Source: Microbacterium sp. BH-3-3-3
GTDB lineage: Bacteria; Actinomycetota; Actinomycetes; Actinomycetales; Microbacteriaceae
Length of the DNA: 64,000 bases
NCBI RefSeq assembly: GCF_001792815.1
Contig: NZ_CP017674.1
Location: forward strand, 434,001-498,000
Direction: 5' to 3'
The notes under the pieces: model-generated
Databases searched by the model: none
Seen by the model: the letters and a program-made list of their open reading frames with translations, nothing else
What the model was told of the DNA's origin: nothing
In this document: in pieces, positions 1 to 64,000 of the stretch
How the letters are laid out: each line of letters starts with the position of its first letter
How positions within the stretch are numbered: position 1 is the first letter of the stretch
Program-made: the position numbers and the translations under genes

Positions 1-129
1 GAAGTCGGCCGGATCGAACGAGGTCGCCCGCTCCGAGCGCGTCTGCACCGGAACGATGGATGCCACGAGGGCGGCCGGGTCGATGTGACCCGCCGCGGAA
101 TCCGCGGGGGTCGTGGTCGCTGTGGTCAC
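1..129 (-). CDS. sufD: SufD, Fe-S cluster assembly scaffold subunit (N-terminal part)
   Basis: Only the first 43 residues are inside the window; the gene runs off the left edge. The reading frame opens with GTG at 129 and gives MTTATTTPADSAAGHIDPAA, then a segment containing VQTRSERATSFDP, which fits the N-terminus of actinobacterial SufD. It sits 64 bases downstream of sufB on the same strand, the usual sufB-sufD order. SufD is known to pair with SufB in the SufBC2D complex that builds Fe-S clusters in the cytoplasm. The assignment rests mainly on position and this short N-terminus. Confidence 0.75.
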   Translation of the reverse strand, partial: MTTATTTPADSAAGHIDPAALVASIVPVQTRSERATSFDPADF

Positions 130-193
130 TGAGCTGATACTCCGTTCGGCGCGAGAGGGGAGAACACGGGAGGCGCGGATGTCGCCGAAGAGA

Positions 194-1612
194 TCATCCG
201 ACGCTGCCCTCCATGCCCATCTCGATGAGCTTGTTGAGTTCGAGGGCGTACTCCATGGGGAGTTCGCGCGCGATGGGCTCGATGAACCCGCGCACGATCA
301 TGGCCATGGCCTCGTCTTCGGGCATGCCGCGCGACTGCAGGTAGAAGAGCTGCTCTTCGCTGACCTTCGAGACGGTCGCCTCGTGTCCGAGCTGCACGTC
401 GTCGACGCGGATGTCGATCGCGGGGTACGTGTCGCTGCGCGAGATGGTGTCCACCAGCAGCGCGTCGCAGCGCACGGTGTTCGCGGAGTGGTGCGCGTTG
501 GCATCCACGCGCACTTCGCCGCGGTAGCCCGCGCGACCGCCGCCGCGCGCGATGGACTTCGACACGATCGACGACTGCGTGTAGGGCGCCATGTGCACCA
601 TCTTGGCGCCGGCGTCCTGGTGCTGTCCGGGACCGGCGAAGGCGACCGACAGGGTCTCGCCCTTGGCGTGCTCGCCCATGAGGTAGATGGAGGGGTACTT
701 CATCGTCACCTTGGAGCCGATGTTGCCGTCGACCCATTCCATGGTCGCGCCCTCGTGGGCCACGGCCCGCTTGGTGACCAGGTTGTACACGTTGTTCGAC
801 CAGTTCTGGATCGTCGTGTAGCGAACGCGCGCGTTCTTCTTCACGATGATCTCGACGACGGCCGAGTGCAGCGAGTCGCTCTTATAGATCGGCGCCGTGC
901 AGCCTTCGATGTAGTGCACGTAGCTGTCTTCGTCGGCGATGATCAGGGTCCGCTCGAACTGGCCCATGTTCTCGGTGTTGATGCGGAAGTACGCCTGCAG
1001 CGGGATCTCCACGTGCACGCCCTTCGGCACGTACACGAACGATCCGCCCGACCACACGGCGGTGTTGAGCGCGGCGAACTTGTTGTCACCGGCGGGGATG
1101 ACGGTGCCGAAGTACTCCTCGAAGAACTCGGGGTGCTCGCGCAGAGCCGTGTCGGTGTCCATGAAGATGACGCCCTGCTGCTCCAGGTCCTCGCGGATCT
1201 GGTGGTAGACGACCTCGGACTCGTACTGCGCGGCGACGCCGGCGACCAGGCGCTGACGCTCAGCCTCGGGGATTCCGAGCTTCTCGTACGTGTTGCGGAT
1301 CTCTTCCGGAAGGTCTTCCCAGGTCTGCGCCTGCTTCTCGGTGGAGCGCACGAAGTACTTGATGTTGTCGAAGTCGATGTCCGACAGGTCGGCACCCCAC
1401 GTGGGCATGGGCTTGCGACCGAAGAGCTGGTAGCCCTTGAGGCGCGTCTTCAGCATCCACTCGGGCTCGGACTTCAGAGCGGAGATCCCGCGCACGACGT
1501 CCTCGTTGATGCCGCGCTGCGCGAGCGCACCGGCGGCGTCGGTGTCGTGCCAGCCGAACTCGTATTGCCCCAGGCTTTCGAGCTCGGGTCGGTCGATGAG
1601 TACATCGGACAT
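194..1612 (-). CDS. sufB: SufB, Fe-S cluster assembly scaffold
   Basis: A 472-residue protein matching SufB over its whole length. Recognisable pieces are [13 protein letters not shown] near the N-terminus, [20 protein letters not shown] in the middle, and a C-terminal stretch with [18 protein letters not shown] and RGMPEDEAM. SufB with SufC and SufD receives sulfur and assembles nascent Fe-S clusters. I chose the ATG at 1612: AAGGAGA lies 9 bases upstream, whereas the in-frame GTG at 1621 directly abuts that ribosome-binding site. It is the first gene of a leftward suf operon and is divergent from ctaA. An inverted repeat at 1659-1690 lies in its leader or promoter. Confidence 0.97.
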
Positions 1613-1658
1613 GGTGATCACTCTCCTTCTCGGGCCTCAACGGTGTCATCCGCCCCGG

Positions 1659-1690
1659 CATTCCGGACTCCGGTCGAAGTCCCAGGAATG
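1659..1690. promoter_or_regulatory. Inverted repeat between sufB and ctaA
   Basis: CATTCCGGACT (1659-1669) pairs with AGTCC-CA-GGAATG (1678-1690), that is 11 paired bases with a 2-base bulge around an 8-base loop. It lies 47 bases upstream of the sufB start. It could be an operator or an mRNA leader hairpin; no known Suf regulator site is claimed. Confidence 0.45.
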
Positions 1691-1705
1691 TCGCTGGTGG
1701 GCCCG

Positions 1706-1734
1706 TTCGAAGGCGCTGGCTGCGCGCCTAGACT
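1706..1734 (+). promoter_or_regulatory. Candidate ctaA promoter
   Basis: TTCGAA (1706-1711) and TAGACT (1729-1734) are separated by exactly 17 bases, a reasonable housekeeping-sigma -35/-10 pair. The predicted transcript would start near 1741 and give ctaA a leader of about 120 bases. Confidence 0.4.
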
Positions 1735-1859
1735 GTCTCCGGTGCGGATCGCGTGAGCGCTGCACCCGGACCCTTTGATTCTACAGGCAACACCCGCTCC
1801 CGGCACGGCAGGTCCGCTGTTCCCGCAGCCCGAGCGGACCGATGCCAGGAAGCCAGCGC

Positions 1860-2846
1860 ATGTCCCCCGCCTCGACCACGCCCCCCTCGTCCCGCGCCGC
1901 CACGATCCCCGGTCGCTTCCTCGCGTGGCTTCCCACCGACGTCGATCGGCGCGTGCGCGTCTTCGCCTGGCTGTCGTTCCTCGCCGAGGTGCTCATCATC
2001 GGCACGGGCGGTGCGGTGCGCCTGACCGGCTCGGGCCTCGGATGCCCCACCTGGCCGCGCTGCACCGCCGACTCGATCGTGAACACGCCCGAGATGGGCA
2101 TCCACGGCATCATCGAGTTCGGCAACCGCACGCTGACGGGGCTCGTCGGCATCCTGGCGATCGTGGTCGTCGTGCTGGTCTGGCGCCTGCGTCGCGAGCG
2201 TCGCGCCCTCTTCGTCCTGTCGCTCATCGTGCTCGGCGGCGTCGTCGCTCAGGCGCTCGTCGGCGGCGTGACCGTGCTGACCGGCTTGAACCCCTTCATC
2301 GTCGGATTCCACTACGTCGCCTCGGTGTCGTTGGTGGCGGTGTGCGCCGCCTTCCTGGTGCTGATGAACGCACCCGCCGGCCCGCGTACGCTCGCGGTGC
2401 CCCACTGGTTCGCCGGTCTCGTGCACACGACGACCGCCGTCCTCGCCCTCACGATCGTGTTCGGCGTGCTCACCACCGGAGCGGGGCCGCACTCGGGCGA
2501 TGCGGCCTCGGTGCGCAACGGCTTCGACGCCCAGGTGCTCGAACACGTGCACGCGTGGCCGGGCTACGCGCTGTTCTTCCTCACGCTCATCGTCGTGGTG
2601 CTCGCGTGGCGCCTGCGCCTGGGCGTTCGACGCTGGGCGACGGCGCTGCTCGCGGTCGAGCTCGTGCAGATCGCGGTGGGCCTGTACCAGGCCCGCAACG
2701 GCCTGCCCGAGATCGCGGTCGGCACGCACATGGTGCTCGCCGCCCTCGCCGCGGCCACCATGACGGTGGTCGTGCTGCGCCTCAAGGAGCCCGCGGTCAC
2801 CGAACGCCCCGCGCCCCCGCGCCAGACGGCGGCCGCACGCGGCTGA
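1860..2846 (+). CDS. ctaA: Heme A synthase (COX15/CtaA)
   Basis: A 328-residue integral membrane protein with about eight transmembrane segments. The first helix region ends with GGAVRLTGSGLGCPTWPRC, the CtaA signature including the conserved loop cysteine pair, and conserved histidines occur in IHGIIEFGNRT, FHYVAS, VHTTTA and THMVLAA. The enzyme oxidises the C8 methyl of heme O to make heme A for aa3-type cytochrome oxidase. The ATG at 1860 is preferred because AGGAAG lies 7 bases upstream; an in-frame ATG at 1842 has no such site. ctaB, the preceding pathway step, is 1 kb away on the opposite strand. Confidence 0.95.
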   Translation: MSPASTTPPSSRAATIPGRFLAWLPTDVDRRVRVFAWLSFLAEVLIIGTGGAVRLTGSGLGCPTWPRCTADSIVNTPEMGIHGIIEFGNRTLTGLVGILAIVVVVLVWRLRRERRALFVLSLIVLGGVVAQALVGGVTVLTGLNPFIVGFHYVASVSLVAVCAAFLVLMNAPAGPRTLAVPHWFAGLVHTTTAVLALTIVFGVLTTGAGPHSGDAASVRNGFDAQVLEHVHAWPGYALFFLTLIVVVLAWRLRLGVRRWATALLAVELVQIAVGLYQARNGLPEIAVGTHMVLAALAAATMTVVVLRLKEPAVTERPAPPRQTAAARG

Positions 2847-3105
2847 GGCCGGAAGAATCGCTTCGGGGCGGCACTTCTCGCGCGTTTCCGCGGGGAGGCC
2901 ACCCTCGTCCGCGCGGTCGCCCCGGCAGCCCGCGGCCCTTATACCCTCATAGGCGATTCATCGGCGTCCCCTAGCCGACACCCCGACCCGTGCGACACTG
3001 TGGGACTTCCGGTGCCCTGAGAGGCCCGGATCCCCTCCCGGTGCCCCGGTACCGGAAACAGCCGTCGTGCATCCCCGGAGCACGGTACGACAAGGAGTTC
3101 ATCCC

Positions 3106-3588
3106 ATGCAGACCCGTCCCCGCCTGGTGACCAGCATCCCGTTCTGGGTGCTCGTGGTCGCGTCGCTCGCCGCAGTGATCGGCGGACTCGTCCTCGTCTT
3201 CCGTCAGGTCGACGAGATCCAAGCCCTCGTCAACGACCCCAACGCGACGGTCGTGACCGTCTACGTCGCACAGGCGTGGGTTTCGGTGGGCGCCGCCGTC
3301 CTCGCCGCCGGTGCCATCGGCATCGCTTCCGCCCTGGCCGTGGCCGCCGTGGTGACCACGCGTGCCCGCGCCGACGTCGCGATCGAGACCATCGACTGGA
3401 CGAGCGACGACGAGACCTCGGCCGAGCCGCACGTGTCGTCGACCCCGTCGTACACCGCCCCCGCCGCGACCGCGGCGCCCCTGGCGGTCGAAGACGCCGA
3501 CGTCGAGACGTCGTCGAACACCCCCGCTCCGCCGGCCGCCGCCGCCGCCGCGCAGCAGGACGCGAACGACGATCCCAGCCGTCGCTGA
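3106..3588 (+). CDS. Two-helix membrane protein of unknown function
   Basis: A 160-residue protein that I do not recognise. Two hydrophobic segments are visible, at about residues 8-32 (IPFWVLVVASLAAVIGGLVL) and 55-85 (AWVSVGAAVLAAGAIGIASA). They are followed by an acidic, Ala/Pro/Thr-rich tail of about 70 residues that looks disordered. The start at 3106 follows AAGGAG with an 8-base gap. The gene stands alone after ctaA and ends in a strong terminator. Codon use matches its neighbours, so it is probably a real native gene. Confidence 0.75.
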   Translation: MQTRPRLVTSIPFWVLVVASLAAVIGGLVLVFRQVDEIQALVNDPNATVVTVYVAQAWVSVGAAVLAAGAIGIASALAVAAVVTTRARADVAIETIDWTSDDETSAEPHVSSTPSYTAPAATAAPLAVEDADVETSSNTPAPPAAAAAAQQDANDDPSRR

Positions 3589-3600
3589 CACCGCGATACG

Positions 3601-3637
3601 AAGCGCCCGCCCCGATCCCCGGGGCGGGCGCTTTCTC
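3601..3637 (+). terminator. Rho-independent terminator
   Basis: A perfect 14-base stem, AAGCGCCCGCCCCG with CGGGGCGGGCGCTT, follows the stop codon at 3588 and is followed by TTTCTCGT. It ends the rightward membrane-protein gene. Confidence 0.85.
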
Positions 3638-3877
3638 GTGTGCGCCCCTCGTCGCCCCGACCGGATGCCGTGACGACGAGCGTCTCGTTCGCCGATGCGC
3701 TCGCGCGCACCCCCGCCGCCCGGCCACCGCCTGCACGGAGGTGGCAGCCCGTCCGCGGCGCCCGGCTCGCGGCATCCGCACCCCGCCCAGGCCCGCTCCG
3801 CGCTCTCGATGTTGCGGACTCCGCGCCCCCGACGCCGGACGCGGTCGGCCGACGATCCCGACCCGCTCCCCCACGAA
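3638..3877. other. 240-base interval without a supported gene
   Basis: This GC-rich stretch lies between two terminators. The open frames through it are Arg/Pro-rich, lack ribosome-binding sites and run into neighbouring features, so I see no gene. Confidence 0.5.
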
Positions 3878-3913
3878 AAAGCGCCCACCCCCTCACGTCG
3901 GGGTGGGCGCTTT
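3878..3913 (-). terminator. Terminator of ctaB
   Basis: AAAGCGCCCACCCC (3878-3891) pairs with GGGGTGGGCGCTTT (3900-3913). On the minus strand the stem is followed by a run of T, and it lies just downstream of the ctaB stop codon. Confidence 0.85.
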
Positions 3914-3933
3914 CGCGGCGTGCGGGGCCGCCG

Positions 3934-4860
3934 TCAGAACGGCAGCAGCGGGTCGACGGCGATCGCGACGAAGAGCAGCGTCAAGTACGTGATCGACGCG
4001 TGGAACACGCGCATCGGCCGCGGCTCACCACCGCGCACGGCACGCGCGTAGAGACGGTGCGACTCGTAGATGAACCACCCGCCGAACACCAGCGCCGACA
4101 CGGAGTACACCAGGCCCATGGATGCCACGGGGATGAGCAGCAGCGAGCAGGCCACCGTGGCCCACGCGTACAGGATGACCTGCAGGCCGACCTGCGAACC
4201 ACTGCGGGTCGCGCCGAGCATGGGCACGTCGACCTCGTCGTACTGGTCCGCGTACTTCATCGACAGCGGCCAGTAGTGCGGCGGCGTCCACAGGAAGACG
4301 AGCACGAACAGGATGACCGGCGCCCACGACAGCGATCCGGTGACCGCCGACCAGCCGATGAGCACGGGGAAGCAGCCGGCGATGCCGCCCCACACGATGT
4401 TCTGCTCGGTGCGGCGCTTGAGGATCATCGTGTAGATCACGACGTAGAAGAAGATGGCCGCGGCCGACAGTCCCGCCGCGAGCGGGTTGGTGAAGACCCA
4501 CAGCCACACGGTCGAGACCGCCGCGAGCGACCAGGCGAACACCAGGGCACCGCGCGGAGAGACCTCGCCGGTGACGAGGGGGCGCTTCTCGGTGCGCTGC
4601 ATGTGCGCGTCGATGTCGCGGTCGAGGTACATGTTGAACGCCGCCGCCGAGCCCGCGCTCAGCGAGCCGCCGATGACGGTCGCGAACACCAGCCCCAGGT
4701 GGGGCAGACCGTTCTGCGCCAGGATCATGACCGGCACGGTCGTCACCAGCAGCAGCTCGAGGACGCGCGGCTTCGTGAGGGCGATGTACGCCCGAAGGGT
4801 GCGTCCGACGGAGCGGCGATCGGTCGTCGCAGTGACGTGCGACGTCGTCGAGATGTCCAT
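3934..4860 (-). CDS. ctaB: Heme O synthase (protoheme IX farnesyltransferase)
   Basis: A 308-residue UbiA-family prenyltransferase that transfers a farnesyl group to heme B to make heme O, the substrate of CtaA. The first Asp-rich motif is visible as [12 protein letters not shown] followed by RTEKRPL, and the second as [11 protein letters not shown]. Several hydrophobic helices surround them, with [19 protein letters not shown] near the N-terminus. The start at 4860 gives MDISTTSHV and follows GGGGGA; the longer upstream frame has no support. It is divergent from tkt, and an inverted repeat lies between them. Confidence 0.95.
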
Positions 4861-4880
4861 CGTCCCCCGGGGTAGCGCGT

Positions 4881-4901
4881 ATAGAACCTCCACGATTCTA
4901 T
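4881..4901. promoter_or_regulatory. Inverted repeat between ctaB and tkt
   Basis: ATAGAA (4881-4886) and TTCTAT (4896-4901) form an AT-rich inverted repeat with a 9-base spacer in GC-rich sequence. It could be a shared operator, or the arms could serve as divergent -10 elements. Confidence 0.35.
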
Positions 4902-4972
4902 GCCATGTCCACCACACGACCGGCCGCCTGTCGACCCCCGTCACGAGAGGCAACGGTGCCGGTCGTTCTCGC

Positions 4973-4978
4973 TATGCT
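4973..4978 (+). promoter_or_regulatory. Possible -10 element for tkt
   Basis: TATGCT stands out in GC-rich sequence 112 bases before the tkt start. I see no convincing -35 hexamer at the right distance. Confidence 0.25.
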
Positions 4979-5089
4979 GGCGAAGAACGCGCGCCCCGCG
5001 CCGACACCCCACCCCACTCCCACTCCTACGGTGGTGAGTGCGGCGTCGGAAGTGAAACCGGGCGCTCAGTATCGAGAAAGGCGACCCTG

Positions 5090-7189
5090 TTGTCGGACTT
5101 CGAATGGGATGACATCGATCGGCGCGCGGTGGACACCGCCCGCATCCTCGCGGCGGATGCCGTCGAGAAGGTGGGCAACGGCCACCCCGGAACCGCGATG
5201 TCGCTCGCACCCGCCGCGTACCTGCTCTACCAGCGCGTCATGCGCCACGACCCCGCCGACACCCATTGGCCGGGCCGCGACCGCTTCATCCTGTCGGTCG
5301 GTCACTCCTCGCTCACGCAGTACGTGCAGCTCTACCTCGGCGGCTTCGGTCTCGAGAAGAAGGACCTCGAGGCGCTGCGCACCTGGGGTTCGCTGACCCC
5401 CGGCCACCCCGAGTACGGCCACACCGACGGCGTCGAGATCACGACCGGCCCCCTCGGCCAGGGCCTGGCCTCCTCCGTCGGCTTCGCCTACGCCGCCCGC
5501 TACGAGCGCGGCCTGTTCGACCCCGAGTCGCCCGCCGGCGAGAGCCCGTTCGACCACTTCGTGTACGTGATCGCCGGTGACGGCGACCTGCAAGAGGGAG
5601 TGACCAGCGAGGCGTCGTCGCTCGCCGGCCACCAGGAACTCGGCAACCTCATCGCGATCTACGACTCCAACCAGATCTCGATCGAAGACGACACCAACGT
5701 CGCCTTCACCGAAGACGTCCAGAAGCGCTACGAGTCGTACGGCTGGCACGTCCAGACGGTCGACTGGAAGAAGACCGGTCAGTACGTCGAAGACGTCGCC
5801 GAGCTGCACGCCGCGATCGAGGCCGCCCAGGGCGAGACGAGCAAGCCTTCGCTCATCGTGCTCAAGACGATCATCGGCTGGCCCTCGCCCGGCAAGCAGA
5901 ACTCCGGCAAGATCCACGGCTCGGCCCTCGGTGCCGACGAGCTCAAGGCCACGAAAGAGGTGCTCGGCTTCGACCCCGAGCAGCACTTCGCCGTCGCCGA
6001 CGACGTGCTCGAGCACACCCGTGCGCTCGTCGAGCGCGGCGAGGCCGAGAAGGCCGCCTGGCAGCAGAAGTTCGACGAGTGGGCCGCGGCTCACCCCGAG
6101 CGCAAGCAGCTCTGGGATCGTCTGCAGGCGCGCGAGCTCCCCGCCGACATCGCCGACGCGCTCCCCGCCTTCGAAGCCGGCAAGGACGTGTCGACCCGTG
6201 CCGCCTCCGGCACCGTCATCAACGCCCTCGCCGCCGAGCTCCCCGAGCTCTGGGGCGGCTCGGCCGACCTCGCCGAGTCGAACCTCACCACGATCAAGGA
6301 CGCCAAGTCGTTCATCCCGTCGGAGTGGTCGACCCACGAGTGGTCGGGCGACCCCTACGGCCGCGTGCTGCACTTCGGCATCCGCGAGCACGCCATGGGC
6401 GCGATCCTCAACGGCATCGTGCTGCACGGGCCCACGCGCCCCTTCGGCGGCACGTTCCTGATCTTCAGCGACTACATGCGCCCCCCGGTGCGCCTGGCCG
6501 CGCTGATGAACATCCCGACCATCTTCGTCTGGACGCACGACTCCGTCGCGCTCGGCGAGGACGGACCGACCCACCAGCCGATCGAGCAGATCGCGACCCT
6601 CCGCGCCATCCCGAACTTCGCCCTCGTGCGTCCCGCGGATGCCAACGAGACGAGCGTCGTGTGGCTCGAGATGCTGCGCCGCACGGCCGGACCCGCCGGT
6701 ATCGCCCTGACCCGCCAGAACATCCCCGTGTTCGCCCGCGGCGAGGGTGCGGCATCCGGTGACGAGTTCGCCTCGGCCGCCGGTGCCGTCAAGGGCGCGT
6801 ACGTGCTGGCCGAGGCCGCGAACGGCGAGCCCGACGTCATCCTCATCGCGACGGGCTCCGAGGTGCAGCTCGCCGTCGAGGCGCGCGAGACGCTGGCCGC
6901 CGAGGGCGTCCACGCCCGCGTCGTGTCGGCTCCCTCGCTGGAGTGGTTCGCCGAGCAGGACGAGGCGTACCGCGAGTCGGTGCTGCCCGCATCGGTGAAG
7001 GCCCGCGTCTCGGTCGAGGCCGGATCCGCCCTCAGCTGGCAGGGCATCGTCGGCGACGCCGGCCGCTCGGTCGCGATCGACCACTTCGGTGCGTCGGCCG
7101 ACTACAAGACCCTGTTCCAGAAGTTCGGCATCACGGCTGAGGCCGTCGTCGAGGCCGCACGCGAGTCGCTCGCTGCGGCGAAGAAGTAA
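5090..7189 (+). CDS. tkt: Transketolase
   Basis: A 699-residue thiamine-diphosphate enzyme that moves two-carbon units between sugar phosphates in the non-oxidative pentose-phosphate pathway. The N-terminal half contains [13 protein letters not shown] and the diphosphate-binding [13 protein letters not shown] ending with YDSNQ; the middle domain has [12 protein letters not shown] and [14 protein letters not shown] chose TTG at 5090 ([14 protein letters not shown]): AGAAAGG is 8 bases upstream and the length then equals that of the family. It is the first gene of the tkt-tal-pgi-zwf-opcA-pgl unit, 17 bases before tal. Confidence 0.96.
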
Positions 7190-7206
7190 TCGAGGAGATA
7201 ACGACC

Positions 7207-8328
7207 ATGAGCACTCCCACTGAGAACCTCTCGGCCGCCGGCGTCAGCATCTGGCTCGACGACCTCTCGCGCCAGCGCATCCAGTCCGGCAACCTCGCTG
7301 AGCTCATCGAGCAGCGCAACGTCGTCGGCGTCACCACCAACCCGACGATCTTCGCCGGCGCCCTGTCCAAGGGCGAGGCCTACGAGGGCCAGGTGAAGGA
7401 GCTCGCCGCGGCCGACGCCGGCGTCGACGAGGCGATCTTCTCTATCACCACCGACGACGTGCGCGACGCGTGCGACATCTTCCTCCCCGTCTTCGACGCC
7501 ACGAACGGCGTCGACGGCCGCGTGTCGATCGAGGTCTCCCCCGATCTGGCGCACGACACCGAGGGCACGATTGCCCAGGCCAAGGACCTCTCGGCCCGCG
7601 TGGACCGCAAGAACGTCCTCATCAAGATCCCCGCGACCAAGGCCGGCCTCCCGGCCATCACCGAGGTCATCGGCGCGGGCATCTCGGTCAACGTCACGCT
7701 GATCTTCAGCCTCGAGCGTTACGCCGAGGTCATCGACGCGTACCTCGCGGGTGTCGAGAAGGCGCAGGCCGCCGGTCACGACATTGCGAACCTGCAGTCC
7801 GTGGCCTCGTTCTTCGTGTCGCGCGTCGACACCGAGATCGACAAGCGTCTGGCCGCGATCGGCACCGACGAGGCCGCAGCCCTCAAGGGCAAGGCCGGCA
7901 TCGCCAACGCCCGCCTGGCCTACGAACTCTACGAGCAGAAGTTCGGCGAGGACCGCGCGAAGAAGCTGCTCGAGGCCGGCGCCACGGTGCAGCGTCCGCT
8001 GTGGGCGTCGACCGGCGTCAAGGACCCCGCCCTGCCCGACACGCTCTACGTCACCGAGCTCGTCGCCCCCGGCACCGTCAACACGATGCCCGAGAAGACG
8101 CTCGAGGCGACCTTCGACCACGGCGTCATCACCGGTGACACCGTGACCGGCGGCTACGCCGAGGCGCACGACGTCTTCGACCGCCTCGCCGCCGCCGGCG
8201 TCGACGTCACCGACGCGACGCAGACGCTCGAGGACGAGGGTGTCGAGAAGTTCATCGCCTCGTGGCACGAGCTGCAGGACACGGTCAAGACCGCTCTCGA
8301 CGCCGGAAGCGCCCAGGCCGCCCAGTGA
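7207..8328 (+). CDS. tal: Transaldolase
   Basis: A 373-residue class I aldolase-type transaldolase that transfers a dihydroxyacetone unit from sedoheptulose-7-phosphate to glyceraldehyde-3-phosphate. The Schiff-base lysine lies in [11 protein letters not shown], and [11 protein letters not shown] near the N-terminus and WASTGVKDP near the C-terminus are further family markers. GAGGAG precedes the ATG. The last four bases overlap the start of pgi, so the two are probably translated together. In some bacteria transaldolase and this type of isomerase are one fused protein. Confidence 0.96.
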
Positions 8329-9950
8329 GCTTCGCGGTCAAGGTCACGGGCCACGTCAAGTCGGTCGTCGACGCGGAGCTGCCGGGCCTGACCGGTTCAC
8401 TCATCGCGTCGGGGATCACCGCGGGCGACGCCAGCCTCTGGGGCGCCGCCGCGGAAGACGAGGCCTCACGTCGCCTCGGGTGGGTGCGAGCGGTCTCCGT
8501 CTCGCGCCCGCTCGTGGCCGAGGTCACCGCCCTGCGCGACGAACTCGTCGCGCAGGGCGTGACCCGCGTCGTGCTCGCGGGCATGGGCGGATCCTCGCTC
8601 GCCCCCGAGGTCATCGCGCAGTCGGCCGGCGTTCCGCTGGTCATCCTCGATTCGACCTCGCCCGGACAGGTGCTCGCCGCCATCGACGGCGACGCCGAGT
8701 CCGGCGGGCTCGCCCAGACGGTGCTCGTCGTCTCGAGCAAGTCCGGCTCCACCATCGAGACCGACTCGGCCAAGCGCGCGTTCGAAGCCGCTTTCCGCGA
8801 TCTGGGCATCGACCCCGCCGGACGCATCGTCGTCGTCACCGACCCGGGCTCCCCGCTCGAGGAATCGGCCCGCGCCGACGGCTACCGCGTCTTCACGGCC
8901 GACCCCACCGTCGGCGGCCGGTACTCCGCCCTCACCGCCTTCGGCCTCGTGCCCGCGGGACTGGCCGGCGTCGACATCGGCGACCTCCTCGACGAGGCGG
9001 ATGCCACTCTGCTCGAGGTCGCGATCGACTCGCCCGACAACCCCGCCCTCGTGCTCGCCGCGGCGATCGCCGGTGGCGGCGTCGCGCGGCGCGACAAGCT
9101 CGGGCTGATCACCGACGGCAGCCACCTCATCGGCCTGCCCGACTGGGTCGAGCAGCTCGTCGCCGAGTCGACCGGCAAGCAGGGAACCGGCATCCTGCCC
9201 GTCGTGCTGCTGCCCGTCTCGCCCGAGCTCGACGCGAAGCCCGCCGACCTCCAGGTCGTGCGCTTCGTCGACGACGCCCACGCCTTCCACCTCTTCGAGC
9301 GGCACACCGGTGAGGTGCTCGTCAGCGGCTCGCTCGGGGCGCAGTTCGTCGTGTGGGAGTACGCCACCGCGATCGCCGGCCGCATGATCGGCATCGACCC
9401 CTTCGACCAGCCCGACGTCGAGTCGGCGAAGGTCGCCACCCGCGGCCTGCTCGACGCCCGCCCCGAACCGACCGCGCCGGCCTTCGTCGTCGACGGCGTC
9501 GAGGTGCGCGTCTCCGACCCGGCCCTGGCCTCCAGCGGCACGGTCGCCGGCGTGCTGGCGGCGCTGTGGCAGACGGTTCCCGCCGACGGCTACGTCAGCA
9601 TCCAGGCGTACGTGAACCGTCTCGACCTGTCGCAGCTGGCCGGGCTCCGCGAGCTCGTCGCGGCCGACTCCGGTCGCCCCACGACGTTCGGCTGGGGTCC
9701 GCGTTTCCTGCACTCGACCGGTCAGTACCACAAGGGCGGACCCGCCAACGGCGTCTTCCTGCAGATCCTCGAACGCACCGACCTCGATCTCGAGATCCCC
9801 GGTCGGCCGTTCACCTTCGGACAACTCATCCAGGCACAGGCCGCGGGAGACGCGAGCGTGTTGGCGGAGGGCCACGGCCGTCCCGTCGTCACGCTGACGC
9901 TGACCGACCCGCAGGTCGAGGTGCTCTCACTCTTCGAGGCGGCACAATAA
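8325..9950 (+). CDS. pgi: Glucose-6-phosphate isomerase
   Basis: A 541-residue isomerase between glucose-6- and fructose-6-phosphate. SIS-type sugar-phosphate elements are clear: [25 protein letters not shown] and [13 protein letters not shown], with [20 protein letters not shown] near the C-terminus. The sequence resembles the isomerase half of the known transaldolase-isomerase fusions more than the E. coli-type Pgi. I use the GTG at 8325, whose GTGA overlaps the tal stop; the longer frame upstream lies inside tal. It supplies glucose-6-phosphate to the next gene, zwf. Confidence 0.92.
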
Positions 9951-9952
9951 GC

Positions 9953-11503
9953 ATGGTCGTAGAGATCACACCGGGTCACAACCCCCTCCGGGACCCCGAG
10001 GACCGCCGACTGAGCCGGATCGCGGGGCCCAGCGCCCTCGTCATCTTCGGCGTCACCGGCGACCTCTCGCGCAAGAAGCTCATGCCCGCGGTCTACGACC
10101 TGGCGAACCGGGGGCTGCTGCCCCCCGGCTTCGCGCTGGTCGGCTTCGCGCGACGCGACTGGGAAGACCAGGACTTCGCCGAGGTCGTCTACGAGTCCGT
10201 CAAGAAGTACGCGCGCACCGAGTTCCGCGAAGAGACGTGGAAGGAACTGCTCGAGGGCATCCGTTTCGTCCAGGGCGAGTTCGACGACCCCGAGGCGTTC
10301 CAGCGGCTGAAGAGCACGGTCGACAAGCTCGACACCGAGCGCGGCACCATGGGCAACCACGCGTACTACCTGTCGATCCCGCCCAAGGCGTTCCCCCTGG
10401 TGACGACGCAGCTCAAGGCGTCGGGGCTGGTCGGAGAATCCGCTGACGACACCACCGGGTGGCGCCGCGTCGTCATCGAGAAGCCCTTCGGCCACGACCT
10501 CGCCTCGGCGCGAGAGCTGAACGAGGTCGTCGAGAGCGCTTTCCCCGCCGACTCGATCTTCCGCATCGACCACTACCTCGGCAAAGAGACGGTGCAGAAC
10601 ATCCTGGCGCTGCGCTTCGCCAACGAGCTGTACGAGCCCCTCTGGAACCGCAACTACGTCGACCACGTTCAGATCACGATGGCCGAGGACATCGGAGTGG
10701 GCGGCCGTGCCGGCTACTACGACGGGATCGGCGCCGCGCGCGACGTCATCCAGAACCACCTGTTGCAGCTGCTCGCGCTCACCGCGATGGAAGAACCCAT
10801 CAGCTTCAACGCCTCCGATCTGCGCGCCGAGAAAGAGAAGGTCCTCGCGGCGGTGCACCTGCCCGAGAACCTCGCCGAGGCGACGGCCCGCGGCCAGTAC
10901 GCCGGCGGATGGCAGGGCGGCGAGGAGGTCCTCGGCTTCCTCGAAGAAGACGGCATGGCCCCCGAGTCCGTCACCGAGACCTACGCGGCCATCAAGCTCG
11001 AGATCAACACCCGCCGCTGGTCGGGCGTGCCGTTCTACGTGCGCAGCGGAAAGCGGCTGGGCCGTCGCGTCACCGAGGTGGCCGTCGTGTTCAAGCGCGC
11101 CCCGCAGCAGCTCTTCTCGCGCAGCCAGACGCAGGAGCTCGGTCAGAACGCGCTGGTCATCCGCGTGCAGCCCGACGAGGGCGTGACGATCCGCTTCGGC
11201 TCCAAGGTCCCCGGCGACGGCACGCAGGTGCGCGACGTCACCATGGACTTCGGCTACGGCCACGCGTTCACCGAAGCCAGCCCCGAGGCCTACGAACGCC
11301 TCATCCTCGACGTGCTGCTCGGCGACCCGCCGCTGTTCCCGCGTCACGAAGAGGTGGAGCTCAGCTGGAAGATCCTCGACCCGATCGAGGAGTTCTGGGC
11401 CGCCCAGAGCGGTCCGCTCGAACAGTATTCGCCCGGGTCGTGGGGACCGGCATCCGCCGACGAACTCCTCGCCCGTGACGGCCGCACCTGGAGACGCCCG
11501 TGA
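9953..11503 (+). CDS. zwf: Glucose-6-phosphate 1-dehydrogenase
   Basis: A 516-residue NADP-dependent enzyme that opens the oxidative pentose-phosphate pathway. The cofactor fold begins at about residue 27 with [20 protein letters not shown], and the catalytic signature is [13 protein letters not shown]. The ATG at 9953 is 2 bases after the pgi stop; the ORF extends far upstream only as a shadow of pgi. The next gene, opcA, overlaps its end by 4 bases and encodes a protein needed for activity of this enzyme in actinobacteria and cyanobacteria. Confidence 0.97.
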
Positions 11504-12447
11504 TCATCGATCTGCCCGACACCACCGTCAGCGCGATCTCGAAGAAGCTCGTCAGCGTGCGCGAAGAGGGCGGCGCCGTCGCCCTCGGCCGCGTGCTCAC
11601 GCTCATCATCGTGACCCACCACGGGGCCGAAGAGAAGGTCATCGAGGCCGCCAACGACGCCTCCCGAGAGCACCCCATGCGGGTCATCGCCGTGCTGTTC
11701 GGCGATGAGGACGAAGAGCCGCGGCTCGACGCCCAGATCCGCGTGGGCGGCGACGCCGGCGCGAGCGAGGTCGTCGTGCTGCGCGCGCACGGCGCCGCCG
11801 GCTCCAACGCCGAGAGCCTGGTCACGGGCCTGCTGCTGCCCGACGCCCCCGTCGTGGCCTGGTGGCCGGCCGAGGCGCCCGCCGACCCCGCGCACTCCCC
11901 CATCGGTCGCATCGCGCAGCGCCGCATCACCGACGCCTCGTCGCAGTCCGACCCCGCCGCGTGGGTGGCCCACCTCGGTGAGCACTACTCCCCCGGCGAC
12001 ACCGACTTCGCGTGGACGCGCGTCACCCGCTGGCGCGAACAGCTCGCGGCCGTGCTCGATCAGCCGCCCTACGAGCCCGTCACCGCGATCGAGGTGCGCG
12101 GCGCCGCCGACTCCCCCTCCACGGCGCTGCTGGCAGCGTGGTTGGGCATGAAGCTCGACGCCCCCGTCGACTACGCCTACCTGCCCGCCGACGAATGGTC
12201 CAGCGGAATCAAGTCGGTGCGGCTCACCCGCGCGAGCGGCGACACGCTGCTCGAGCGCCCCGAGGCGAGCGTCGCGGTGCTCACGCAGCCGGGTCAGCCG
12301 ACCCACGACCTGGCCTTCCCCCGGCGCACGCTCCGCGAGTGCCTGGCCGAAGAGCTGCGCCGCCTCGACCCCGATGTGCTATACGGCCGCGTCATCACCG
12401 AGGGCCAGGAGATGCTGCTGGCCGCGAGCGAACGGAACGCCTCATGA
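11500..12447 (+). CDS. opcA: Glucose-6-phosphate dehydrogenase assembly protein OpcA
   Basis: A 315-residue protein matching actinobacterial OpcA: an N-terminal block [15 protein letters not shown], then [39 protein letters not shown] in the middle and [16 protein letters not shown] at the end. OpcA is known to activate Zwf. It starts with GTG in a GTGA overlap with zwf and ends in an ATGA overlap with pgl, which indicates translational coupling in one operon. Confidence 0.95.
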
Positions 12448-13235
12448 CCGACACCGGAGCGACCAAGAACGTCATCATCAAGCACGACACCGACACGCTC
12501 GCCGAGTACGTCGCGACGCGCTTCATGAACCGCATCGTGAAGCGCGTGGCCGAGGGCAAGCGCATGCACATCTGCCTCACCGGCGGCACGATGGGCGGAG
12601 CGGTCCTGCGGACCGCGGCGCGCGACGAGCGTGCGGCGCGGGTCGACTGGTCGCTCGTGCACTTCTGGTTCGGCGACGAGCGATTCGTCCCCCGTGATTC
12701 CGACGACCGCAACGAGAAGCAGGCGCGCGAGGCCTTCCTCGACCATCTCGACATCCCGGCCGAGAACATCCACACCGTCGCCTCGAGCGACGAGGGCCTC
12801 GATCTGGATGCCGCAGCGATCGCCTACGCCGACGAGCTCGCGCAGTTCGCGCCGTCGGACCGCAGTGAGACGGGGCCGTGGCCGTCGTTCGACATCTGCT
12901 TCCTGGGCGTCGGTCCCGATGCGCACATCGCGTCGCTCTTCCCCGATCGTCCCGAGATCTCGGTGACCGACCGTGCCACGGTTCCGGTGCGCGAATCGCC
13001 GAAGCCGCCGAGTGATCGCGTTTCGCTGACGCGCCCGGTGATCAACTCGTCGAAGCGCGTGTGGATGGTGATCGCCGGCGCCGACAAGGCCGCAGCCCTC
13101 GGACTCGCCCTCGCGGGAGCCAGCTACCAGAGCGTGCCCGCCGCCGGGGCGAAGGGCCGTCGTCGCACCGCGTTCTTCGTCGACGAGGCGGCAGCCGATC
13201 AGGTGCCGCCGCAGCTCATCGAACGCGAGTACTGA
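12444..13235 (+). CDS. pgl: 6-Phosphogluconolactonase
   Basis: A 263-residue hydrolase of 6-phosphogluconolactone, the second step of the oxidative branch. The family markers are HICLTGGTMGGAVL, HFWFGDERFVPRDS with NEKQAREAF after it, and FLGVGPDAHIASLFPD. The ATG at 12444 overlaps the opcA stop, and the longer open frame upstream is a shadow. It is the last gene of the sugar-phosphate operon; 168 bases of non-coding DNA follow before the LuxR-type regulator. I see no clear terminator there. Confidence 0.95.
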   Translation: MTDTGATKNVIIKHDTDTLAEYVATRFMNRIVKRVAEGKRMHICLTGGTMGGAVLRTAARDERAARVDWSLVHFWFGDERFVPRDSDDRNEKQAREAFLDHLDIPAENIHTVASSDEGLDLDAAAIAYADELAQFAPSDRSETGPWPSFDICFLGVGPDAHIASLFPDRPEISVTDRATVPVRESPKPPSDRVSLTRPVINSSKRVWMVIAGADKAAALGLALAGASYQSVPAAGAKGRRRTAFFVDEAAADQVPPQLIEREY

Positions 13236-13305
13236 GCGCGAGGACGCACGCTCCTGCGAAGAAGGACCAACGATATTCCCAGGTCGGATCCCGAAAGTCA
13301 CGGCC

Positions 13306-13334
13306 TTGCGTTGTCTGTGGGCGCGGTCTAGGTT
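13306..13334 (+). promoter_or_regulatory. Candidate promoter of the LuxR-type regulator gene
   Basis: TTGCGT (13306-13311) and TAGGTT (13329-13334) are 17 bases apart. TTGCGGT, which also occurs twice upstream of the glycosyltransferase gene, overlaps the -10 at 13333-13339. Confidence 0.4.
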
Positions 13335-13356
13335 GCGGTTGGGGGCACCGTCACAT

Positions 13357-13372
13357 CGAGATCTTGATCTCG
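13357..13372. promoter_or_regulatory. Palindrome in the leader of the LuxR-type regulator
   Basis: CGAGATC-TT-GATCTCG is a perfect 7-base inverted repeat with a 2-base centre, just downstream of the predicted transcription start and 31 bases before the start codon. This position suits an autoregulatory operator. Confidence 0.4.
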
Positions 13373-13403
13373 CGTGGCGGCCGACGCAGTTGGGAGCGTC
13401 CGG

Positions 13404-15932
13404 ATGCCTTATTTCGGTCGAGAACGAGAGAAGTGGTTTGCAGAGAGAATCGTCCACTCGAGAGTCGAGTCGGCGGGCCTGTTCGTAGGTGACCGTGGCA
13501 CCGGCAAGTCGGCCCTCGCGTCCGAGCTCGCCCGCCACAACGGAACCGCCGTCGCGGTCGTCCGCCAGAGCGAGCGCATGTGGCCGTACTCGGGTCTCTC
13601 GGTCGTCGCGTCGGGTTTGAGCGGGCTCCGCGCGGAAGCTGTTGACGGCGTGCTCTCGCGCGGTCGCGACTGGCCCGAGCAGATGCTCGCCGAAGAGCTC
13701 AGCCGTGTACTCCGCCTGGTGCGGGACGAACCGGTCGTTCTCGTGATCGACGACCTCGACCTGATGGACGCCTCGAGCAAGACGGTGTGGGCGTACGTCT
13801 GCGGACGACTTCGCGGGACGGGCGTGAGCGTGCTCGCCACCGTGGGTCCGATGGGTCCACAGCACGCGTTCGCCGGGCTGCCCCAAACGAGGATCGACGA
13901 CCTCTCGTTCGGTGAGGCCGTCGATCTCTCGCAGCTCTTCCTGGGGTCAGAGACGGCCCTCGCCGTCCTGCACATCGTGGTGTCGTCCACGAACGGCAAT
14001 CCCTCGGTGATCTCGCGCGTGCGACTCACGCCGGAGGAAGCCGCGGGCGACGCCCCGCTCCCCCAGCCGCTACGCCTCGCCGACGAGGAGATCAGTCTCC
14101 ACAGGCTCGCACCTCGACGCGGCACCCCCGCCGTCAGTGACCTCATGGATCTCCTCGCGGTCGGACCGTTCTTCGCGCACGACCTTCTGCGGGCGGAGGC
14201 CGTCGAGCTCGGGGGCGACGTCGACGAGATGGTGGAATCCGGTCTCATTGCGACGCACGACGGCTTCGCCCGCATCTCCGATCCCGCGCGGCGTCTGAGC
14301 ATTCACGCCGCGCTCCCGGCCGACGCGCGTCGTCGACTGCACGCCCACGCTGCCCAGGCCCATCGCGACAGTCACCCCGCCGTGCATCGTTGGCACGCGA
14401 GTTTCGCGGATGGCTCCGCCGCGGACGCTACGGAGCTCCTGCGGATGGCGGTGCACCTCGCTTCGGCGGGCGACCACACCGCCGCGGTGGAGTTCGCCGA
14501 ACGTGGGATGCGAGGAGCCGATGCCGATGGCGAGCGCAACCCCCTCCTCGTCTCGCTCGCGGAGGCGCTGATCCTGCACGGACACGCCGTGCTGGGTCAG
14601 CATTACCTCCACCGCATCGACGGCATCCTGGACTCGGCAACCAATGCGCGAGCCGTCCGGGCACAGGTTCGCACGACTGACGTCGCCGACCACGCGATCG
14701 ACGACGCTCTCGTCGATGAGGCGGTGCGCCGTTGTGCGCCGGAAGACGCCGTCCGCCTCCTCGTAGAGGTGGCCCGTCTGCGGATCGCACGGGGTGAGAT
14801 CGAGCACGCCGCCGTTCGCATCGCCGAGGCTCGGTCCTTGGGCGTCGCGTCGGTCGAAATCGAGCTCCTGGACCGCATCGTTCGCGAATCGGGCCACGCC
14901 GGCAGCGGGGAGGATTCGCCTGTCACGACCGATCTCGCCCGTCCGGAGGCGGCCCTGTCGCTCGACGAGTCGACCCTGGCGATCGCCGTCCACGTGCTGC
15001 GCGAGGAGTACCGCATGGCGCTACGACTCTGTACTTCGCTGCTCGATCGAAGGCCGCGCATCGAGCCCCTCTGGAGAGAACGGGTGCTGCGACTCGTCGT
15101 GGCGGCAGAGGTCCGCGGCGGCGACGCGTCGACCACCCACGATGCGGTGGTGGCCTGGCGGCGCGAATGGCCCCCCGGCCGTACGCCGGATGCCGGCTGC
15201 GTGCTGATCCTCGCCTCGGCCGCCGCTCTCGGCACAGGCGACGACGTCGATGAGCTCCTCCGACGTGGTCGGGTTCTGTGCCGACGAGAGGGAATCGCGG
15301 CGCTGTTGCCCTGGTTCGACGTCGTCGACGGGGGGCGTGCCCTCGCCGAGGGACGCTACGACGATGCGGTCGTGTCGCTGCGGTCGGCCACCGACACACG
15401 CATCGGGACGGATCCCGCGGTGCTGCGTGCGCACGCCGATCTCGTCGAGGCACTGTGGTTGAGCGGTCGGCGCACCGAGGCCCGCTCCGTGCTCGATCAG
15501 TTCGAGCGTGCCGCGACGAAACGGGCACGGCGATGGTCGATCCTGGCCGTCGCGCGGGCGCGTGCCGTCTGCCGCTCCGAGCATCTCGGCATTTCGGCCT
15601 TCCGCGAGGCCGAAGCCGTCTACCGTCCCGACGACGCGCCCGACGAACATCATCGACTGCGGGAGGCTCGGCGGCGCACGCTGCCGCACAGCGTCCCCGA
15701 GACTCGGGCACCCCGCGTCGGGGACATCGCGGTCCCCGGCACGGGGTTGACGGAACACGAGCGGGAAGTGGTCGCCCTGGTCCAGCAAGGGCTTCGGAAC
15801 CGGGAGATCGCGGCATCCCTCTTCGTCTCGCTGAGAACCGTCGAGCTCCGGCTGACCAACGTCTACCGCAAACTCGGCATCAGTTCACGCATGCACCTCG
15901 TCGCTCCGCCGCGCAGCGGTTCCGCCGGCTGA
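13404..15932 (+). CDS. Large LuxR-family transcriptional regulator with AAA-type ATPase domain
   Basis: An 842-residue regulator of the LAL/MalT-like plan. Walker A is GDRGTGKS at residues 29-36 and Walker B is VVLVIDDLDLM at about 112. The centre is a long Ala/Leu/Arg-rich helical region that looks like a repeat-type sensor. The C-terminal 60 residues are a LuxR helix-turn-helix (LTEHEREVVALVQQGLRNRE, then SLRTVELRLTNVYRKLG). The start at 13404 (MPYFGRERE) follows GGGAG. It precedes the polysaccharide locus and ends in a 48-base tail-to-tail overlap with the glycosyltransferase gene, so it is a plausible regulator of that locus. Its ligand is unknown. Confidence 0.85.
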   Translation: MPYFGREREKWFAERIVHSRVESAGLFVGDRGTGKSALASELARHNGTAVAVVRQSERMWPYSGLSVVASGLSGLRAEAVDGVLSRGRDWPEQMLAEELSRVLRLVRDEPVVLVIDDLDLMDASSKTVWAYVCGRLRGTGVSVLATVGPMGPQHAFAGLPQTRIDDLSFGEAVDLSQLFLGSETALAVLHIVVSSTNGNPSVISRVRLTPEEAAGDAPLPQPLRLADEEISLHRLAPRRGTPAVSDLMDLLAVGPFFAHDLLRAEAVELGGDVDEMVESGLIATHDGFARISDPARRLSIHAALPADARRRLHAHAAQAHRDSHPAVHRWHASFADGSAADATELLRMAVHLASAGDHTAAVEFAERGMRGADADGERNPLLVSLAEALILHGHAVLGQHYLHRIDGILDSATNARAVRAQVRTTDVADHAIDDALVDEAVRRCAPEDAVRLLVEVARLRIARGEIEHAAVRIAEARSLGVASVEIELLDRIVRESGHAGSGEDSPVTTDLARPEAALSLDESTLAIAVHVLREEYRMALRLCTSLLDRRPRIEPLWRERVLRLVVAAEVRGGDASTTHDAVVAWRREWPPGRTPDAGCVLILASAAALGTGDDVDELLRRGRVLCRREGIAALLPWFDVVDGGRALAEGRYDDAVVSLRSATDTRIGTDPAVLRAHADLVEALWLSGRRTEARSVLDQFERAATKRARRWSILAVARARAVCRSEHLGISAFREAEAVYRPDDAPDEHHRLREARRRTLPHSVPETRAPRVGDIAVPGTGLTEHEREVVALVQQGLRNREIAASLFVSLRTVELRLTNVYRKLGISSRMHLVAPPRSGSAG

Positions 15933-17204
15933 GGAAGCATCCGTGGGCCCGGTCGCGCGACGGTCGGGACTCTTCCAGCGACCGTCCGAAGCACGACCGA
16001 AGGCCGTCGCGAGGGCTCGGAGGCACAGCAGGGCATCGAGCACACGCATGAGGGGGTACAGCAGCACCGTCAATCGCGGCCGGGTGCCCGAGAGCGCGCA
16101 GGCGAACAGCGTCGAAACGAGATCCGCCGCCACGAAGGCGAGCAGGAGCGGAACGACCGGCAGCACCGTCATCACCTGTCGTGCCAGCTCGCCATCACCG
16201 CCCGGTACGACCAGTGCGACCACCGTCGCCGCCGTGGCGACCAGGAGCACCGGCAGGGTCAACGCGAGGACGAGACTCGACAGGATCGTCTCCGCGATGA
16301 AGACCGCCAGTGCCGCCCAGAACACCCCGAGATGGATGCCGTGACGCCGGACCGTCTGCCAGAATCCGAGGTTCCACCGCCCGACCTGCCGCACGTAGTC
16401 GCCGAAGAGCGCCGGATCCTGCGTCTCGGCGATGGCGCACTCGGGATGGAACGCGATGCGACCGAGGGCCTTCGCGTGCACCTCGAATGTCATGTTGAAA
16501 TCCTCGATCGACAAGCCGGGGGCGTCGATGTCGATACGACCGAGCACGTCGGTTCGGTAGAGGCTGGCGAAACCCGGCACGATCGCCACCGCGTCGGCAG
16601 CGGGCGCAGCCTGGCCGAATTTGTGCAGGTACTGCGTACACACGTACGTGCGCTCGCGATACGCGGTCAGGAATCGACCCATCCGGGTGTCCGGCGTGTC
16701 GTGGGCGGTCGTCGCACGTCCCGCCACCGCCACGACATCGGGGGTGGTGAAGAGAGGAAGCCCGGTGCGCAGATAGTCGGTGCGCGGCCGGGAATCGGCG
16801 TCGAGGAGCAGCAGCAGCGGAAAGCGCTCAGCGATCCGGAACCGCCCGAGCCCGGCCCGTATGGCCCCGGCCTTGCCGCGGTTGGGTGACACCTCGAGAG
16901 CCGTCGCCCCGGCCTCCCTCGCACGCGCGACGGTCGCATCGGTGGAACCATCCGACACCACGAAGACATTGCGTCCTGGAACGAGCGCCCGGGCGGCGGC
17001 CACCGCGTCGGCGATGACGAGTTCCTCATTGTGAGCAGCGATCAGCACAGCGACGTCGTCGGATCGAAAGTACATCGAGGGCACCAGCAGACGGGGATCG
17101 CGACGGTGGGCGCGAGCGATGCGGAGTGCTCCCACCACCCCCCACACCGCGGTGGAGACCCCCACGGTGCAGACGGCGACGAGCACGGCCAGTGCGACGG
17201 TCAT
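15885..17204 (-). CDS. Processive family-2 glycosyltransferase (polysaccharide synthase)
   Basis: A 439-residue membrane glycosyltransferase. An N-terminal helix (residues 3-27) is followed by a GT2 domain: VAVLIAAHNEE, SDGSTD (Asp85), LLDADS (residues 134-138), LSIEDFNMTFE (Asp235) and finally QVGRW at 273-277. The Q-x-x-R-W motif marks processive synthases such as those for cellulose, chitin and hyaluronan. About four further helices follow and could form the export channel. The ATG at 17204 follows GAGAGGAT. It is divergent from the UDP-sugar dehydrogenase gene and overlaps the regulator gene by 48 bases at its 3' end. The polymer is not known. Confidence 0.85.
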   Translation of the reverse strand: MTVALAVLVAVCTVGVSTAVWGVVGALRIARAHRRDPRLLVPSMYFRSDDVAVLIAAHNEELVIADAVAAARALVPGRNVFVVSDGSTDATVARAREAGATALEVSPNRGKAGAIRAGLGRFRIAERFPLLLLLDADSRPRTDYLRTGLPLFTTPDVVAVAGRATTAHDTPDTRMGRFLTAYRERTYVCTQYLHKFGQAAPAADAVAIVPGFASLYRTDVLGRIDIDAPGLSIEDFNMTFEVHAKALGRIAFHPECAIAETQDPALFGDYVRQVGRWNLGFWQTVRRHGIHLGVFWAALAVFIAETILSSLVLALTLPVLLVATAATVVALVVPGGDGELARQVMTVLPVVPLLLAFVAADLVSTLFACALSGTRPRLTVLLYPLMRVLDALLCLRALATAFGRASDGRWKSPDRRATGPTDASSAGGTAARRSDEVHA

Positions 17205-17282
17205 GGCATCCTCTCCCCGGCGGACAGGGCCGCGTGCTCCCGACCGTACGCGGTCCGCGCGGGCCGGCCACCGCAAGGTGGA

Positions 17283-17312
17283 TTGCGGTCTTACACACGC
17301 GTCGTTGCGGTT
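17283..17312. promoter_or_regulatory. Two TTGCGGT repeats between glycosyltransferase and dehydrogenase genes
   Basis: TTGCGGT occurs at 17283-17289 and 17305-17311, 22 bases apart or about two helical turns. The same heptamer lies in the promoter of the LuxR-type regulator (13333-13339). They could be its binding sites. The rest of the 269-base interval has no gene. Confidence 0.3.
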
Positions 17313-17473
17313 TTCGGTACACCGCACGATGGCGTCCCGTTGCTTGACCCCCACCGGCCGGCGGGACCAATGTGGGCCGCGGATCGACGCCGAAGTCGAC
17401 TCGATCCGGCCGAATCACCCGGACCGTCCGAGGGGACGCCCCCATCCCCTCGGACCCCCATTTGGAGGACCCC

Positions 17474-18808
17474 ATGACGACTCTCGACGTGCCCACGTCC
17501 ACGACGGCGATGCCGACGCCGCCGCCGACCGAGCGGACCTCCGCGTCCTTCGCCTACGACGTCGCCATCGTGGGTCTGGGCTACGTGGGTCTTCCGACCG
17601 CGTTGGCCTACCACGCGAGCGGCTCCCGCGTCCTGGCGCTCGATGTCTCACGGACGCGCCTTCGAGCCATCGCCTCGGGCAAGGCAGATCTCATCGACTC
17701 CGATCGCCAGCGGCTGAGCGCGGCCCTCCCCGACTCCGCCGCCTTTCGCCTGACCGGCGACGCGGCAGAGCTCTCGAACGCCGCGGCGATCGTCGTCTGC
17801 GTCCCCACGCCCGTCGATCACCAGCAGGTGCCCGATCTCGCTCCGCTGCGGGCGGCGTGCGCCACCGTCGTCGCCGCCGTCCGTACCGGTCAGCTCGTCA
17901 TGTTGACGTCGACCACCTACGTGGGATGCACGCACGATCTCGTGGAGCAGCCGTTGCGAGACAGGGGCTTCTCGATCGGGCGCGATGCGTTCGTGGCTTT
18001 CAGCGCCGAACGCATCGACCCCGGCAACGTCGGTTTCGCGCAGGAGGTCGTTCCCCGAGTGATCGGCGGGGCCACTCAGGAGTGCGAAGAAGAGGGAGCC
18101 CGACTGCTCGCCCGGTACGCCGCACGCGTGCATCGGGTCTCCAGCCTGGCGACGGCGGAGATGACCAAGCTGCTCGAGAACACGTTTCGCGCGGTGAACA
18201 TCGCCCTCGCCAACGAGTTCGCCGACATCTGCGGTGCGCTGGAGGTTCCGATCACCGAGGTGATCGAGGCGGCGAGCACCAAACCCTACGGTTTCATGGC
18301 GTTCTACCCGGGTCCGGGCGTCGGAGGGCACTGCATCCCGTGCGACCCGCATTATCTGCTGTGGCAGCTGAAGGCCCTCCGCTTCGACGCGGGCATCATC
18401 ACAGAGGCCATGACCCGGATCTCCGCACGTCCGGCCCGCGTCGTTCAGCGTGTGCGCGACGAACTCGGACGCGCGGGGAAGGGAACGCTCCACGCGCGGG
18501 TGCTCGTGGTCGGCGTCGCCTACAAGCCTGACGTGGCAGACCTCCGCGAGTCGCCGGCGCTGGAGATCATGGACGGGCTCCTCGACCTCGGCGCGGAGGT
18601 GCAGTACATCGACCCGCACGCGCCGAGCGTGCGCCTGCACTCCGGACGCACGCGCGAGTCGCTCGCCGATCCCGCGACGTTCGCTCCCGACCTCGTGCTC
18701 GTGCACACGCGTCACCGCGACACCGACCTCGAGTGGCTCGCCCCCGATGCACTCGTCCTCGACGGCACGTACCGAAGCGACGACATCGCCGGTCGCGTGC
18801 TGCTGTGA
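17474..18808 (+). CDS. Nucleotide-sugar dehydrogenase, UDP-N-acetylhexosamine type
   Basis: A 444-residue NAD-dependent four-electron dehydrogenase that oxidises the C6 of a UDP-sugar to a uronic acid. The NAD fold is VAIVGLGYVGLPTALAYHAS, the central helices contain AEMTKLLENTFRAVNIALAN, and the catalytic cysteine is Cys287 in GPGVGGHCIPCDPHYL. The GGHCIP form is typical of the WbpA/WecC group (UDP-GlcNAc or UDP-ManNAc) rather than UDP-glucose dehydrogenase, which has GGSCFPKD. Cys290 replaces the usual valine. GGAGGA precedes the ATG. The next gene follows after 38 bases. Confidence 0.88.
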   Translation: MTTLDVPTSTTAMPTPPPTERTSASFAYDVAIVGLGYVGLPTALAYHASGSRVLALDVSRTRLRAIASGKADLIDSDRQRLSAALPDSAAFRLTGDAAELSNAAAIVVCVPTPVDHQQVPDLAPLRAACATVVAAVRTGQLVMLTSTTYVGCTHDLVEQPLRDRGFSIGRDAFVAFSAERIDPGNVGFAQEVVPRVIGGATQECEEEGARLLARYAARVHRVSSLATAEMTKLLENTFRAVNIALANEFADICGALEVPITEVIEAASTKPYGFMAFYPGPGVGGHCIPCDPHYLLWQLKALRFDAGIITEAMTRISARPARVVQRVRDELGRAGKGTLHARVLVVGVAYKPDVADLRESPALEIMDGLLDLGAEVQYIDPHAPSVRLHSGRTRESLADPATFAPDLVLVHTRHRDTDLEWLAPDALVLDGTYRSDDIAGRVLL

Positions 18809-18846
18809 CATCCACCGACCATTCCGCGCGCATCCAGGAGATCCCC

Positions 18847-19869
18847 ATGAAGACCCTTGTGACCGGAGGGGCCGGCTTCGTCGGCAGCCACCTCGTCGAC
18901 CACCTCCTCCGGCTCGGCGACGAGGTCGTGGTCCTCGACGACCTGTCGACCGGCTCCGCCCGCAACCTCGCCGCCGCCGCCGAGAACCCTCGTCTCGAGA
19001 TGGTCCACGGCTCGATCCTGAACACACAGACCGTGCGTACGGCGATGCAGTCGTGCGACCGGGTGTTCCACCTCGCCGCGGCGGTGGGGGTCAAACTCAT
19101 CGTCGAGCAGCCGCTACGAGGGCTACGCATCAACATCCACGGCACCGAGAACGTGCTGACCGCGGCGATTGAGGCGCGGGCCTCGGTGCTGATGCTCTCC
19201 ACCAGCGAGGTGTACGGAAAGAACACGGCCGACAAGCTCCGCGAGGATTCCGACCGCATCCTGGGGGATCCGCTCCTGTCGCGCTGGACCTACGCCGGGG
19301 CCAAAGGCATCGACGAGGCGTTCGCGAAAGCCTATTGCGACGAGGAGGGACTCGACGTCGCCATCGTGCGATTGTTCAACACGGTCGGTCCGCGTCAGAC
19401 CGGACGCTACGGCATGGTCCTGCCGAATCTCGTCGGGCAGGCGCTGCGCGGCGAACCGCTGACGGTGTTCGGCGACGGGCTCCAGACCCGATGCTTCTCG
19501 GCTGTCGAAGATGTGGTGCCGGCCCTCGAGCTCATCGAGCGCGACCCGCGCGCCCTCGGCGAGGCGTACAACCTCGGCGGAGCGCGCGAGATCTCGATCC
19601 TCGAGCTGGCAAGCGAGATCATCACCACCTTGAACAGCCCCAGCGCCGTCGAGATGGTGCCGTATGCGCAGGCGTACGCGGCCGGGTTCGAGGACATGCG
19701 GCGCCGTGTGCCCGACAACACCAAAGCCCACGATCTCGTGGGGTACGAGCCCCGGACATCGCTGTCGACGACGATCGTCCGCGTCGCCGACGACCTGCTC
19801 GCGCGTGAACGTCTCGGATCCGATGCCATGCCCCTGGCACGCACCGGCGCCGTCCGCGGAGTGAACTGA
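18847..19869 (+). CDS. NAD-dependent epimerase/dehydratase of nucleotide sugars
   Basis: A 340-residue extended short-chain dehydrogenase. The cofactor motif is VTGGAGFVGSHLVDHL at the N-terminus, and the active-site pair is in YAGAKG, preceded by LSTSEVYG. The C-terminal half contains LFNTVGPRQTGRYGMVLP and RCFSAVEDVV, as in UDP-glucose 4-epimerases and UDP-glucuronate decarboxylases. Between the dehydrogenase and GlmS genes it probably epimerises or modifies the UDP-sugar used by the synthase, but the exact reaction cannot be read from sequence. AGGAG precedes the ATG; the last base overlaps the glmS start. Confidence 0.85.
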   Translation: MKTLVTGGAGFVGSHLVDHLLRLGDEVVVLDDLSTGSARNLAAAAENPRLEMVHGSILNTQTVRTAMQSCDRVFHLAAAVGVKLIVEQPLRGLRINIHGTENVLTAAIEARASVLMLSTSEVYGKNTADKLREDSDRILGDPLLSRWTYAGAKGIDEAFAKAYCDEEGLDVAIVRLFNTVGPRQTGRYGMVLPNLVGQALRGEPLTVFGDGLQTRCFSAVEDVVPALELIERDPRALGEAYNLGGAREISILELASEIITTLNSPSAVEMVPYAQAYAAGFEDMRRRVPDNTKAHDLVGYEPRTSLSTTIVRVADDLLARERLGSDAMPLARTGAVRGVN

Positions 19870-21671
19870 TGTGCGGCATCGCCGCCTCGGTCGGTCGCCA
19901 CGGCGCGGCCTCTCGGGTGAAGGCCGCCCTCGAGCGTCTGGAGTATCGCGGCTACGATTCCGCCGGCATCGCCGCGCGCTCGGCTGACGGTGGCGTCGCC
20001 TACGCGCGGACCGTGGGGGGCGTGGCATCCCTGGGCACGGCCCCGGATGATCCGACCACCGCGGCCATCGGGCACACGAGATGGGCGACCCACGGCGGTG
20101 TGACGGAGCGCAACGCCCACCCGCTGCGCGACTGCACCGGTCGCCTGTTCATCGCCCACAACGGCATCATCGAAAACGCCGACATTCTGCGAACCGAGCT
20201 CGTCGCTGCGGGGCACCGGCTGACCAGCGATGTCGACTCGGAGGTCATCGTGCACCTGCTCGAAGACGCGCTGATCACTGCCGTCTCCCTCGCTGCCGCT
20301 CTCTTCGCGGCGGCAGAACGACTTCGAGGCAGCTGGGCCGTGGTCGCACTCGACACCCTCACCGGAGAGATCGCCGCCACGGCGCACGGCTCGCCGTTGA
20401 TCGCCGCAGAAGCTGCCGACGGCGTGTACGTCGCGAGCGATGTGGGCGCAGTGACCGACCGGGTCACCGAGTTCCGTGTGATCGACGACGACGATGTCGT
20501 GGTGCTCGATTCCGCCGGCATCCGATGGTGGGGCGCCGGGCAGAGCGCACCGACACCGGCGGCGCGTACCGTGCCACGCTCGCACCGCTCCCCCGTCGCG
20601 GGGCGTCACTCCGATCACATGGGCAACGAGATCGACGAGCAGCCCGCCGTAGCCCGGTCCATCGTCAACTCGCTGGCACCGCGCATCGCCGAGGGAGCGC
20701 TGTGGAACGACCTGGCGCTGCCTCCGATCGAGACGTTCGAGCGGGTGGTGATCCTCGGTTGTGGAACGTCTTTGCACGCCGGACGCGCGGTGGGCGGTGT
20801 GTTCTCGAAGCTCGGACGCCTCCCGAGCCGAGCCCTCGTGGCCAGCGAGTGCGCGGATGCCGTGTGGGAACCGCGCACCCTCGTGATCGCCCTCAGCCAA
20901 TCGGGCGAGACCGCAGATGTGCTGCGCGCATTCGAGGCACTGCCGCGTACCGGCATCACGGTGCTCGCGCTCACCAACAATCCGATGTCTACGCTCGCGC
21001 GTCGTGCCGATGCGGTGATCGACTGCCTCGCCGGTCCGGAGATCGGCGTGGCGGCGACGAAGACCTTCCTCGCCCAGGTGCTGACGGGCGTCTGCGTGGC
21101 GCTGTCCGGCCTTTCGACCTCGCCCCGGCTCGCCCCGCGCGTCTTCGCCGCACAGCAGCGCGCACTGCATCATGCGCCCGCGGCCATCGAGCGGGCACTG
21201 CGGGTCTGGGGCGACATCGTCCCCGGCCTGACGAACCGGTTCGCCGAGGCGCCGGGCTTCCTCTTCCTCGGACGCGGGGGCGGCGTCGTCTATGCGGCCG
21301 AGGGCGCTCTGAAACTCAAGGAGCTGACCTATCGGTGGGCCGAGCATCAGCCCGCCGGCGAGCTCAAGCACGGTCCGCTCGCGCTCGTCGGCCAGGGCAC
21401 ACCGGTGTTCGTCGTCGATGACGGGGACCCTCGGCTCGATGTCAGCATCGCGGAGGTGGAGGCCCGCGGCGGCCATGTCGTGCGGGTGTCCGGGCCGGGG
21501 CCGCAGACGTCGCCCTCTCGTCCGAGCACTTCCGACGCCCTCCTGCTTCCCGCGTGGGGTCCCCTGGATGCCGTCGTCCCCCTGCAGATGTTCGCTCGAG
21601 CGCTTGCTCTCCACCTCGGGCACAACGTGGATCGGCCCCGCAACCTCGCCAAGTCCGTGACCGTCCAATGA
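19869..21671 (+). CDS. glmS: Glutamine-fructose-6-phosphate aminotransferase (GlmS)
   Basis: A 600-residue enzyme making glucosamine-6-phosphate from fructose-6-phosphate and glutamine. The N-terminal glutaminase begins MCGIAASVG, with Cys2 as nucleophile, and has GHTRWATHGGVTERNAHP. Two SIS domains follow (GCGTSLHAG and LSQSGETADVLRAF), and the C-terminus has ELKHGPLAL and RPRNLAKSVTV. Its place inside a polysaccharide locus suggests a dedicated copy that raises UDP-GlcNAc supply; whether the genome has a second, housekeeping glmS cannot be seen here. It overlaps the upstream gene by one base. Confidence 0.92.
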   Translation: MCGIAASVGRHGAASRVKAALERLEYRGYDSAGIAARSADGGVAYARTVGGVASLGTAPDDPTTAAIGHTRWATHGGVTERNAHPLRDCTGRLFIAHNGIIENADILRTELVAAGHRLTSDVDSEVIVHLLEDALITAVSLAAALFAAAERLRGSWAVVALDTLTGEIAATAHGSPLIAAEAADGVYVASDVGAVTDRVTEFRVIDDDDVVVLDSAGIRWWGAGQSAPTPAARTVPRSHRSPVAGRHSDHMGNEIDEQPAVARSIVNSLAPRIAEGALWNDLALPPIETFERVVILGCGTSLHAGRAVGGVFSKLGRLPSRALVASECADAVWEPRTLVIALSQSGETADVLRAFEALPRTGITVLALTNNPMSTLARRADAVIDCLAGPEIGVAATKTFLAQVLTGVCVALSGLSTSPRLAPRVFAAQQRALHHAPAAIERALRVWGDIVPGLTNRFAEAPGFLFLGRGGGVVYAAEGALKLKELTYRWAEHQPAGELKHGPLALVGQGTPVFVVDDGDPRLDVSIAEVEARGGHVVRVSGPGPQTSPSRPSTSDALLLPAWGPLDAVVPLQMFARALALHLGHNVDRPRNLAKSVTVQ

Positions 21672-21712
21672 GGATCGCGCCCCGTGCGACCCCGTCTCGA
21701 AAGGTCCTGCCG

Positions 21713-23173
21713 ATGCCCACGCAGTCGATGGTGCTCCTTCCGCCCGCACGCCGTTCACGTCTCCTGGCCGCTCTGGCCGTCGTATCGTTCGTGCTCGGCG
21801 CACTCGTCGCCGTTCCGACTCCTGTGCACGCCGCCACCTCCACGATCGTGAGCCTGACGTTCGACGACGCGAACTCCAATCAGCTCGACGCGCTCCCGGC
21901 GCTGAAGACCAATGGGATGAAAGCCACCTTCTACGTCCCGTCGGGCTACGTGGGCGCAGCGGGATACATGACCAGGGCGAATCTGAACACGCTCAAGACC
22001 GCGGGACACGAGATCGGCGGCCACACCGTCAACCATCCCGATCTGGCCGCCATCGGCATCGACGAGGCGCGCCGGCAGATCTGCACCGATCGCAAGACGC
22101 TCACCACCTGGGGCTTCACCGTCCGGAGCTTCGCCTATCCGTTCGCCTCGAGCACATCCGCTGTCGAACAGGCCGCGTCCGACTGCGGCTACCGGAGCGC
22201 GCGATCGCTCGGCGACATCCGCAGCCGGTTCGGCTGCCCGACCTGCGCCTACGCGGAGTCGATCCCGTCGGCGACACCCTTCGCTCTGCGCGCTCTGGAT
22301 CAGGTCGAGACGACATGGACGCTCGCCGATTTGCAGCAGGGCGTGCTCAATGCCGAGAACGCGGGCGGCGGATGGGTGCAATACACCTTCCATGACGTCT
22401 GCGCGAATGCCTGCAGTACGATCGCCGTCTCGCCCTCCACCTTCGCGCAGTTCCTCACGTGGCTCGCGGCACGCCAATCCCGAGGCACGGTCGTCAAGAC
22501 AGTCGGTGACGTCGTCGGGGGGTCCGCTCGTCCCGTCGTCAACGGTCCCGTGGTCCCCGCCCCCACCGGGACGACCAACGGGGTGGTCAACGCCGGCCTG
22601 GAGACGGCGGCCGCGGGAGGCGGGCCAGCCTGTTGGATGCGCGGCGGCTGGGGCACGAACTCTCCGACGTTCACGTCGGGCACCCCGGCTCACGCGGGTG
22701 CCGTCGCCAGTGCGATCTCGATGACCGGCTACTCCTCGGGCGACGCCAAGCTCTTGCCCCAGTTCGATCTCGGTCAGTGCTCTCCCACGGTCACCCCCGG
22801 ACGCTCCTACTCCCTCCGCAGTTGGTACCGGGCCACGGTGGTCACGCAGTTCGCCGTCTACCTGCGCTCCAGTACCGGGGCGTGGAGTTACTGGACGTCC
22901 AGCCCGTGGTTCGCCGCGACCTCGACCTGGACCGAGGCCACCTGGACCGCGCCGACGATTCCGGCCGGATACACCGGCATCAGCTTCGCGCTGACGGTGT
23001 TCGGCAACGGCCTGCTCCGCACCGACGATCTGTCTCTGTACGACAGCGCCGGGGCGCCCCCGCCGGCCATCGGAGCGGCACAGGCCGAGACGCCTCTCTC
23101 CCGTCACGCGCCTCCGCCCGTGGACGGCTCCATCGAGGTCTTCACTCCGACCGAGAGCGACGTCGCCGGGTGA
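21713..23173 (+). CDS. Secreted polysaccharide deacetylase with C-terminal binding-like domain
   Basis: A 486-residue protein with a signal peptide (RRSRLLAALAVVSFVLGALV, cleavage likely after VHA). Residues of about 45-250 form a NodB-type deacetylase: SLTFDDANS gives the metal aspartates, GGHTVNHPDL the metal histidines, and FAYPF follows. The last 170 residues start with NAGLET and have a Trp/Tyr-rich beta pattern like carbohydrate-binding or discoidin-type modules. It would remove N-acetyl groups from an extracellular polymer, fitting the UDP-HexNAc theme of the locus. I use 21713 because AAAGG lies upstream; an ATG at 21668 overlapping the glmS stop is an alternative. Confidence 0.85.
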   Translation: MPTQSMVLLPPARRSRLLAALAVVSFVLGALVAVPTPVHAATSTIVSLTFDDANSNQLDALPALKTNGMKATFYVPSGYVGAAGYMTRANLNTLKTAGHEIGGHTVNHPDLAAIGIDEARRQICTDRKTLTTWGFTVRSFAYPFASSTSAVEQAASDCGYRSARSLGDIRSRFGCPTCAYAESIPSATPFALRALDQVETTWTLADLQQGVLNAENAGGGWVQYTFHDVCANACSTIAVSPSTFAQFLTWLAARQSRGTVVKTVGDVVGGSARPVVNGPVVPAPTGTTNGVVNAGLETAAAGGGPACWMRGGWGTNSPTFTSGTPAHAGAVASAISMTGYSSGDAKLLPQFDLGQCSPTVTPGRSYSLRSWYRATVVTQFAVYLRSSTGAWSYWTSSPWFAATSTWTEATWTAPTIPAGYTGISFALTVFGNGLLRTDDLSLYDSAGAPPPAIGAAQAETPLSRHAPPPVDGSIEVFTPTESDVAG

Positions 23174-23922
23174 GGCGCGGCGAGAGGACGACGGCGGCGG
23201 TGCTCCTGCTCCTCACCGTCGTCCTCGGCGGCGGATGCAGCACCGCTTCCCGTCAACCGCCCGATCGCGACACGGGCTACCCGTGGCACACGAACATCGT
23301 GGCGACGACCTTCTGGGTGGGCGAGGTGTTCGACCCCGACGCCACGGACGGGAGCCAGCGGCTCTCGACCTACGACGCCGATTGGCTCGGGTCGTACGGG
23401 GGATGCGACGGCGTCGCTCACGGGGGCGCGTGCGCGACCGAGCGGCGCACCGGGGAGAACGGCTACTTCCCCACCACGATGACGCCGCTCGAGAACCCGT
23501 TCTACCTCGACCTGCCGTTCGACGACGTGAACGACCCCGAGGCTTTCGACGCCCGCGGCGATGTCGTGCCCTGGGCCTCGACGGCGCCGTACGCGGACGC
23601 GGTCCACGATCGCACCGTCAGCCTGATGAAGAACCGCTGGGTCGTCCTCCATCGCGACGGGCGCGTATGTTACGGGCAGATCCAGGACGCCGGCCCCGGT
23701 GAGTACCACGACGCCGCCTATGTCTTCGGTTCCGACGACCGCCGTCCGGCGAACGCTCGCTACAACGGCGCCGGCCTCGACGTGTCGCCCGCCCTCAACG
23801 GGTGCCTGGGATTCGCCGAGCTGAACGGCGACGACGACCGGGTGGACTGGGCGTTCGTCGATGACGCCGACGTCCCGGCCGGTCCGTGGACCACGCTCAT
23901 CACCGCGAGTCCCGTGCGGTGA
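23170..23922 (+). CDS. Putative lipoprotein, possibly with a double-psi beta-barrel-like domain
   Basis: A 250-residue exported protein whose N-terminus (TTAAVLLLLTVVLGGGCST) looks like a lipoprotein signal with Cys23 as the lipid site; the lipobox is imperfect. The mature part contains NIVATTFWVGE, several cysteines (GGCDG, VCYGQ, NGCLGF), and VCYGQIQDAGPG followed by NGAGLDVSPAL, which recalls RlpA-like barrels. I cannot name a family with confidence. Its GTG start overlaps the deacetylase stop (GTGA), so it belongs to the polysaccharide operon and may act on or anchor the polymer at the cell surface. Confidence 0.65.
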   Translation: MRRGERTTAAVLLLLTVVLGGGCSTASRQPPDRDTGYPWHTNIVATTFWVGEVFDPDATDGSQRLSTYDADWLGSYGGCDGVAHGGACATERRTGENGYFPTTMTPLENPFYLDLPFDDVNDPEAFDARGDVVPWASTAPYADAVHDRTVSLMKNRWVVLHRDGRVCYGQIQDAGPGEYHDAAYVFGSDDRRPANARYNGAGLDVSPALNGCLGFAELNGDDDRVDWAFVDDADVPAGPWTTLITASPVR

Positions 23923-23940
23923 CCACGGGCACGCAGACGA

Positions 23941-23970
23941 AAGGGCCGGATGCCTCGGCATCCGGCCCTT
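23941..23970. terminator. Bidirectional terminator
   Basis: AAGGGCCGGATGCC pairs perfectly with GGCATCCGGCCCTT over 14 bases. It lies between the convergent lipoprotein gene and rbpA and would serve both. Confidence 0.8.
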
Positions 23971-23980
23971 CCCCTCGCGA

Positions 23981-24334
23981 TTACTGGCCGCGGCGATCGC
24001 GCAGCTGCTGCAGCGCGTCGTCGAGAAGCGACGCCGCTTCTTCTTCGGTGCGACGCTCTTTCACATACGCGAGGTGCGTCTTGTAGGGCTCGGCCTTCGC
24101 GAGGGCCGGCGGGTTGCTCTTGTCGCGACCGGCGGGAAGGCCGGAGTGCGGGGAGTCGATGGTCTCGGGGATCTCGGCATCGGCGATGCCCGCCGCGAAG
24201 TACCGCACGGTCTCGTTGCCGAGGGCATCCCAGTACGACACGGCCACGCGGTCGGCGTGGAAGCCGTGGTCCTGCTCGCCCATCGGGCCCGCGCCTACGC
24301 GCGAACCCCGGATCGCGTTTCCGCCTGTCGCCAT
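23981..24334 (-). CDS. rbpA: RNA polymerase-binding protein RbpA
   Basis: A 117-residue actinobacterial transcription factor that binds RNA polymerase and the principal sigma factor and stabilises the open complex. Family features are the N-terminal AIRGSRVGAGPMGE, the core domain with ADRVAVSYWDALGNETVRYF, and the C-terminal PYKTHLAYVKERRTEEEAAS, the sigma-interacting part. It begins one base after the secG stop, so the two are probably cotranscribed. It ends 10 bases before a bidirectional terminator. Confidence 0.95.
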   Translation of the reverse strand: MATGGNAIRGSRVGAGPMGEQDHGFHADRVAVSYWDALGNETVRYFAAGIADAEIPETIDSPHSGLPAGRDKSNPPALAKAEPYKTHLAYVKERRTEEEAASLLDDALQQLRDRRGQ

Positions 24335-24335
24335 G

Positions 24336-24584
24336 TCAGATCTCCGCGAACTTGGTCAGCAGACCGAGGCCGACGATGGTGACGAACCACACCAGCGCGA
24401 GCACGATCGTGAATCGGTTGAGGTTGCGTTCCGCCAGGCCCGACGAGCCGAGCGCGGAGCTCATACCGCCGCCGAACATGTCGGACAGACCGCCGCCGCG
24501 CCCCTTGTGGAGCAGGATGAGCAGGGTCAGCAGGAGGCTGGTGACTCCCAGGAGCACCTGCAGGACGAACTCGAGAATCTGCAC
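24336..24584 (-). CDS. secG: Protein translocase subunit SecG
   Basis: An 82-residue membrane protein of the SecYEG channel. Two hydrophobic helices (FVLQVLLGVTSLLLTLLILL at residues 6-25 and VLALVWFVTIVGLGLL near the end) flank the typical loop HKGRGGGLSDMFGGG. It follows tpiA on the same strand but a terminator separates them, and TATACT upstream suggests an independent promoter. It is followed directly by rbpA. Confidence 0.95.
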   Translation of the reverse strand: MQILEFVLQVLLGVTSLLLTLLILLHKGRGGGLSDMFGGGMSSALGSSGLAERNLNRFTIVLALVWFVTIVGLGLLTKFAEI

Positions 24585-24630
24585 TGTCGAAAGCCTTTCG
24601 CGAGCGGCCCAGTCGACCGCACAAGCGTCA

Positions 24631-24636
24631 AGTATA
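24631..24636 (-). promoter_or_regulatory. Possible -10 element of secG-rbpA
   Basis: TATACT on the minus strand lies 46 bases upstream of the secG start and just after the tpiA terminator. No good -35 is visible. Confidence 0.35.
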
Positions 24637-24659
24637 CGGGGAGGCGTGCCGGGCGCACG

Positions 24660-24688
24660 GATGCCCGCGGCGAAGCGCCGCGGGCATC
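24660..24688 (-). terminator. Terminator of the gap-pgk-tpiA unit
   Basis: GATGCCCGCGGCG and CGCCGCGGGCATC form a perfect 13-base stem with a 3-base loop just after the tpiA stop codon. Confidence 0.75.
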
Positions 24689-24698
24689 GGTGAGGGGG

Positions 24699-25507
24699 TC
24701 AGACCCCGACGTGCTTCTGGAAGCGGATGATCGCGGCGAACTCGTCGACGACGAGGCTCGCGCCACCCACCAGGGCGCCGTCCACATCGGGCTCGCGCAT
24801 GAAGCCGGCGATGTTGCCCGACTTCACCGATCCGCCGTACAGCACACGGGTGCGTGCGGCGGCGTCGGCACCGAGCTTGTCGGCGACGACGGCGCGGAGC
24901 TTCGCGCAGACCTCCTGCGCCTGGTCGGGCGTCGCCGCCTGGCCGGAGCCGATGGCCCAGACCGGCTCGTACGCCACGACGATGTCGGCATCGGATGCCA
25001 CGCCCTCGAGCGCGACCTCGAGCTGACCCACGGGCACGGCGCTGGCGCCGAACTTCTCGAGGTCCTCCGAGGTCTCGCCGACGCAGATGACCGGCACGAC
25101 GCCGTGGCGCAGAGCCGCCTGCGTCTTGGCCGCGACGACCTCGTCGGTCTCGGCGTGGAACTGACGACGCTCGGAGTGACCGATGATGACGTACCGCGCG
25201 TTGAGCTTGGCCAGGAACTGGCCCGAGATCTCACCCGTGTACGCACCGGAGTCGTGTGCCGACAGATCCTGGCCGCCGAGGGCGAACGGGATCTTGTCGG
25301 CGTCGAGCAGCGTCTGGACGGTACGCAGGTCGGTGAACGGCGGGAAGACCGCCACCTCGACGCTGCTGTCGTCGTGCTGGGCGTCTTTCAACGTCCAGTG
25401 CAGCTTCTGGACGAACGCGACCGCCTGCAGGTGGTCGAGGTTCATCTTCCAGTTGCCTGCGATGAGGGGGGTTCGCCTGTTCTGCGCAGCAGACGATTCC
25501 GTGTCGA

Positions 25508-25517
<10 letters not shown>
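24699..25517 (-). CDS. tpiA: Triose-phosphate isomerase
   Basis: A 272-residue TIM-barrel enzyme interconverting dihydroxyacetone phosphate and glyceraldehyde-3-phosphate. Markers are [15 protein letters not shown] (active-site Asn/Lys), VIIGHSERR (catalytic His), [13 protein letters not shown] (catalytic Glu) and [11 protein letters not shown] (phosphate loop). The ATG at 25517 follows GGAGG by 7 bases and overlaps the end of pgk by 10 bases. The N-terminus is about 15 residues longer than the E. coli form. It is the last gene of gap-pgk-tpiA. Confidence 0.96.
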
Positions 25518-26722
<1,205 letters not shown>

Positions 26723-26728
26723 GAAGGT

Positions 26729-27754
<1,026 letters not shown>

Positions 27755-27803
27755 TCAGTTGTGCGCGAGAAGCGCGTGATTGCGGTGTTCGCTGGCGGAC
27801 AAC

Positions 27804-27835
27804 GGCGTCCCGGTGAGGTGTCCCACCGGGACGCC
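27804..27835 (-). terminator. Terminator downstream of superoxide dismutase
   Basis: GGCGTCCCGGTG and CACCGGGACGCC form a perfect 12-base stem with an 8-base loop, starting 8 bases beyond the sodA stop. Confidence 0.75.
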
Positions 27836-27842
27836 GCACCGT

Positions 27843-28469
27843 TTACGACAGTACCAGCAGACCCGTGGTCTTCTCTCGGGCCGCGGCGAAGCGGTCCTGG
27901 GCGTCGGCCCAGTTCGCGATGTTCCAGAACGCCTTCACGTAGTCGGCGCGGACGTTCTTGTAGTCGAGGTAGTAGGCGTGCTCCCACACGTCGAGCAGCA
28001 GCAGCGGAACGGTGCCGGCGACGATCTGTCCCTGCTGGTCGAAGAACTGCTGGATCAGCAGGTTCTGACCGATCGAGTCCCAGAACAGACCCGCCCAGCC
28101 CGAGCCCTGCACGCCGAGAGCGGCGGCGGTGAACTGCGCGCGGAACGCGTCGAACGAACCGAACTGGTCGTCGATGGCCGACTCGAGATCACCGGTGGGC
28201 TTGTCTCCGCCGTGGGGCGAGAGGTTCGTCCAGAAGATCGAGTGGTTGGTGTGGCCGCCGAGGTTGAACGCGAGGTCCTTCTGCAGGCGGTTGATGTTGG
28301 CGAAATCGCCCTTCTCGCGCGCGTCGGCGAGGAGCTCGAGGGTGGTGTTCGCGCCGTTGACATAGGTCTGGTGGTGCTTGCTGTGGTGCAGCTCCATGAT
28401 GGTCGCACTGATGTGCGGCTCCAGCGCCGAGTAGTCGTAGGGCAGTTCGGGCAGCGTGTAGGTCGCCAT
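27843..28469 (-). CDS. sodA: Superoxide dismutase, Mn/Fe type
   Basis: A 208-residue cytoplasmic enzyme that dismutates superoxide. Metal ligands are visible in [18 protein letters not shown] (first histidines), NHSIFW, and [13 protein letters not shown] (Asp and His). The start [16 protein letters not shown] is the standard N-terminus. Choice of Mn or Fe cannot be settled from sequence. It stands as a single unit between whiA and gap, with a terminator after it. Confidence 0.95.
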
Positions 28470-28798
28470 GTTCTCTACTTCCGATCGGTCGCCGCCGAGG
28501 CCTCTTCACCGGGAAGGCGTGCCGAGGAACCGAGCAGCGAGGGTGACGTTTTCATCCTAGTGACGGGTAACGCACGAGCCACGGGGTTGCTTCCCCGCAT
28601 GACGGAGGATAGATCGCCCGGGCGCGTCGCTCAGCGTGACGAGAAGGCCCCGGATGCCGGACCCGCACGGCGAGAACGGGGCGGCGCAGACGCGGGCTCG
28701 GGGCACGCCGACGCGAGCCGCACCCGAGGAGCACGAACGGTCCGCGGGCCCCACCACTCAACCGACGCGTCGACCGCGCGGCATCCGGAGTCGGGGAA
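28470..28798. other. 329-base interval between whiA and superoxide dismutase
   Basis: It must carry the sodA promoter; TAGGAT on the minus strand near 28556 is a possible -10. The short open frames here are Arg/Pro-rich on both strands and have no ribosome-binding sites, so I see no gene. Confidence 0.4.
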
Positions 28799-29776
28799 TC
28801 AGTCCTCGGCGCCGACCGGAACCGCGGCCTCGGTGCCGGGGATGCCCTCGACCTCGGCCTTCTTGTCGGCCATCGCCAGCAGACGGCGGATGCGACCGGC
28901 CACGGCGTCTTTGGTCAGGGGCGGGTCGGCGTGGTGACCCAGCTCGTCGAGGCTCGCGTCGCGGTGGGCCAGGCGCAGAGCGCCGGCCTGCTGCAGGTGG
29001 TCGGGAACCTCGTCGCCGAGGATCTCGAGCGCGCGCTCGACGCGCGCGCACGCGGCGACGGCCGCCTGGGCGGAGCGACGCAGGTTGGCGTCGTCGAAGT
29101 TGACGAGACGGTTCACGCCCGCGCGCACCTCGCGGCGCTGACGCATCTGGTCCCACTCCCCCGCGGTGCGGCGCGCGCCCATCTCGTACAGGGCGCCCCG
29201 AATGGCTTCTCCGTCGCGCACCACGACGCGCGGCACACCGCGCACCTCTCGCGCCTTCGCGGGAATGCCGATGCGGTGCCCCGCGCCGACGAGAGCCATC
29301 GCGGCCTCCGACGACGGGCACGAGATCTCGAGCGCCGCCGAGCGGCCGGGGTCGCTCAGGGTGCCGCTCGCCAGGAACGCACCGCGCCAGATGGCGCTGA
29401 GGTCGGGACGCGATCCCGTCGTGAGCTTGTTGGGAAGGCCGCGCACGGGGCGACGGCGCTGGTCGAGCAGGCCGGTCTGACGAGCGAGGGTCTCGCCCGC
29501 CTCGATGACGCGCACCGCGTAGTGGCCGCCGGTGCGTCCGCCCGACCCCTGCACGTGGTGCAGTTCGGGGCGCACGCCGTACAGCTCCATGAGGTCGCGG
29601 GCCACCCGGCGGGCCAGGATGTCGGAGTCGAGTTCGGCCTCGACGGCGACGCGGTTGGCGATGGAGTGCAGACCACCGGAGAAGCGCAGGAGGGCGGTGA
29701 GCTCGGCGATCCGCGCGGTCGGGCGCGGGTCGCGGACGGTGATGAGCTCGGCCTTCACGTCGGCGGTCAGGGGCAC
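28799..29776 (-). CDS. whiA: DNA-binding protein WhiA
   Basis: A 325-residue regulator with an N-terminal homing-endonuclease-like fold ([41 protein letters not shown]) and a C-terminal helix-turn-helix ([20 protein letters not shown]). In Streptomyces WhiA with WhiB switches on sporulation division genes; in non-sporulating actinobacteria its role is less clear. GTG at 29776 follows CGAGGAGAACC and restores the family length. It follows rapZ closely. The yvcK gene often found between rapZ and whiA is absent. Confidence 0.95.
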
Positions 29777-29816
29777 GGTTCTCCTCGGGTGGGGGCAGCG
29801 GGGACGACGGTACAGC

Positions 29817-30695
29817 CTACTCGCGACCGAGGTCGCGGTGAGCCACACGCACGGCCACCCCGGGCACATCGGAAAGACGTGCAGCGAGTTCACGGGCCAT
29901 GACGACCGACCGGTGCTTGCCGCCCGTGCAGCCGATCGCCACCACCGAGTGACGCTTGTTCTCGCGCTGGTAGCCCTCGAGCACGGGGTTCAACGCCGCG
30001 GCGTACGCGCCGAGGAACTCCGCCGCCCCCTCCTGCCCGAGCACGTACTCCCGCACGCGCGGGTCTTCGCCCGTGAGAGCGCGCAGGTCTTCGTTCCAGA
30101 ACGGGTTCGGCAGGAAGCGCATGTCGGCGACGAGGTCGACGTCGGGGGGCAGCCCGTACTTGAACCCGAAGCTCATGAGCGTCACCGTGTGGCGTGCAGC
30201 GCCCTCATCGCCGAAGAGGGCGACCGTGCGCAGCGACAGCTGGTGCACGTTCAGCGACGAGGTGTCGATCACGACGTCGGCGGCCTCCCGCACGGGTGCG
30301 AGACGTTCACGCTCCCGGCGGATGCCGTCGAGGATGGTGCCCTCGCCCTGCAGCGGGTGCGGACGCCGCACGGCTTCGAACCGACGCACCAGCACCGCGT
30401 CGCTGGCGTTGAGGAACACCACGCGCACCTGGCGACCCGCCTGCAGACTGCGCATGGCCTCGGGCAGATCGCTGAACAGGCTGCGACCGCGGACGTCGAC
30501 GACCACCGCGACGCGAGGAACCGCCCCACCGGCGAGCTCGGTGAGCTCGAGCAGCGGACGCAGCATCTGCGGCGGGAGGTTGTCGACGACGTACCAGTCG
30601 AGGTCTTCGAGGGCATTGGCCACGGTCGACCGCCCCGCGCCGGACATTCCCGTGACGATCAGCACCTCGCCTGGCTCGTCGCGTGCCGGTTCCAT
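29817..30695 (-). CDS. rapZ: RapZ/YvcJ family nucleotide-binding protein
   Basis: A 292-residue P-loop protein. The N-terminal motif is [20 protein letters not shown], with Arg where the usual lysine of GKS stands, as in many actinobacterial members. YVVDNLPPQ and the C-terminal [13 protein letters not shown] with ELAARL are family markers. In E. coli RapZ is an RNase E adaptor; in Gram-positives it is a nucleotide-binding protein of unclear role. It is in the uvrA-uvrC-rapZ-whiA row, 30 bases after uvrC. Confidence 0.93.
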
Positions 30696-30725
30696 GGGCG
30701 ATCGCCTCCCGTTGTCGTGTCCAGC

Positions 30726-32651
30726 CTACCGAGACAGGTGCGTGTGGATGGCCTCGGCCAGTGTCGGCCCGATACCCGGCAGCTCCGTGATCTCGTCGGG
30801 CGTGGCGTTCTTCAACGCCGAGACCGACCCGAAGTGGCGCAGCAGCGCCTTGATGCGGGTGTCACCGAGTCCCGGCACCTCGGTGAGCACGCTCGTGATG
30901 TCGCGCTTGCGGCGCTTGCGTTGATGCACGATCGCGAACCGATGGGCCTCGTCGCGCAGGCGCTGCAGCAGGTACAGGGCCTCGGAGGTGCGCGGCAGGA
31001 TCACCGGGTACTCCTCCCCCGGCAGCCACACCTCCTCGAGACGCTTGGCGATCCCGCAGAGCGCGATCTCCTCGTGCCCCGCGTCGGCCAGCGCCCGTGC
31101 GGCGGCCGCGACCTGGGGCTGACCGCCGTCGACGACGAGCAGCTGCGGGCGATACGCGAAGCGGGGGCGCTTCCGCGCCGTCACGACGTCGCCGTCGGCC
31201 GTGGCCTCTTCGGAGTCGGGCGACGTCACGATCGCGCCGTCAATCGTCTCGGGCTCGATCTCGTCGGGTCGGTCCAGGTACGCCACGCGTCGCGTGAGCA
31301 CCTGGTACATCGAGTCGGTGTCGTCGGTCGTCTCGGCGACCCCGAACGAGCGGTACTGGTCTTTGCGGGGAAGCCCGTCTTCGAAGACCACCATCGAGGC
31401 CACGACGTTGGTCCCCGACAGGTGCGAGATGTCGAAGCACTCGATGCGCAACGGCGCCTCGGTCATGCCGAGCGCCTCCTGCAGGTCGGTGAGAGCCTGC
31501 GACCGGGCGACGTAGTCACTCGTGCGCCGCGTCTTGTGCAGCATCAGCGCCTGCTGCGCGTTGAGGGTGGCGGTCTTGAGCAGGTCGGCCTTGCGCCCGC
31601 GCTGGGCGACCTGCAGCGTCACCGGGCGGCCGCGCCGCTCGCGCAGCCAGTCCTCGAGCTGCGGGGCGTCGTCGGGCAGCTCGGGAACCATCACCTGGCG
31701 CGGGATGTCGGCGGCATCCGCATCGCCGTAGGTGCGCTGCAGCACCTGGTCGACGAGGTCGGCGCCCGAGATGTCGATCTCTTTCTCGATCGTCGTGGCG
31801 CGCACACCGCGCACGCGCCCGCCCCGCACGACGAAGTGCTGCACGGTGGCGGCGAGTTCGTCTTCGGCGATGCCGAAGAGATCGGCATCGGTGTCGGGCG
31901 CCAGCACCAGGGCGCTCTTGCCCAGCACGGCGTCGATGGCCTGCAGACGGTCCCGGTAGAGGGCGGCGGCCTCGTAGTCCATCGCCGCCGACGCCTCTTT
32001 CATGCGGGCGGTGAGCTCGCGCGCGAAACGCTGGTCGCCGCCCGACATGAAGGCGACGAAATCGTCGACCATCGCACGGTGCTCGGCGATGGTGACCTTC
32101 ATCGAGCAGGGTCCGCCGCAGCGGCCGATCTGCCCGGGGAAGCACGGCCGCCCCGAGGCCATGGCCTTCTTGTACGACGAATCGCTGCAGGTGCGGATCG
32201 GGAAGACCTTGATCATCAGGTCGATCGTGTCGTGCACCGCCCACACCTTGGGGTACGGCCCGAAGTACTTCGCCCCGCGGATCTTGGGGTTGCGGGTCAC
32301 GATCACGCGCGGCGCCTCGTCGGCGAGGGTGATCGCCATGAAGGGGTACGACTTGTCGTCGCGGTAGCGCACGTTGAAGGGCGGATCGAACTCTTTGATC
32401 CACATGAACTCGAGCTGCAGCGAGTCGATGTCGCTGGGCACGACCGTCCACTCCACGCTCGCCGCGGTCGTGACCATGCGGCGGGTGCGTTCGTGCAGCG
32501 AGTGCAGGGGCGCGAAGTAATTCGACAACCGGGCGCGCAGATTCTTGGCCTTGCCGACGTACAGCACACGGCCCTCGGCATCGCGGAACCGGTAAACCCC
32601 CGGGTTGGTGGGGATCTCGCCGGCTTTCGGACGATAGGGCAGGTGCGACAT
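30726..32651 (-). CDS. uvrC: Excinuclease ABC subunit C
   Basis: A 641-residue nuclease making both incisions in nucleotide excision repair. The N-terminal GIY-YIG domain has [20 protein letters not shown], the middle has [10 protein letters not shown] and a UVR-type helix pair, the RNase H-like half has [20 protein letters not shown] and [10 protein letters not shown], and the C-terminus has helix-hairpin-helix repeats. I prefer ATG at 32651 ([11 protein letters not shown]); an in-frame GTG at 32669, 3 bases after the uvrA stop, is possible. Expression probably comes from the damage-type promoter before uvrA. Confidence 0.96.
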
Positions 32652-32672
32652 CCGTTCTCGGGATGCCACGGC

Positions 32673-35642
<2,970 letters not shown>

Positions 35643-35648
35643 GTGTTA

Positions 35649-35671
35649 AGTCTAGGTCGGGCCTCCGACAT
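35649..35671 (-). promoter_or_regulatory. DNA-damage-type (PafBC-like) promoter of uvrA
   Basis: On the minus strand ATGTCGGAG, 8 bases (GCCCGACC) and TAGACT match the actinobacterial RecA-independent damage promoter consensus as I recall it (tTGTCRgtg-N8-TAnnnT). Six bases separate the -10 from the GTG start. No LexA-like box is visible nearby. Confidence 0.7.
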
Positions 35672-35725
35672 CGGCCCCGGGTTCGCACCCGGCGCACGGA
35701 TGTGCATGCCCGCGCCCGGTCTTTT

Positions 35726-36154
35726 TCAGTCGCGCGGCGAGGCGGCGAAGGGCGCGAGATCATCGCGCAGGGCGACGAGCTGACGCTCGTCGATGCCGAC
35801 GCGCGCCATGATCTGCGCGGGCACCGCGAGCGCGCGTTCGCGCAGTGCCCGACCCTCGTCCGTCAGGTCGATGTCGAGCACGCGCTCGTCGGTGGCCCGC
35901 CGGGTACGCGCGACGCGCCCCTGCGCCTCGAGTCTCTTGACGAGCGGCGAGAGCGTGGCCGGCTCCATGGCGAGTTCGGCAGCGAGGTCGCCGAGCGATC
36001 GCGGTGCGCGCTGCCACAGCGCGAGCATGACCAGGTACTGCGGGTGCGTCAGCCCGAGCGGCTCGAGCACGGGGCGATAGATCGACACCACGTTGCGCGC
36101 GGCCGTCACGAGCGCGAAGCACACCTGGTTCTCGAGCTTCAGGGGATCGTCCAC
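35726..36154 (-). CDS. MarR-family regulator, OhrR-like
   Basis: A 142-residue winged-helix repressor. The N-terminal LKLENQVCFALVTAARNVV and GLTHPQYLVMLALW resemble OhrR organic-peroxide sensors, where the cysteine in this position is the redox switch; only one cysteine is present, as in one-Cys OhrR. The helix-turn-helix and wing lie in LGDLAAELAMEPATLSPLVK and RRATDERVLDIDLT. GTG at 36154 suits the AGGAAGG site; GTG at 36157 is possible. A palindrome lies in the divergent promoter to the small zinc protein. No ohr gene is adjacent, so the inducer is uncertain. Confidence 0.85.
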   Translation of the reverse strand: MDDPLKLENQVCFALVTAARNVVSIYRPVLEPLGLTHPQYLVMLALWQRAPRSLGDLAAELAMEPATLSPLVKRLEAQGRVARTRRATDERVLDIDLTDEGRALRERALAVPAQIMARVGIDERQLVALRDDLAPFAASPRD

Positions 36155-36173
36155 CACCGCACCTTCCTATTCG

Positions 36174-36185
36174 TTAGTACACTAA
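36174..36185. promoter_or_regulatory. MarR-type operator in divergent promoter
   Basis: TTAGT-AC-ACTAA is a perfect inverted repeat. It contains TACACT as a rightward -10 (36178-36183) and TACTAA/TAGTGT leftward, so one bound dimer would block both genes. Confidence 0.6.
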
Positions 36186-36190
36186 AGATC

Positions 36191-36427
36191 ATGACACGAA
36201 AGGATGCCGATCGCCCACCGCTCCGCGAGCGCGTGCGCGAAGCCGGTGGCTGGTACCAGTACCTCAACACGCGCCTCATCAAGGTGGCCGGCCCGGCATC
36301 GGTCGGCCCGTACGAGACGACCCCCGAGCCGGTTCGAACCGGTCGGCCGTGCCCGCTCTGCGGGCACGCGATGACGGAGCACTCGGTCGACCGCACCGGC
36401 CCGAAGCCCCTGCTGCACTGCCCCTGA
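36191..36427 (+). CDS. Small zinc-ribbon-like protein
   Basis: A 78-residue protein that I do not recognise. The N-terminal half is basic and aromatic (ERVREAGGWYQYLNTRLIKV); the C-terminal half has CPLCGHAMTEH and ends LLHCP, so Cys-x2-Cys plus later His/Cys could bind one zinc. The ATG follows TACACT by 7 bases and lacks a ribosome-binding site, which suggests a leaderless transcript. It is divergent from the OhrR-like regulator and shares its operator, so it is probably controlled by it. Confidence 0.7.
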   Translation: MTRKDADRPPLRERVREAGGWYQYLNTRLIKVAGPASVGPYETTPEPVRTGRPCPLCGHAMTEHSVDRTGPKPLLHCP

Positions 36428-36486
36428 CCACGTCCCGGTCGTGCGCACGCACGCGCGCGATCGATGCCCGCGGTTCGTGCGCACGC

Positions 36487-36600
36487 CAGCCGCGGCGCAG
36501 CGCTCATCAGCCGCGCGTTGATCCGAGACACAGCGCATGACAGCCGGGCGTGCAGCCGAGGCGCAGCGCACCCCGGCCGCGCCGTCAGCCGAGGCGCGGA
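36487..36600. repeat. Degenerate short repeats downstream of the VOC gene
   Basis: CAGCCGCGGCGCAGCGC (36487-36503) recurs as CAGCCGAGGCGCAGCGC (36553-36569), and CAGCCGAGGCGC again at 36586-36597 over the VOC stop codon. CAGCGC-N4-CAGCCG-like units lie between them. No gene is supported in 36428-36584. Confidence 0.5.
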
Positions 36601-37007
36601 CGCCCGTTCTCGTCGAGGGGCCATCCCGGATTGACCGCGACCTCCCACGGATGCCCGTCGGGGTCGACGAACACACCCGAGTACCCGCCCCACGGCGTCG
36701 GCGCACCGCCACGACCGAGGCGTGCGCCGGCGGCAACGGCGGCGTGCAGGATCGCATCGACCTCGTCGGGCCGCCGGACGTTGTGGGCGAGTGTGATGCC
36801 ACCCCATCCCCCGGCGTCGTCCACGGCGGAGTCCTCGGCGAGCGACGCGCGGGCCCAGAGCGCCACCACCATGCCCCCGGTGTCGAAGAACGCCACCTCA
36901 CCCTCGACGGAATCCGCGTGGCGTCTCCACCCGAGGCCCTCGTAGAACTCCAGCGACCGAGCCAGGTCGCGCACGCCCAGCGTGATCAGCGACACCCTCT
37001 GCTGCAT
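36585..37007 (-). CDS. VOC-family (glyoxalase-like) protein
   Basis: A 140-residue protein with two beta-alpha-beta-beta-beta modules typical of the vicinal oxygen chelate fold: VSLITLGVRDLARSLEFYEG with a short FFDTGGMVVALW strand, then ITLAHNVRRPDEVDAILHAA and GGYSGVFVDPDGHPWEVAVN. The C-terminal DPDGHPWE is characteristic. Substrate is unknown; such proteins include glyoxalases, dioxygenases and drug-binding proteins. GGAGGG precedes the ATG. Its upstream leader holds a 15-base tandem repeat. Confidence 0.88.
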   Translation of the reverse strand: MQQRVSLITLGVRDLARSLEFYEGLGWRRHADSVEGEVAFFDTGGMVVALWARASLAEDSAVDDAGGWGGITLAHNVRRPDEVDAILHAAVAAGARLGRGGAPTPWGGYSGVFVDPDGHPWEVAVNPGWPLDENGRPRLG

Positions 37008-37014
37008 GAGCCCT

Positions 37015-37070
37015 CCTGCGTCATCCCCTGCGACGTCATTGCCTGCAACGTCATCGCCTGCCGCATCTCG
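37015..37070 (-). repeat. 15-base imperfect tandem repeat in the VOC gene leader
   Basis: On the minus strand GATGACGTTGCAGGC, AATGACGTCGCAGGG and GATGACGCAGGAGGG follow each other, and the last copy supplies the ribosome-binding site. They can be read as a small upstream frame with AMTLQ-AMTSQ-GMTQE. Confidence 0.5.
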
Positions 37071-37106
37071 TGACTCCCCCGACTGCGCGACGATTCTGCG
37101 ACCGGG

Positions 37107-39176
37107 TCAGGCGTGACCGGCCCGCTCCATCGCCCGCAGCTCCTTCTTCATGTCCTGCACCTCGTCGCGCAGTCGGCCGGCGAGCTCGAACTTCAGCTCC
37201 GCCGCGGCCGCGAGCATCTGCTGCGTCAGATCGGCGATGGTCGACTCGAGCTGGTCGGCACCCTCGGCGGCGATACCGGTCCGCCGCAGCGACGGAGTCG
37301 GCGACTTGCCCTTGCCCCCCTTGTCGGTGCGGGCGAGCAGCTTCTTGGTGTCGGAGGCCTCACGGTTGAGCACGTCGGTGATGTCGGCGATCTTCTTGCG
37401 CAGCGGCTGCGGGTCGATCCCGTGCTCCAGGTTGTAGGCGACCTGCTTCTCTCGGCGGCGCTCGGTCTCTTCGATGGCCTTCTGCATCGAGTCGGTCATG
37501 CGGTCGGCGTACATGTGCACCTCGCCCGACACGTTTCGCGCCGCGCGGCCGATCGTCTGGATGAGCGAGGTGCCACTGCGCAGGAACCCCTCTTTGTCGG
37601 CATCCAGAATCGCCACCAGGGAGACCTCGGGAAGGTCGAGCCCCTCGCGCAGGAGGTTGATGCCCACCAGCACGTCGTAGACGCCGGCTCGCAGCTCGGT
37701 CAGCAGTTCGACGCGGCGCAGGGTGTCGACGTCGGAGTGCAGGTAGCGCACGCGCACCCCGTGCTCGCCGAGGAAGTCGGTGAGCTCCTCTGCCATCTTC
37801 TTGGTCAGGGTCGTCACGAGCACGCGCTCATCGCGTTCGACACGCACCCGGATCTCTTCGAGCAGATCGTCGATCTGCCCCTTCGAGGGCTTCACGATGA
37901 TCTCGGGATCCACCAGCCCCGTGGGGCGGATGATCTGCTCCACGACACCGTCGGCGATCCCCATCTCGTACCGCCCCGGCGTGGCCGAGAGATACACCGC
38001 CTGCCCGATGCGCTCCTTGAACTCGTCCCAGCGGAGCGGTCGGTTGTCCATGGCGCTGGGGAGACGGAAGCCGTGCTCGACGAGCGTGCGCTTGCGCGAG
38101 GCGTCGCCCTCGTACATGGCCCCGATCTGCGGAACCGTCACGTGCGACTCGTCGATCACCAGCAGGAAGTCGTCGGGGAAGAAGTCGAGCAGGGTGTGCG
38201 GCGGGTCGCCGGGCATGCGGCCGTCCATGTGACGCGAGTAGTTCTCGATCCCGGAGCAGAAGCCCAGCTGCTGCAGCATCTCGAGGTCGAACGTCGTGCG
38301 CATGCGTAGCCGCTGCGCCTCGAGCAGCTTGCCCTGGGACTCGAACTCTTTGAGTCGCTCCTCGAGCTCGTGCTCGATGGTGCCGATGGCGCGCTGGACC
38401 GTCTCGGTACCGGCCACGTAGTGCGAGGCCGGGAAGATCGGCACGGAGTCCATCTTCTCGATGACGTCGCCCGTGAGCGGGTGCAGCGTGTACAGCGCCT
38501 CGATCTCGTCGCCGAACATCTCGATGCGGATGGCGTACTCCTCGTACACCGGGATGATCTCGATCGTGTCGCCGCGCACGCGGAAGTTCCCGCGCGAGAA
38601 GTCGACGTCGTTGCGGTTGTACTGCATCGAGATGAACTTGCGGATCAGCGCGTCGCGGTCGTAGCGCTCCCCCACCTGCAACGCGACCATGGCGCGCAGA
38701 TACTCCTCGGGCGCACCGAGGCCATAGATGCAGGACACCGTCGACACCACGATGACGTCGCGGCGGGACAGGAGGGAGTTGGTGGTTGAGTGCCGCAGAC
38801 GCTCGACCTCGGCGTTGATCGAGCTGTCCTTCTCGATGAACGTATCGGTCTGCGGGACGTACGCCTCGGGCTGGTAGTAGTCGTAGTAAGACACGAAGTA
38901 CTCGACGGCGTTGTTGGGCATGAGCTCTCGGAACTCGTTCGCCAGCTGCGCGGCCAGGGTCTTGTTGTGCGCCAGCACCAGGGTGGGGCGCTGCACCTGT
39001 TCGACCAGCCACGCCGTCGTGGCCGACTTGCCGGTTCCGGTCGCGCCCAGCAGGACCACGTCGGTCTCGCCGGCGTTGATGCGCGCGGCGAGGTCGGCGA
39101 TCGCGTGTGGCTGATCGCCGGAGGGGGTGTATTCGCTGATGACCTCGAAGGGGCGAACGGATCGGGTGGCCTGCAT
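37107..39176 (-). CDS. uvrB: Excinuclease ABC subunit B
   Basis: A 689-residue damage-verification helicase. Motifs in order: [16 protein letters not shown] (Walker A, near residue 44), the beta-hairpin region [35 protein letters not shown] (Walker B), helicase motifs [18 protein letters not shown] and [20 protein letters not shown], and a C-terminal UVR domain ([19 protein letters not shown]). The ATG at 39176 lies 6 bases after a TACGCT -10 within a damage-type promoter, so the mRNA is probably leaderless. Confidence 0.97.
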
Positions 39177-39182
39177 GCTTCC

Positions 39183-39205
39183 AGCGTAGGCGGGGCCTCC
39201 GACAT
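39183..39205 (-). promoter_or_regulatory. DNA-damage-type (PafBC-like) promoter of uvrB
   Basis: ATGTCGGAG, 8 bases (GCCCCGCC) and TACGCT on the minus strand fit the same consensus as the uvrA promoter, with the same 6-base gap to the start codon. Confidence 0.7.
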
Positions 39206-39254
39206 CGGGGGCGGGTTGCGTTCGCCCTGGGCGAGCGCGCCGGCGCGATCGCCC

Positions 39255-39857
39255 TCAGCCGGCCTCGGCCACGCACGCCCAGAGCTCGTCGACCTGGCGG
39301 CGCGTGGCATCGAGGTCGGCGGCGGTGTCGATGACCACATCGGCCAGGGCGAGGCGTTCGTCGTCGCTGACCTGCGATGCGATCCGCGCACGCGCGTCGT
39401 CCTCGCTCATCCCCCGGGTCTCGACCAGACGCCGCACGCGCACCGCCGCCGGGGCGTGGGCGACGACGACGAGATCCCACTCGTCGCCCGCCCGCGCCTC
39501 GGCGAGCAGGGGGACGTCGTAGACGACGACGGCCTCGGGGTCGGCGTCGAGCGCCGCCCGGAAGCGCCGGACCGACTCCGCCCGCACCGCGGGATGCACG
39601 ATCGCGTTCAACGCGGCCAGTCGATCGGGGTGCCCGAACACGCGAGCACCCAGCGCCGCGCGGTCCAGCGATCCGTCGGCGCGGAGCACCTCGGGGCCGA
39701 ACTCCGCGGCGATGCCGTCGAGGACCGGGGTCCCCGGCGCCTGCACTTCGCGCACGATCGCGTCGGCGTCGACGACGACGGCGCCCTTGGCGGCGAGAAA
39801 ACCGGAGATGGTGGACTTGCCCGAGGCGATTCCGCCCGTCAACGCGAGAAGAGGCAC
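39255..39857 (-). CDS. coaE: Dephospho-CoA kinase
   Basis: A 200-residue P-loop kinase that phosphorylates dephospho-CoA at the 3' hydroxyl, the last step of coenzyme A synthesis. Walker A is LTGGIASGKSTISGFL at the N-terminus, followed by VVVDADAIVREV; VVYDVPLLAEA and the lid ETRGMSEDDARARIASQ are also typical. The start is GTG at 39857. It lies 78 bases upstream of uvrB on the same strand, but uvrB has its own promoter in that gap. Confidence 0.95.
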   Translation of the reverse strand: MPLLALTGGIASGKSTISGFLAAKGAVVVDADAIVREVQAPGTPVLDGIAAEFGPEVLRADGSLDRAALGARVFGHPDRLAALNAIVHPAVRAESVRRFRAALDADPEAVVVYDVPLLAEARAGDEWDLVVVAHAPAAVRVRRLVETRGMSEDDARARIASQVSDDERLALADVVIDTAADLDATRRQVDELWACVAEAG

Positions 39858-39973
39858 GATCCGAGGATGCCATACCTCGGCCCTCGCGCCCGGAGACGTC
39901 CCGCGGGCGGAGCGTGGTCTAGCATTCGTCCAGAGGCGGGATCTTCTCCGGCCCCCACCGAGGAAGCACGACG

Positions 39974-40342
39974 ATGACCGACCCGAACATCACGGTGGTG
40001 ATCGAGGACGACCTCGACATCCGCACGCTGATCGCCGCGGTGCTCGAGAGCGCGGGCTTCGTCGTGCACACGGCCCCGAACGGCTTCGACGGGATCGATC
40101 TCGTCCAACGTTACGATCCGGCCGTGACCACGCTCGATGTGAGCATGCCCGGCATCGACGGGTTCGAGACGGCCCGGCGGATCCGCGAGTTCAGCTCCAC
40201 GAAAATCCTGATGGTGAGTGCCCGCGTCGACGAACTCGAGCAGCTCTCGGGCCGCGATGCCGGCGCCGACGACTACCTCACGAAACCCTTCCGCCCGCGA
40301 GAGTTGCGCGAGCTCGTCCAGAAGCTCGTGGCGTCGAGCTGA
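39974..40342 (+). CDS. Single-domain response regulator
   Basis: A 122-residue CheY-like receiver without an output domain. The acidic pocket is VVIEDDLDI, the phospho-acceptor Asp is in TTLDVSMPGIDGFE, the switch Ser in LMVSARVDE and the Lys in YLTKPF. GAGGAAG precedes the ATG. It converges on a histidine kinase/degenerate-GGDEF pair 38 bases away, so it may be that kinase's partner, but there is no proof of pairing. Confidence 0.9.
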   Translation: MTDPNITVVIEDDLDIRTLIAAVLESAGFVVHTAPNGFDGIDLVQRYDPAVTTLDVSMPGIDGFETARRIREFSSTKILMVSARVDELEQLSGRDAGADDYLTKPFRPRELRELVQKLVASS

Positions 40343-40379
40343 GCGACGCCGGGCGACGCCCGGGCGGGCCCGCCCGCGT

Positions 40380-41543
40380 TCAGTGCCCGGTGAGGCCGAA
40401 CGGCTGATCGCCCGTGAGCGCCGCCTGCGCCGCCGCGGCGTCGGCCCGCTCGGACAGGACCGCGGCGTCGTGCCCGTGCTCGTCCGAGAGCGCCATCCCG
40501 ACCCCGACGACCGGGACGACCGACGCCCCCACCCCCGCCAGGTCGGCGATCACCCGCGCGTGCAGCACACGCGCGGCGCGGCGTACGTCGGTCGTCGGCG
40601 TGGTCGTGAACGCCACGTTCAGCCCCGTGGCATCCATCTCCCCCACCAGCGCCATCGTGGGCGCGTGGCGGCGGACCGACGCCCAGAGCTCGCGGGCGAT
40701 TCCCTCGCCTTCGTCGGGTCCGAAGGCGGTCACCACGCGACGCAGGTCGTCGATGCGGATGCCGATGACGCACACGCCCTCGCCCGCCCGTTCCGCCCGC
40801 GCACAGGTGATGGCCAGAGCGGCTTCGAACGATTCGCGCAACAGCACGCCGTCGCGATCGACGGAGAGTCGGCGGATGTCGGGCAGTCCGCGCAGCGCCG
40901 ACTCGTTCGCGCGCAGCGCCGAGGTGACGATGACCGCGGCGATCACCAGGGTCATGGTGAGCAGTGCGGACACGCGGGTGTCGAAGACGGTGCGGAACAG
41001 GTCGCTGTCGGGGCCGACGGTGACGAAGACCACGCTGCGGGCGAGGAACCAGACCGCTTCCACGCTCAGCACCAGGGTGAGCCCGCCCGAACTCCAGCGT
41101 CGGCCGATGGCGGCGCGCCGCGTCTCGACGGCGCCGGCGATCGCGAACAGGGCGTTGCCGAGGAAGTACGGCACGGCACCGGCCCATTCGCCGCCCTCGG
41201 GGCCGGCGATGAGCGCGGCCGAGATGACGATGAAAACCGTCACCGCCATCACGACGGCGGGCGCCCTCATGGCGTGCCGGTTGTACGACACGCACCCCAG
41301 CCAGATGAAACCGGTGGCGGCGACGAAGGCGCCGTTGCCGAGCGCGACGGCCATCCAGGCGTCGGGGAGGAGCATCCACGCCAGATAGCAGACGGCCGAC
41401 AGCGTGCCCGACAGGTAGGCGCCCGCCCACAACCGTCCCGGCGGGGAATCCTGCGACATGAGGGTGTCGAGCAGGAACATGACGGTGGACACGACGATGA
41501 CGAGCGACGCCGCCGCCTGCAGCGTCAGCACGTCGAGGTTCAC
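40380..41543 (-). CDS. Membrane protein with degenerate GGDEF-like domain
   Basis: A 387-residue protein with six or seven N-terminal helices (residues 1-210; for example TLQAAASLVIVVSTVMFLLD) followed by a 170-residue cytoplasmic domain. The layout of that domain (RDGVLLRESFEAALAITCAR, then VCVIGIRIDDLRRVVTAFG, GIARELWASVRR, VVPVVGVGMALS) is that of GGDEF diguanylate cyclases, but the GGDEF loop reads VGEMDAT, so it should be catalytically inactive. It may bind nucleotides or act as a sensor. GTG at 41543 overlaps the kinase stop by 4 bases. Confidence 0.75.
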   Translation of the reverse strand: MNLDVLTLQAAASLVIVVSTVMFLLDTLMSQDSPPGRLWAGAYLSGTLSAVCYLAWMLLPDAWMAVALGNGAFVAATGFIWLGCVSYNRHAMRAPAVVMAVTVFIVISAALIAGPEGGEWAGAVPYFLGNALFAIAGAVETRRAAIGRRWSSGGLTLVLSVEAVWFLARSVVFVTVGPDSDLFRTVFDTRVSALLTMTLVIAAVIVTSALRANESALRGLPDIRRLSVDRDGVLLRESFEAALAITCARAERAGEGVCVIGIRIDDLRRVVTAFGPDEGEGIARELWASVRRHAPTMALVGEMDATGLNVAFTTTPTTDVRRAARVLHARVIADLAGVGASVVPVVGVGMALSDEHGHDAAVLSERADAAAAQAALTGDQPFGLTGH

Positions 41544-43147
41544 CCCTCTTCTCCGGTCCGGGGAAGCCGCACGGCGAAGGCGGCGCCGTCACCGGGTGCG
41601 GTGCGCACCGTGATCTCGCCGCCGTGGGCTCGCACGATGTCGCGGCTGATGGCCAGCCCCAGCCCGCTCCCGTGCGTCGAGGACTTGCGCACGGCGTCAC
41701 CGCGGAAGAAGCGCTCGAACAGACGCGCCTGCTCGCTGACGCTGATGCCCGGGCCGTCGTCGGCGACCACGACGGTCACGGATCGGGCATCCGCCGTCAC
41801 GGTGACGGCCACCGCTCCGCCGCGCGGGTTGTACTTGACCGCGTTGGAGAGCAGGTTGTCGATCACCTGCCGCACCCGGTGCGCGTCGACGACGGCGATG
41901 ACTCCGTCGTCGATCCCCGTTCCGTCGAGGCGGATCTGCTGTTCGACGGCGCGCGGCATGATCGAGTGGATGGCGGTGCGGACCAGGGCCGAGACATCGG
42001 CCGGCACACGTTCCAGGTCGACCCCGAAGCCCTCTCCCGACGCCGTGGACAGGGCGAGGATGTCGGCGACCAGTTCCGACAGACGTGCCGCATTGCGCTC
42101 GGCCACCTCGAGCCGCTCCCGGGTGGCCTCGGTGATCGTGTCGTCGTCGAGGGCCAGATCGAGGTACCCGAGGATCGAGGTCAGCGGGGTGCGCAGCTCG
42201 TGCGAGACGCTCGCGACGAAGTCCTCCCGGATGCGACGCGCCTGCTCCTCCACGGTGACGTCGCGCGACACGATGATGCCGCCGGCATCCTCGCCCGCCC
42301 GAGCGGGGAGACGCCGCGCGGTGACGCTCAGCGCGCGGCGGCCCTCGCCGGGCTGTCCGTACCAGACGAGCTCGCCCTCGAAGGCTTCGCCGGCGCGCGC
42401 GCGGGCCAGCGGGGCGTCCCGCGGCGCGATGGGCGTCGCGCCGTCCGCGGCGAAGACGGCCAGGTCGCGTCCCAGGGCGTCGACGGGGTCGAGCAGGCGC
42501 GCGTGCGCGGTGTTCGTGACCACGAGCTCCCCCGTCGGCGTCACGCTCGTGACGCCGAAGTCGACGGCATCCAGCACCTCGGTGACCAGATCCTCCTGTC
42601 GGCGCGACCGGTCGACGGCGCGCCGGAGCTCGGTGGACTGCTTCTCCAGCAGAGCACGTTGGGCGCGGGTCCGGCGGGAGGTCAAGTGCGCCATGGATGC
42701 CAGAGCGGCGAGGGTGAAGGGAAGGATCAGCGTGGAGGCGCTGAAGCGTTGCAGGGGGTCGGTCGCCAACTGCTGCAACATGACCGCGCAGATCACCGCG
42801 GTGAACGCGATCACGCCGCGCAGACCGAGGATCATGCCCACCCAGATCGCGGGGAAGGCCCAGAGCAGACCCACTCCGGCGAGGGGAGCGCCCACACGCA
42901 GCATGGCGACCGCGAGCACGTCGACGATGGGCACGAGACCGACCGTCCACCACGGAATCCGCTGCCACGGCGCCAGGACGCTGACGATGGCGACGATGAA
43001 GATCACTGCCGCACCCGCGACGAAGAAGGGGCCCGAGACGACCTGACCGAGCGCGATCGACACCACGACAACGATCAGGGTCGCTGCCGACAGAAGCAAC
43101 TGGTTCGACAGGATGCTGCGACGGAGGCCGAGACGCTCACTGTTCAT
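41540..43147 (-). CDS. Membrane sensor histidine kinase
   Basis: A 535-residue kinase with about six N-terminal helices (residues 18-170), a coiled linker, a PAS-like domain (EVLDAVDFGVTSVTPTGELV, ending near IIVSRDVTVEE), then HisKA with SHELRTPLTSILGYLDLA (phospho-His), and a HATPase domain with N box DNLLSNAVKYN, G1 VVADDGPGIS and G2 GSGLGLAISRDIV. I start at ATG 43147 (MNSERLG), which puts the first helix at a normal distance; an in-frame ATG at 43180 is possible. It forms a coupled pair with the degenerate GGDEF gene. Confidence 0.9.
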   Translation of the reverse strand: MNSERLGLRRSILSNQLLLSAATLIVVVVSIALGQVVSGPFFVAGAAVIFIVAIVSVLAPWQRIPWWTVGLVPIVDVLAVAMLRVGAPLAGVGLLWAFPAIWVGMILGLRGVIAFTAVICAVMLQQLATDPLQRFSASTLILPFTLAALASMAHLTSRRTRAQRALLEKQSTELRRAVDRSRRQEDLVTEVLDAVDFGVTSVTPTGELVVTNTAHARLLDPVDALGRDLAVFAADGATPIAPRDAPLARARAGEAFEGELVWYGQPGEGRRALSVTARRLPARAGEDAGGIIVSRDVTVEEQARRIREDFVASVSHELRTPLTSILGYLDLALDDDTITEATRERLEVAERNAARLSELVADILALSTASGEGFGVDLERVPADVSALVRTAIHSIMPRAVEQQIRLDGTGIDDGVIAVVDAHRVRQVIDNLLSNAVKYNPRGGAVAVTVTADARSVTVVVADDGPGISVSEQARLFERFFRGDAVRKSSTHGSGLGLAISRDIVRAHGGEITVRTAPGDGAAFAVRLPRTGEEG

Positions 43148-43244
43148 GGTGCGCCATGGCCTCGACCATAGCCTTTTCATTGGCTCGGTGGGGGCGCGGG
43201 CACCCGTGGCGCGCAGAAATGGCGCCCGTCGCGCAGCGCTCGGA

Positions 43245-43691
43245 TCAGAAGCCGAAGTCTCCCCCGAAATCACCGCCGAAGTCGCCGCCGAAGTCACCGC
43301 CGAAGTCACCGCCTCCGAAATCACCCCCGCCGACGTCTGCTGCACCGGCGTCGCCCTCTCCCCCGGTGGAGTCGGCGACGGCCGAATCCGCGGACGCCCC
43401 GTCGGCGAATCCGGCGTCGTAGCCGGGATCGAAGAGCGCGCCCACGAGCGCCGACCCCACCACGTAGCCGCCGATGGTGCCGAGCATCGAGGCCCCGAGC
43501 ATCGATCCGAACCCGGGTCCACCCCCGAACGACCGCCCGCCGAAGGTGCGCTCCATGAAACCCGGCTGCGTGTACTCGGCGCGGGTCGCCGCGCGCGCCA
43601 ACGACGACGGATCGTCGCCGGTCGGTCGCTCCGACGCCGGCAGGCCGGCGGACATCTCCTGCAGCACCTGTTGGCGCTGTGCGGGAGTCAA
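43245..43691 (-). CDS. Glycine-rich protein with (D-F-G-G) repeat tail, probable frameshift at start
   Basis: A 148-residue frame beginning with TTG (TPAQRQQVLQEMSAGLP). It has a hydrophobic Gly/Ala segment (LGASMLGTIGGYVVGSALVG at about residues 65-84) and ends in eight DFGG-like repeats. The only good ribosome-binding site (GAAAGGGATCTG) lies before an ATG at 43713 that opens another frame, MGFLDRP. One fewer base between 43691 and 43713 would join them as MGFLDR-TPAQRQQ. So either a base is wrong or the TTG is used. Function unknown; the repeat tail resembles those of surface or scaffold proteins. Confidence 0.65.
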   Translation of the reverse strand: MTPAQRQQVLQEMSAGLPASERPTGDDPSSLARAATRAEYTQPGFMERTFGGRSFGGGPGFGSMLGASMLGTIGGYVVGSALVGALFDPGYDAGFADGASADSAVADSTGGEGDAGAADVGGGDFGGGDFGGDFGGDFGGDFGGDFGF

Positions 43692-43816
43692 CCGGCCGAT
43701 CGAGGAAGCCCATCAGATCCCTTTCCCGGGTGGTGTCCGCTCACGGTAGAAGGCGCGGCTTGGAGCGGGCTGGGGCTTGTGCCGTGCGCCCCGGCTCCCC
43801 GCCGGCTCCCCGGGTG

Positions 43817-44368
43817 TCATCCCCGTCGGGCGAGAGCCTCGCTCGTCCACCGCGCGTATCGCGCCCAGGGGGCGTCGACCCCCTCGGCCAGAGCCGCCAC
43901 GTGTGCCGACAGCGCCGGGCTGCGGCGGAACCATTCCGTCCGGTCGAACCGGTCGTCGGCGAACTGGGCGTGCCGGCGCCGTTCGACCAGACGGTCGCCG
44001 AGTTCGAGCGCCAGCAGCTCGTCGTGCCAGATCGCGGCCAGACGCCTGCGAGGGCGGGCCGAGGTGCCGATCTTGATGCGGTCGCCGAATCGCAGGTAGT
44101 AGACGACGTCGACCCGCGGCGGCGGGAGCTCACCGTCGATCGGATCCCCGTGCCGCCATTCGCACACGGCGCACAGCCACCCACTCGGCCACCGCACCCC
44201 CAGACGCGATCCGCAGAGGATGCAGGGGGTCGGGAGCAGATCGGTCACCCCGTCGGCGGATGCCGCCCACTCGGCGCTGACGGCTAGATGCCACGCGCAG
44301 AGCGAGACGGGGGCGTCGGCGACGGCGGGCCCGAGGCAGCGATCGGCGAGACAGTCGGGGGCGGACAC
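43817..44368 (-). CDS. Zinc-finger GIY-YIG (T5orf172-like) nuclease-domain protein
   Basis: A 183-residue protein. The first 75 residues hold two probable zinc sites: C6-x4-C11 with C24-x2-H27, and C49-x2-C52 with C66-x2-C69. Residues 86-150 fit the GIY-YIG fold of the T5orf172 group: VVYYLRFGD then IKIGTS (Lys99, Gly101), an Arg cluster at 107-109, Glu129 in LVERRRHAQF and TEWF at 144-147. Such domains cut or bind DNA. GTG at 44368 lies 6 bases after TAGCGT within a promoter box shared with uvrA and uvrB, so I infer a leaderless, DNA-damage-induced gene. Confidence 0.78.
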   Translation of the reverse strand: MSAPDCLADRCLGPAVADAPVSLCAWHLAVSAEWAASADGVTDLLPTPCILCGSRLGVRWPSGWLCAVCEWRHGDPIDGELPPPRVDVVYYLRFGDRIKIGTSARPRRRLAAIWHDELLALELGDRLVERRRHAQFADDRFDRTEWFRRSPALSAHVAALAEGVDAPWARYARWTSEALARRG

Positions 44369-44374
44369 GGCTCC

Positions 44375-44397
44375 ACGCTACGTCCGGCCCCCGACAT
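44375..44397 (-). promoter_or_regulatory. DNA-damage-type (PafBC-like) promoter of the GIY-YIG gene
   Basis: ATGTCGGGG, 8 bases (GCCGGACG) and TAGCGT on the minus strand, then exactly 6 bases to the GTG start; the arrangement is identical to uvrA and uvrB. Confidence 0.65.
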
Positions 44398-44403
44398 CGG
44401 GGC

Positions 44404-46692
44404 TCACTCCCCCGCGACCGGGGCCTCCAGCGTCAGGAAGAGCCCGGCGTACGGCCCCAGCTCGAGCGAGAAGCTCTGCAGTTCGTCGACGCGACCCACC
44501 GCGTCGCCCGTCTCGGCGTCGACGGCGGTGCTCTGCGGGACCAACCACTCGGAGCGCACCGTTCCCTCGATCGTCTCGCCCGAGAAGTTCAGCACCGTGA
44601 TCTGCAGCGGGGCCTCGTCGAGGTGCTTGTCGCCACCGTCGAGCCGGTGCACCATCACGAGCATGCTCGGGTGTCCGACCTGCGGGATGTCGACCTGCGA
44701 GGCGACGGCGATGCCGTTCTCGCGACGGATCCGCAGCACGTCGCGGAGCCCCGAGAGGAACGAATCGGGGTCGTCCTGCTGGCTGCCCAGCGAGCCGTAG
44801 AGCGACCGGGCCCGCGGCATCCCGGATGCCGATGACGAGGCCTCCGGGGCCACGTCGAGCAGGTCGTGCGCCCCGCGCTCGATCCATCGCGTGTCGCCCG
44901 ACGAGATGAGGTGTCTCACATCGTCGGCGGGGAGGGTCAGGGATCCGGTCAGATCCCATCCCGACAGCGCGAACACCCCGGGCTGCCATGAGTTGTACTT
45001 CACCAGCAGCAGGTGGGCGTCGCGGATCGCCGGCACGTCGCTCTCGGAGATCTCGGCGAGAGTCGCCTTGCCCTGCGTCGCCGCGATGAGCGACGTCATC
45101 GTGCACGCGATGCCGTTCTGCGTGAAGACGAGGTTGTAGTCGGCCTCGACGGTCAGCTTCTCGGTCAACTCGGATCGCACCATCTCGGCGATCTCGCCAC
45201 CGGTGTGCTCGCCGTGACGGAACGGATACAGGGTGTCGCGATGCGTGGTCGCCCAGTGCACCAGCTCATACGTCAGCTCGTCGTGGTTCTGCATGCCGTG
45301 CACGAGCTGCGCCGGTTCGAGACCGGTCTCGAGCGCGGTGGTCAACGCGAGGCGCAGGAACTCCGTGTTCGCCGTCGCCAGAGCGTGGTGGTATCCCGGA
45401 CGCGTGACGAAGTCGTACGAGAGGTCGGCACCCACCGCACCGGTGTCGCGGATGTCCTCCATCGTGAGGTTCAGCTCCTGGAAGGTGAACCCCCCGACCT
45501 TGCGCACCATGCCGGCGATGATGTGGTTCGCCGCGTGCGACAGGGGGTGCCCCTCCGACCAGGCCGGAAGACCCTCCGCGCTCTTCTCGACGCCGAGGAA
45601 GCCGTTGGCGTCGAGGCGCAGAGCGCTGGTGCCCAGGTCACCGAGCGAGTGCAGCGCGTCGCCGATCACCAGACGCATCCCCGCGAAGGTGGGGTCGAGC
45701 CAGTTGATCGACGGCTGGCCCTCCTTGAAGTAGTGCAGGTAGACCCACCGGCGCTCCATGCCGTCGGTGCCGACCACCGGGGCGGTCGCGCTCCAGTTGG
45801 TCTCTTTCACGCCCGGCGTGTAGAAGATGACCCGCTGCAGTTCGCCGATGATGTATCCGCGCGCACTGAGCTCGCGCTCGGTGTCGGAGTCGAGGTTGAC
45901 CGAGTCCCGTCCCGCGGGCACCTCCGGCAGGAGTCCCCAGTCCTCCCGGGGAATCTCGACCATGTGGTAGATGCCGGGGTAGTCCTTGTACGCCATCTCG
46001 GCGAGCCGGAAGTCGGCGCCCTTGCCGGTGTGGCCGGGCACGATGTCGTCGATGACGCTGCCACCGTGTGCGTCGGCCACGTCGGCGACGCGGCGGAAAG
46101 CGTTCTCATCGCCGAAGTCCGGGTCGATCTGGGTGCTGATGCGGTCGAAGTGGCCGTCGACGCTGGGGGTCTCCTGCCATCCGGTGATCCCGCCGGCCCG
46201 CTTCACCGGACCCGTGTGGATGCCGTTGATGCCCACCCACTCGAAGGCCTCCCAGAGCGCCTCGTTGCCGAGGGATTCGAGGAAGGATTCCCCCGGTCGC
46301 GTGATCAGCGAGATGGGATAGGCGGTGAACCACACGTCCGTCGAATCGATGGCGCGTCGCGCGTCGGGCCGAGCGTAGGGGTTCCGCCACATCGACGGCT
46401 GTCCCGACAGCTGTCGGCTGAGGACGTCGGCGTCTTTGAGCATCGACTGGCGCACGAGCCACTCGACGTACGAGGGGTTCATTCCGTTCGCGTTGCGCGG
46501 ATCCGTCAGGAACCGTCGCAGAGTTCCCCCTCGGAACTGATCCCGCGGGCGGAGCCTGCGGGGTCGAGCCGGGTACCTCTGCTCGTCGTAACTGATCTCC
46601 GACGCGGTCTCGGCCACGTCGTCTGCAGTCACCTCTCCCACCGTCTGGCCATCGGTACCCTGATCCATCGTCCGCTCGTCGGCGTCGTCCAC
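44404..46692 (-). CDS. treS: GH13 trehalose synthase-like (maltose alpha-D-glucosyltransferase family) enzyme
   Basis: A 762-residue GH13 protein. After about 60 polar residues come an (alpha/beta)8 domain with SVIDDIVPGHTGKGADF, the probable nucleophile in SALRLDANGFLG, acid/base Glu in FTFQELNLTME and the third Asp in MQNHDELTYELV, and a C-terminal beta domain (ITVLNFSGETIEG). TreS enzymes isomerise maltose and trehalose; the active-site wording here differs from classical TreS (EANQ), so specificity is open. GTG at 46692 follows AGGAGG by 6 bases; the GTG at 46707 lies upstream of that site. Confidence 0.7.
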   Translation of the reverse strand: MDDADERTMDQGTDGQTVGEVTADDVAETASEISYDEQRYPARPRRLRPRDQFRGGTLRRFLTDPRNANGMNPSYVEWLVRQSMLKDADVLSRQLSGQPSMWRNPYARPDARRAIDSTDVWFTAYPISLITRPGESFLESLGNEALWEAFEWVGINGIHTGPVKRAGGITGWQETPSVDGHFDRISTQIDPDFGDENAFRRVADVADAHGGSVIDDIVPGHTGKGADFRLAEMAYKDYPGIYHMVEIPREDWGLLPEVPAGRDSVNLDSDTERELSARGYIIGELQRVIFYTPGVKETNWSATAPVVGTDGMERRWVYLHYFKEGQPSINWLDPTFAGMRLVIGDALHSLGDLGTSALRLDANGFLGVEKSAEGLPAWSEGHPLSHAANHIIAGMVRKVGGFTFQELNLTMEDIRDTGAVGADLSYDFVTRPGYHHALATANTEFLRLALTTALETGLEPAQLVHGMQNHDELTYELVHWATTHRDTLYPFRHGEHTGGEIAEMVRSELTEKLTVEADYNLVFTQNGIACTMTSLIAATQGKATLAEISESDVPAIRDAHLLLVKYNSWQPGVFALSGWDLTGSLTLPADDVRHLISSGDTRWIERGAHDLLDVAPEASSSASGMPRARSLYGSLGSQQDDPDSFLSGLRDVLRIRRENGIAVASQVDIPQVGHPSMLVMVHRLDGGDKHLDEAPLQITVLNFSGETIEGTVRSEWLVPQSTAVDAETGDAVGRVDELQSFSLELGPYAGLFLTLEAPVAGE

Positions 46693-46719
46693 TCCCGACC
46701 TCCTCACGTCTGACCTCCG

Positions 46720-46742
46720 ACGCTACCCGGTTCCGGCGACAT
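46720..46742 (-). promoter_or_regulatory. Promoter of the GH13 gene, partial damage-type box
   Basis: ATGTCGCCG, 8 bases (GAACCGGG) and TAGCGT. The TGTCG core and -10 fit the uvr boxes but the GTG part does not, and the mRNA has a leader with a ribosome-binding site. Confidence 0.4.
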
Positions 46743-46793
46743 CGCCCCGGGCCATTGACCTCGGCGGGTCGGATAGGAGAAGGGCTCAGACGG

Positions 46794-48005
46794 TCACGGC
46801 GAGGGGCGAACCGCGCGCAGCGACACGAGGGCGGCGCCGAGAGCCGCGGCGCACATCGCCAAGACCACGACGAGGAACCAGAACCACCCCACCGAGCCGA
46901 ACACCACGCCGAGCAGCCATCCGAACACGCTCGACCCGGCGTAGTAACCGAGGTAATACAGAGACGACGCCTGCGCGCGGGCCTCCGGCGCGGCCGCGAC
47001 GGGCGTCCACCCGGATGCCACCGCGTGCGCGCCGAAGAAGCCCGCGGTGAAGAGGATCAACCCCACCACCACGACGACCAGAGCCGGGACCGCCATCAGC
47101 GCGACCCCCGTCGCCATCACGCCGATCGAGAGCGCCAGCACGGGGAACCGCCCGTACCGCACGGCCAGGGCCCCCGCGCGTGGGGATGACGCCGTGCCCG
47201 CGAGATAGGCGAGGAAGAGCAGGGTGACCAGGGCGGGCGCGAGCGAGAAGGGTGGAGCGGCGAGGTGGAACCCCAGGTAGTTGTAGACCGCCACGAACGC
47301 ACCCATGAGCAGGAAGCCCTGCGCGTACAGCGCCCGCTGCACCGGGGATCGCAGATTGACGCCGATCCTCCTGCGCACCGTGGGTCCGCGCTCTTCGCGA
47401 TCGCGCCCCGACACGAAACCCCGCGCACGGGGAATGAGAACCAGGAAGATCACCGCCGCCACGACGCAGACAAGAATGACGGATGCCACTCCCCACCGCC
47501 ATCCGGCGAGCTCGCCGACCCAACCCGAGACCACCCGGCCCGACAGGCCGCCCACGGTGGTTCCCGCGATGTACGAGCCGGCCGCCGCCGCCACGTGTCG
47601 AGGATGCACCTCTTCGCTCAGGTAGGCCAGGGCCACGGCAGGAACCGCACCGAGCGCCGCCCCCTCGAGCAGCCGCAGCGTCAGCAGCACGACGAGGTCG
47701 TCGGCGAGCAGGGTCGCCGCCCCGAGCACGGTCGCCAGGACGAGACCGGATGCCATCGCGGGCACCCGACCGATACGGTCGGCGACCAAGGACCAGGGAA
47801 GCACCGCGGCCGCCAGCCCTAGCGTCGACGCAGAAACCGTGAGGGCTGCCGAGGCCGGTCCCGACCCGATGTCGTCGGCGATCTGAGGAAGGACCGCTTG
47901 GGTGGCGTACAGCTGCGCGAACGTCGCGACGCCGCCGAAGAACAGACCGATCAGCAGCATCCGGTAGTCGCGACTCCCGGGTACGTGCCCCGAGAACGCG
48001 CTCAC
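46794..48005 (-). CDS. MFS transporter
   Basis: A 403-residue permease with 12 predicted helices. The first helix region is MLLIGLFFGGVATFAQLYAT, the loop 2-3 signature appears as LVADRIGRVPAMASG, and LEGAALGAVPAVALAYLSEE and WRWGVASVILVCVVAAV are typical of drug or sugar efflux MFS proteins of the YnfM/AraJ type. The substrate cannot be told. GTG at 48005 is 6 bases after a TAGAGT -10, suggesting a leaderless mRNA. Confidence 0.88.
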   Translation of the reverse strand: MSAFSGHVPGSRDYRMLLIGLFFGGVATFAQLYATQAVLPQIADDIGSGPASAALTVSASTLGLAAAVLPWSLVADRIGRVPAMASGLVLATVLGAATLLADDLVVLLTLRLLEGAALGAVPAVALAYLSEEVHPRHVAAAAGSYIAGTTVGGLSGRVVSGWVGELAGWRWGVASVILVCVVAAVIFLVLIPRARGFVSGRDREERGPTVRRRIGVNLRSPVQRALYAQGFLLMGAFVAVYNYLGFHLAAPPFSLAPALVTLLFLAYLAGTASSPRAGALAVRYGRFPVLALSIGVMATGVALMAVPALVVVVVGLILFTAGFFGAHAVASGWTPVAAAPEARAQASSLYYLGYYAGSSVFGWLLGVVFGSVGWFWFLVVVLAMCAAALGAALVSLRAVRPSP

Positions 48006-48011
48006 CCCTCG

Positions 48012-48017
48012 ACTCTA
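48012..48017 (-). promoter_or_regulatory. -10 element of the MFS gene (leaderless)
   Basis: TAGAGT on the minus strand is separated from the GTG start by CGAGGG, exactly 6 bases. The upstream 9-mer GTACCCCGA does not match the damage box. Confidence 0.45.
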
Positions 48018-48039
48018 GCCAGTCGTCGGGGTACGACGA

Positions 48040-48084
48040 AGCGCCGGGCGGCGTCCCCCACAACAGGGAACGCCACCCGGCGCT
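48040..48084 (-). terminator. Second stem-loop after the rRNA operon
   Basis: AGCGCCGGGCGGCGTCCC (48040-48057) pairs with GGGAACGCCACCCGGCGCT (48066-48084), with a wobble and a small bulge. It lies downstream of 5S rRNA and just before the MFS gene. Confidence 0.5.
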
Positions 48085-48115
48085 GACCACGAACACAAAA
48101 TGTGCCCGTAAATGC

Positions 48116-48147
48116 GGAATGGCCACCCAACATTGGGTGGCCATTCC
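48116..48147 (-). terminator. Terminator of the rRNA operon
   Basis: GGAATGGCCACCCAA and TTGGGTGGCCATTCC form a perfect 15-base stem with a 2-base centre, 14 bases after the 3' end of 5S rRNA. Confidence 0.8.
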
Positions 48148-48160
48148 GACTAAAAGAAGT

Positions 48161-48277
48161 CCGGCGGTGTCCTACTCTCCCACAGGGTCCCCCCTGCAGT
48201 ACCATCGGCGCTGAGAGGCTTAGCTTCCGGGTTCGGAATGTAACCGGGCGTTTCCCTCTCGCTATGGCCGCCGAAAC
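48161..48277 (-). rRNA. rrf: 5S ribosomal RNA
   Basis: On the minus strand the RNA begins GTTTCGGCGGCCATAGCG and ends ACACCGCCGGAC, about 117 bases, with the conserved CGAACCCGGAAG loop. It is the last gene of the rRNA operon, about 100 bases after 23S rRNA. Ends are estimated within a few bases. Confidence 0.9.
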
Positions 48278-48377
48278 ACTATTGATGTTTCAAAAACCAA
48301 CAACGACATCATCATTGTTGAGTTCCCGACCGTACATCGAGAACCACTCAGTGGACGCAAGCACCAAAAACGGTGTG

Positions 48378-53435
<5,058 letters not shown>

Positions 53436-53613
53436 AGAAAAATGCCCACCCAACCGGAATAAGGTCAAGGCAAGCGAGTTCAATCTGACCAAACAGGAAG
53501 TCAAAACTGACTATCCAGATGCCAACCCCCAAAAAGAGGATTGGACTTTGATCCAAAGGAATTCTCGCGATCCGAAGACCAACGAGGAATAAATTGGCAT
53601 TTGACAAGTGCAC

Positions 53614-53634
53614 GCTGTTGAGTTCTCAAGGAAC
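53614..53634 (-). promoter_or_regulatory. boxA-like antitermination element in the rRNA leader
   Basis: GTTCCTTGAGAACTCAACAG on the minus strand, about 180 bases upstream of 16S rRNA, has the TTGAGAACTCAA core often seen before actinobacterial rRNA genes. Confidence 0.5.
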
Positions 53635-53762
53635 GGACGCACCCACAGAAACAATCTCTCGACCTACCCGTGAGGCAATACGCCTAACACCACCGACACA
53701 ACCACAACACCACGCCCGAAGACGACCAGTGAAGGATGTAAACGCCGAGTGGCAGGATCCCA

Positions 53763-53791
53763 ACCCTAGACCAGAGAACCGAAACTCTCAA
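53763..53791 (-). promoter_or_regulatory. Candidate rRNA operon promoter
   Basis: TTGAGA and TAGGGT on the minus strand are exactly 17 bases apart. Transcription would start near 53756, giving a 320-base leader before 16S rRNA. The remainder of 53436-53970 contains no supported gene. Confidence 0.5.
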
Positions 53792-53970
53792 GACCACAGA
53801 TCAGGAAGTGGTTCGCTACATGAGGGGCTGCGGGGCCTTTCGGCCGCTCCGCTCTCCCCTGTGGGGCGAACAAGTAAAAGATTACGTGCCACCCGCCCCC
53901 TCAGCCAATCCAGCCACATCCCGGGCGTGTCGCACCCCCACACCCGCGGAAACACGCGGGAAACGACGAA

Positions 53971-54000
53971 GGCCCGCACGACGTGGAACGTCGCCGGGCC
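53971..54000 (-). terminator. Terminator after the small membrane protein gene
   Basis: GGCCCG-x-ACGACGT pairs with ACGTCG-x-CGGGCC around a short loop, 16 bases after the stop codon, and is followed by TTCGTCGTTT on the minus strand. Confidence 0.6.
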
Positions 54001-54016
54001 CGTGCTGCCGGATCGG

Positions 54017-54190
54017 TCAGACGCGGAGAGCAGCGCTCGAAAACTGCAGGGCAGCCTCGGTGTGTCCACCGGTGAACTCGATCCCGCCGAAGAACATCGC
54101 GCCGATGACGAGGGCGAACACGAACGCGATCGACAGGAACAGCACGGCGACGCCGGCGAGGGTGATCAGAAGAGGAAGTCGAGAAGCCAT
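54017..54190 (-). CDS. 57-residue single-helix membrane protein
   Basis: A short frame from ATG at 54190. It has an N-terminal basic residue, then one strongly hydrophobic helix (LLITLAGVAVLFLSIAFVFA and LVIGAMFFGG, residues 7-36), and a short hydrophilic tail. Codon use follows the genome (GTC, CTG, ATC) and a terminator follows, so it looks real. It lies between rpsA and the rRNA promoter. I do not recognise it; small single-pass proteins often act as partners of larger membrane complexes. Confidence 0.6.
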   Translation of the reverse strand: MASRLPLLITLAGVAVLFLSIAFVFALVIGAMFFGGIEFTGGHTEAALQFSSAALRV

Positions 54191-54247
54191 GCATCCATCT
54201 TGCCTTGTCCCGCTCGCGGGAAACCAGGGGTTGTCCCCACCAACGAC

Positions 54248-54283
54248 CGAAGGCCGACACCTCCGAAGAGGTGCCGGCCTTCG
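54248..54283 (-). terminator. Terminator of rpsA
   Basis: CGAAGGCCG-A-CACCTC pairs with GAGGTG-C-CGGCCTTCG around CGAA, 14 bases after the rpsA stop codon. Confidence 0.75.
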
Positions 54284-54297
54284 ATGTGAAGCGGTGA

Positions 54298-55752
54298 TCA
54301 GCGACCGGAGAGCTTCTCGCGAAGCGCAGCCAGCGACTCGTCATCGGCCAGCGTGCCCTGGGCGGGCGACTCCGACGAGAACGAGCCACCGAACGTACCG
54401 GCGTCGGTCGGGTTCGCAGCCTCGGCCTCGAGAGCCTTGGCAACGGCGGCCTTGTGGGCCTCCCAACGACCCTGGGCAGCGGCGTACTCCTGCTCCCACT
54501 GCTCGCGCTGGGTGTCGAAGCCCTCGAGCCATGCACCCGACTCGGGGTCGAAGCCCTCGGGGTACTTGTACTCGCCGCGCTCGTCGTACTCGGTGGCCAT
54601 GCCGTACAGCGCCGGGTCGAACTCGGTGCCGTTGGGGTCGACCGACTCGTTGGCCTGCTTGAGCGACAGCGAGATGCGACGACGCTCGAGATCGATGTCG
54701 ATGATCTTGACGAAGACCTCTTCGCCGACCGACACGACCTGCTCGGCGAGCTCGACGTGCTTGCCCGACAGCTCGGAGATGTGCACGAGGCCCTCGATGC
54801 CGTCGGCCACGCGGACGAACGCACCGAACGGAACGAGCTTGGTGACCTTGCCCGGAGCGATCTGACCGATCGCGTGGGTACGGGCGAACACCTGCCACGG
54901 GTCTTCCTGCGTCGCCTTGAGCGAGAGCGACACGCGCTCGCGATCGAGGTCGACCTCGAGGATCTCGACGGTGACTTCCTGGCCCACCTCGACGACCTCG
55001 GAGGCGTGCTCGATGTGCTTCCACGAGAGCTCGGAGACGTGCACGAGGCCGTCCACGCCGCCCAGGTCGACGAACGCACCGAAGTTGACGATCGACGAGA
55101 CCGTGCCCTTGCGGACCTGGCCCTTGTGCAGGTTGTTGAGGAACGTGGTGCGCGACTCGGACTGCGTCTGCTCGAGCAGGGCGCGGCGCGAGAGCACGAC
55201 GTTGTTGCGGTTCTTGTCGAGCTCGAGGATCTTCGCCTCGATCTCCTGGCCGAGGTACGGCGTGAGGTCGCGGACACGGCGCAGCTCGATGAGCGATGCC
55301 GGGAGGAAGCCACGGAGGCCGATGTCGACGATGAGACCACCCTTGACGACCTCGATCACGGAACCGGTGACAACACCGTCGTTCTCCTTGATCTTCTCGA
55401 CGTCGCCCCACGCACGCTCGTACTGTGCGCGCTTCTTGGACAGGATCAGGCGGCCTTCCTTGTCCTCCTTCTGGAGAACGAGGGCCTCGACGTGGTCGCC
55501 GACGTTGACGACCTCGTTGGGGTCGACGTCGTGCTTGATCGAGAGCTCGCGGGAGGGGATGACACCCTCGGTCTTGTAACCGACGTCGAGGAGGACCTCG
55601 TCGCGGTCGATCTTCACGACGGTGCCCTCGATGAGGTCTCCGTCGTTGAAGAACTTGAGCGTCTTCTCGACCGCGGCCAGGAAGTCTTCGGCCGAGCCGA
55701 TGTCGTTGATCGCGACCTGCTTGATAGCGGGGGCGGTCGTTGCGGTAGTCAT
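54298..55752 (-). CDS. rpsA: 30S ribosomal protein S1
   Basis: A 484-residue RNA-binding protein with four S1 domains, as in actinobacteria (six in E. coli). Each shows the G-x-V-x pattern: GDLIEGTVVKIDRDEVLLDV, GVVTGSVIEVVKGGLIVDIG, GTVSSIVNFGAFVDLGGVDG and GKVTKLVPFGAFVRVADGIE. An acidic, Ala/Glu-rich C-terminal tail follows. The ATG at 55752 (MTTATTAPAIKQ) is the family start; the frame extends upstream without support. S1 binds mRNA and helps start translation. It is monocistronic, with a terminator after it. Confidence 0.96.
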   Translation of the reverse strand: MTTATTAPAIKQVAINDIGSAEDFLAAVEKTLKFFNDGDLIEGTVVKIDRDEVLLDVGYKTEGVIPSRELSIKHDVDPNEVVNVGDHVEALVLQKEDKEGRLILSKKRAQYERAWGDVEKIKENDGVVTGSVIEVVKGGLIVDIGLRGFLPASLIELRRVRDLTPYLGQEIEAKILELDKNRNNVVLSRRALLEQTQSESRTTFLNNLHKGQVRKGTVSSIVNFGAFVDLGGVDGLVHVSELSWKHIEHASEVVEVGQEVTVEILEVDLDRERVSLSLKATQEDPWQVFARTHAIGQIAPGKVTKLVPFGAFVRVADGIEGLVHISELSGKHVELAEQVVSVGEEVFVKIIDIDLERRRISLSLKQANESVDPNGTEFDPALYGMATEYDERGEYKYPEGFDPESGAWLEGFDTQREQWEQEYAAAQGRWEAHKAAVAKALEAEAANPTDAGTFGGSFSSESPAQGTLADDESLAALREKLSGR

Positions 55753-55927
55753 GTAGTGGGTTGTCCTAGTGGGTTTGGTATCGGGCTCCGACTCCTGCGC
55801 CCAGAGATCAGGGAGACCCGGGCCGTCGGCACTCGGCCGCCCGAGGGCGAACGGATGCCATGAGTCGAAGCAGAGCGGATTGTGTGATGCGGTGCCACGG
55901 GGTCGAACGAGAACGGTCGAAGCCCCA

Positions 55928-55946
55928 GGAGTGACACTCCAGCCTA
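55928..55946 (-). promoter_or_regulatory. rpsA promoter -10 and adjacent palindrome
   Basis: TAGGCT on the minus strand (55941-55946) is followed at once by GGAGTG-T-CACTCC, a perfect palindrome at the likely transcription start about 175 bases before the start codon. The rest of the leader has no clear structure that I can name. Confidence 0.35.
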
Positions 55947-56078
55947 GCGCACCCATCCACTCGGCACGGTGGTCCGCTCGCGCCCCGTGCGGAATGCGGG
56001 CCACGGCATTCGGATTCCGCCTCGGATCGGCAGTTTTGCCCGTGCTGTGACCCGCCGTCTGCCCAGGTGGCATCCAGA

Positions 56079-56090
56079 CTGGCATGCCAG
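56079..56090. promoter_or_regulatory. 12-base palindrome upstream of the lysozyme-like gene
   Basis: CTGGCATGCCAG is a perfect palindrome 78 bases before the start codon at 56168. It may be an operator. Confidence 0.35.
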
Positions 56091-56167
56091 GCTCCCGGTT
56101 TTGTGCCCGCTGGACGCGGGCCGGACGCGCGACACCCGCGCCGTCCCCTCTACGTGAAACCGGTTCT

Positions 56168-57172
56168 ATGCGCTCTGATTCGACACCCCTGTCCAACCGC
56201 CGTGCCCGCCGTATCGCCTCCCGCCGCTCGCGTCGTCGCCCCGTGCTGACGGTCGGGGCGCTCGTCGTCGGCGTCTTGGCCGCCGCCACCCTGACCGGCA
56301 CCGCTCCGGCCGCGACGGCCTCGCCCGCCGACCTGTCGACCGCGACGTTCACTCTCGCCTCGACCACCACTCCGACGGCCCTCTCGGTCTCGGCCGGCCC
56401 CGAGGCCTACGAGGCACGTGCCGCCACCGCCACCGCCACTCAGACCCTCGCCGCGGCGACGGCCGTGCAGAACGACATCGCGGCATCGGGTCTCGACATC
56501 GGCCAGCCGGCCGTCGTCGACACCACCGCTCTCGAGCAGGCGACCGATCGGCTCGAGGACGCCGCGGTGCTCCCGCCCGCCTTCCTGCCCGAGATCTCCG
56601 ACAGCGTCTCGGCTCTGACGACGACCGTCGACCAGCGCGTCGCGGAACTGCGCGGCGGTCTCGACGCCGCGATCGCGAAGAAGGCCGAAGAAGAAGCTGC
56701 CGAGAAGGCCCGCCAGGAGGCGGAGGCCGCCGCGGCCGCCGCGGAGAAGGCCGCGGCCGAGGCGCGCGAGTCGTCGTCGTCGGGCAGCGGAAGCGGCGGC
56801 GGCAACACCGGCGGTGGCGGCGGTGCGTACGTCCCCGCCCCGTCGGGCGGAGGCACCGGCGACAACAGCGTGTCCGGAGCGCAGGCCAGCGCCCGCGCCA
56901 TGCTCGGCAACTACGGGTGGGGCGACGACCAGTTCGGCTGCCTCGTGTCGCTGTGGAACAAGGAATCGGGCTGGAACTACCAGGCTTATAACGGCGGCAG
57001 CGGTGCCTACGGCATTCCGCAGGCCCTGCCCGGCAGCAAGATGTCGTCGGCCGGCGGCGACTGGCAGACCAACGCCGCCACCCAGGTCGCGTGGGGCCTC
57101 GGCTACATCTCGGGCCGCTACGGCAGCCCGTGCGGCGCCTGGTCGCACTCGCAGTCGGTCGGCTGGTACTGA
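56168..57172 (+). CDS. Secreted lysozyme-like/transglycosylase protein
   Basis: A 334-residue exported protein. An Arg-rich N-terminus leads into a hydrophobic signal segment (LTVGALVVGVLAAATLTGTA), then a helical Ala/Glu-rich coiled-coil region (residues of about 80-205), a Ser/Gly linker and a C-terminal domain of about 75 residues. That domain has CLVSLWNKESGWNYQAYN (probable catalytic Glu), GAYGIPQALPGSKM and WQTNAATQVAWGLGYI, as in the SLT/lysozyme-like domains of actinobacteria. It probably cuts peptidoglycan. I see no good ribosome-binding site. A paralogue ends at the right edge of the window. Confidence 0.85.
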   Translation: MRSDSTPLSNRRARRIASRRSRRRPVLTVGALVVGVLAAATLTGTAPAATASPADLSTATFTLASTTTPTALSVSAGPEAYEARAATATATQTLAAATAVQNDIAASGLDIGQPAVVDTTALEQATDRLEDAAVLPPAFLPEISDSVSALTTTVDQRVAELRGGLDAAIAKKAEEEAAEKARQEAEAAAAAAEKAAAEARESSSSGSGSGGGNTGGGGGAYVPAPSGGGTGDNSVSGAQASARAMLGNYGWGDDQFGCLVSLWNKESGWNYQAYNGGSGAYGIPQALPGSKMSSAGGDWQTNAATQVAWGLGYISGRYGSPCGAWSHSQSVGWY

Positions 57173-57179
57173 CCCCGGT

Positions 57180-57207
57180 GCGCTGACCGGCCTCGACCGG
57201 TCAGCGC
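57180..57207. terminator. Bidirectional terminator-like hairpin
   Basis: GCGCTGACCGG and CCGGTCAGCGC form a perfect 11-base stem with a 6-base loop, right after the lysozyme-like gene and covering the helicase stop codon. Confidence 0.65.
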
Positions 57208-60142
57208 CACCGCACCATCGAGCGCGCCGCCGCGGAGGATCTTCCGCGGCGGCGCGCTTCGCTGAGCAGCGGAAGATTCTCGGCCGACGTCAGCTCATGG
57301 AGCACGACGGGTCCGACCCTGCGCCGCCACTCCCCCGCGAATCGGACGGCGTCTTCCCGACGGCGCGCGATGCGCGACGGCACGGGGAGGAACTCGCGCG
57401 CGGTCGTCGGCGAGGCGCGATCGAGCACCGCGCGGACGATCCAGGGGCCGCCGCGGTCGATCTCGAGCACGAAGCGCGGTGAGCGGATCGGGCCGTACAG
57501 CTCGTCGAGGGCCGCCGCGAAGGTGCGTTGATCCTCCGGGGCCGCCTGCGGGATCCGCACGTCGAGTCGCACGCGTCGGGCGTCGACGCCGGTGCCCGTC
57601 ACGACCGGGGTGCCCGATACCGAGGCGACACGGTCGGTCGTCACGAGCGACTCCCAGACCACCTCCGCCATGCGGCGGTGCGATTCGACGGCGTCGACCG
57701 CCTGTCGGCGGACGTTCGCCCACGCCCGTCCGAGAGGAACCGCGAGCCACACGCCGGTCGCCGTGGCCGCGAGGGCGATCACCGTGCCCACCGCGGACGG
57801 CAGAAGGAACGCCGCCGCCACGAGCAGCGCCGGAACAGCCAGGGTGCCCGCGAAGACCGCGCCGAGAGACCGTGCCGCGCCGACGGTCGTGCGGAACACG
57901 GGCGTCGCCCGATCCCGCTCCAGAACCGTCGACACCTCTTCCCGATCGTCGTACGGCTCGCCGATCCGCCACTCGAGACGCGTCTGCGCGCGGGGCGGAA
58001 CGCTGCGCAATCCGTCGACGTCGGCGAGGGCCACCCCCGGGACCTTCGCGATGACGTCGCTCAGGGCGCGGCGGCGGGCGACATCGAGGGCGGCACCGAG
58101 CCCGCGGACGATCTGCGTGGTGTCGTCGGCGTCGAGCCCCCACAGCCGTGCGTGTTTGCGGCGGAGGCGGGCGGCATCCGGTTGCGCCTCCAAGCCCACC
58201 GAAGGAGGGAGGACCGCCGTCACGGTCCAGTTGTGCGCGACCTTCTCGGGCCAGTCGGGGTCGAGGCGCAGGGTGCGTCCGCGCAGCTGCTGCGTGGCCG
58301 CCGCGGTGGCGACCATGCTCAGATCGATCAGCGTGTTGACCGCCGGGCAGTCCCATCCTTCGCCGAACAGGCCACGGGTCCCCACGACGACGTGGATCAT
58401 CCCGCGGTCCAGCAGGCGGGAGGCCGCGCCCACGATCCCGCTCCCCCCGATCCCCCGCACGACGGCGACCTGTGCGTCGTCGTCGCTCGCCTCGGCCGAG
58501 ACCTCGACCCCGAGTTCCGCCGACAGCGCGGGCAGCAGCATCGACGCGTCGCGCGCCGCGATGCGCACGGTCGAGGAGGTGACGAGGAGGGCACGGAGGC
58601 CGGAGGTCGCGGCATCCGTCACCAGGACCGAGAACGTCCGCACGGCGCCGGCTCCGCCCAGGAGACCGCCGTGGACGTTCCCGTGCCGCACGAAATCGGT
58701 GACGACGAGGGCGCGCAGTCGATCGTCGCCCACCTCCCGCCGCTCGATCGCGAGGATGTCGCACGCCCCGCGGTCCTTCGCCGACGACGATGCCAGGACC
58801 GTGTCGATCGGGTCACGCGTGCGGCGGATGCCGCGATCGGTGAGGGCGTATCCGAAGTCGGCCAGGACGCGGCGGATCCGCCGCCACTCGTCGGCGCGCT
58901 CGGGATCGGGCAGCACCCGATCGAGCGCGTACCGCCCGAGAAGACGCAGGGTCTCGTCGGTGGTCGGTGGGCGCCGCGCGACGGCCGGGAGGCGGGCGAT
59001 CACCGGGTCGTCGGGAGCGACGAGCGAAAGCATGGCCGCCGCGGCCTCGGCGGCGGGGAAATCGTCCGCGAACGCGGCCGCGAGGCGGCGATCGAGCGCA
59101 TCGGGGACGGCGCCCGGCGCGGGCGGGGCGAGCGGATCGGTCGGGGCCGGCGCAGCGAGGGGCGGCTGGAGCACGTCGAGCAGGAAGGCGCGGCCGGGTC
59201 CCCCGCGAAGGTGGTGCGCAGCGACACCTGCAACGCCTCGGCGTGCGCGGAGAGGAAGAGCTGCTCCTCGGGTGTCGGCTCGACGACGTGCACGAGATCG
59301 CGGTAGGGCGCGAGATCCCCCTCCCGCACGACCGCCGGCACCGGCACCTCGAGATCGACCTCGCCGAGCAGCGACACGTAGTTGTCGTATTCGTCGGCGT
59401 CGTCGGGAGACGGGAGCGTCGCCGTCAGTCCGACGACCAGCGGCTCGCGTCCCCCCGCGCGGATACGGGCGAGCAGCGCGGCGACGACGAGCGCCCAGTG
59501 GTCGAGCAGGTGGTGGCATTCGTCGAGCACGACCGTCTCGACCCCGGCCTCGACGAGCCGGTCGAGCAGGGCGCGGGCGTTCGGGTGGAGCGCGGAGGCC
59601 AGAACATCGGCGTCCTCGCGGGCGAGGGACCGGCGGATCGACCGCGAACGCGAGCGGATGCCGCGCCGGTAGGCCGCGGGATTGCTCTCGGCGAGGGCGC
59701 GGAGCCACTCAGCCGCGGCCTCCGGCGTGCGGTCGTCGGCTTCGAGCTGGGTCTCCCACCGGCGATGCGCCAGCGCGGCGAAGGGCGAGGTCGCATCCTG
59801 CACGCTGATCGCCTGATACGTCAGCGCCGTGAGGTCGGCGGGCGCGGAGGGATCGTCGGACACCGCCGCATCGGACACCGCCGCGTCGGATGACGCGAGG
59901 CCCCTCGCCGCATCGACCCACTGCGCACGGATGGCGGTGGTCGGGGCGAAGACGACGGTGCGCCGGCCGCGGCGCGCGGCGAGCAGCAGCCCGAGAAGCG
60001 TCTTGCCCGAGCCGGGAGGCGCGACCAGGTGCACGGGCGAACCGGCGTCGACGTCCACCCGGGCGAGCGCATCGGCCTGATACGCGCGCAGCGTGCCGTC
60101 GAAGCGCCACGCCGAGAGAGGGCGCGGGGTTTCGGGCGTCAC
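57201..60142 (-). pseudogene. DEAD/DEAH-type helicase with C-terminal membrane segments, interrupted by a frameshift
   Basis: Two frames together encode an SF2 helicase. The first (GTG 60142 to about 59204) has VHLVAPPGSGKTLLGLLLAA (Walker A), TVVLDECHHLLDHWAL (DECH box) and LVVGLTATLPSPDDAD. The second (to 57201) has VVGTRGLFGEGWDCPAVNTL and QQLRGRTLRLDPDW (motif VI), then two hydrophobic helices (GTLAVPALLVAAAFLLPSAV and TVIALAATATGVWLAVPLGR). They join if one G is added to the G5 run at 59200-59204 (LRTTFAG-GPGRAFLLD); the total length then divides by three (980 residues). Either a sequencing slip or a real inactivation. TAGACT ends 6 bases before the start. Confidence 0.8.
57222..57257. 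repeat. Perfect 15-base inverted repeat in the 3' end of the helicase gene
   Basis: GCGCGCCGCCGCGGA and TCCGCGGCGGCGCGC with a 6-base loop. It codes for the RRRGRSSAAAR stretch of the helicase and could act as a second terminator for the rightward lysozyme-like gene. Confidence 0.6.
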
Positions 60143-60148
60143 CGGGCC

Positions 60149-60154
60149 AGTCTA
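60149..60154 (-). promoter_or_regulatory. -10 element of the helicase gene (leaderless)
   Basis: TAGACT on the minus strand is exactly 6 bases (GGCCCG) before the GTG start. The upstream sequence GCTCGTGGG does not match the damage box. Confidence 0.45.
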
Positions 60155-60211
60155 GGTACGCGCCCACGAGCGGGCGGGAGCGGGCGCGAGCCCCGCGGAA
60201 CAGGAGTCGGC

Positions 60212-61333
60212 GTGGATCTGCGCTGGTTGGACGCCCCCGCCGACGACGTGGCCGCCGCTCTCGCCGCCGCGGCCCCTCGACCACGGCCACCCTGGGTGCC
60301 CACCCGGCGGCAGATCGCGCTGCACGTCAACAACGGGTTCTTCCTGTGGTTCCTCTTCTTCGCGTTCCTGTCGATCGGCATCCGGGTCGACGGTGTGCAG
60401 GACGGCGTGGTGCGCGAGGCGGATGCCACGGCCTTCGTCGTGTCGTCGGTGATCGCCGCGCTGTGGCTCGCCGGGACGGCCGCGCTGTGGTGGTGGTCGC
60501 GGCAGCCGATGGCCTCGCGCACCCGTGTGCGTCACGGTCGCCGCGACCTCACTGCGCTGGCCAACGGGTACGAGCCGTCGCCCAGCTCCGCGGCGACGTT
60601 CTCGTCACTCGTCACCGATCACCGCCTCGGGGTGCGCGAGTATCCGCGGTTCACCGCGGGGCGGGTCGAGTTCGGCACCGTGCGCCCCCGCACCGCGCGC
60701 TCGCGACCACGACAATACGTCACCGTCACGCTCGCCTCGCCGCTCCCCCACCTCGTTCTCGATGCACGGGGCAACGACGGATGGGGCGCCGCCCTTCCGG
60801 CATCCATCGCCCGTCACCAACGGATCTCGCTCGAGGGCGACTTCGACCGGACGTTCCGCACCTACTCCCCGCGCGGCTACGCCGGCGACGCGCTGTACGT
60901 GCTGACCCCCGACGTGATGGCGGGGCTCGTCGACCACGCGTCGGGCTTCGACGTCGAGGTCAAGGACGCCCGGGTCGTCTTCTTCCGCTCGGTCGACGCC
61001 GACTACACCCGCGCCGAGGATTGGACGAGCGTCGACGCCGTGCTCACCCACGTGGCGCCGAAGATCCTCGCGTTGTCGCACCGCTACGTGGACGAGCGCG
61101 TCGACGGGCAGGACGCCGTGCAGGTGTCACGGGCATCGCGGGACACGGCCGCATGGCGACCGCCCCACCCGATCATCGGACCGAGCGGGCGACGCCTGGA
61201 CGCGCGCACCCCGCAGACGGGGTGGTGGCCCCTCGTCGGCCGAGTCGCCTGGGTGGTCTTCCGCACGGGCCTGTACGTCTTCCCGGCGATCTTCGCGTTC
61301 GCCGGGTTCATGTCGATCGTCGACGGGCGCTGA
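60212..61333 (+). CDS. Membrane protein, DUF3137-like
   Basis: A 373-residue protein. Two helices (NNGFFLWFLFFAFLSIGIRV at about residues 44-65, and SVIAALWLAGTAALWWW) are followed by a soluble region with LEGDFDRTFRTYSPRGYAGD and LYVLTPDVMAGLVDHASGFD, which resemble the core of DUF3137 proteins, and a last helix at the C-terminus (VVFRTGLYVFPAIFAFAGFM). Function is unknown in this family. GTG at 60212 follows AGGAG. It is divergent from the helicase gene, with 69 bases between the starts. Confidence 0.75.
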   Translation: MDLRWLDAPADDVAAALAAAAPRPRPPWVPTRRQIALHVNNGFFLWFLFFAFLSIGIRVDGVQDGVVREADATAFVVSSVIAALWLAGTAALWWWSRQPMASRTRVRHGRRDLTALANGYEPSPSSAATFSSLVTDHRLGVREYPRFTAGRVEFGTVRPRTARSRPRQYVTVTLASPLPHLVLDARGNDGWGAALPASIARHQRISLEGDFDRTFRTYSPRGYAGDALYVLTPDVMAGLVDHASGFDVEVKDARVVFFRSVDADYTRAEDWTSVDAVLTHVAPKILALSHRYVDERVDGQDAVQVSRASRDTAAWRPPHPIIGPSGRRLDARTPQTGWWPLVGRVAWVVFRTGLYVFPAIFAFAGFMSIVDGR

Positions 61334-61362
61334 GACCGCGCCGCACAGGGGCGTCCGAGGCG

Positions 61363-63058
61363 TCAGGCTCCGTTGCGGCGCGCGATGAAGCCGGCGAGCA
61401 GGGCGTGCGACAGCGGAACCACCGACACGATCATCAGGATCGTGCCGAGCACGGACTGCTCGACCTGCAGCAGCACGCCGCCGACGAGCAGGCCCGTGAA
61501 CAGCACCGACGACACGACTCGACGGATCATGCGCTCGAGATCGCGCAGACGACGCTCGATGCGCGGCGTCTCGACCGAGAGCGAGCCCTCTTCCAGGCGC
61601 GAGATGAGGTTGTCGGCCCGGCGCGGCAGGCGCGCGGTGACCGCGGCAACCGCTCCCACCTCGCGCACGAAGGCCTGAGCGGTGTTGCCGCTCTCTTCGC
61701 GGATCAGGCGCTGGGCGTAGGGCTCGACGGCATCCCAGATGTTGAAGGACGGGTCGAGCGCGCTGCACATTCCGCTGGTCAGCGACATGGCACGCACGAT
61801 GAGGAGGAAGTTCTCGGGCAACTGGAACGGGAGGGCGCGCACCACGTCGCCGAACTCGATCGCGAACGACCGGAACTCGCGCGGATCGACCTCTTGGAGT
61901 TCGGCGAAACCCATTCCGCCGAAGCGCGAGAACAGCTGGGTCATCGCGCGTTCGAGCTGGATGGTGTCGGCGGAGGGCAGCAGCACTCCGACATCGCGGA
62001 TGCCGTCGACCAGGCCCTTGCCGTCACGCGAGGCCGCGGCGATCAACACGCGTCGAAGCCCCCGACGGAGGCTGGGAGGCACCTCGCCCATCATCCCGAA
62101 GTCGATGAACGTGAACCGCCAGGCCGGGGTGGCGGCATCCGGGGTCGAGACGGGCGTGACGAAGACGTTGCCGGGGTGCGGGTCGGCGTGGAAGAACCCG
62201 TCGTCAAAGAGCTGGTCGAACATGACGGCCGCGAAACGCGCCGCCACCTCGGACGGGTCGATGCCCGCCGCACGGAGCGCGTCGACGTCGTTGATCTTGA
62301 TGGCCGTGACGTCTTGCAGGGTCAGCACGCGACGGGTGGTGCGCTCCCACACGACCTCGGGCACCGCGACTCCCCCCTCGCCGCCGAAGTCGGCGGCGAA
62401 GCGCTCGGAGTTCGCGGCCTCGTGCAGGTAGTCGATCTCTTCGAGGCTGGTGATCGCGAACTCCTCGACGAGCGAGGGCATGTCGACGCGGTCGCGGACG
62501 AGCGCGACTTTGCTCAGCCAGACGCCCACCTTGCGGAGCGCCCGCAGGTCGACGTCGACGATCCGGTCGATTCCGGGGCGCTGGATCTTCAGCACCACCG
62601 CGCTCAGGCCCGTCTCGGCGGCCAGCTCGTCGGTGAGAGTCGCGCGGTGCGCCTGGCCCAGCGACGCCGCGGCGAGCGGACGCTCGTCGACCCGGGCGAA
62701 GGCCCGTTCCAACGGCATCCCCAGCTCGGCCTCGGCGCGGGCGCGCATCTGGGCGAACGGCACCGCCGGCACCTCGTCCTGCAGGCCCTCGAGCTGCTTG
62801 GTGATCGAGGGGGGCAGCACGTCGAGGCGCGACGACATGAACTGCCCGACCTTGATCATGAGACCGCCCAGGTCGACGGCCAGCACGTGGAAGCGCCTGG
62901 GCGATGCGCTCAAGCCGCCGGGTGCGGCCCCGGGCGGAGATCCACCCGAGACCGAACCGCGGCAGGAACAGCTCATACCACCAGGCCTGCACGAGGTATC
63001 TCGCGGCGAACCGCGTGATCCGTCGGTAGCGGGCCTTCATGAGGGCGTCGTCGGTCAT
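61363..63058 (-). pseudogene. AarF/ABC1 (UbiB-like) kinase, interrupted by a frameshift
   Basis: Two frames give one ABC1 kinase of about 564 residues. From ATG 63058 (after AGGAGATTCG) the first reads MTDDALMKARYRRITR to RRLERIAQ; the second continues RFHVLAVDLGGLMIKVGQFM, then AAASLGQAHRA, FFHADPHPGNVFVT (catalytic loop), FIDFGMMGEVP (metal Asp) and two C-terminal helices. One extra base at about 62896-62900 breaks the frame, and 1696 is one more than a multiple of three. UbiB-like proteins support lipid-quinone metabolism. It lies 52 bases after the PadR gene and is probably in its operon. Confidence 0.85.
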
Positions 63059-63110
63059 CGAATCTCCTGGATGCCGACGAGCGCTCCGCACGCGTCGAGC
63101 TCGGGCAATC

Positions 63111-63689
63111 TCAGCCCTGGGCGAGGATGGAGTAGAGCTTGCGACGCGCCTCGTCGAGGATCTCGACGGCCTGCGCGACCTGCTCCTTGTCGCCCGTGCG
63201 CGCGACCTGCGCCGCCGCCTGGGCCAGTTCGACGCCGGCCTTGGGCAGTGCCGTCATCCTGCCGCTGTCACGCGAGGTCGCGGACTCCCACGGCGCGGTG
63301 CGCTCGGTGGTCTCGTCTCCCGCTGCCGCGCGACCCTCGGCGGTGAGCGAGTAGGTCTTGCGGCCGTTGGACTCCTCGGACTGCACGAGTCCTTCGTCGG
63401 TCAGCAGCTGCAGGGTGGGGTACACCGAGCCGGGGCTCGGCTTCCACGATCCGCCGCTGCGGTCCTCGATCTCGCGGATGATCTGGTAGCCGTGCATGGG
63501 CTGCTCGATCAGGAGCGAGAGGACGGCCGAACGCACGTCGCCCTTGTTCATACGCGGGGCGGCGTTGGTCTTCTGCTCGAACTGCGTGCGCAACTGCTCC
63601 ATCGCGTCGAGGATGTTGGACATCGGCCAGCCGGGGGTGTTGTTGCCACCGCGTCCGCCGAACGCGTCTCCCAGGAATGAACCACTCAT
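63111..63689 (-). CDS. PadR-family transcriptional regulator
   Basis: A 192-residue regulator. A Gly-rich N-terminal extension of about 45 residues precedes the winged helix: MNKGDVRSAVLSLLIEQPMH, GYQIIREIEDRSGGSWKPSP, GSVYPTLQLLTDEGLV and GRKTYSLTAEGRAA, followed by a C-terminal dimerisation helix pair. GAAGGAGG precedes the ATG. PadR proteins usually repress their own operon; an inverted repeat lies upstream at 63723-63746. The AarF kinase gene follows on the same strand and is its likely partner target. Confidence 0.92.
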   Translation of the reverse strand: MSGSFLGDAFGGRGGNNTPGWPMSNILDAMEQLRTQFEQKTNAAPRMNKGDVRSAVLSLLIEQPMHGYQIIREIEDRSGGSWKPSPGSVYPTLQLLTDEGLVQSEESNGRKTYSLTAEGRAAAGDETTERTAPWESATSRDSGRMTALPKAGVELAQAAAQVARTGDKEQVAQAVEILDEARRKLYSILAQG

Positions 63690-63722
63690 GACGACCTCCT
63701 TCGCGCGGACCCGATCTGGGTC

Positions 63723-63746
63723 AGCGATACATAACGATATATCGCT
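63723..63746. promoter_or_regulatory. Inverted repeat upstream of the PadR gene
   Basis: AGCGATA (63723-63729) and TATCGCT (63740-63746) form an inverted repeat, with CGATATATCG (63735-63744) overlapping the right arm. Such AT-rich palindromes suit a PadR operator. Confidence 0.55.
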
Positions 63747-63779
63747 ATCGGTCGTCGAAGGTCGCTCGCGGGCGAATTC

Positions 63780-64000
63780 TCAGTACCAGTTCACCGACTG
63801 CGAGTGCCCCCAGGCGCTGCACGGCGTGCCGTATCCGCGCGAGATGTAGTCGAGGCCCCACGCGATCTGGGTGGCGGCGTTGGTCTGCCAGTCGTCGCCG
63901 AACGACGCCATCTTGCTGCCGGGCAGCGACTGCGGGATCCCGGTCGCACCGCTGGAGTTGTACGCCTGGTAGTTCCAGCCCGACTCCTTCTGCCACAGCG
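63780..64000 (-). CDS. Secreted lysozyme-like protein (C-terminal 73 residues)
   Basis: The gene enters from the right edge. The visible end has LWQKESGWNYQAYNSSGATG, GIPQSLPGSKMASFGDDWQT, then NAATQIAWGLDYISRGYG and ends SQSVNWY. It is closely similar to the C-terminal domain of the protein at 56168-57172, including the probable catalytic Glu, so the two are paralogues. The N-terminal signal and linker lie outside the window. Confidence 0.85.
   Translation of the reverse strand, partial: LWQKESGWNYQAYNSSGATGIPQSLPGSKMASFGDDWQTNAATQIAWGLDYISRGYGTPCSAWGHSQSVNWY

What the first reader, a model, noticed from the sequence alone, without database searches (positions are those of the whole stretch)
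43817..44397. Zinc-finger GIY-YIG protein under the same damage-type promoter as uvrA and uvrB
The protein combines two Cys/His clusters with a T5orf172-type GIY-YIG domain that keeps the Lys/Gly, Arg, Glu and TEWF positions. Its promoter (ATGTCGGGG-N8-TAGCGT, 6 bases, GTG) copies the arrangement before uvrA and uvrB. This suggests an undescribed, DNA-damage-induced nuclease or DNA-structure-binding protein of actinobacteria.
Basis: partly seen in the sequence, partly recalled or inferred. Interest (0 to 1): 0.75.

Follow-up and report, generated by a model that had tools for sequence, protein, structure and literature searches.

The report
DNA-damage-induced zinc-ribbon GIY-YIG nuclease
A small, uncharacterised protein that looks like a DNA-cutting enzyme sits behind the same type of DNA-damage promoter as the repair genes uvrA and uvrB, and this wiring is kept in many members of one bacterial family, which marks it as a likely new DNA repair enzyme.

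Summary
A 183-aa ORF (43817-44368, minus) starts with GTG 6 nt after TGTCGGGGGCCGGACGTAGCGT, a PafBC/RecA-NDp-type box; uvrA and uvrB have the same layout. The own genome holds 83 such boxes against 1 for the reversed pattern; 63 of 83 lie 5-8 nt before a start codon. In 135 orthologue loci (134 Microbacteriaceae genomes, 43 genera) 106 carry the box at that spacing, against 0 of 675 shifted windows. In the four fetched Labedella loci the box is missing but a perfect LexA-type palindrome overlaps or adjoins the start. A published UV-C transcriptome of Curtobacterium, a genus that has this gene with a near-perfect box, lists a 'GIY-YIG nuclease family protein' as induced with UvrA, UvrB and RecA; it is probably the orthologue, not proven. 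The protein has an optional N-terminal Cys/His cluster, a four-Cys ribbon and a T5orf172-type GIY-YIG domain with unvarying Tyr, Lys-Ile-Gly, Arg and Glu. Best reading: a damage-induced repair endonuclease, domesticated from a phage-type nuclease. Damage control is well supported by sequence; nuclease activity and substrate are inferred. Relatives outside Microbacteriaceae were seen mainly in phages and Streptomyces plasmids.

The parts
43817..44368 (-). Zinc-ribbon + T5orf172-type GIY-YIG protein, 183 aa, GTG start
   Evidence: dN/dS 0.10-0.21 in all 36 pairs of 9 Microbacterium sequences
44375..44396 (-). PafBC / RecA-NDp-type promoter box TGTCGGGGGCCGGACGTAGCGT, 6 nt before the GTG (leaderless layout)
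   Evidence: conserved upstream of orthologues
44288..44368 (-). First Cys/His cluster (C6, C11, C24, H27), optional module
   Evidence: missing from the short forms
44141..44251 (-). Four-Cys ribbon (residues 40-76; C49, C52, C66, C69)
43883..44107 (-). T5orf172-type GIY-YIG domain (about residues 88-162)
35649..35670 (-). Same box 6 nt before uvrA (GTG)
39183..39204 (-). Same box 6 nt before uvrB (ATG)

Best explanation
The gene belongs to the PafBC-type DNA-damage regulon. After damage, PafBC directs RNA polymerase to the TGTCGGxG-N8-TAnnnT promoter, and a leaderless mRNA starts at or next to the GTG. The protein uses its zinc ribbon (and, in the long form, an extra N-terminal Cys/His module) to hold DNA, and its T5orf172-type GIY-YIG domain (Tyr90/91, Lys99-Gly101, Arg109, metal-binding Glu129) to cut a strand of a damaged or branched repair intermediate. 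It descends from a phage-type T5orf172 nuclease taken up in Microbacteriaceae and placed under damage control. Shown here: gene, box, conservation of the box, LexA-type palindrome in Labedella, purifying selection, unvarying active-site positions, a predicted fold whose best matches are GIY-YIG proteins. Inferred: PafBC as the actual activator in this organism, zinc binding, nuclease activity, branched or damaged DNA as substrate, phage origin.
For: 83 boxes against 1 reversed-pattern control in the genome, 63 of 83 with a start codon 5-8 nt downstream. Box genes include uvrA, uvrB and recF, recA, a recG-type, an sbcD-type and a RadA gene, two UvrD helicases, MgsA, SRAP, an ExoIII-type gene and glycosylases. 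Two adjacent WYL genes, taken as pafB/pafC. Box with at most 2 mismatches at 5-8 nt from an in-frame start in 106 of 135 orthologue loci against 0 of 675 shifted windows. If the site is chosen by GTCGG and spacing alone, the -10 part TAnnnT follows in 78 of 88 loci against 0 of 8 such sites in shifted windows. Labedella: no box, perfect CGAAC-N4-GTTCG in 4 of 4 fetched loci (1 of 675 shifted windows), each one of only 2-3 TCGAAC-N4-GTTCGA palindromes in its genome. UV-C induction of a 'GIY-YIG nuclease family protein' in Curtobacterium; the six fetched loci of that genus all carry the box with one mismatch and its members bear that NCBI name. Y90, Y91, K99, G101, R109, E129, H133, E145 unchanged in 135 of 136 rows (own sequence counted twice), the other row being a gap. 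A T5orf172 protein, Odn, cuts DNA and needs its conserved Glu (PMC8263062, passages).
Confidence: 0.55

Rival explanations
1. Damage-induced DNA-binding or damage-marking protein: the T5orf172-type domain binds DNA structures without cutting, and the zinc modules add affinity or partners.
For: The classical second Tyr of YIG is Lys99; several viral relatives are named 'T5 Orf172 DNA-binding' (names).
Against: The positions taken as the catalytic Arg and Glu (R109, E129; the mapping is mine) are unchanged in 135 of 136 rows; Lys-Ile-Gly is also in the phage and plasmid relatives, and the T5orf172 protein Odn cuts DNA.
Confidence: 0.2
2. A phage-derived selfish (homing-type) nuclease that has borrowed the damage promoter; it serves its own spread or an anti-phage role, not repair.
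For: T5orf172 nucleases of phages usually carry zinc-finger DNA-binding parts (PMC10448857, passages); Avani gp100 shares both Cys clusters; 73 of 74 cellular rows group together beside viral rows (rough); patchy presence (135 of 299).
Against: One match per genome in 131 of 135, own conserved promoter, purifying selection, neighbours kept in part of the loci (45, 50 and 66 of 129 for three neighbouring genes), no PADLOC match, no box with fewer than 3 mismatches before the four phage and plasmid relatives looked at.
Confidence: 0.15
3. An accessory incision nuclease of nucleotide excision repair (Cho-like), working with UvrA/UvrB, which share its promoter type and whose boxes lie within 9 kb.
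For: Shared box with uvrA and uvrB; GIY-YIG domains occur in UvrC and Cho (PMC1564403, one passage).
Against: No UvrC-type family among the Pfam matches of the protein; not found by PF01541, while a full uvrC is present at 30795-32621.
Confidence: 0.08

Closest known systems
T5orf172 / MUG113 nucleases of phages (PF10544, PF13455), e.g. ICP1 Odn and zinc-finger T5orf172 homing-type genes
   Same: Same domain type, a DNA-binding part (often a zinc finger) beside the nuclease domain, conserved Arg and Glu
   Different: Cellular, one match per genome as a rule, another type of zinc module, a damage-type promoter kept across genera
Mycobacterium phage Avani gp100 and relatives
   Same: Both Cys clusters and the GIY-YIG core (35% identity)
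   Different: No box with fewer than 4 mismatches in the 300 nt before gp100; long separate branch
Slx1 (Slx1-Slx4 structure-specific nuclease)
   Different: In Slx1 the zinc (RING-type) domain follows the nuclease (recalled); here the zinc modules precede it; no Slx4-like partner was sought
PafBC (RecA-NDp) regulon of mycobacteria
   Same: Motif tTGTCRgtg-8 nt-TannnT (PMC5656591, passages) and repair-gene content
   Different: This gene family was not met as a regulon member in the papers searched

Membership tests
PafBC / RecA-NDp regulon | Motif TGTCRGxG-N8-TAnnnT at promoter spacing | tested here: met
PafBC / RecA-NDp regulon | pafB and pafC present in the genome | tested here: met
   Two adjacent WYL (PF13280) genes of 330 and 324 aa in the own genome, no NCBIfam match; homologue of the second in 26 of 26 genomes tested
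PafBC / RecA-NDp regulon | Induced by DNA damage | tested here: inconclusive
   Published UV-C RNA-seq names a GIY-YIG nuclease family protein of Curtobacterium; orthology likely, not proven
PafBC / RecA-NDp regulon | Induction lost in a pafBC mutant | not testable with these tools
   Needs an experiment
T5orf172 (PF10544) | Score over the Pfam gathering cut-off | tested here: not met
   Window protein 19.5 against 20 bits, no match in the six-frame search; orthologues in 5 of 6 Curtobacterium genomes are over it. 'T5orf172-type' is used as a likeness and by orthology
T5orf172 (PF10544) | Conserved Arg and catalytic Glu of the GIY-YIG core | tested here: met
   R109 and E129 in 135 of 136 rows; mapping to the catalytic residues is inferred
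GIY-YIG superfamily | Fold | tested here: inconclusive
Slx1 | GIY-YIG domain followed by a C-terminal zinc (RING-type) domain | tested here: not met
   Zinc modules lie N-terminal; the domain order of Slx1 is recalled
UvrC / Cho | UvrC-type GIY-YIG (PF01541/TIGR00194) | tested here: not met
   PF01541 finds uvrC and one other locus in the own genome, not this gene; TIGR00194 finds 30795-32621 only
Free-standing homing endonuclease | Homing into a cleavage site | not testable with these tools
   No target site is known

The most novel reading that the evidence does not exclude
Microbacteriaceae have turned a phage zinc-finger homing-type nuclease into a structure-specific repair endonuclease (a bacterial analogue of Slx1) and wired it into the DNA-damage response, so firmly that where one genus lacks the PafBC box a LexA box stands in its place.
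Probability: 0.3. Interest if true: 0.75.

Novelty: new variant of a known kind. Interest (0 to 1): 0.52.

Why it matters
It adds an unstudied nuclease-like protein to the PafBC-type damage response outside mycobacteria, offers a case of a gene held under damage control by two different regulators, and suggests how a phage nuclease can become a repair enzyme. It is directly testable in a harmless laboratory Microbacterium strain.

Tried and rejected
Chance box: rejected. Box kept only by shared descent: unlikely. In 36 genera, nine of the ten specified box columns carry 1.41-2.0 bits (the first T 0.94) against 0.07-0.62 for the 25 columns before the box. Those rows were chosen for a box match, so that contrast is partly built in. 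A check without this (sites chosen by GTCGG and spacing only, 33 genera) still gives 1.56, 1.80 and 2.0 bits for the T, A and T of the -10 part. The looser scan (spacer 8 or 9, anywhere in about 200 nt, at most 1 mismatch) found 100 of 135 loci, 31 of 43 genera, against 1 of 671 shifted windows; the reverse complements of the same upstream stretches reached that level in 8 of 135. By eye some loci that fail the strict test have a longer leader or an N9 spacer.

Defence gene: no PADLOC match. UvrC/Cho member: not found by PF01541 or TIGR00194. Solved structures by sequence: 0 matches at E up to 1. NCBIfam: 0 families. Foldseek against the PDB: nothing at E up to 0.001 for the whole protein or for residues 1-82; the Slx1 and transcription-ribbon matches come only from the second look. 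Loss of pafC as the cause of a missing box: rejected, a pafC homologue is in 26 of 26 genomes tested, Labedella included. Single origin from phage: only suggested; the tree has 75 columns, long branches, an unsettled bootstrap, and one label change in only 12% of bootstrap trees.

Limits of the counts. The 40 regulon proteins sent to Pfam (of 83 sites) were chosen partly by eye, so their repair content is not an unbiased rate. (143 of 161 loci with at most 2 mismatches at 3-12 nt, against 7 of 844 windows) holds some organisms twice; one search is the count to use (134 of the 135 genomes with a match; one genome gave two loci; G264 was left out because its match lies at a contig end). 140 of the 675 control windows held no candidate start codon. 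Protein searches list only the best 120 of 1328, 162 and 851 hits, so their breadth was not fully seen; one hit on a 1032-base contig is labelled Streptomyces albidoflavus (P0100), which I did not follow up.

Full report
What is there. The ORF at 43817-44368 (minus) encodes 183 aa from a GTG start. The box TGTCGGGGGCCGGACGTAGCGT ends 6 nt before it, in the gap behind a treS-type gene at 44404-46707. The window lies at 434001-498000 of a 3.51 Mb single-contig genome, of the genus Microbacterium by its closest named relatives. The exact pattern occurs three times in the window (here, uvrA, uvrB) against 0.03 expected.

The box is of the PafBC type. The published mycobacterial motif is tTGTCRgtg-8 nt-TannnT (PMC5656591, passages). 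In the own genome 83 sites match against 1 for the reversed pattern, and 63 of 83 have a start codon 5-8 nt downstream, mostly 6 (45) or 7 (13). That is a leaderless promoter layout (the link between such spacing and leaderless mRNA is recalled). Downstream genes include uvrA, uvrB and recF, recA (box 51 nt before the start used), FtsK, a DNA polymerase III alpha-type gene, two UvrD helicases, MgsA, RadA, SbcD, RecG, SRAP, an ExoIII-type gene, methyladenine and AlkZ-like glycosylases and clamp-loader genes. Forty of the 83 were sent to Pfam, chosen partly by eye. Some box genes have no evident link to repair (for example an epoxide hydrolase and RpiB). Two adjacent WYL genes of 330 and 324 aa, which I take as pafB and pafC, are present; no NCBIfam model matched them.

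The box is conserved. The gene was found in 135 of 299 Microbacteriaceae genomes, 43 of 85 genera, and in 131 of 198 genomes of the own genus. I examined 135 loci from 134 of the 135 genomes. A box with at most 2 mismatches, 5-8 nt before an in-frame start, is present in 106 of 135 against 0 of 675 shifted windows, 140 of which held no candidate start. When sites are chosen only by GTCGG and spacing, 88 of 135 loci qualify and 78 of the 88 also have TAnnnT at the right place; in shifted windows 8 qualify and 0 have it. Over 33 genera so chosen, the T, A and T of the -10 part carry 1.56, 1.80 and 2.0 bits, and most spacer columns 0.4-0.9. This is what selection on the box would give. Twenty-nine loci fail the strict test. 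By eye some of these have a longer leader or one extra spacer base; others show no box.

Regulator swap. The four fetched loci of one genus lack the PafBC box but have a perfect CGAAC-N4-GTTCG palindrome near the start (1 of 675 shifted windows has one). The 16-base palindrome TCGAAC-N4-GTTCGA occurs at only 2-3 places in each of these genomes, and one of them is at this gene in all four. That it is the LexA box of actinobacteria is recalled. Caveats: in all four loci the palindrome lies in one and the same frame with an in-frame ATG or GTG inside it, so part of it may be coding; in L. gwakjiensis it overlaps the first codons of the deposited protein; and the four may be one event. A pafC homologue remains in these genomes.

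Induction. PMC12029717 (section 3.7.1 read in full, other passages) reports UV-C RNA-seq of Curtobacterium aetherium: a 'GIY-YIG nuclease family protein' is up immediately after exposure, with UvrA, UvrB, RecA, RadA and SbcD, and again after 20 min; UvrC is listed apart, in the later sample. Curtobacterium carries this family under that NCBI name. The six fetched loci of genus g32, taken as Curtobacterium from the nearest named hits, all have a box with one mismatch. In these six genomes PF01541 finds one locus in a frame of 653-711 codons, taken as uvrC, and a further locus in 2 of 6; PF10544 finds this gene in 5 of 6 and a further locus in 1. So the induced gene is probably the orthologue, but its locus tag was not seen and other GIY-YIG genes exist in some strains.

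Relatives outside. In 396 genomes of the phylum only 2 outside the family gave weak matches. Tblastn finds 84 phage records, 49 of Mycobacterium and 27 of Gordonia phages, and 8 Streptomyces plasmids. Avani gp100 has both Cys clusters by eye. No box with fewer than 3 mismatches lies in the 300 nt before the four phage and plasmid genes looked at. In a tree of the GIY-YIG core 73 of 74 cellular rows group together (97/85) beside viral rows; the exception, from genome G129, lacks the Cys modules. Few columns, long branches and midpoint rooting make this a suggestion only.

How it most likely works. T5orf172 nucleases of phages often carry zinc-finger DNA-binding parts (PMC10448857, passages), and one, Odn, cuts DNA in a Glu-dependent way (PMC8263062, passages). 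The same build here, with unvarying Arg and Glu and damage-type expression, points to a repair endonuclease. Its substrate is unknown; branched DNA is suggested only by the weak Slx1 likeness and by the company of recombination genes.

In print. Searches for PafBC with regulon, Microbacteriaceae or leaderless, and for GIY-YIG with T5orf172, actinobacteria, mitomycin, SOS response, Curtobacterium or cluster F phages gave no title or abstract that describes this family as PafBC-controlled; only open-licence PMC papers were searched, and for most hits I saw only the listing. Supplementary files were not read.

Noticed in passing
L223 and L245 (own genome, boxes at 2249967-2249988 and 3443997-3444018): Two DUF222 proteins start 6 nt after exact boxes, so a further group of uncharacterised proteins seems to sit in the damage regulon.
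   Followed up: no
L264, L277, L286, L296, L316 (genus g17): By eye, five of six loci of one genus carry TGTCGG-type boxes with a 9-base instead of 8-base spacer before the gene.
   Followed up: partly
30795-32621 (minus): A full uvrC lies near uvrA and uvrB but has no exact or one-mismatch box close by, unlike them.
   Followed up: no
46720-46741 (minus): A one-mismatch box lies 12 nt before the GTG of the treS-type gene at 44404-46707; 2.68 such matches are expected by chance in the window.
   Followed up: no
own genome 3107585-3107806: A further small GIY-YIG (PF01541) locus in a 198-codon frame.
   Followed up: no
L229, own genome box at 2682553-2682574: A box gene of at least 330 aa without a Pfam match at E up to 1e-6, 8 nt behind the box.
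   Followed up: no
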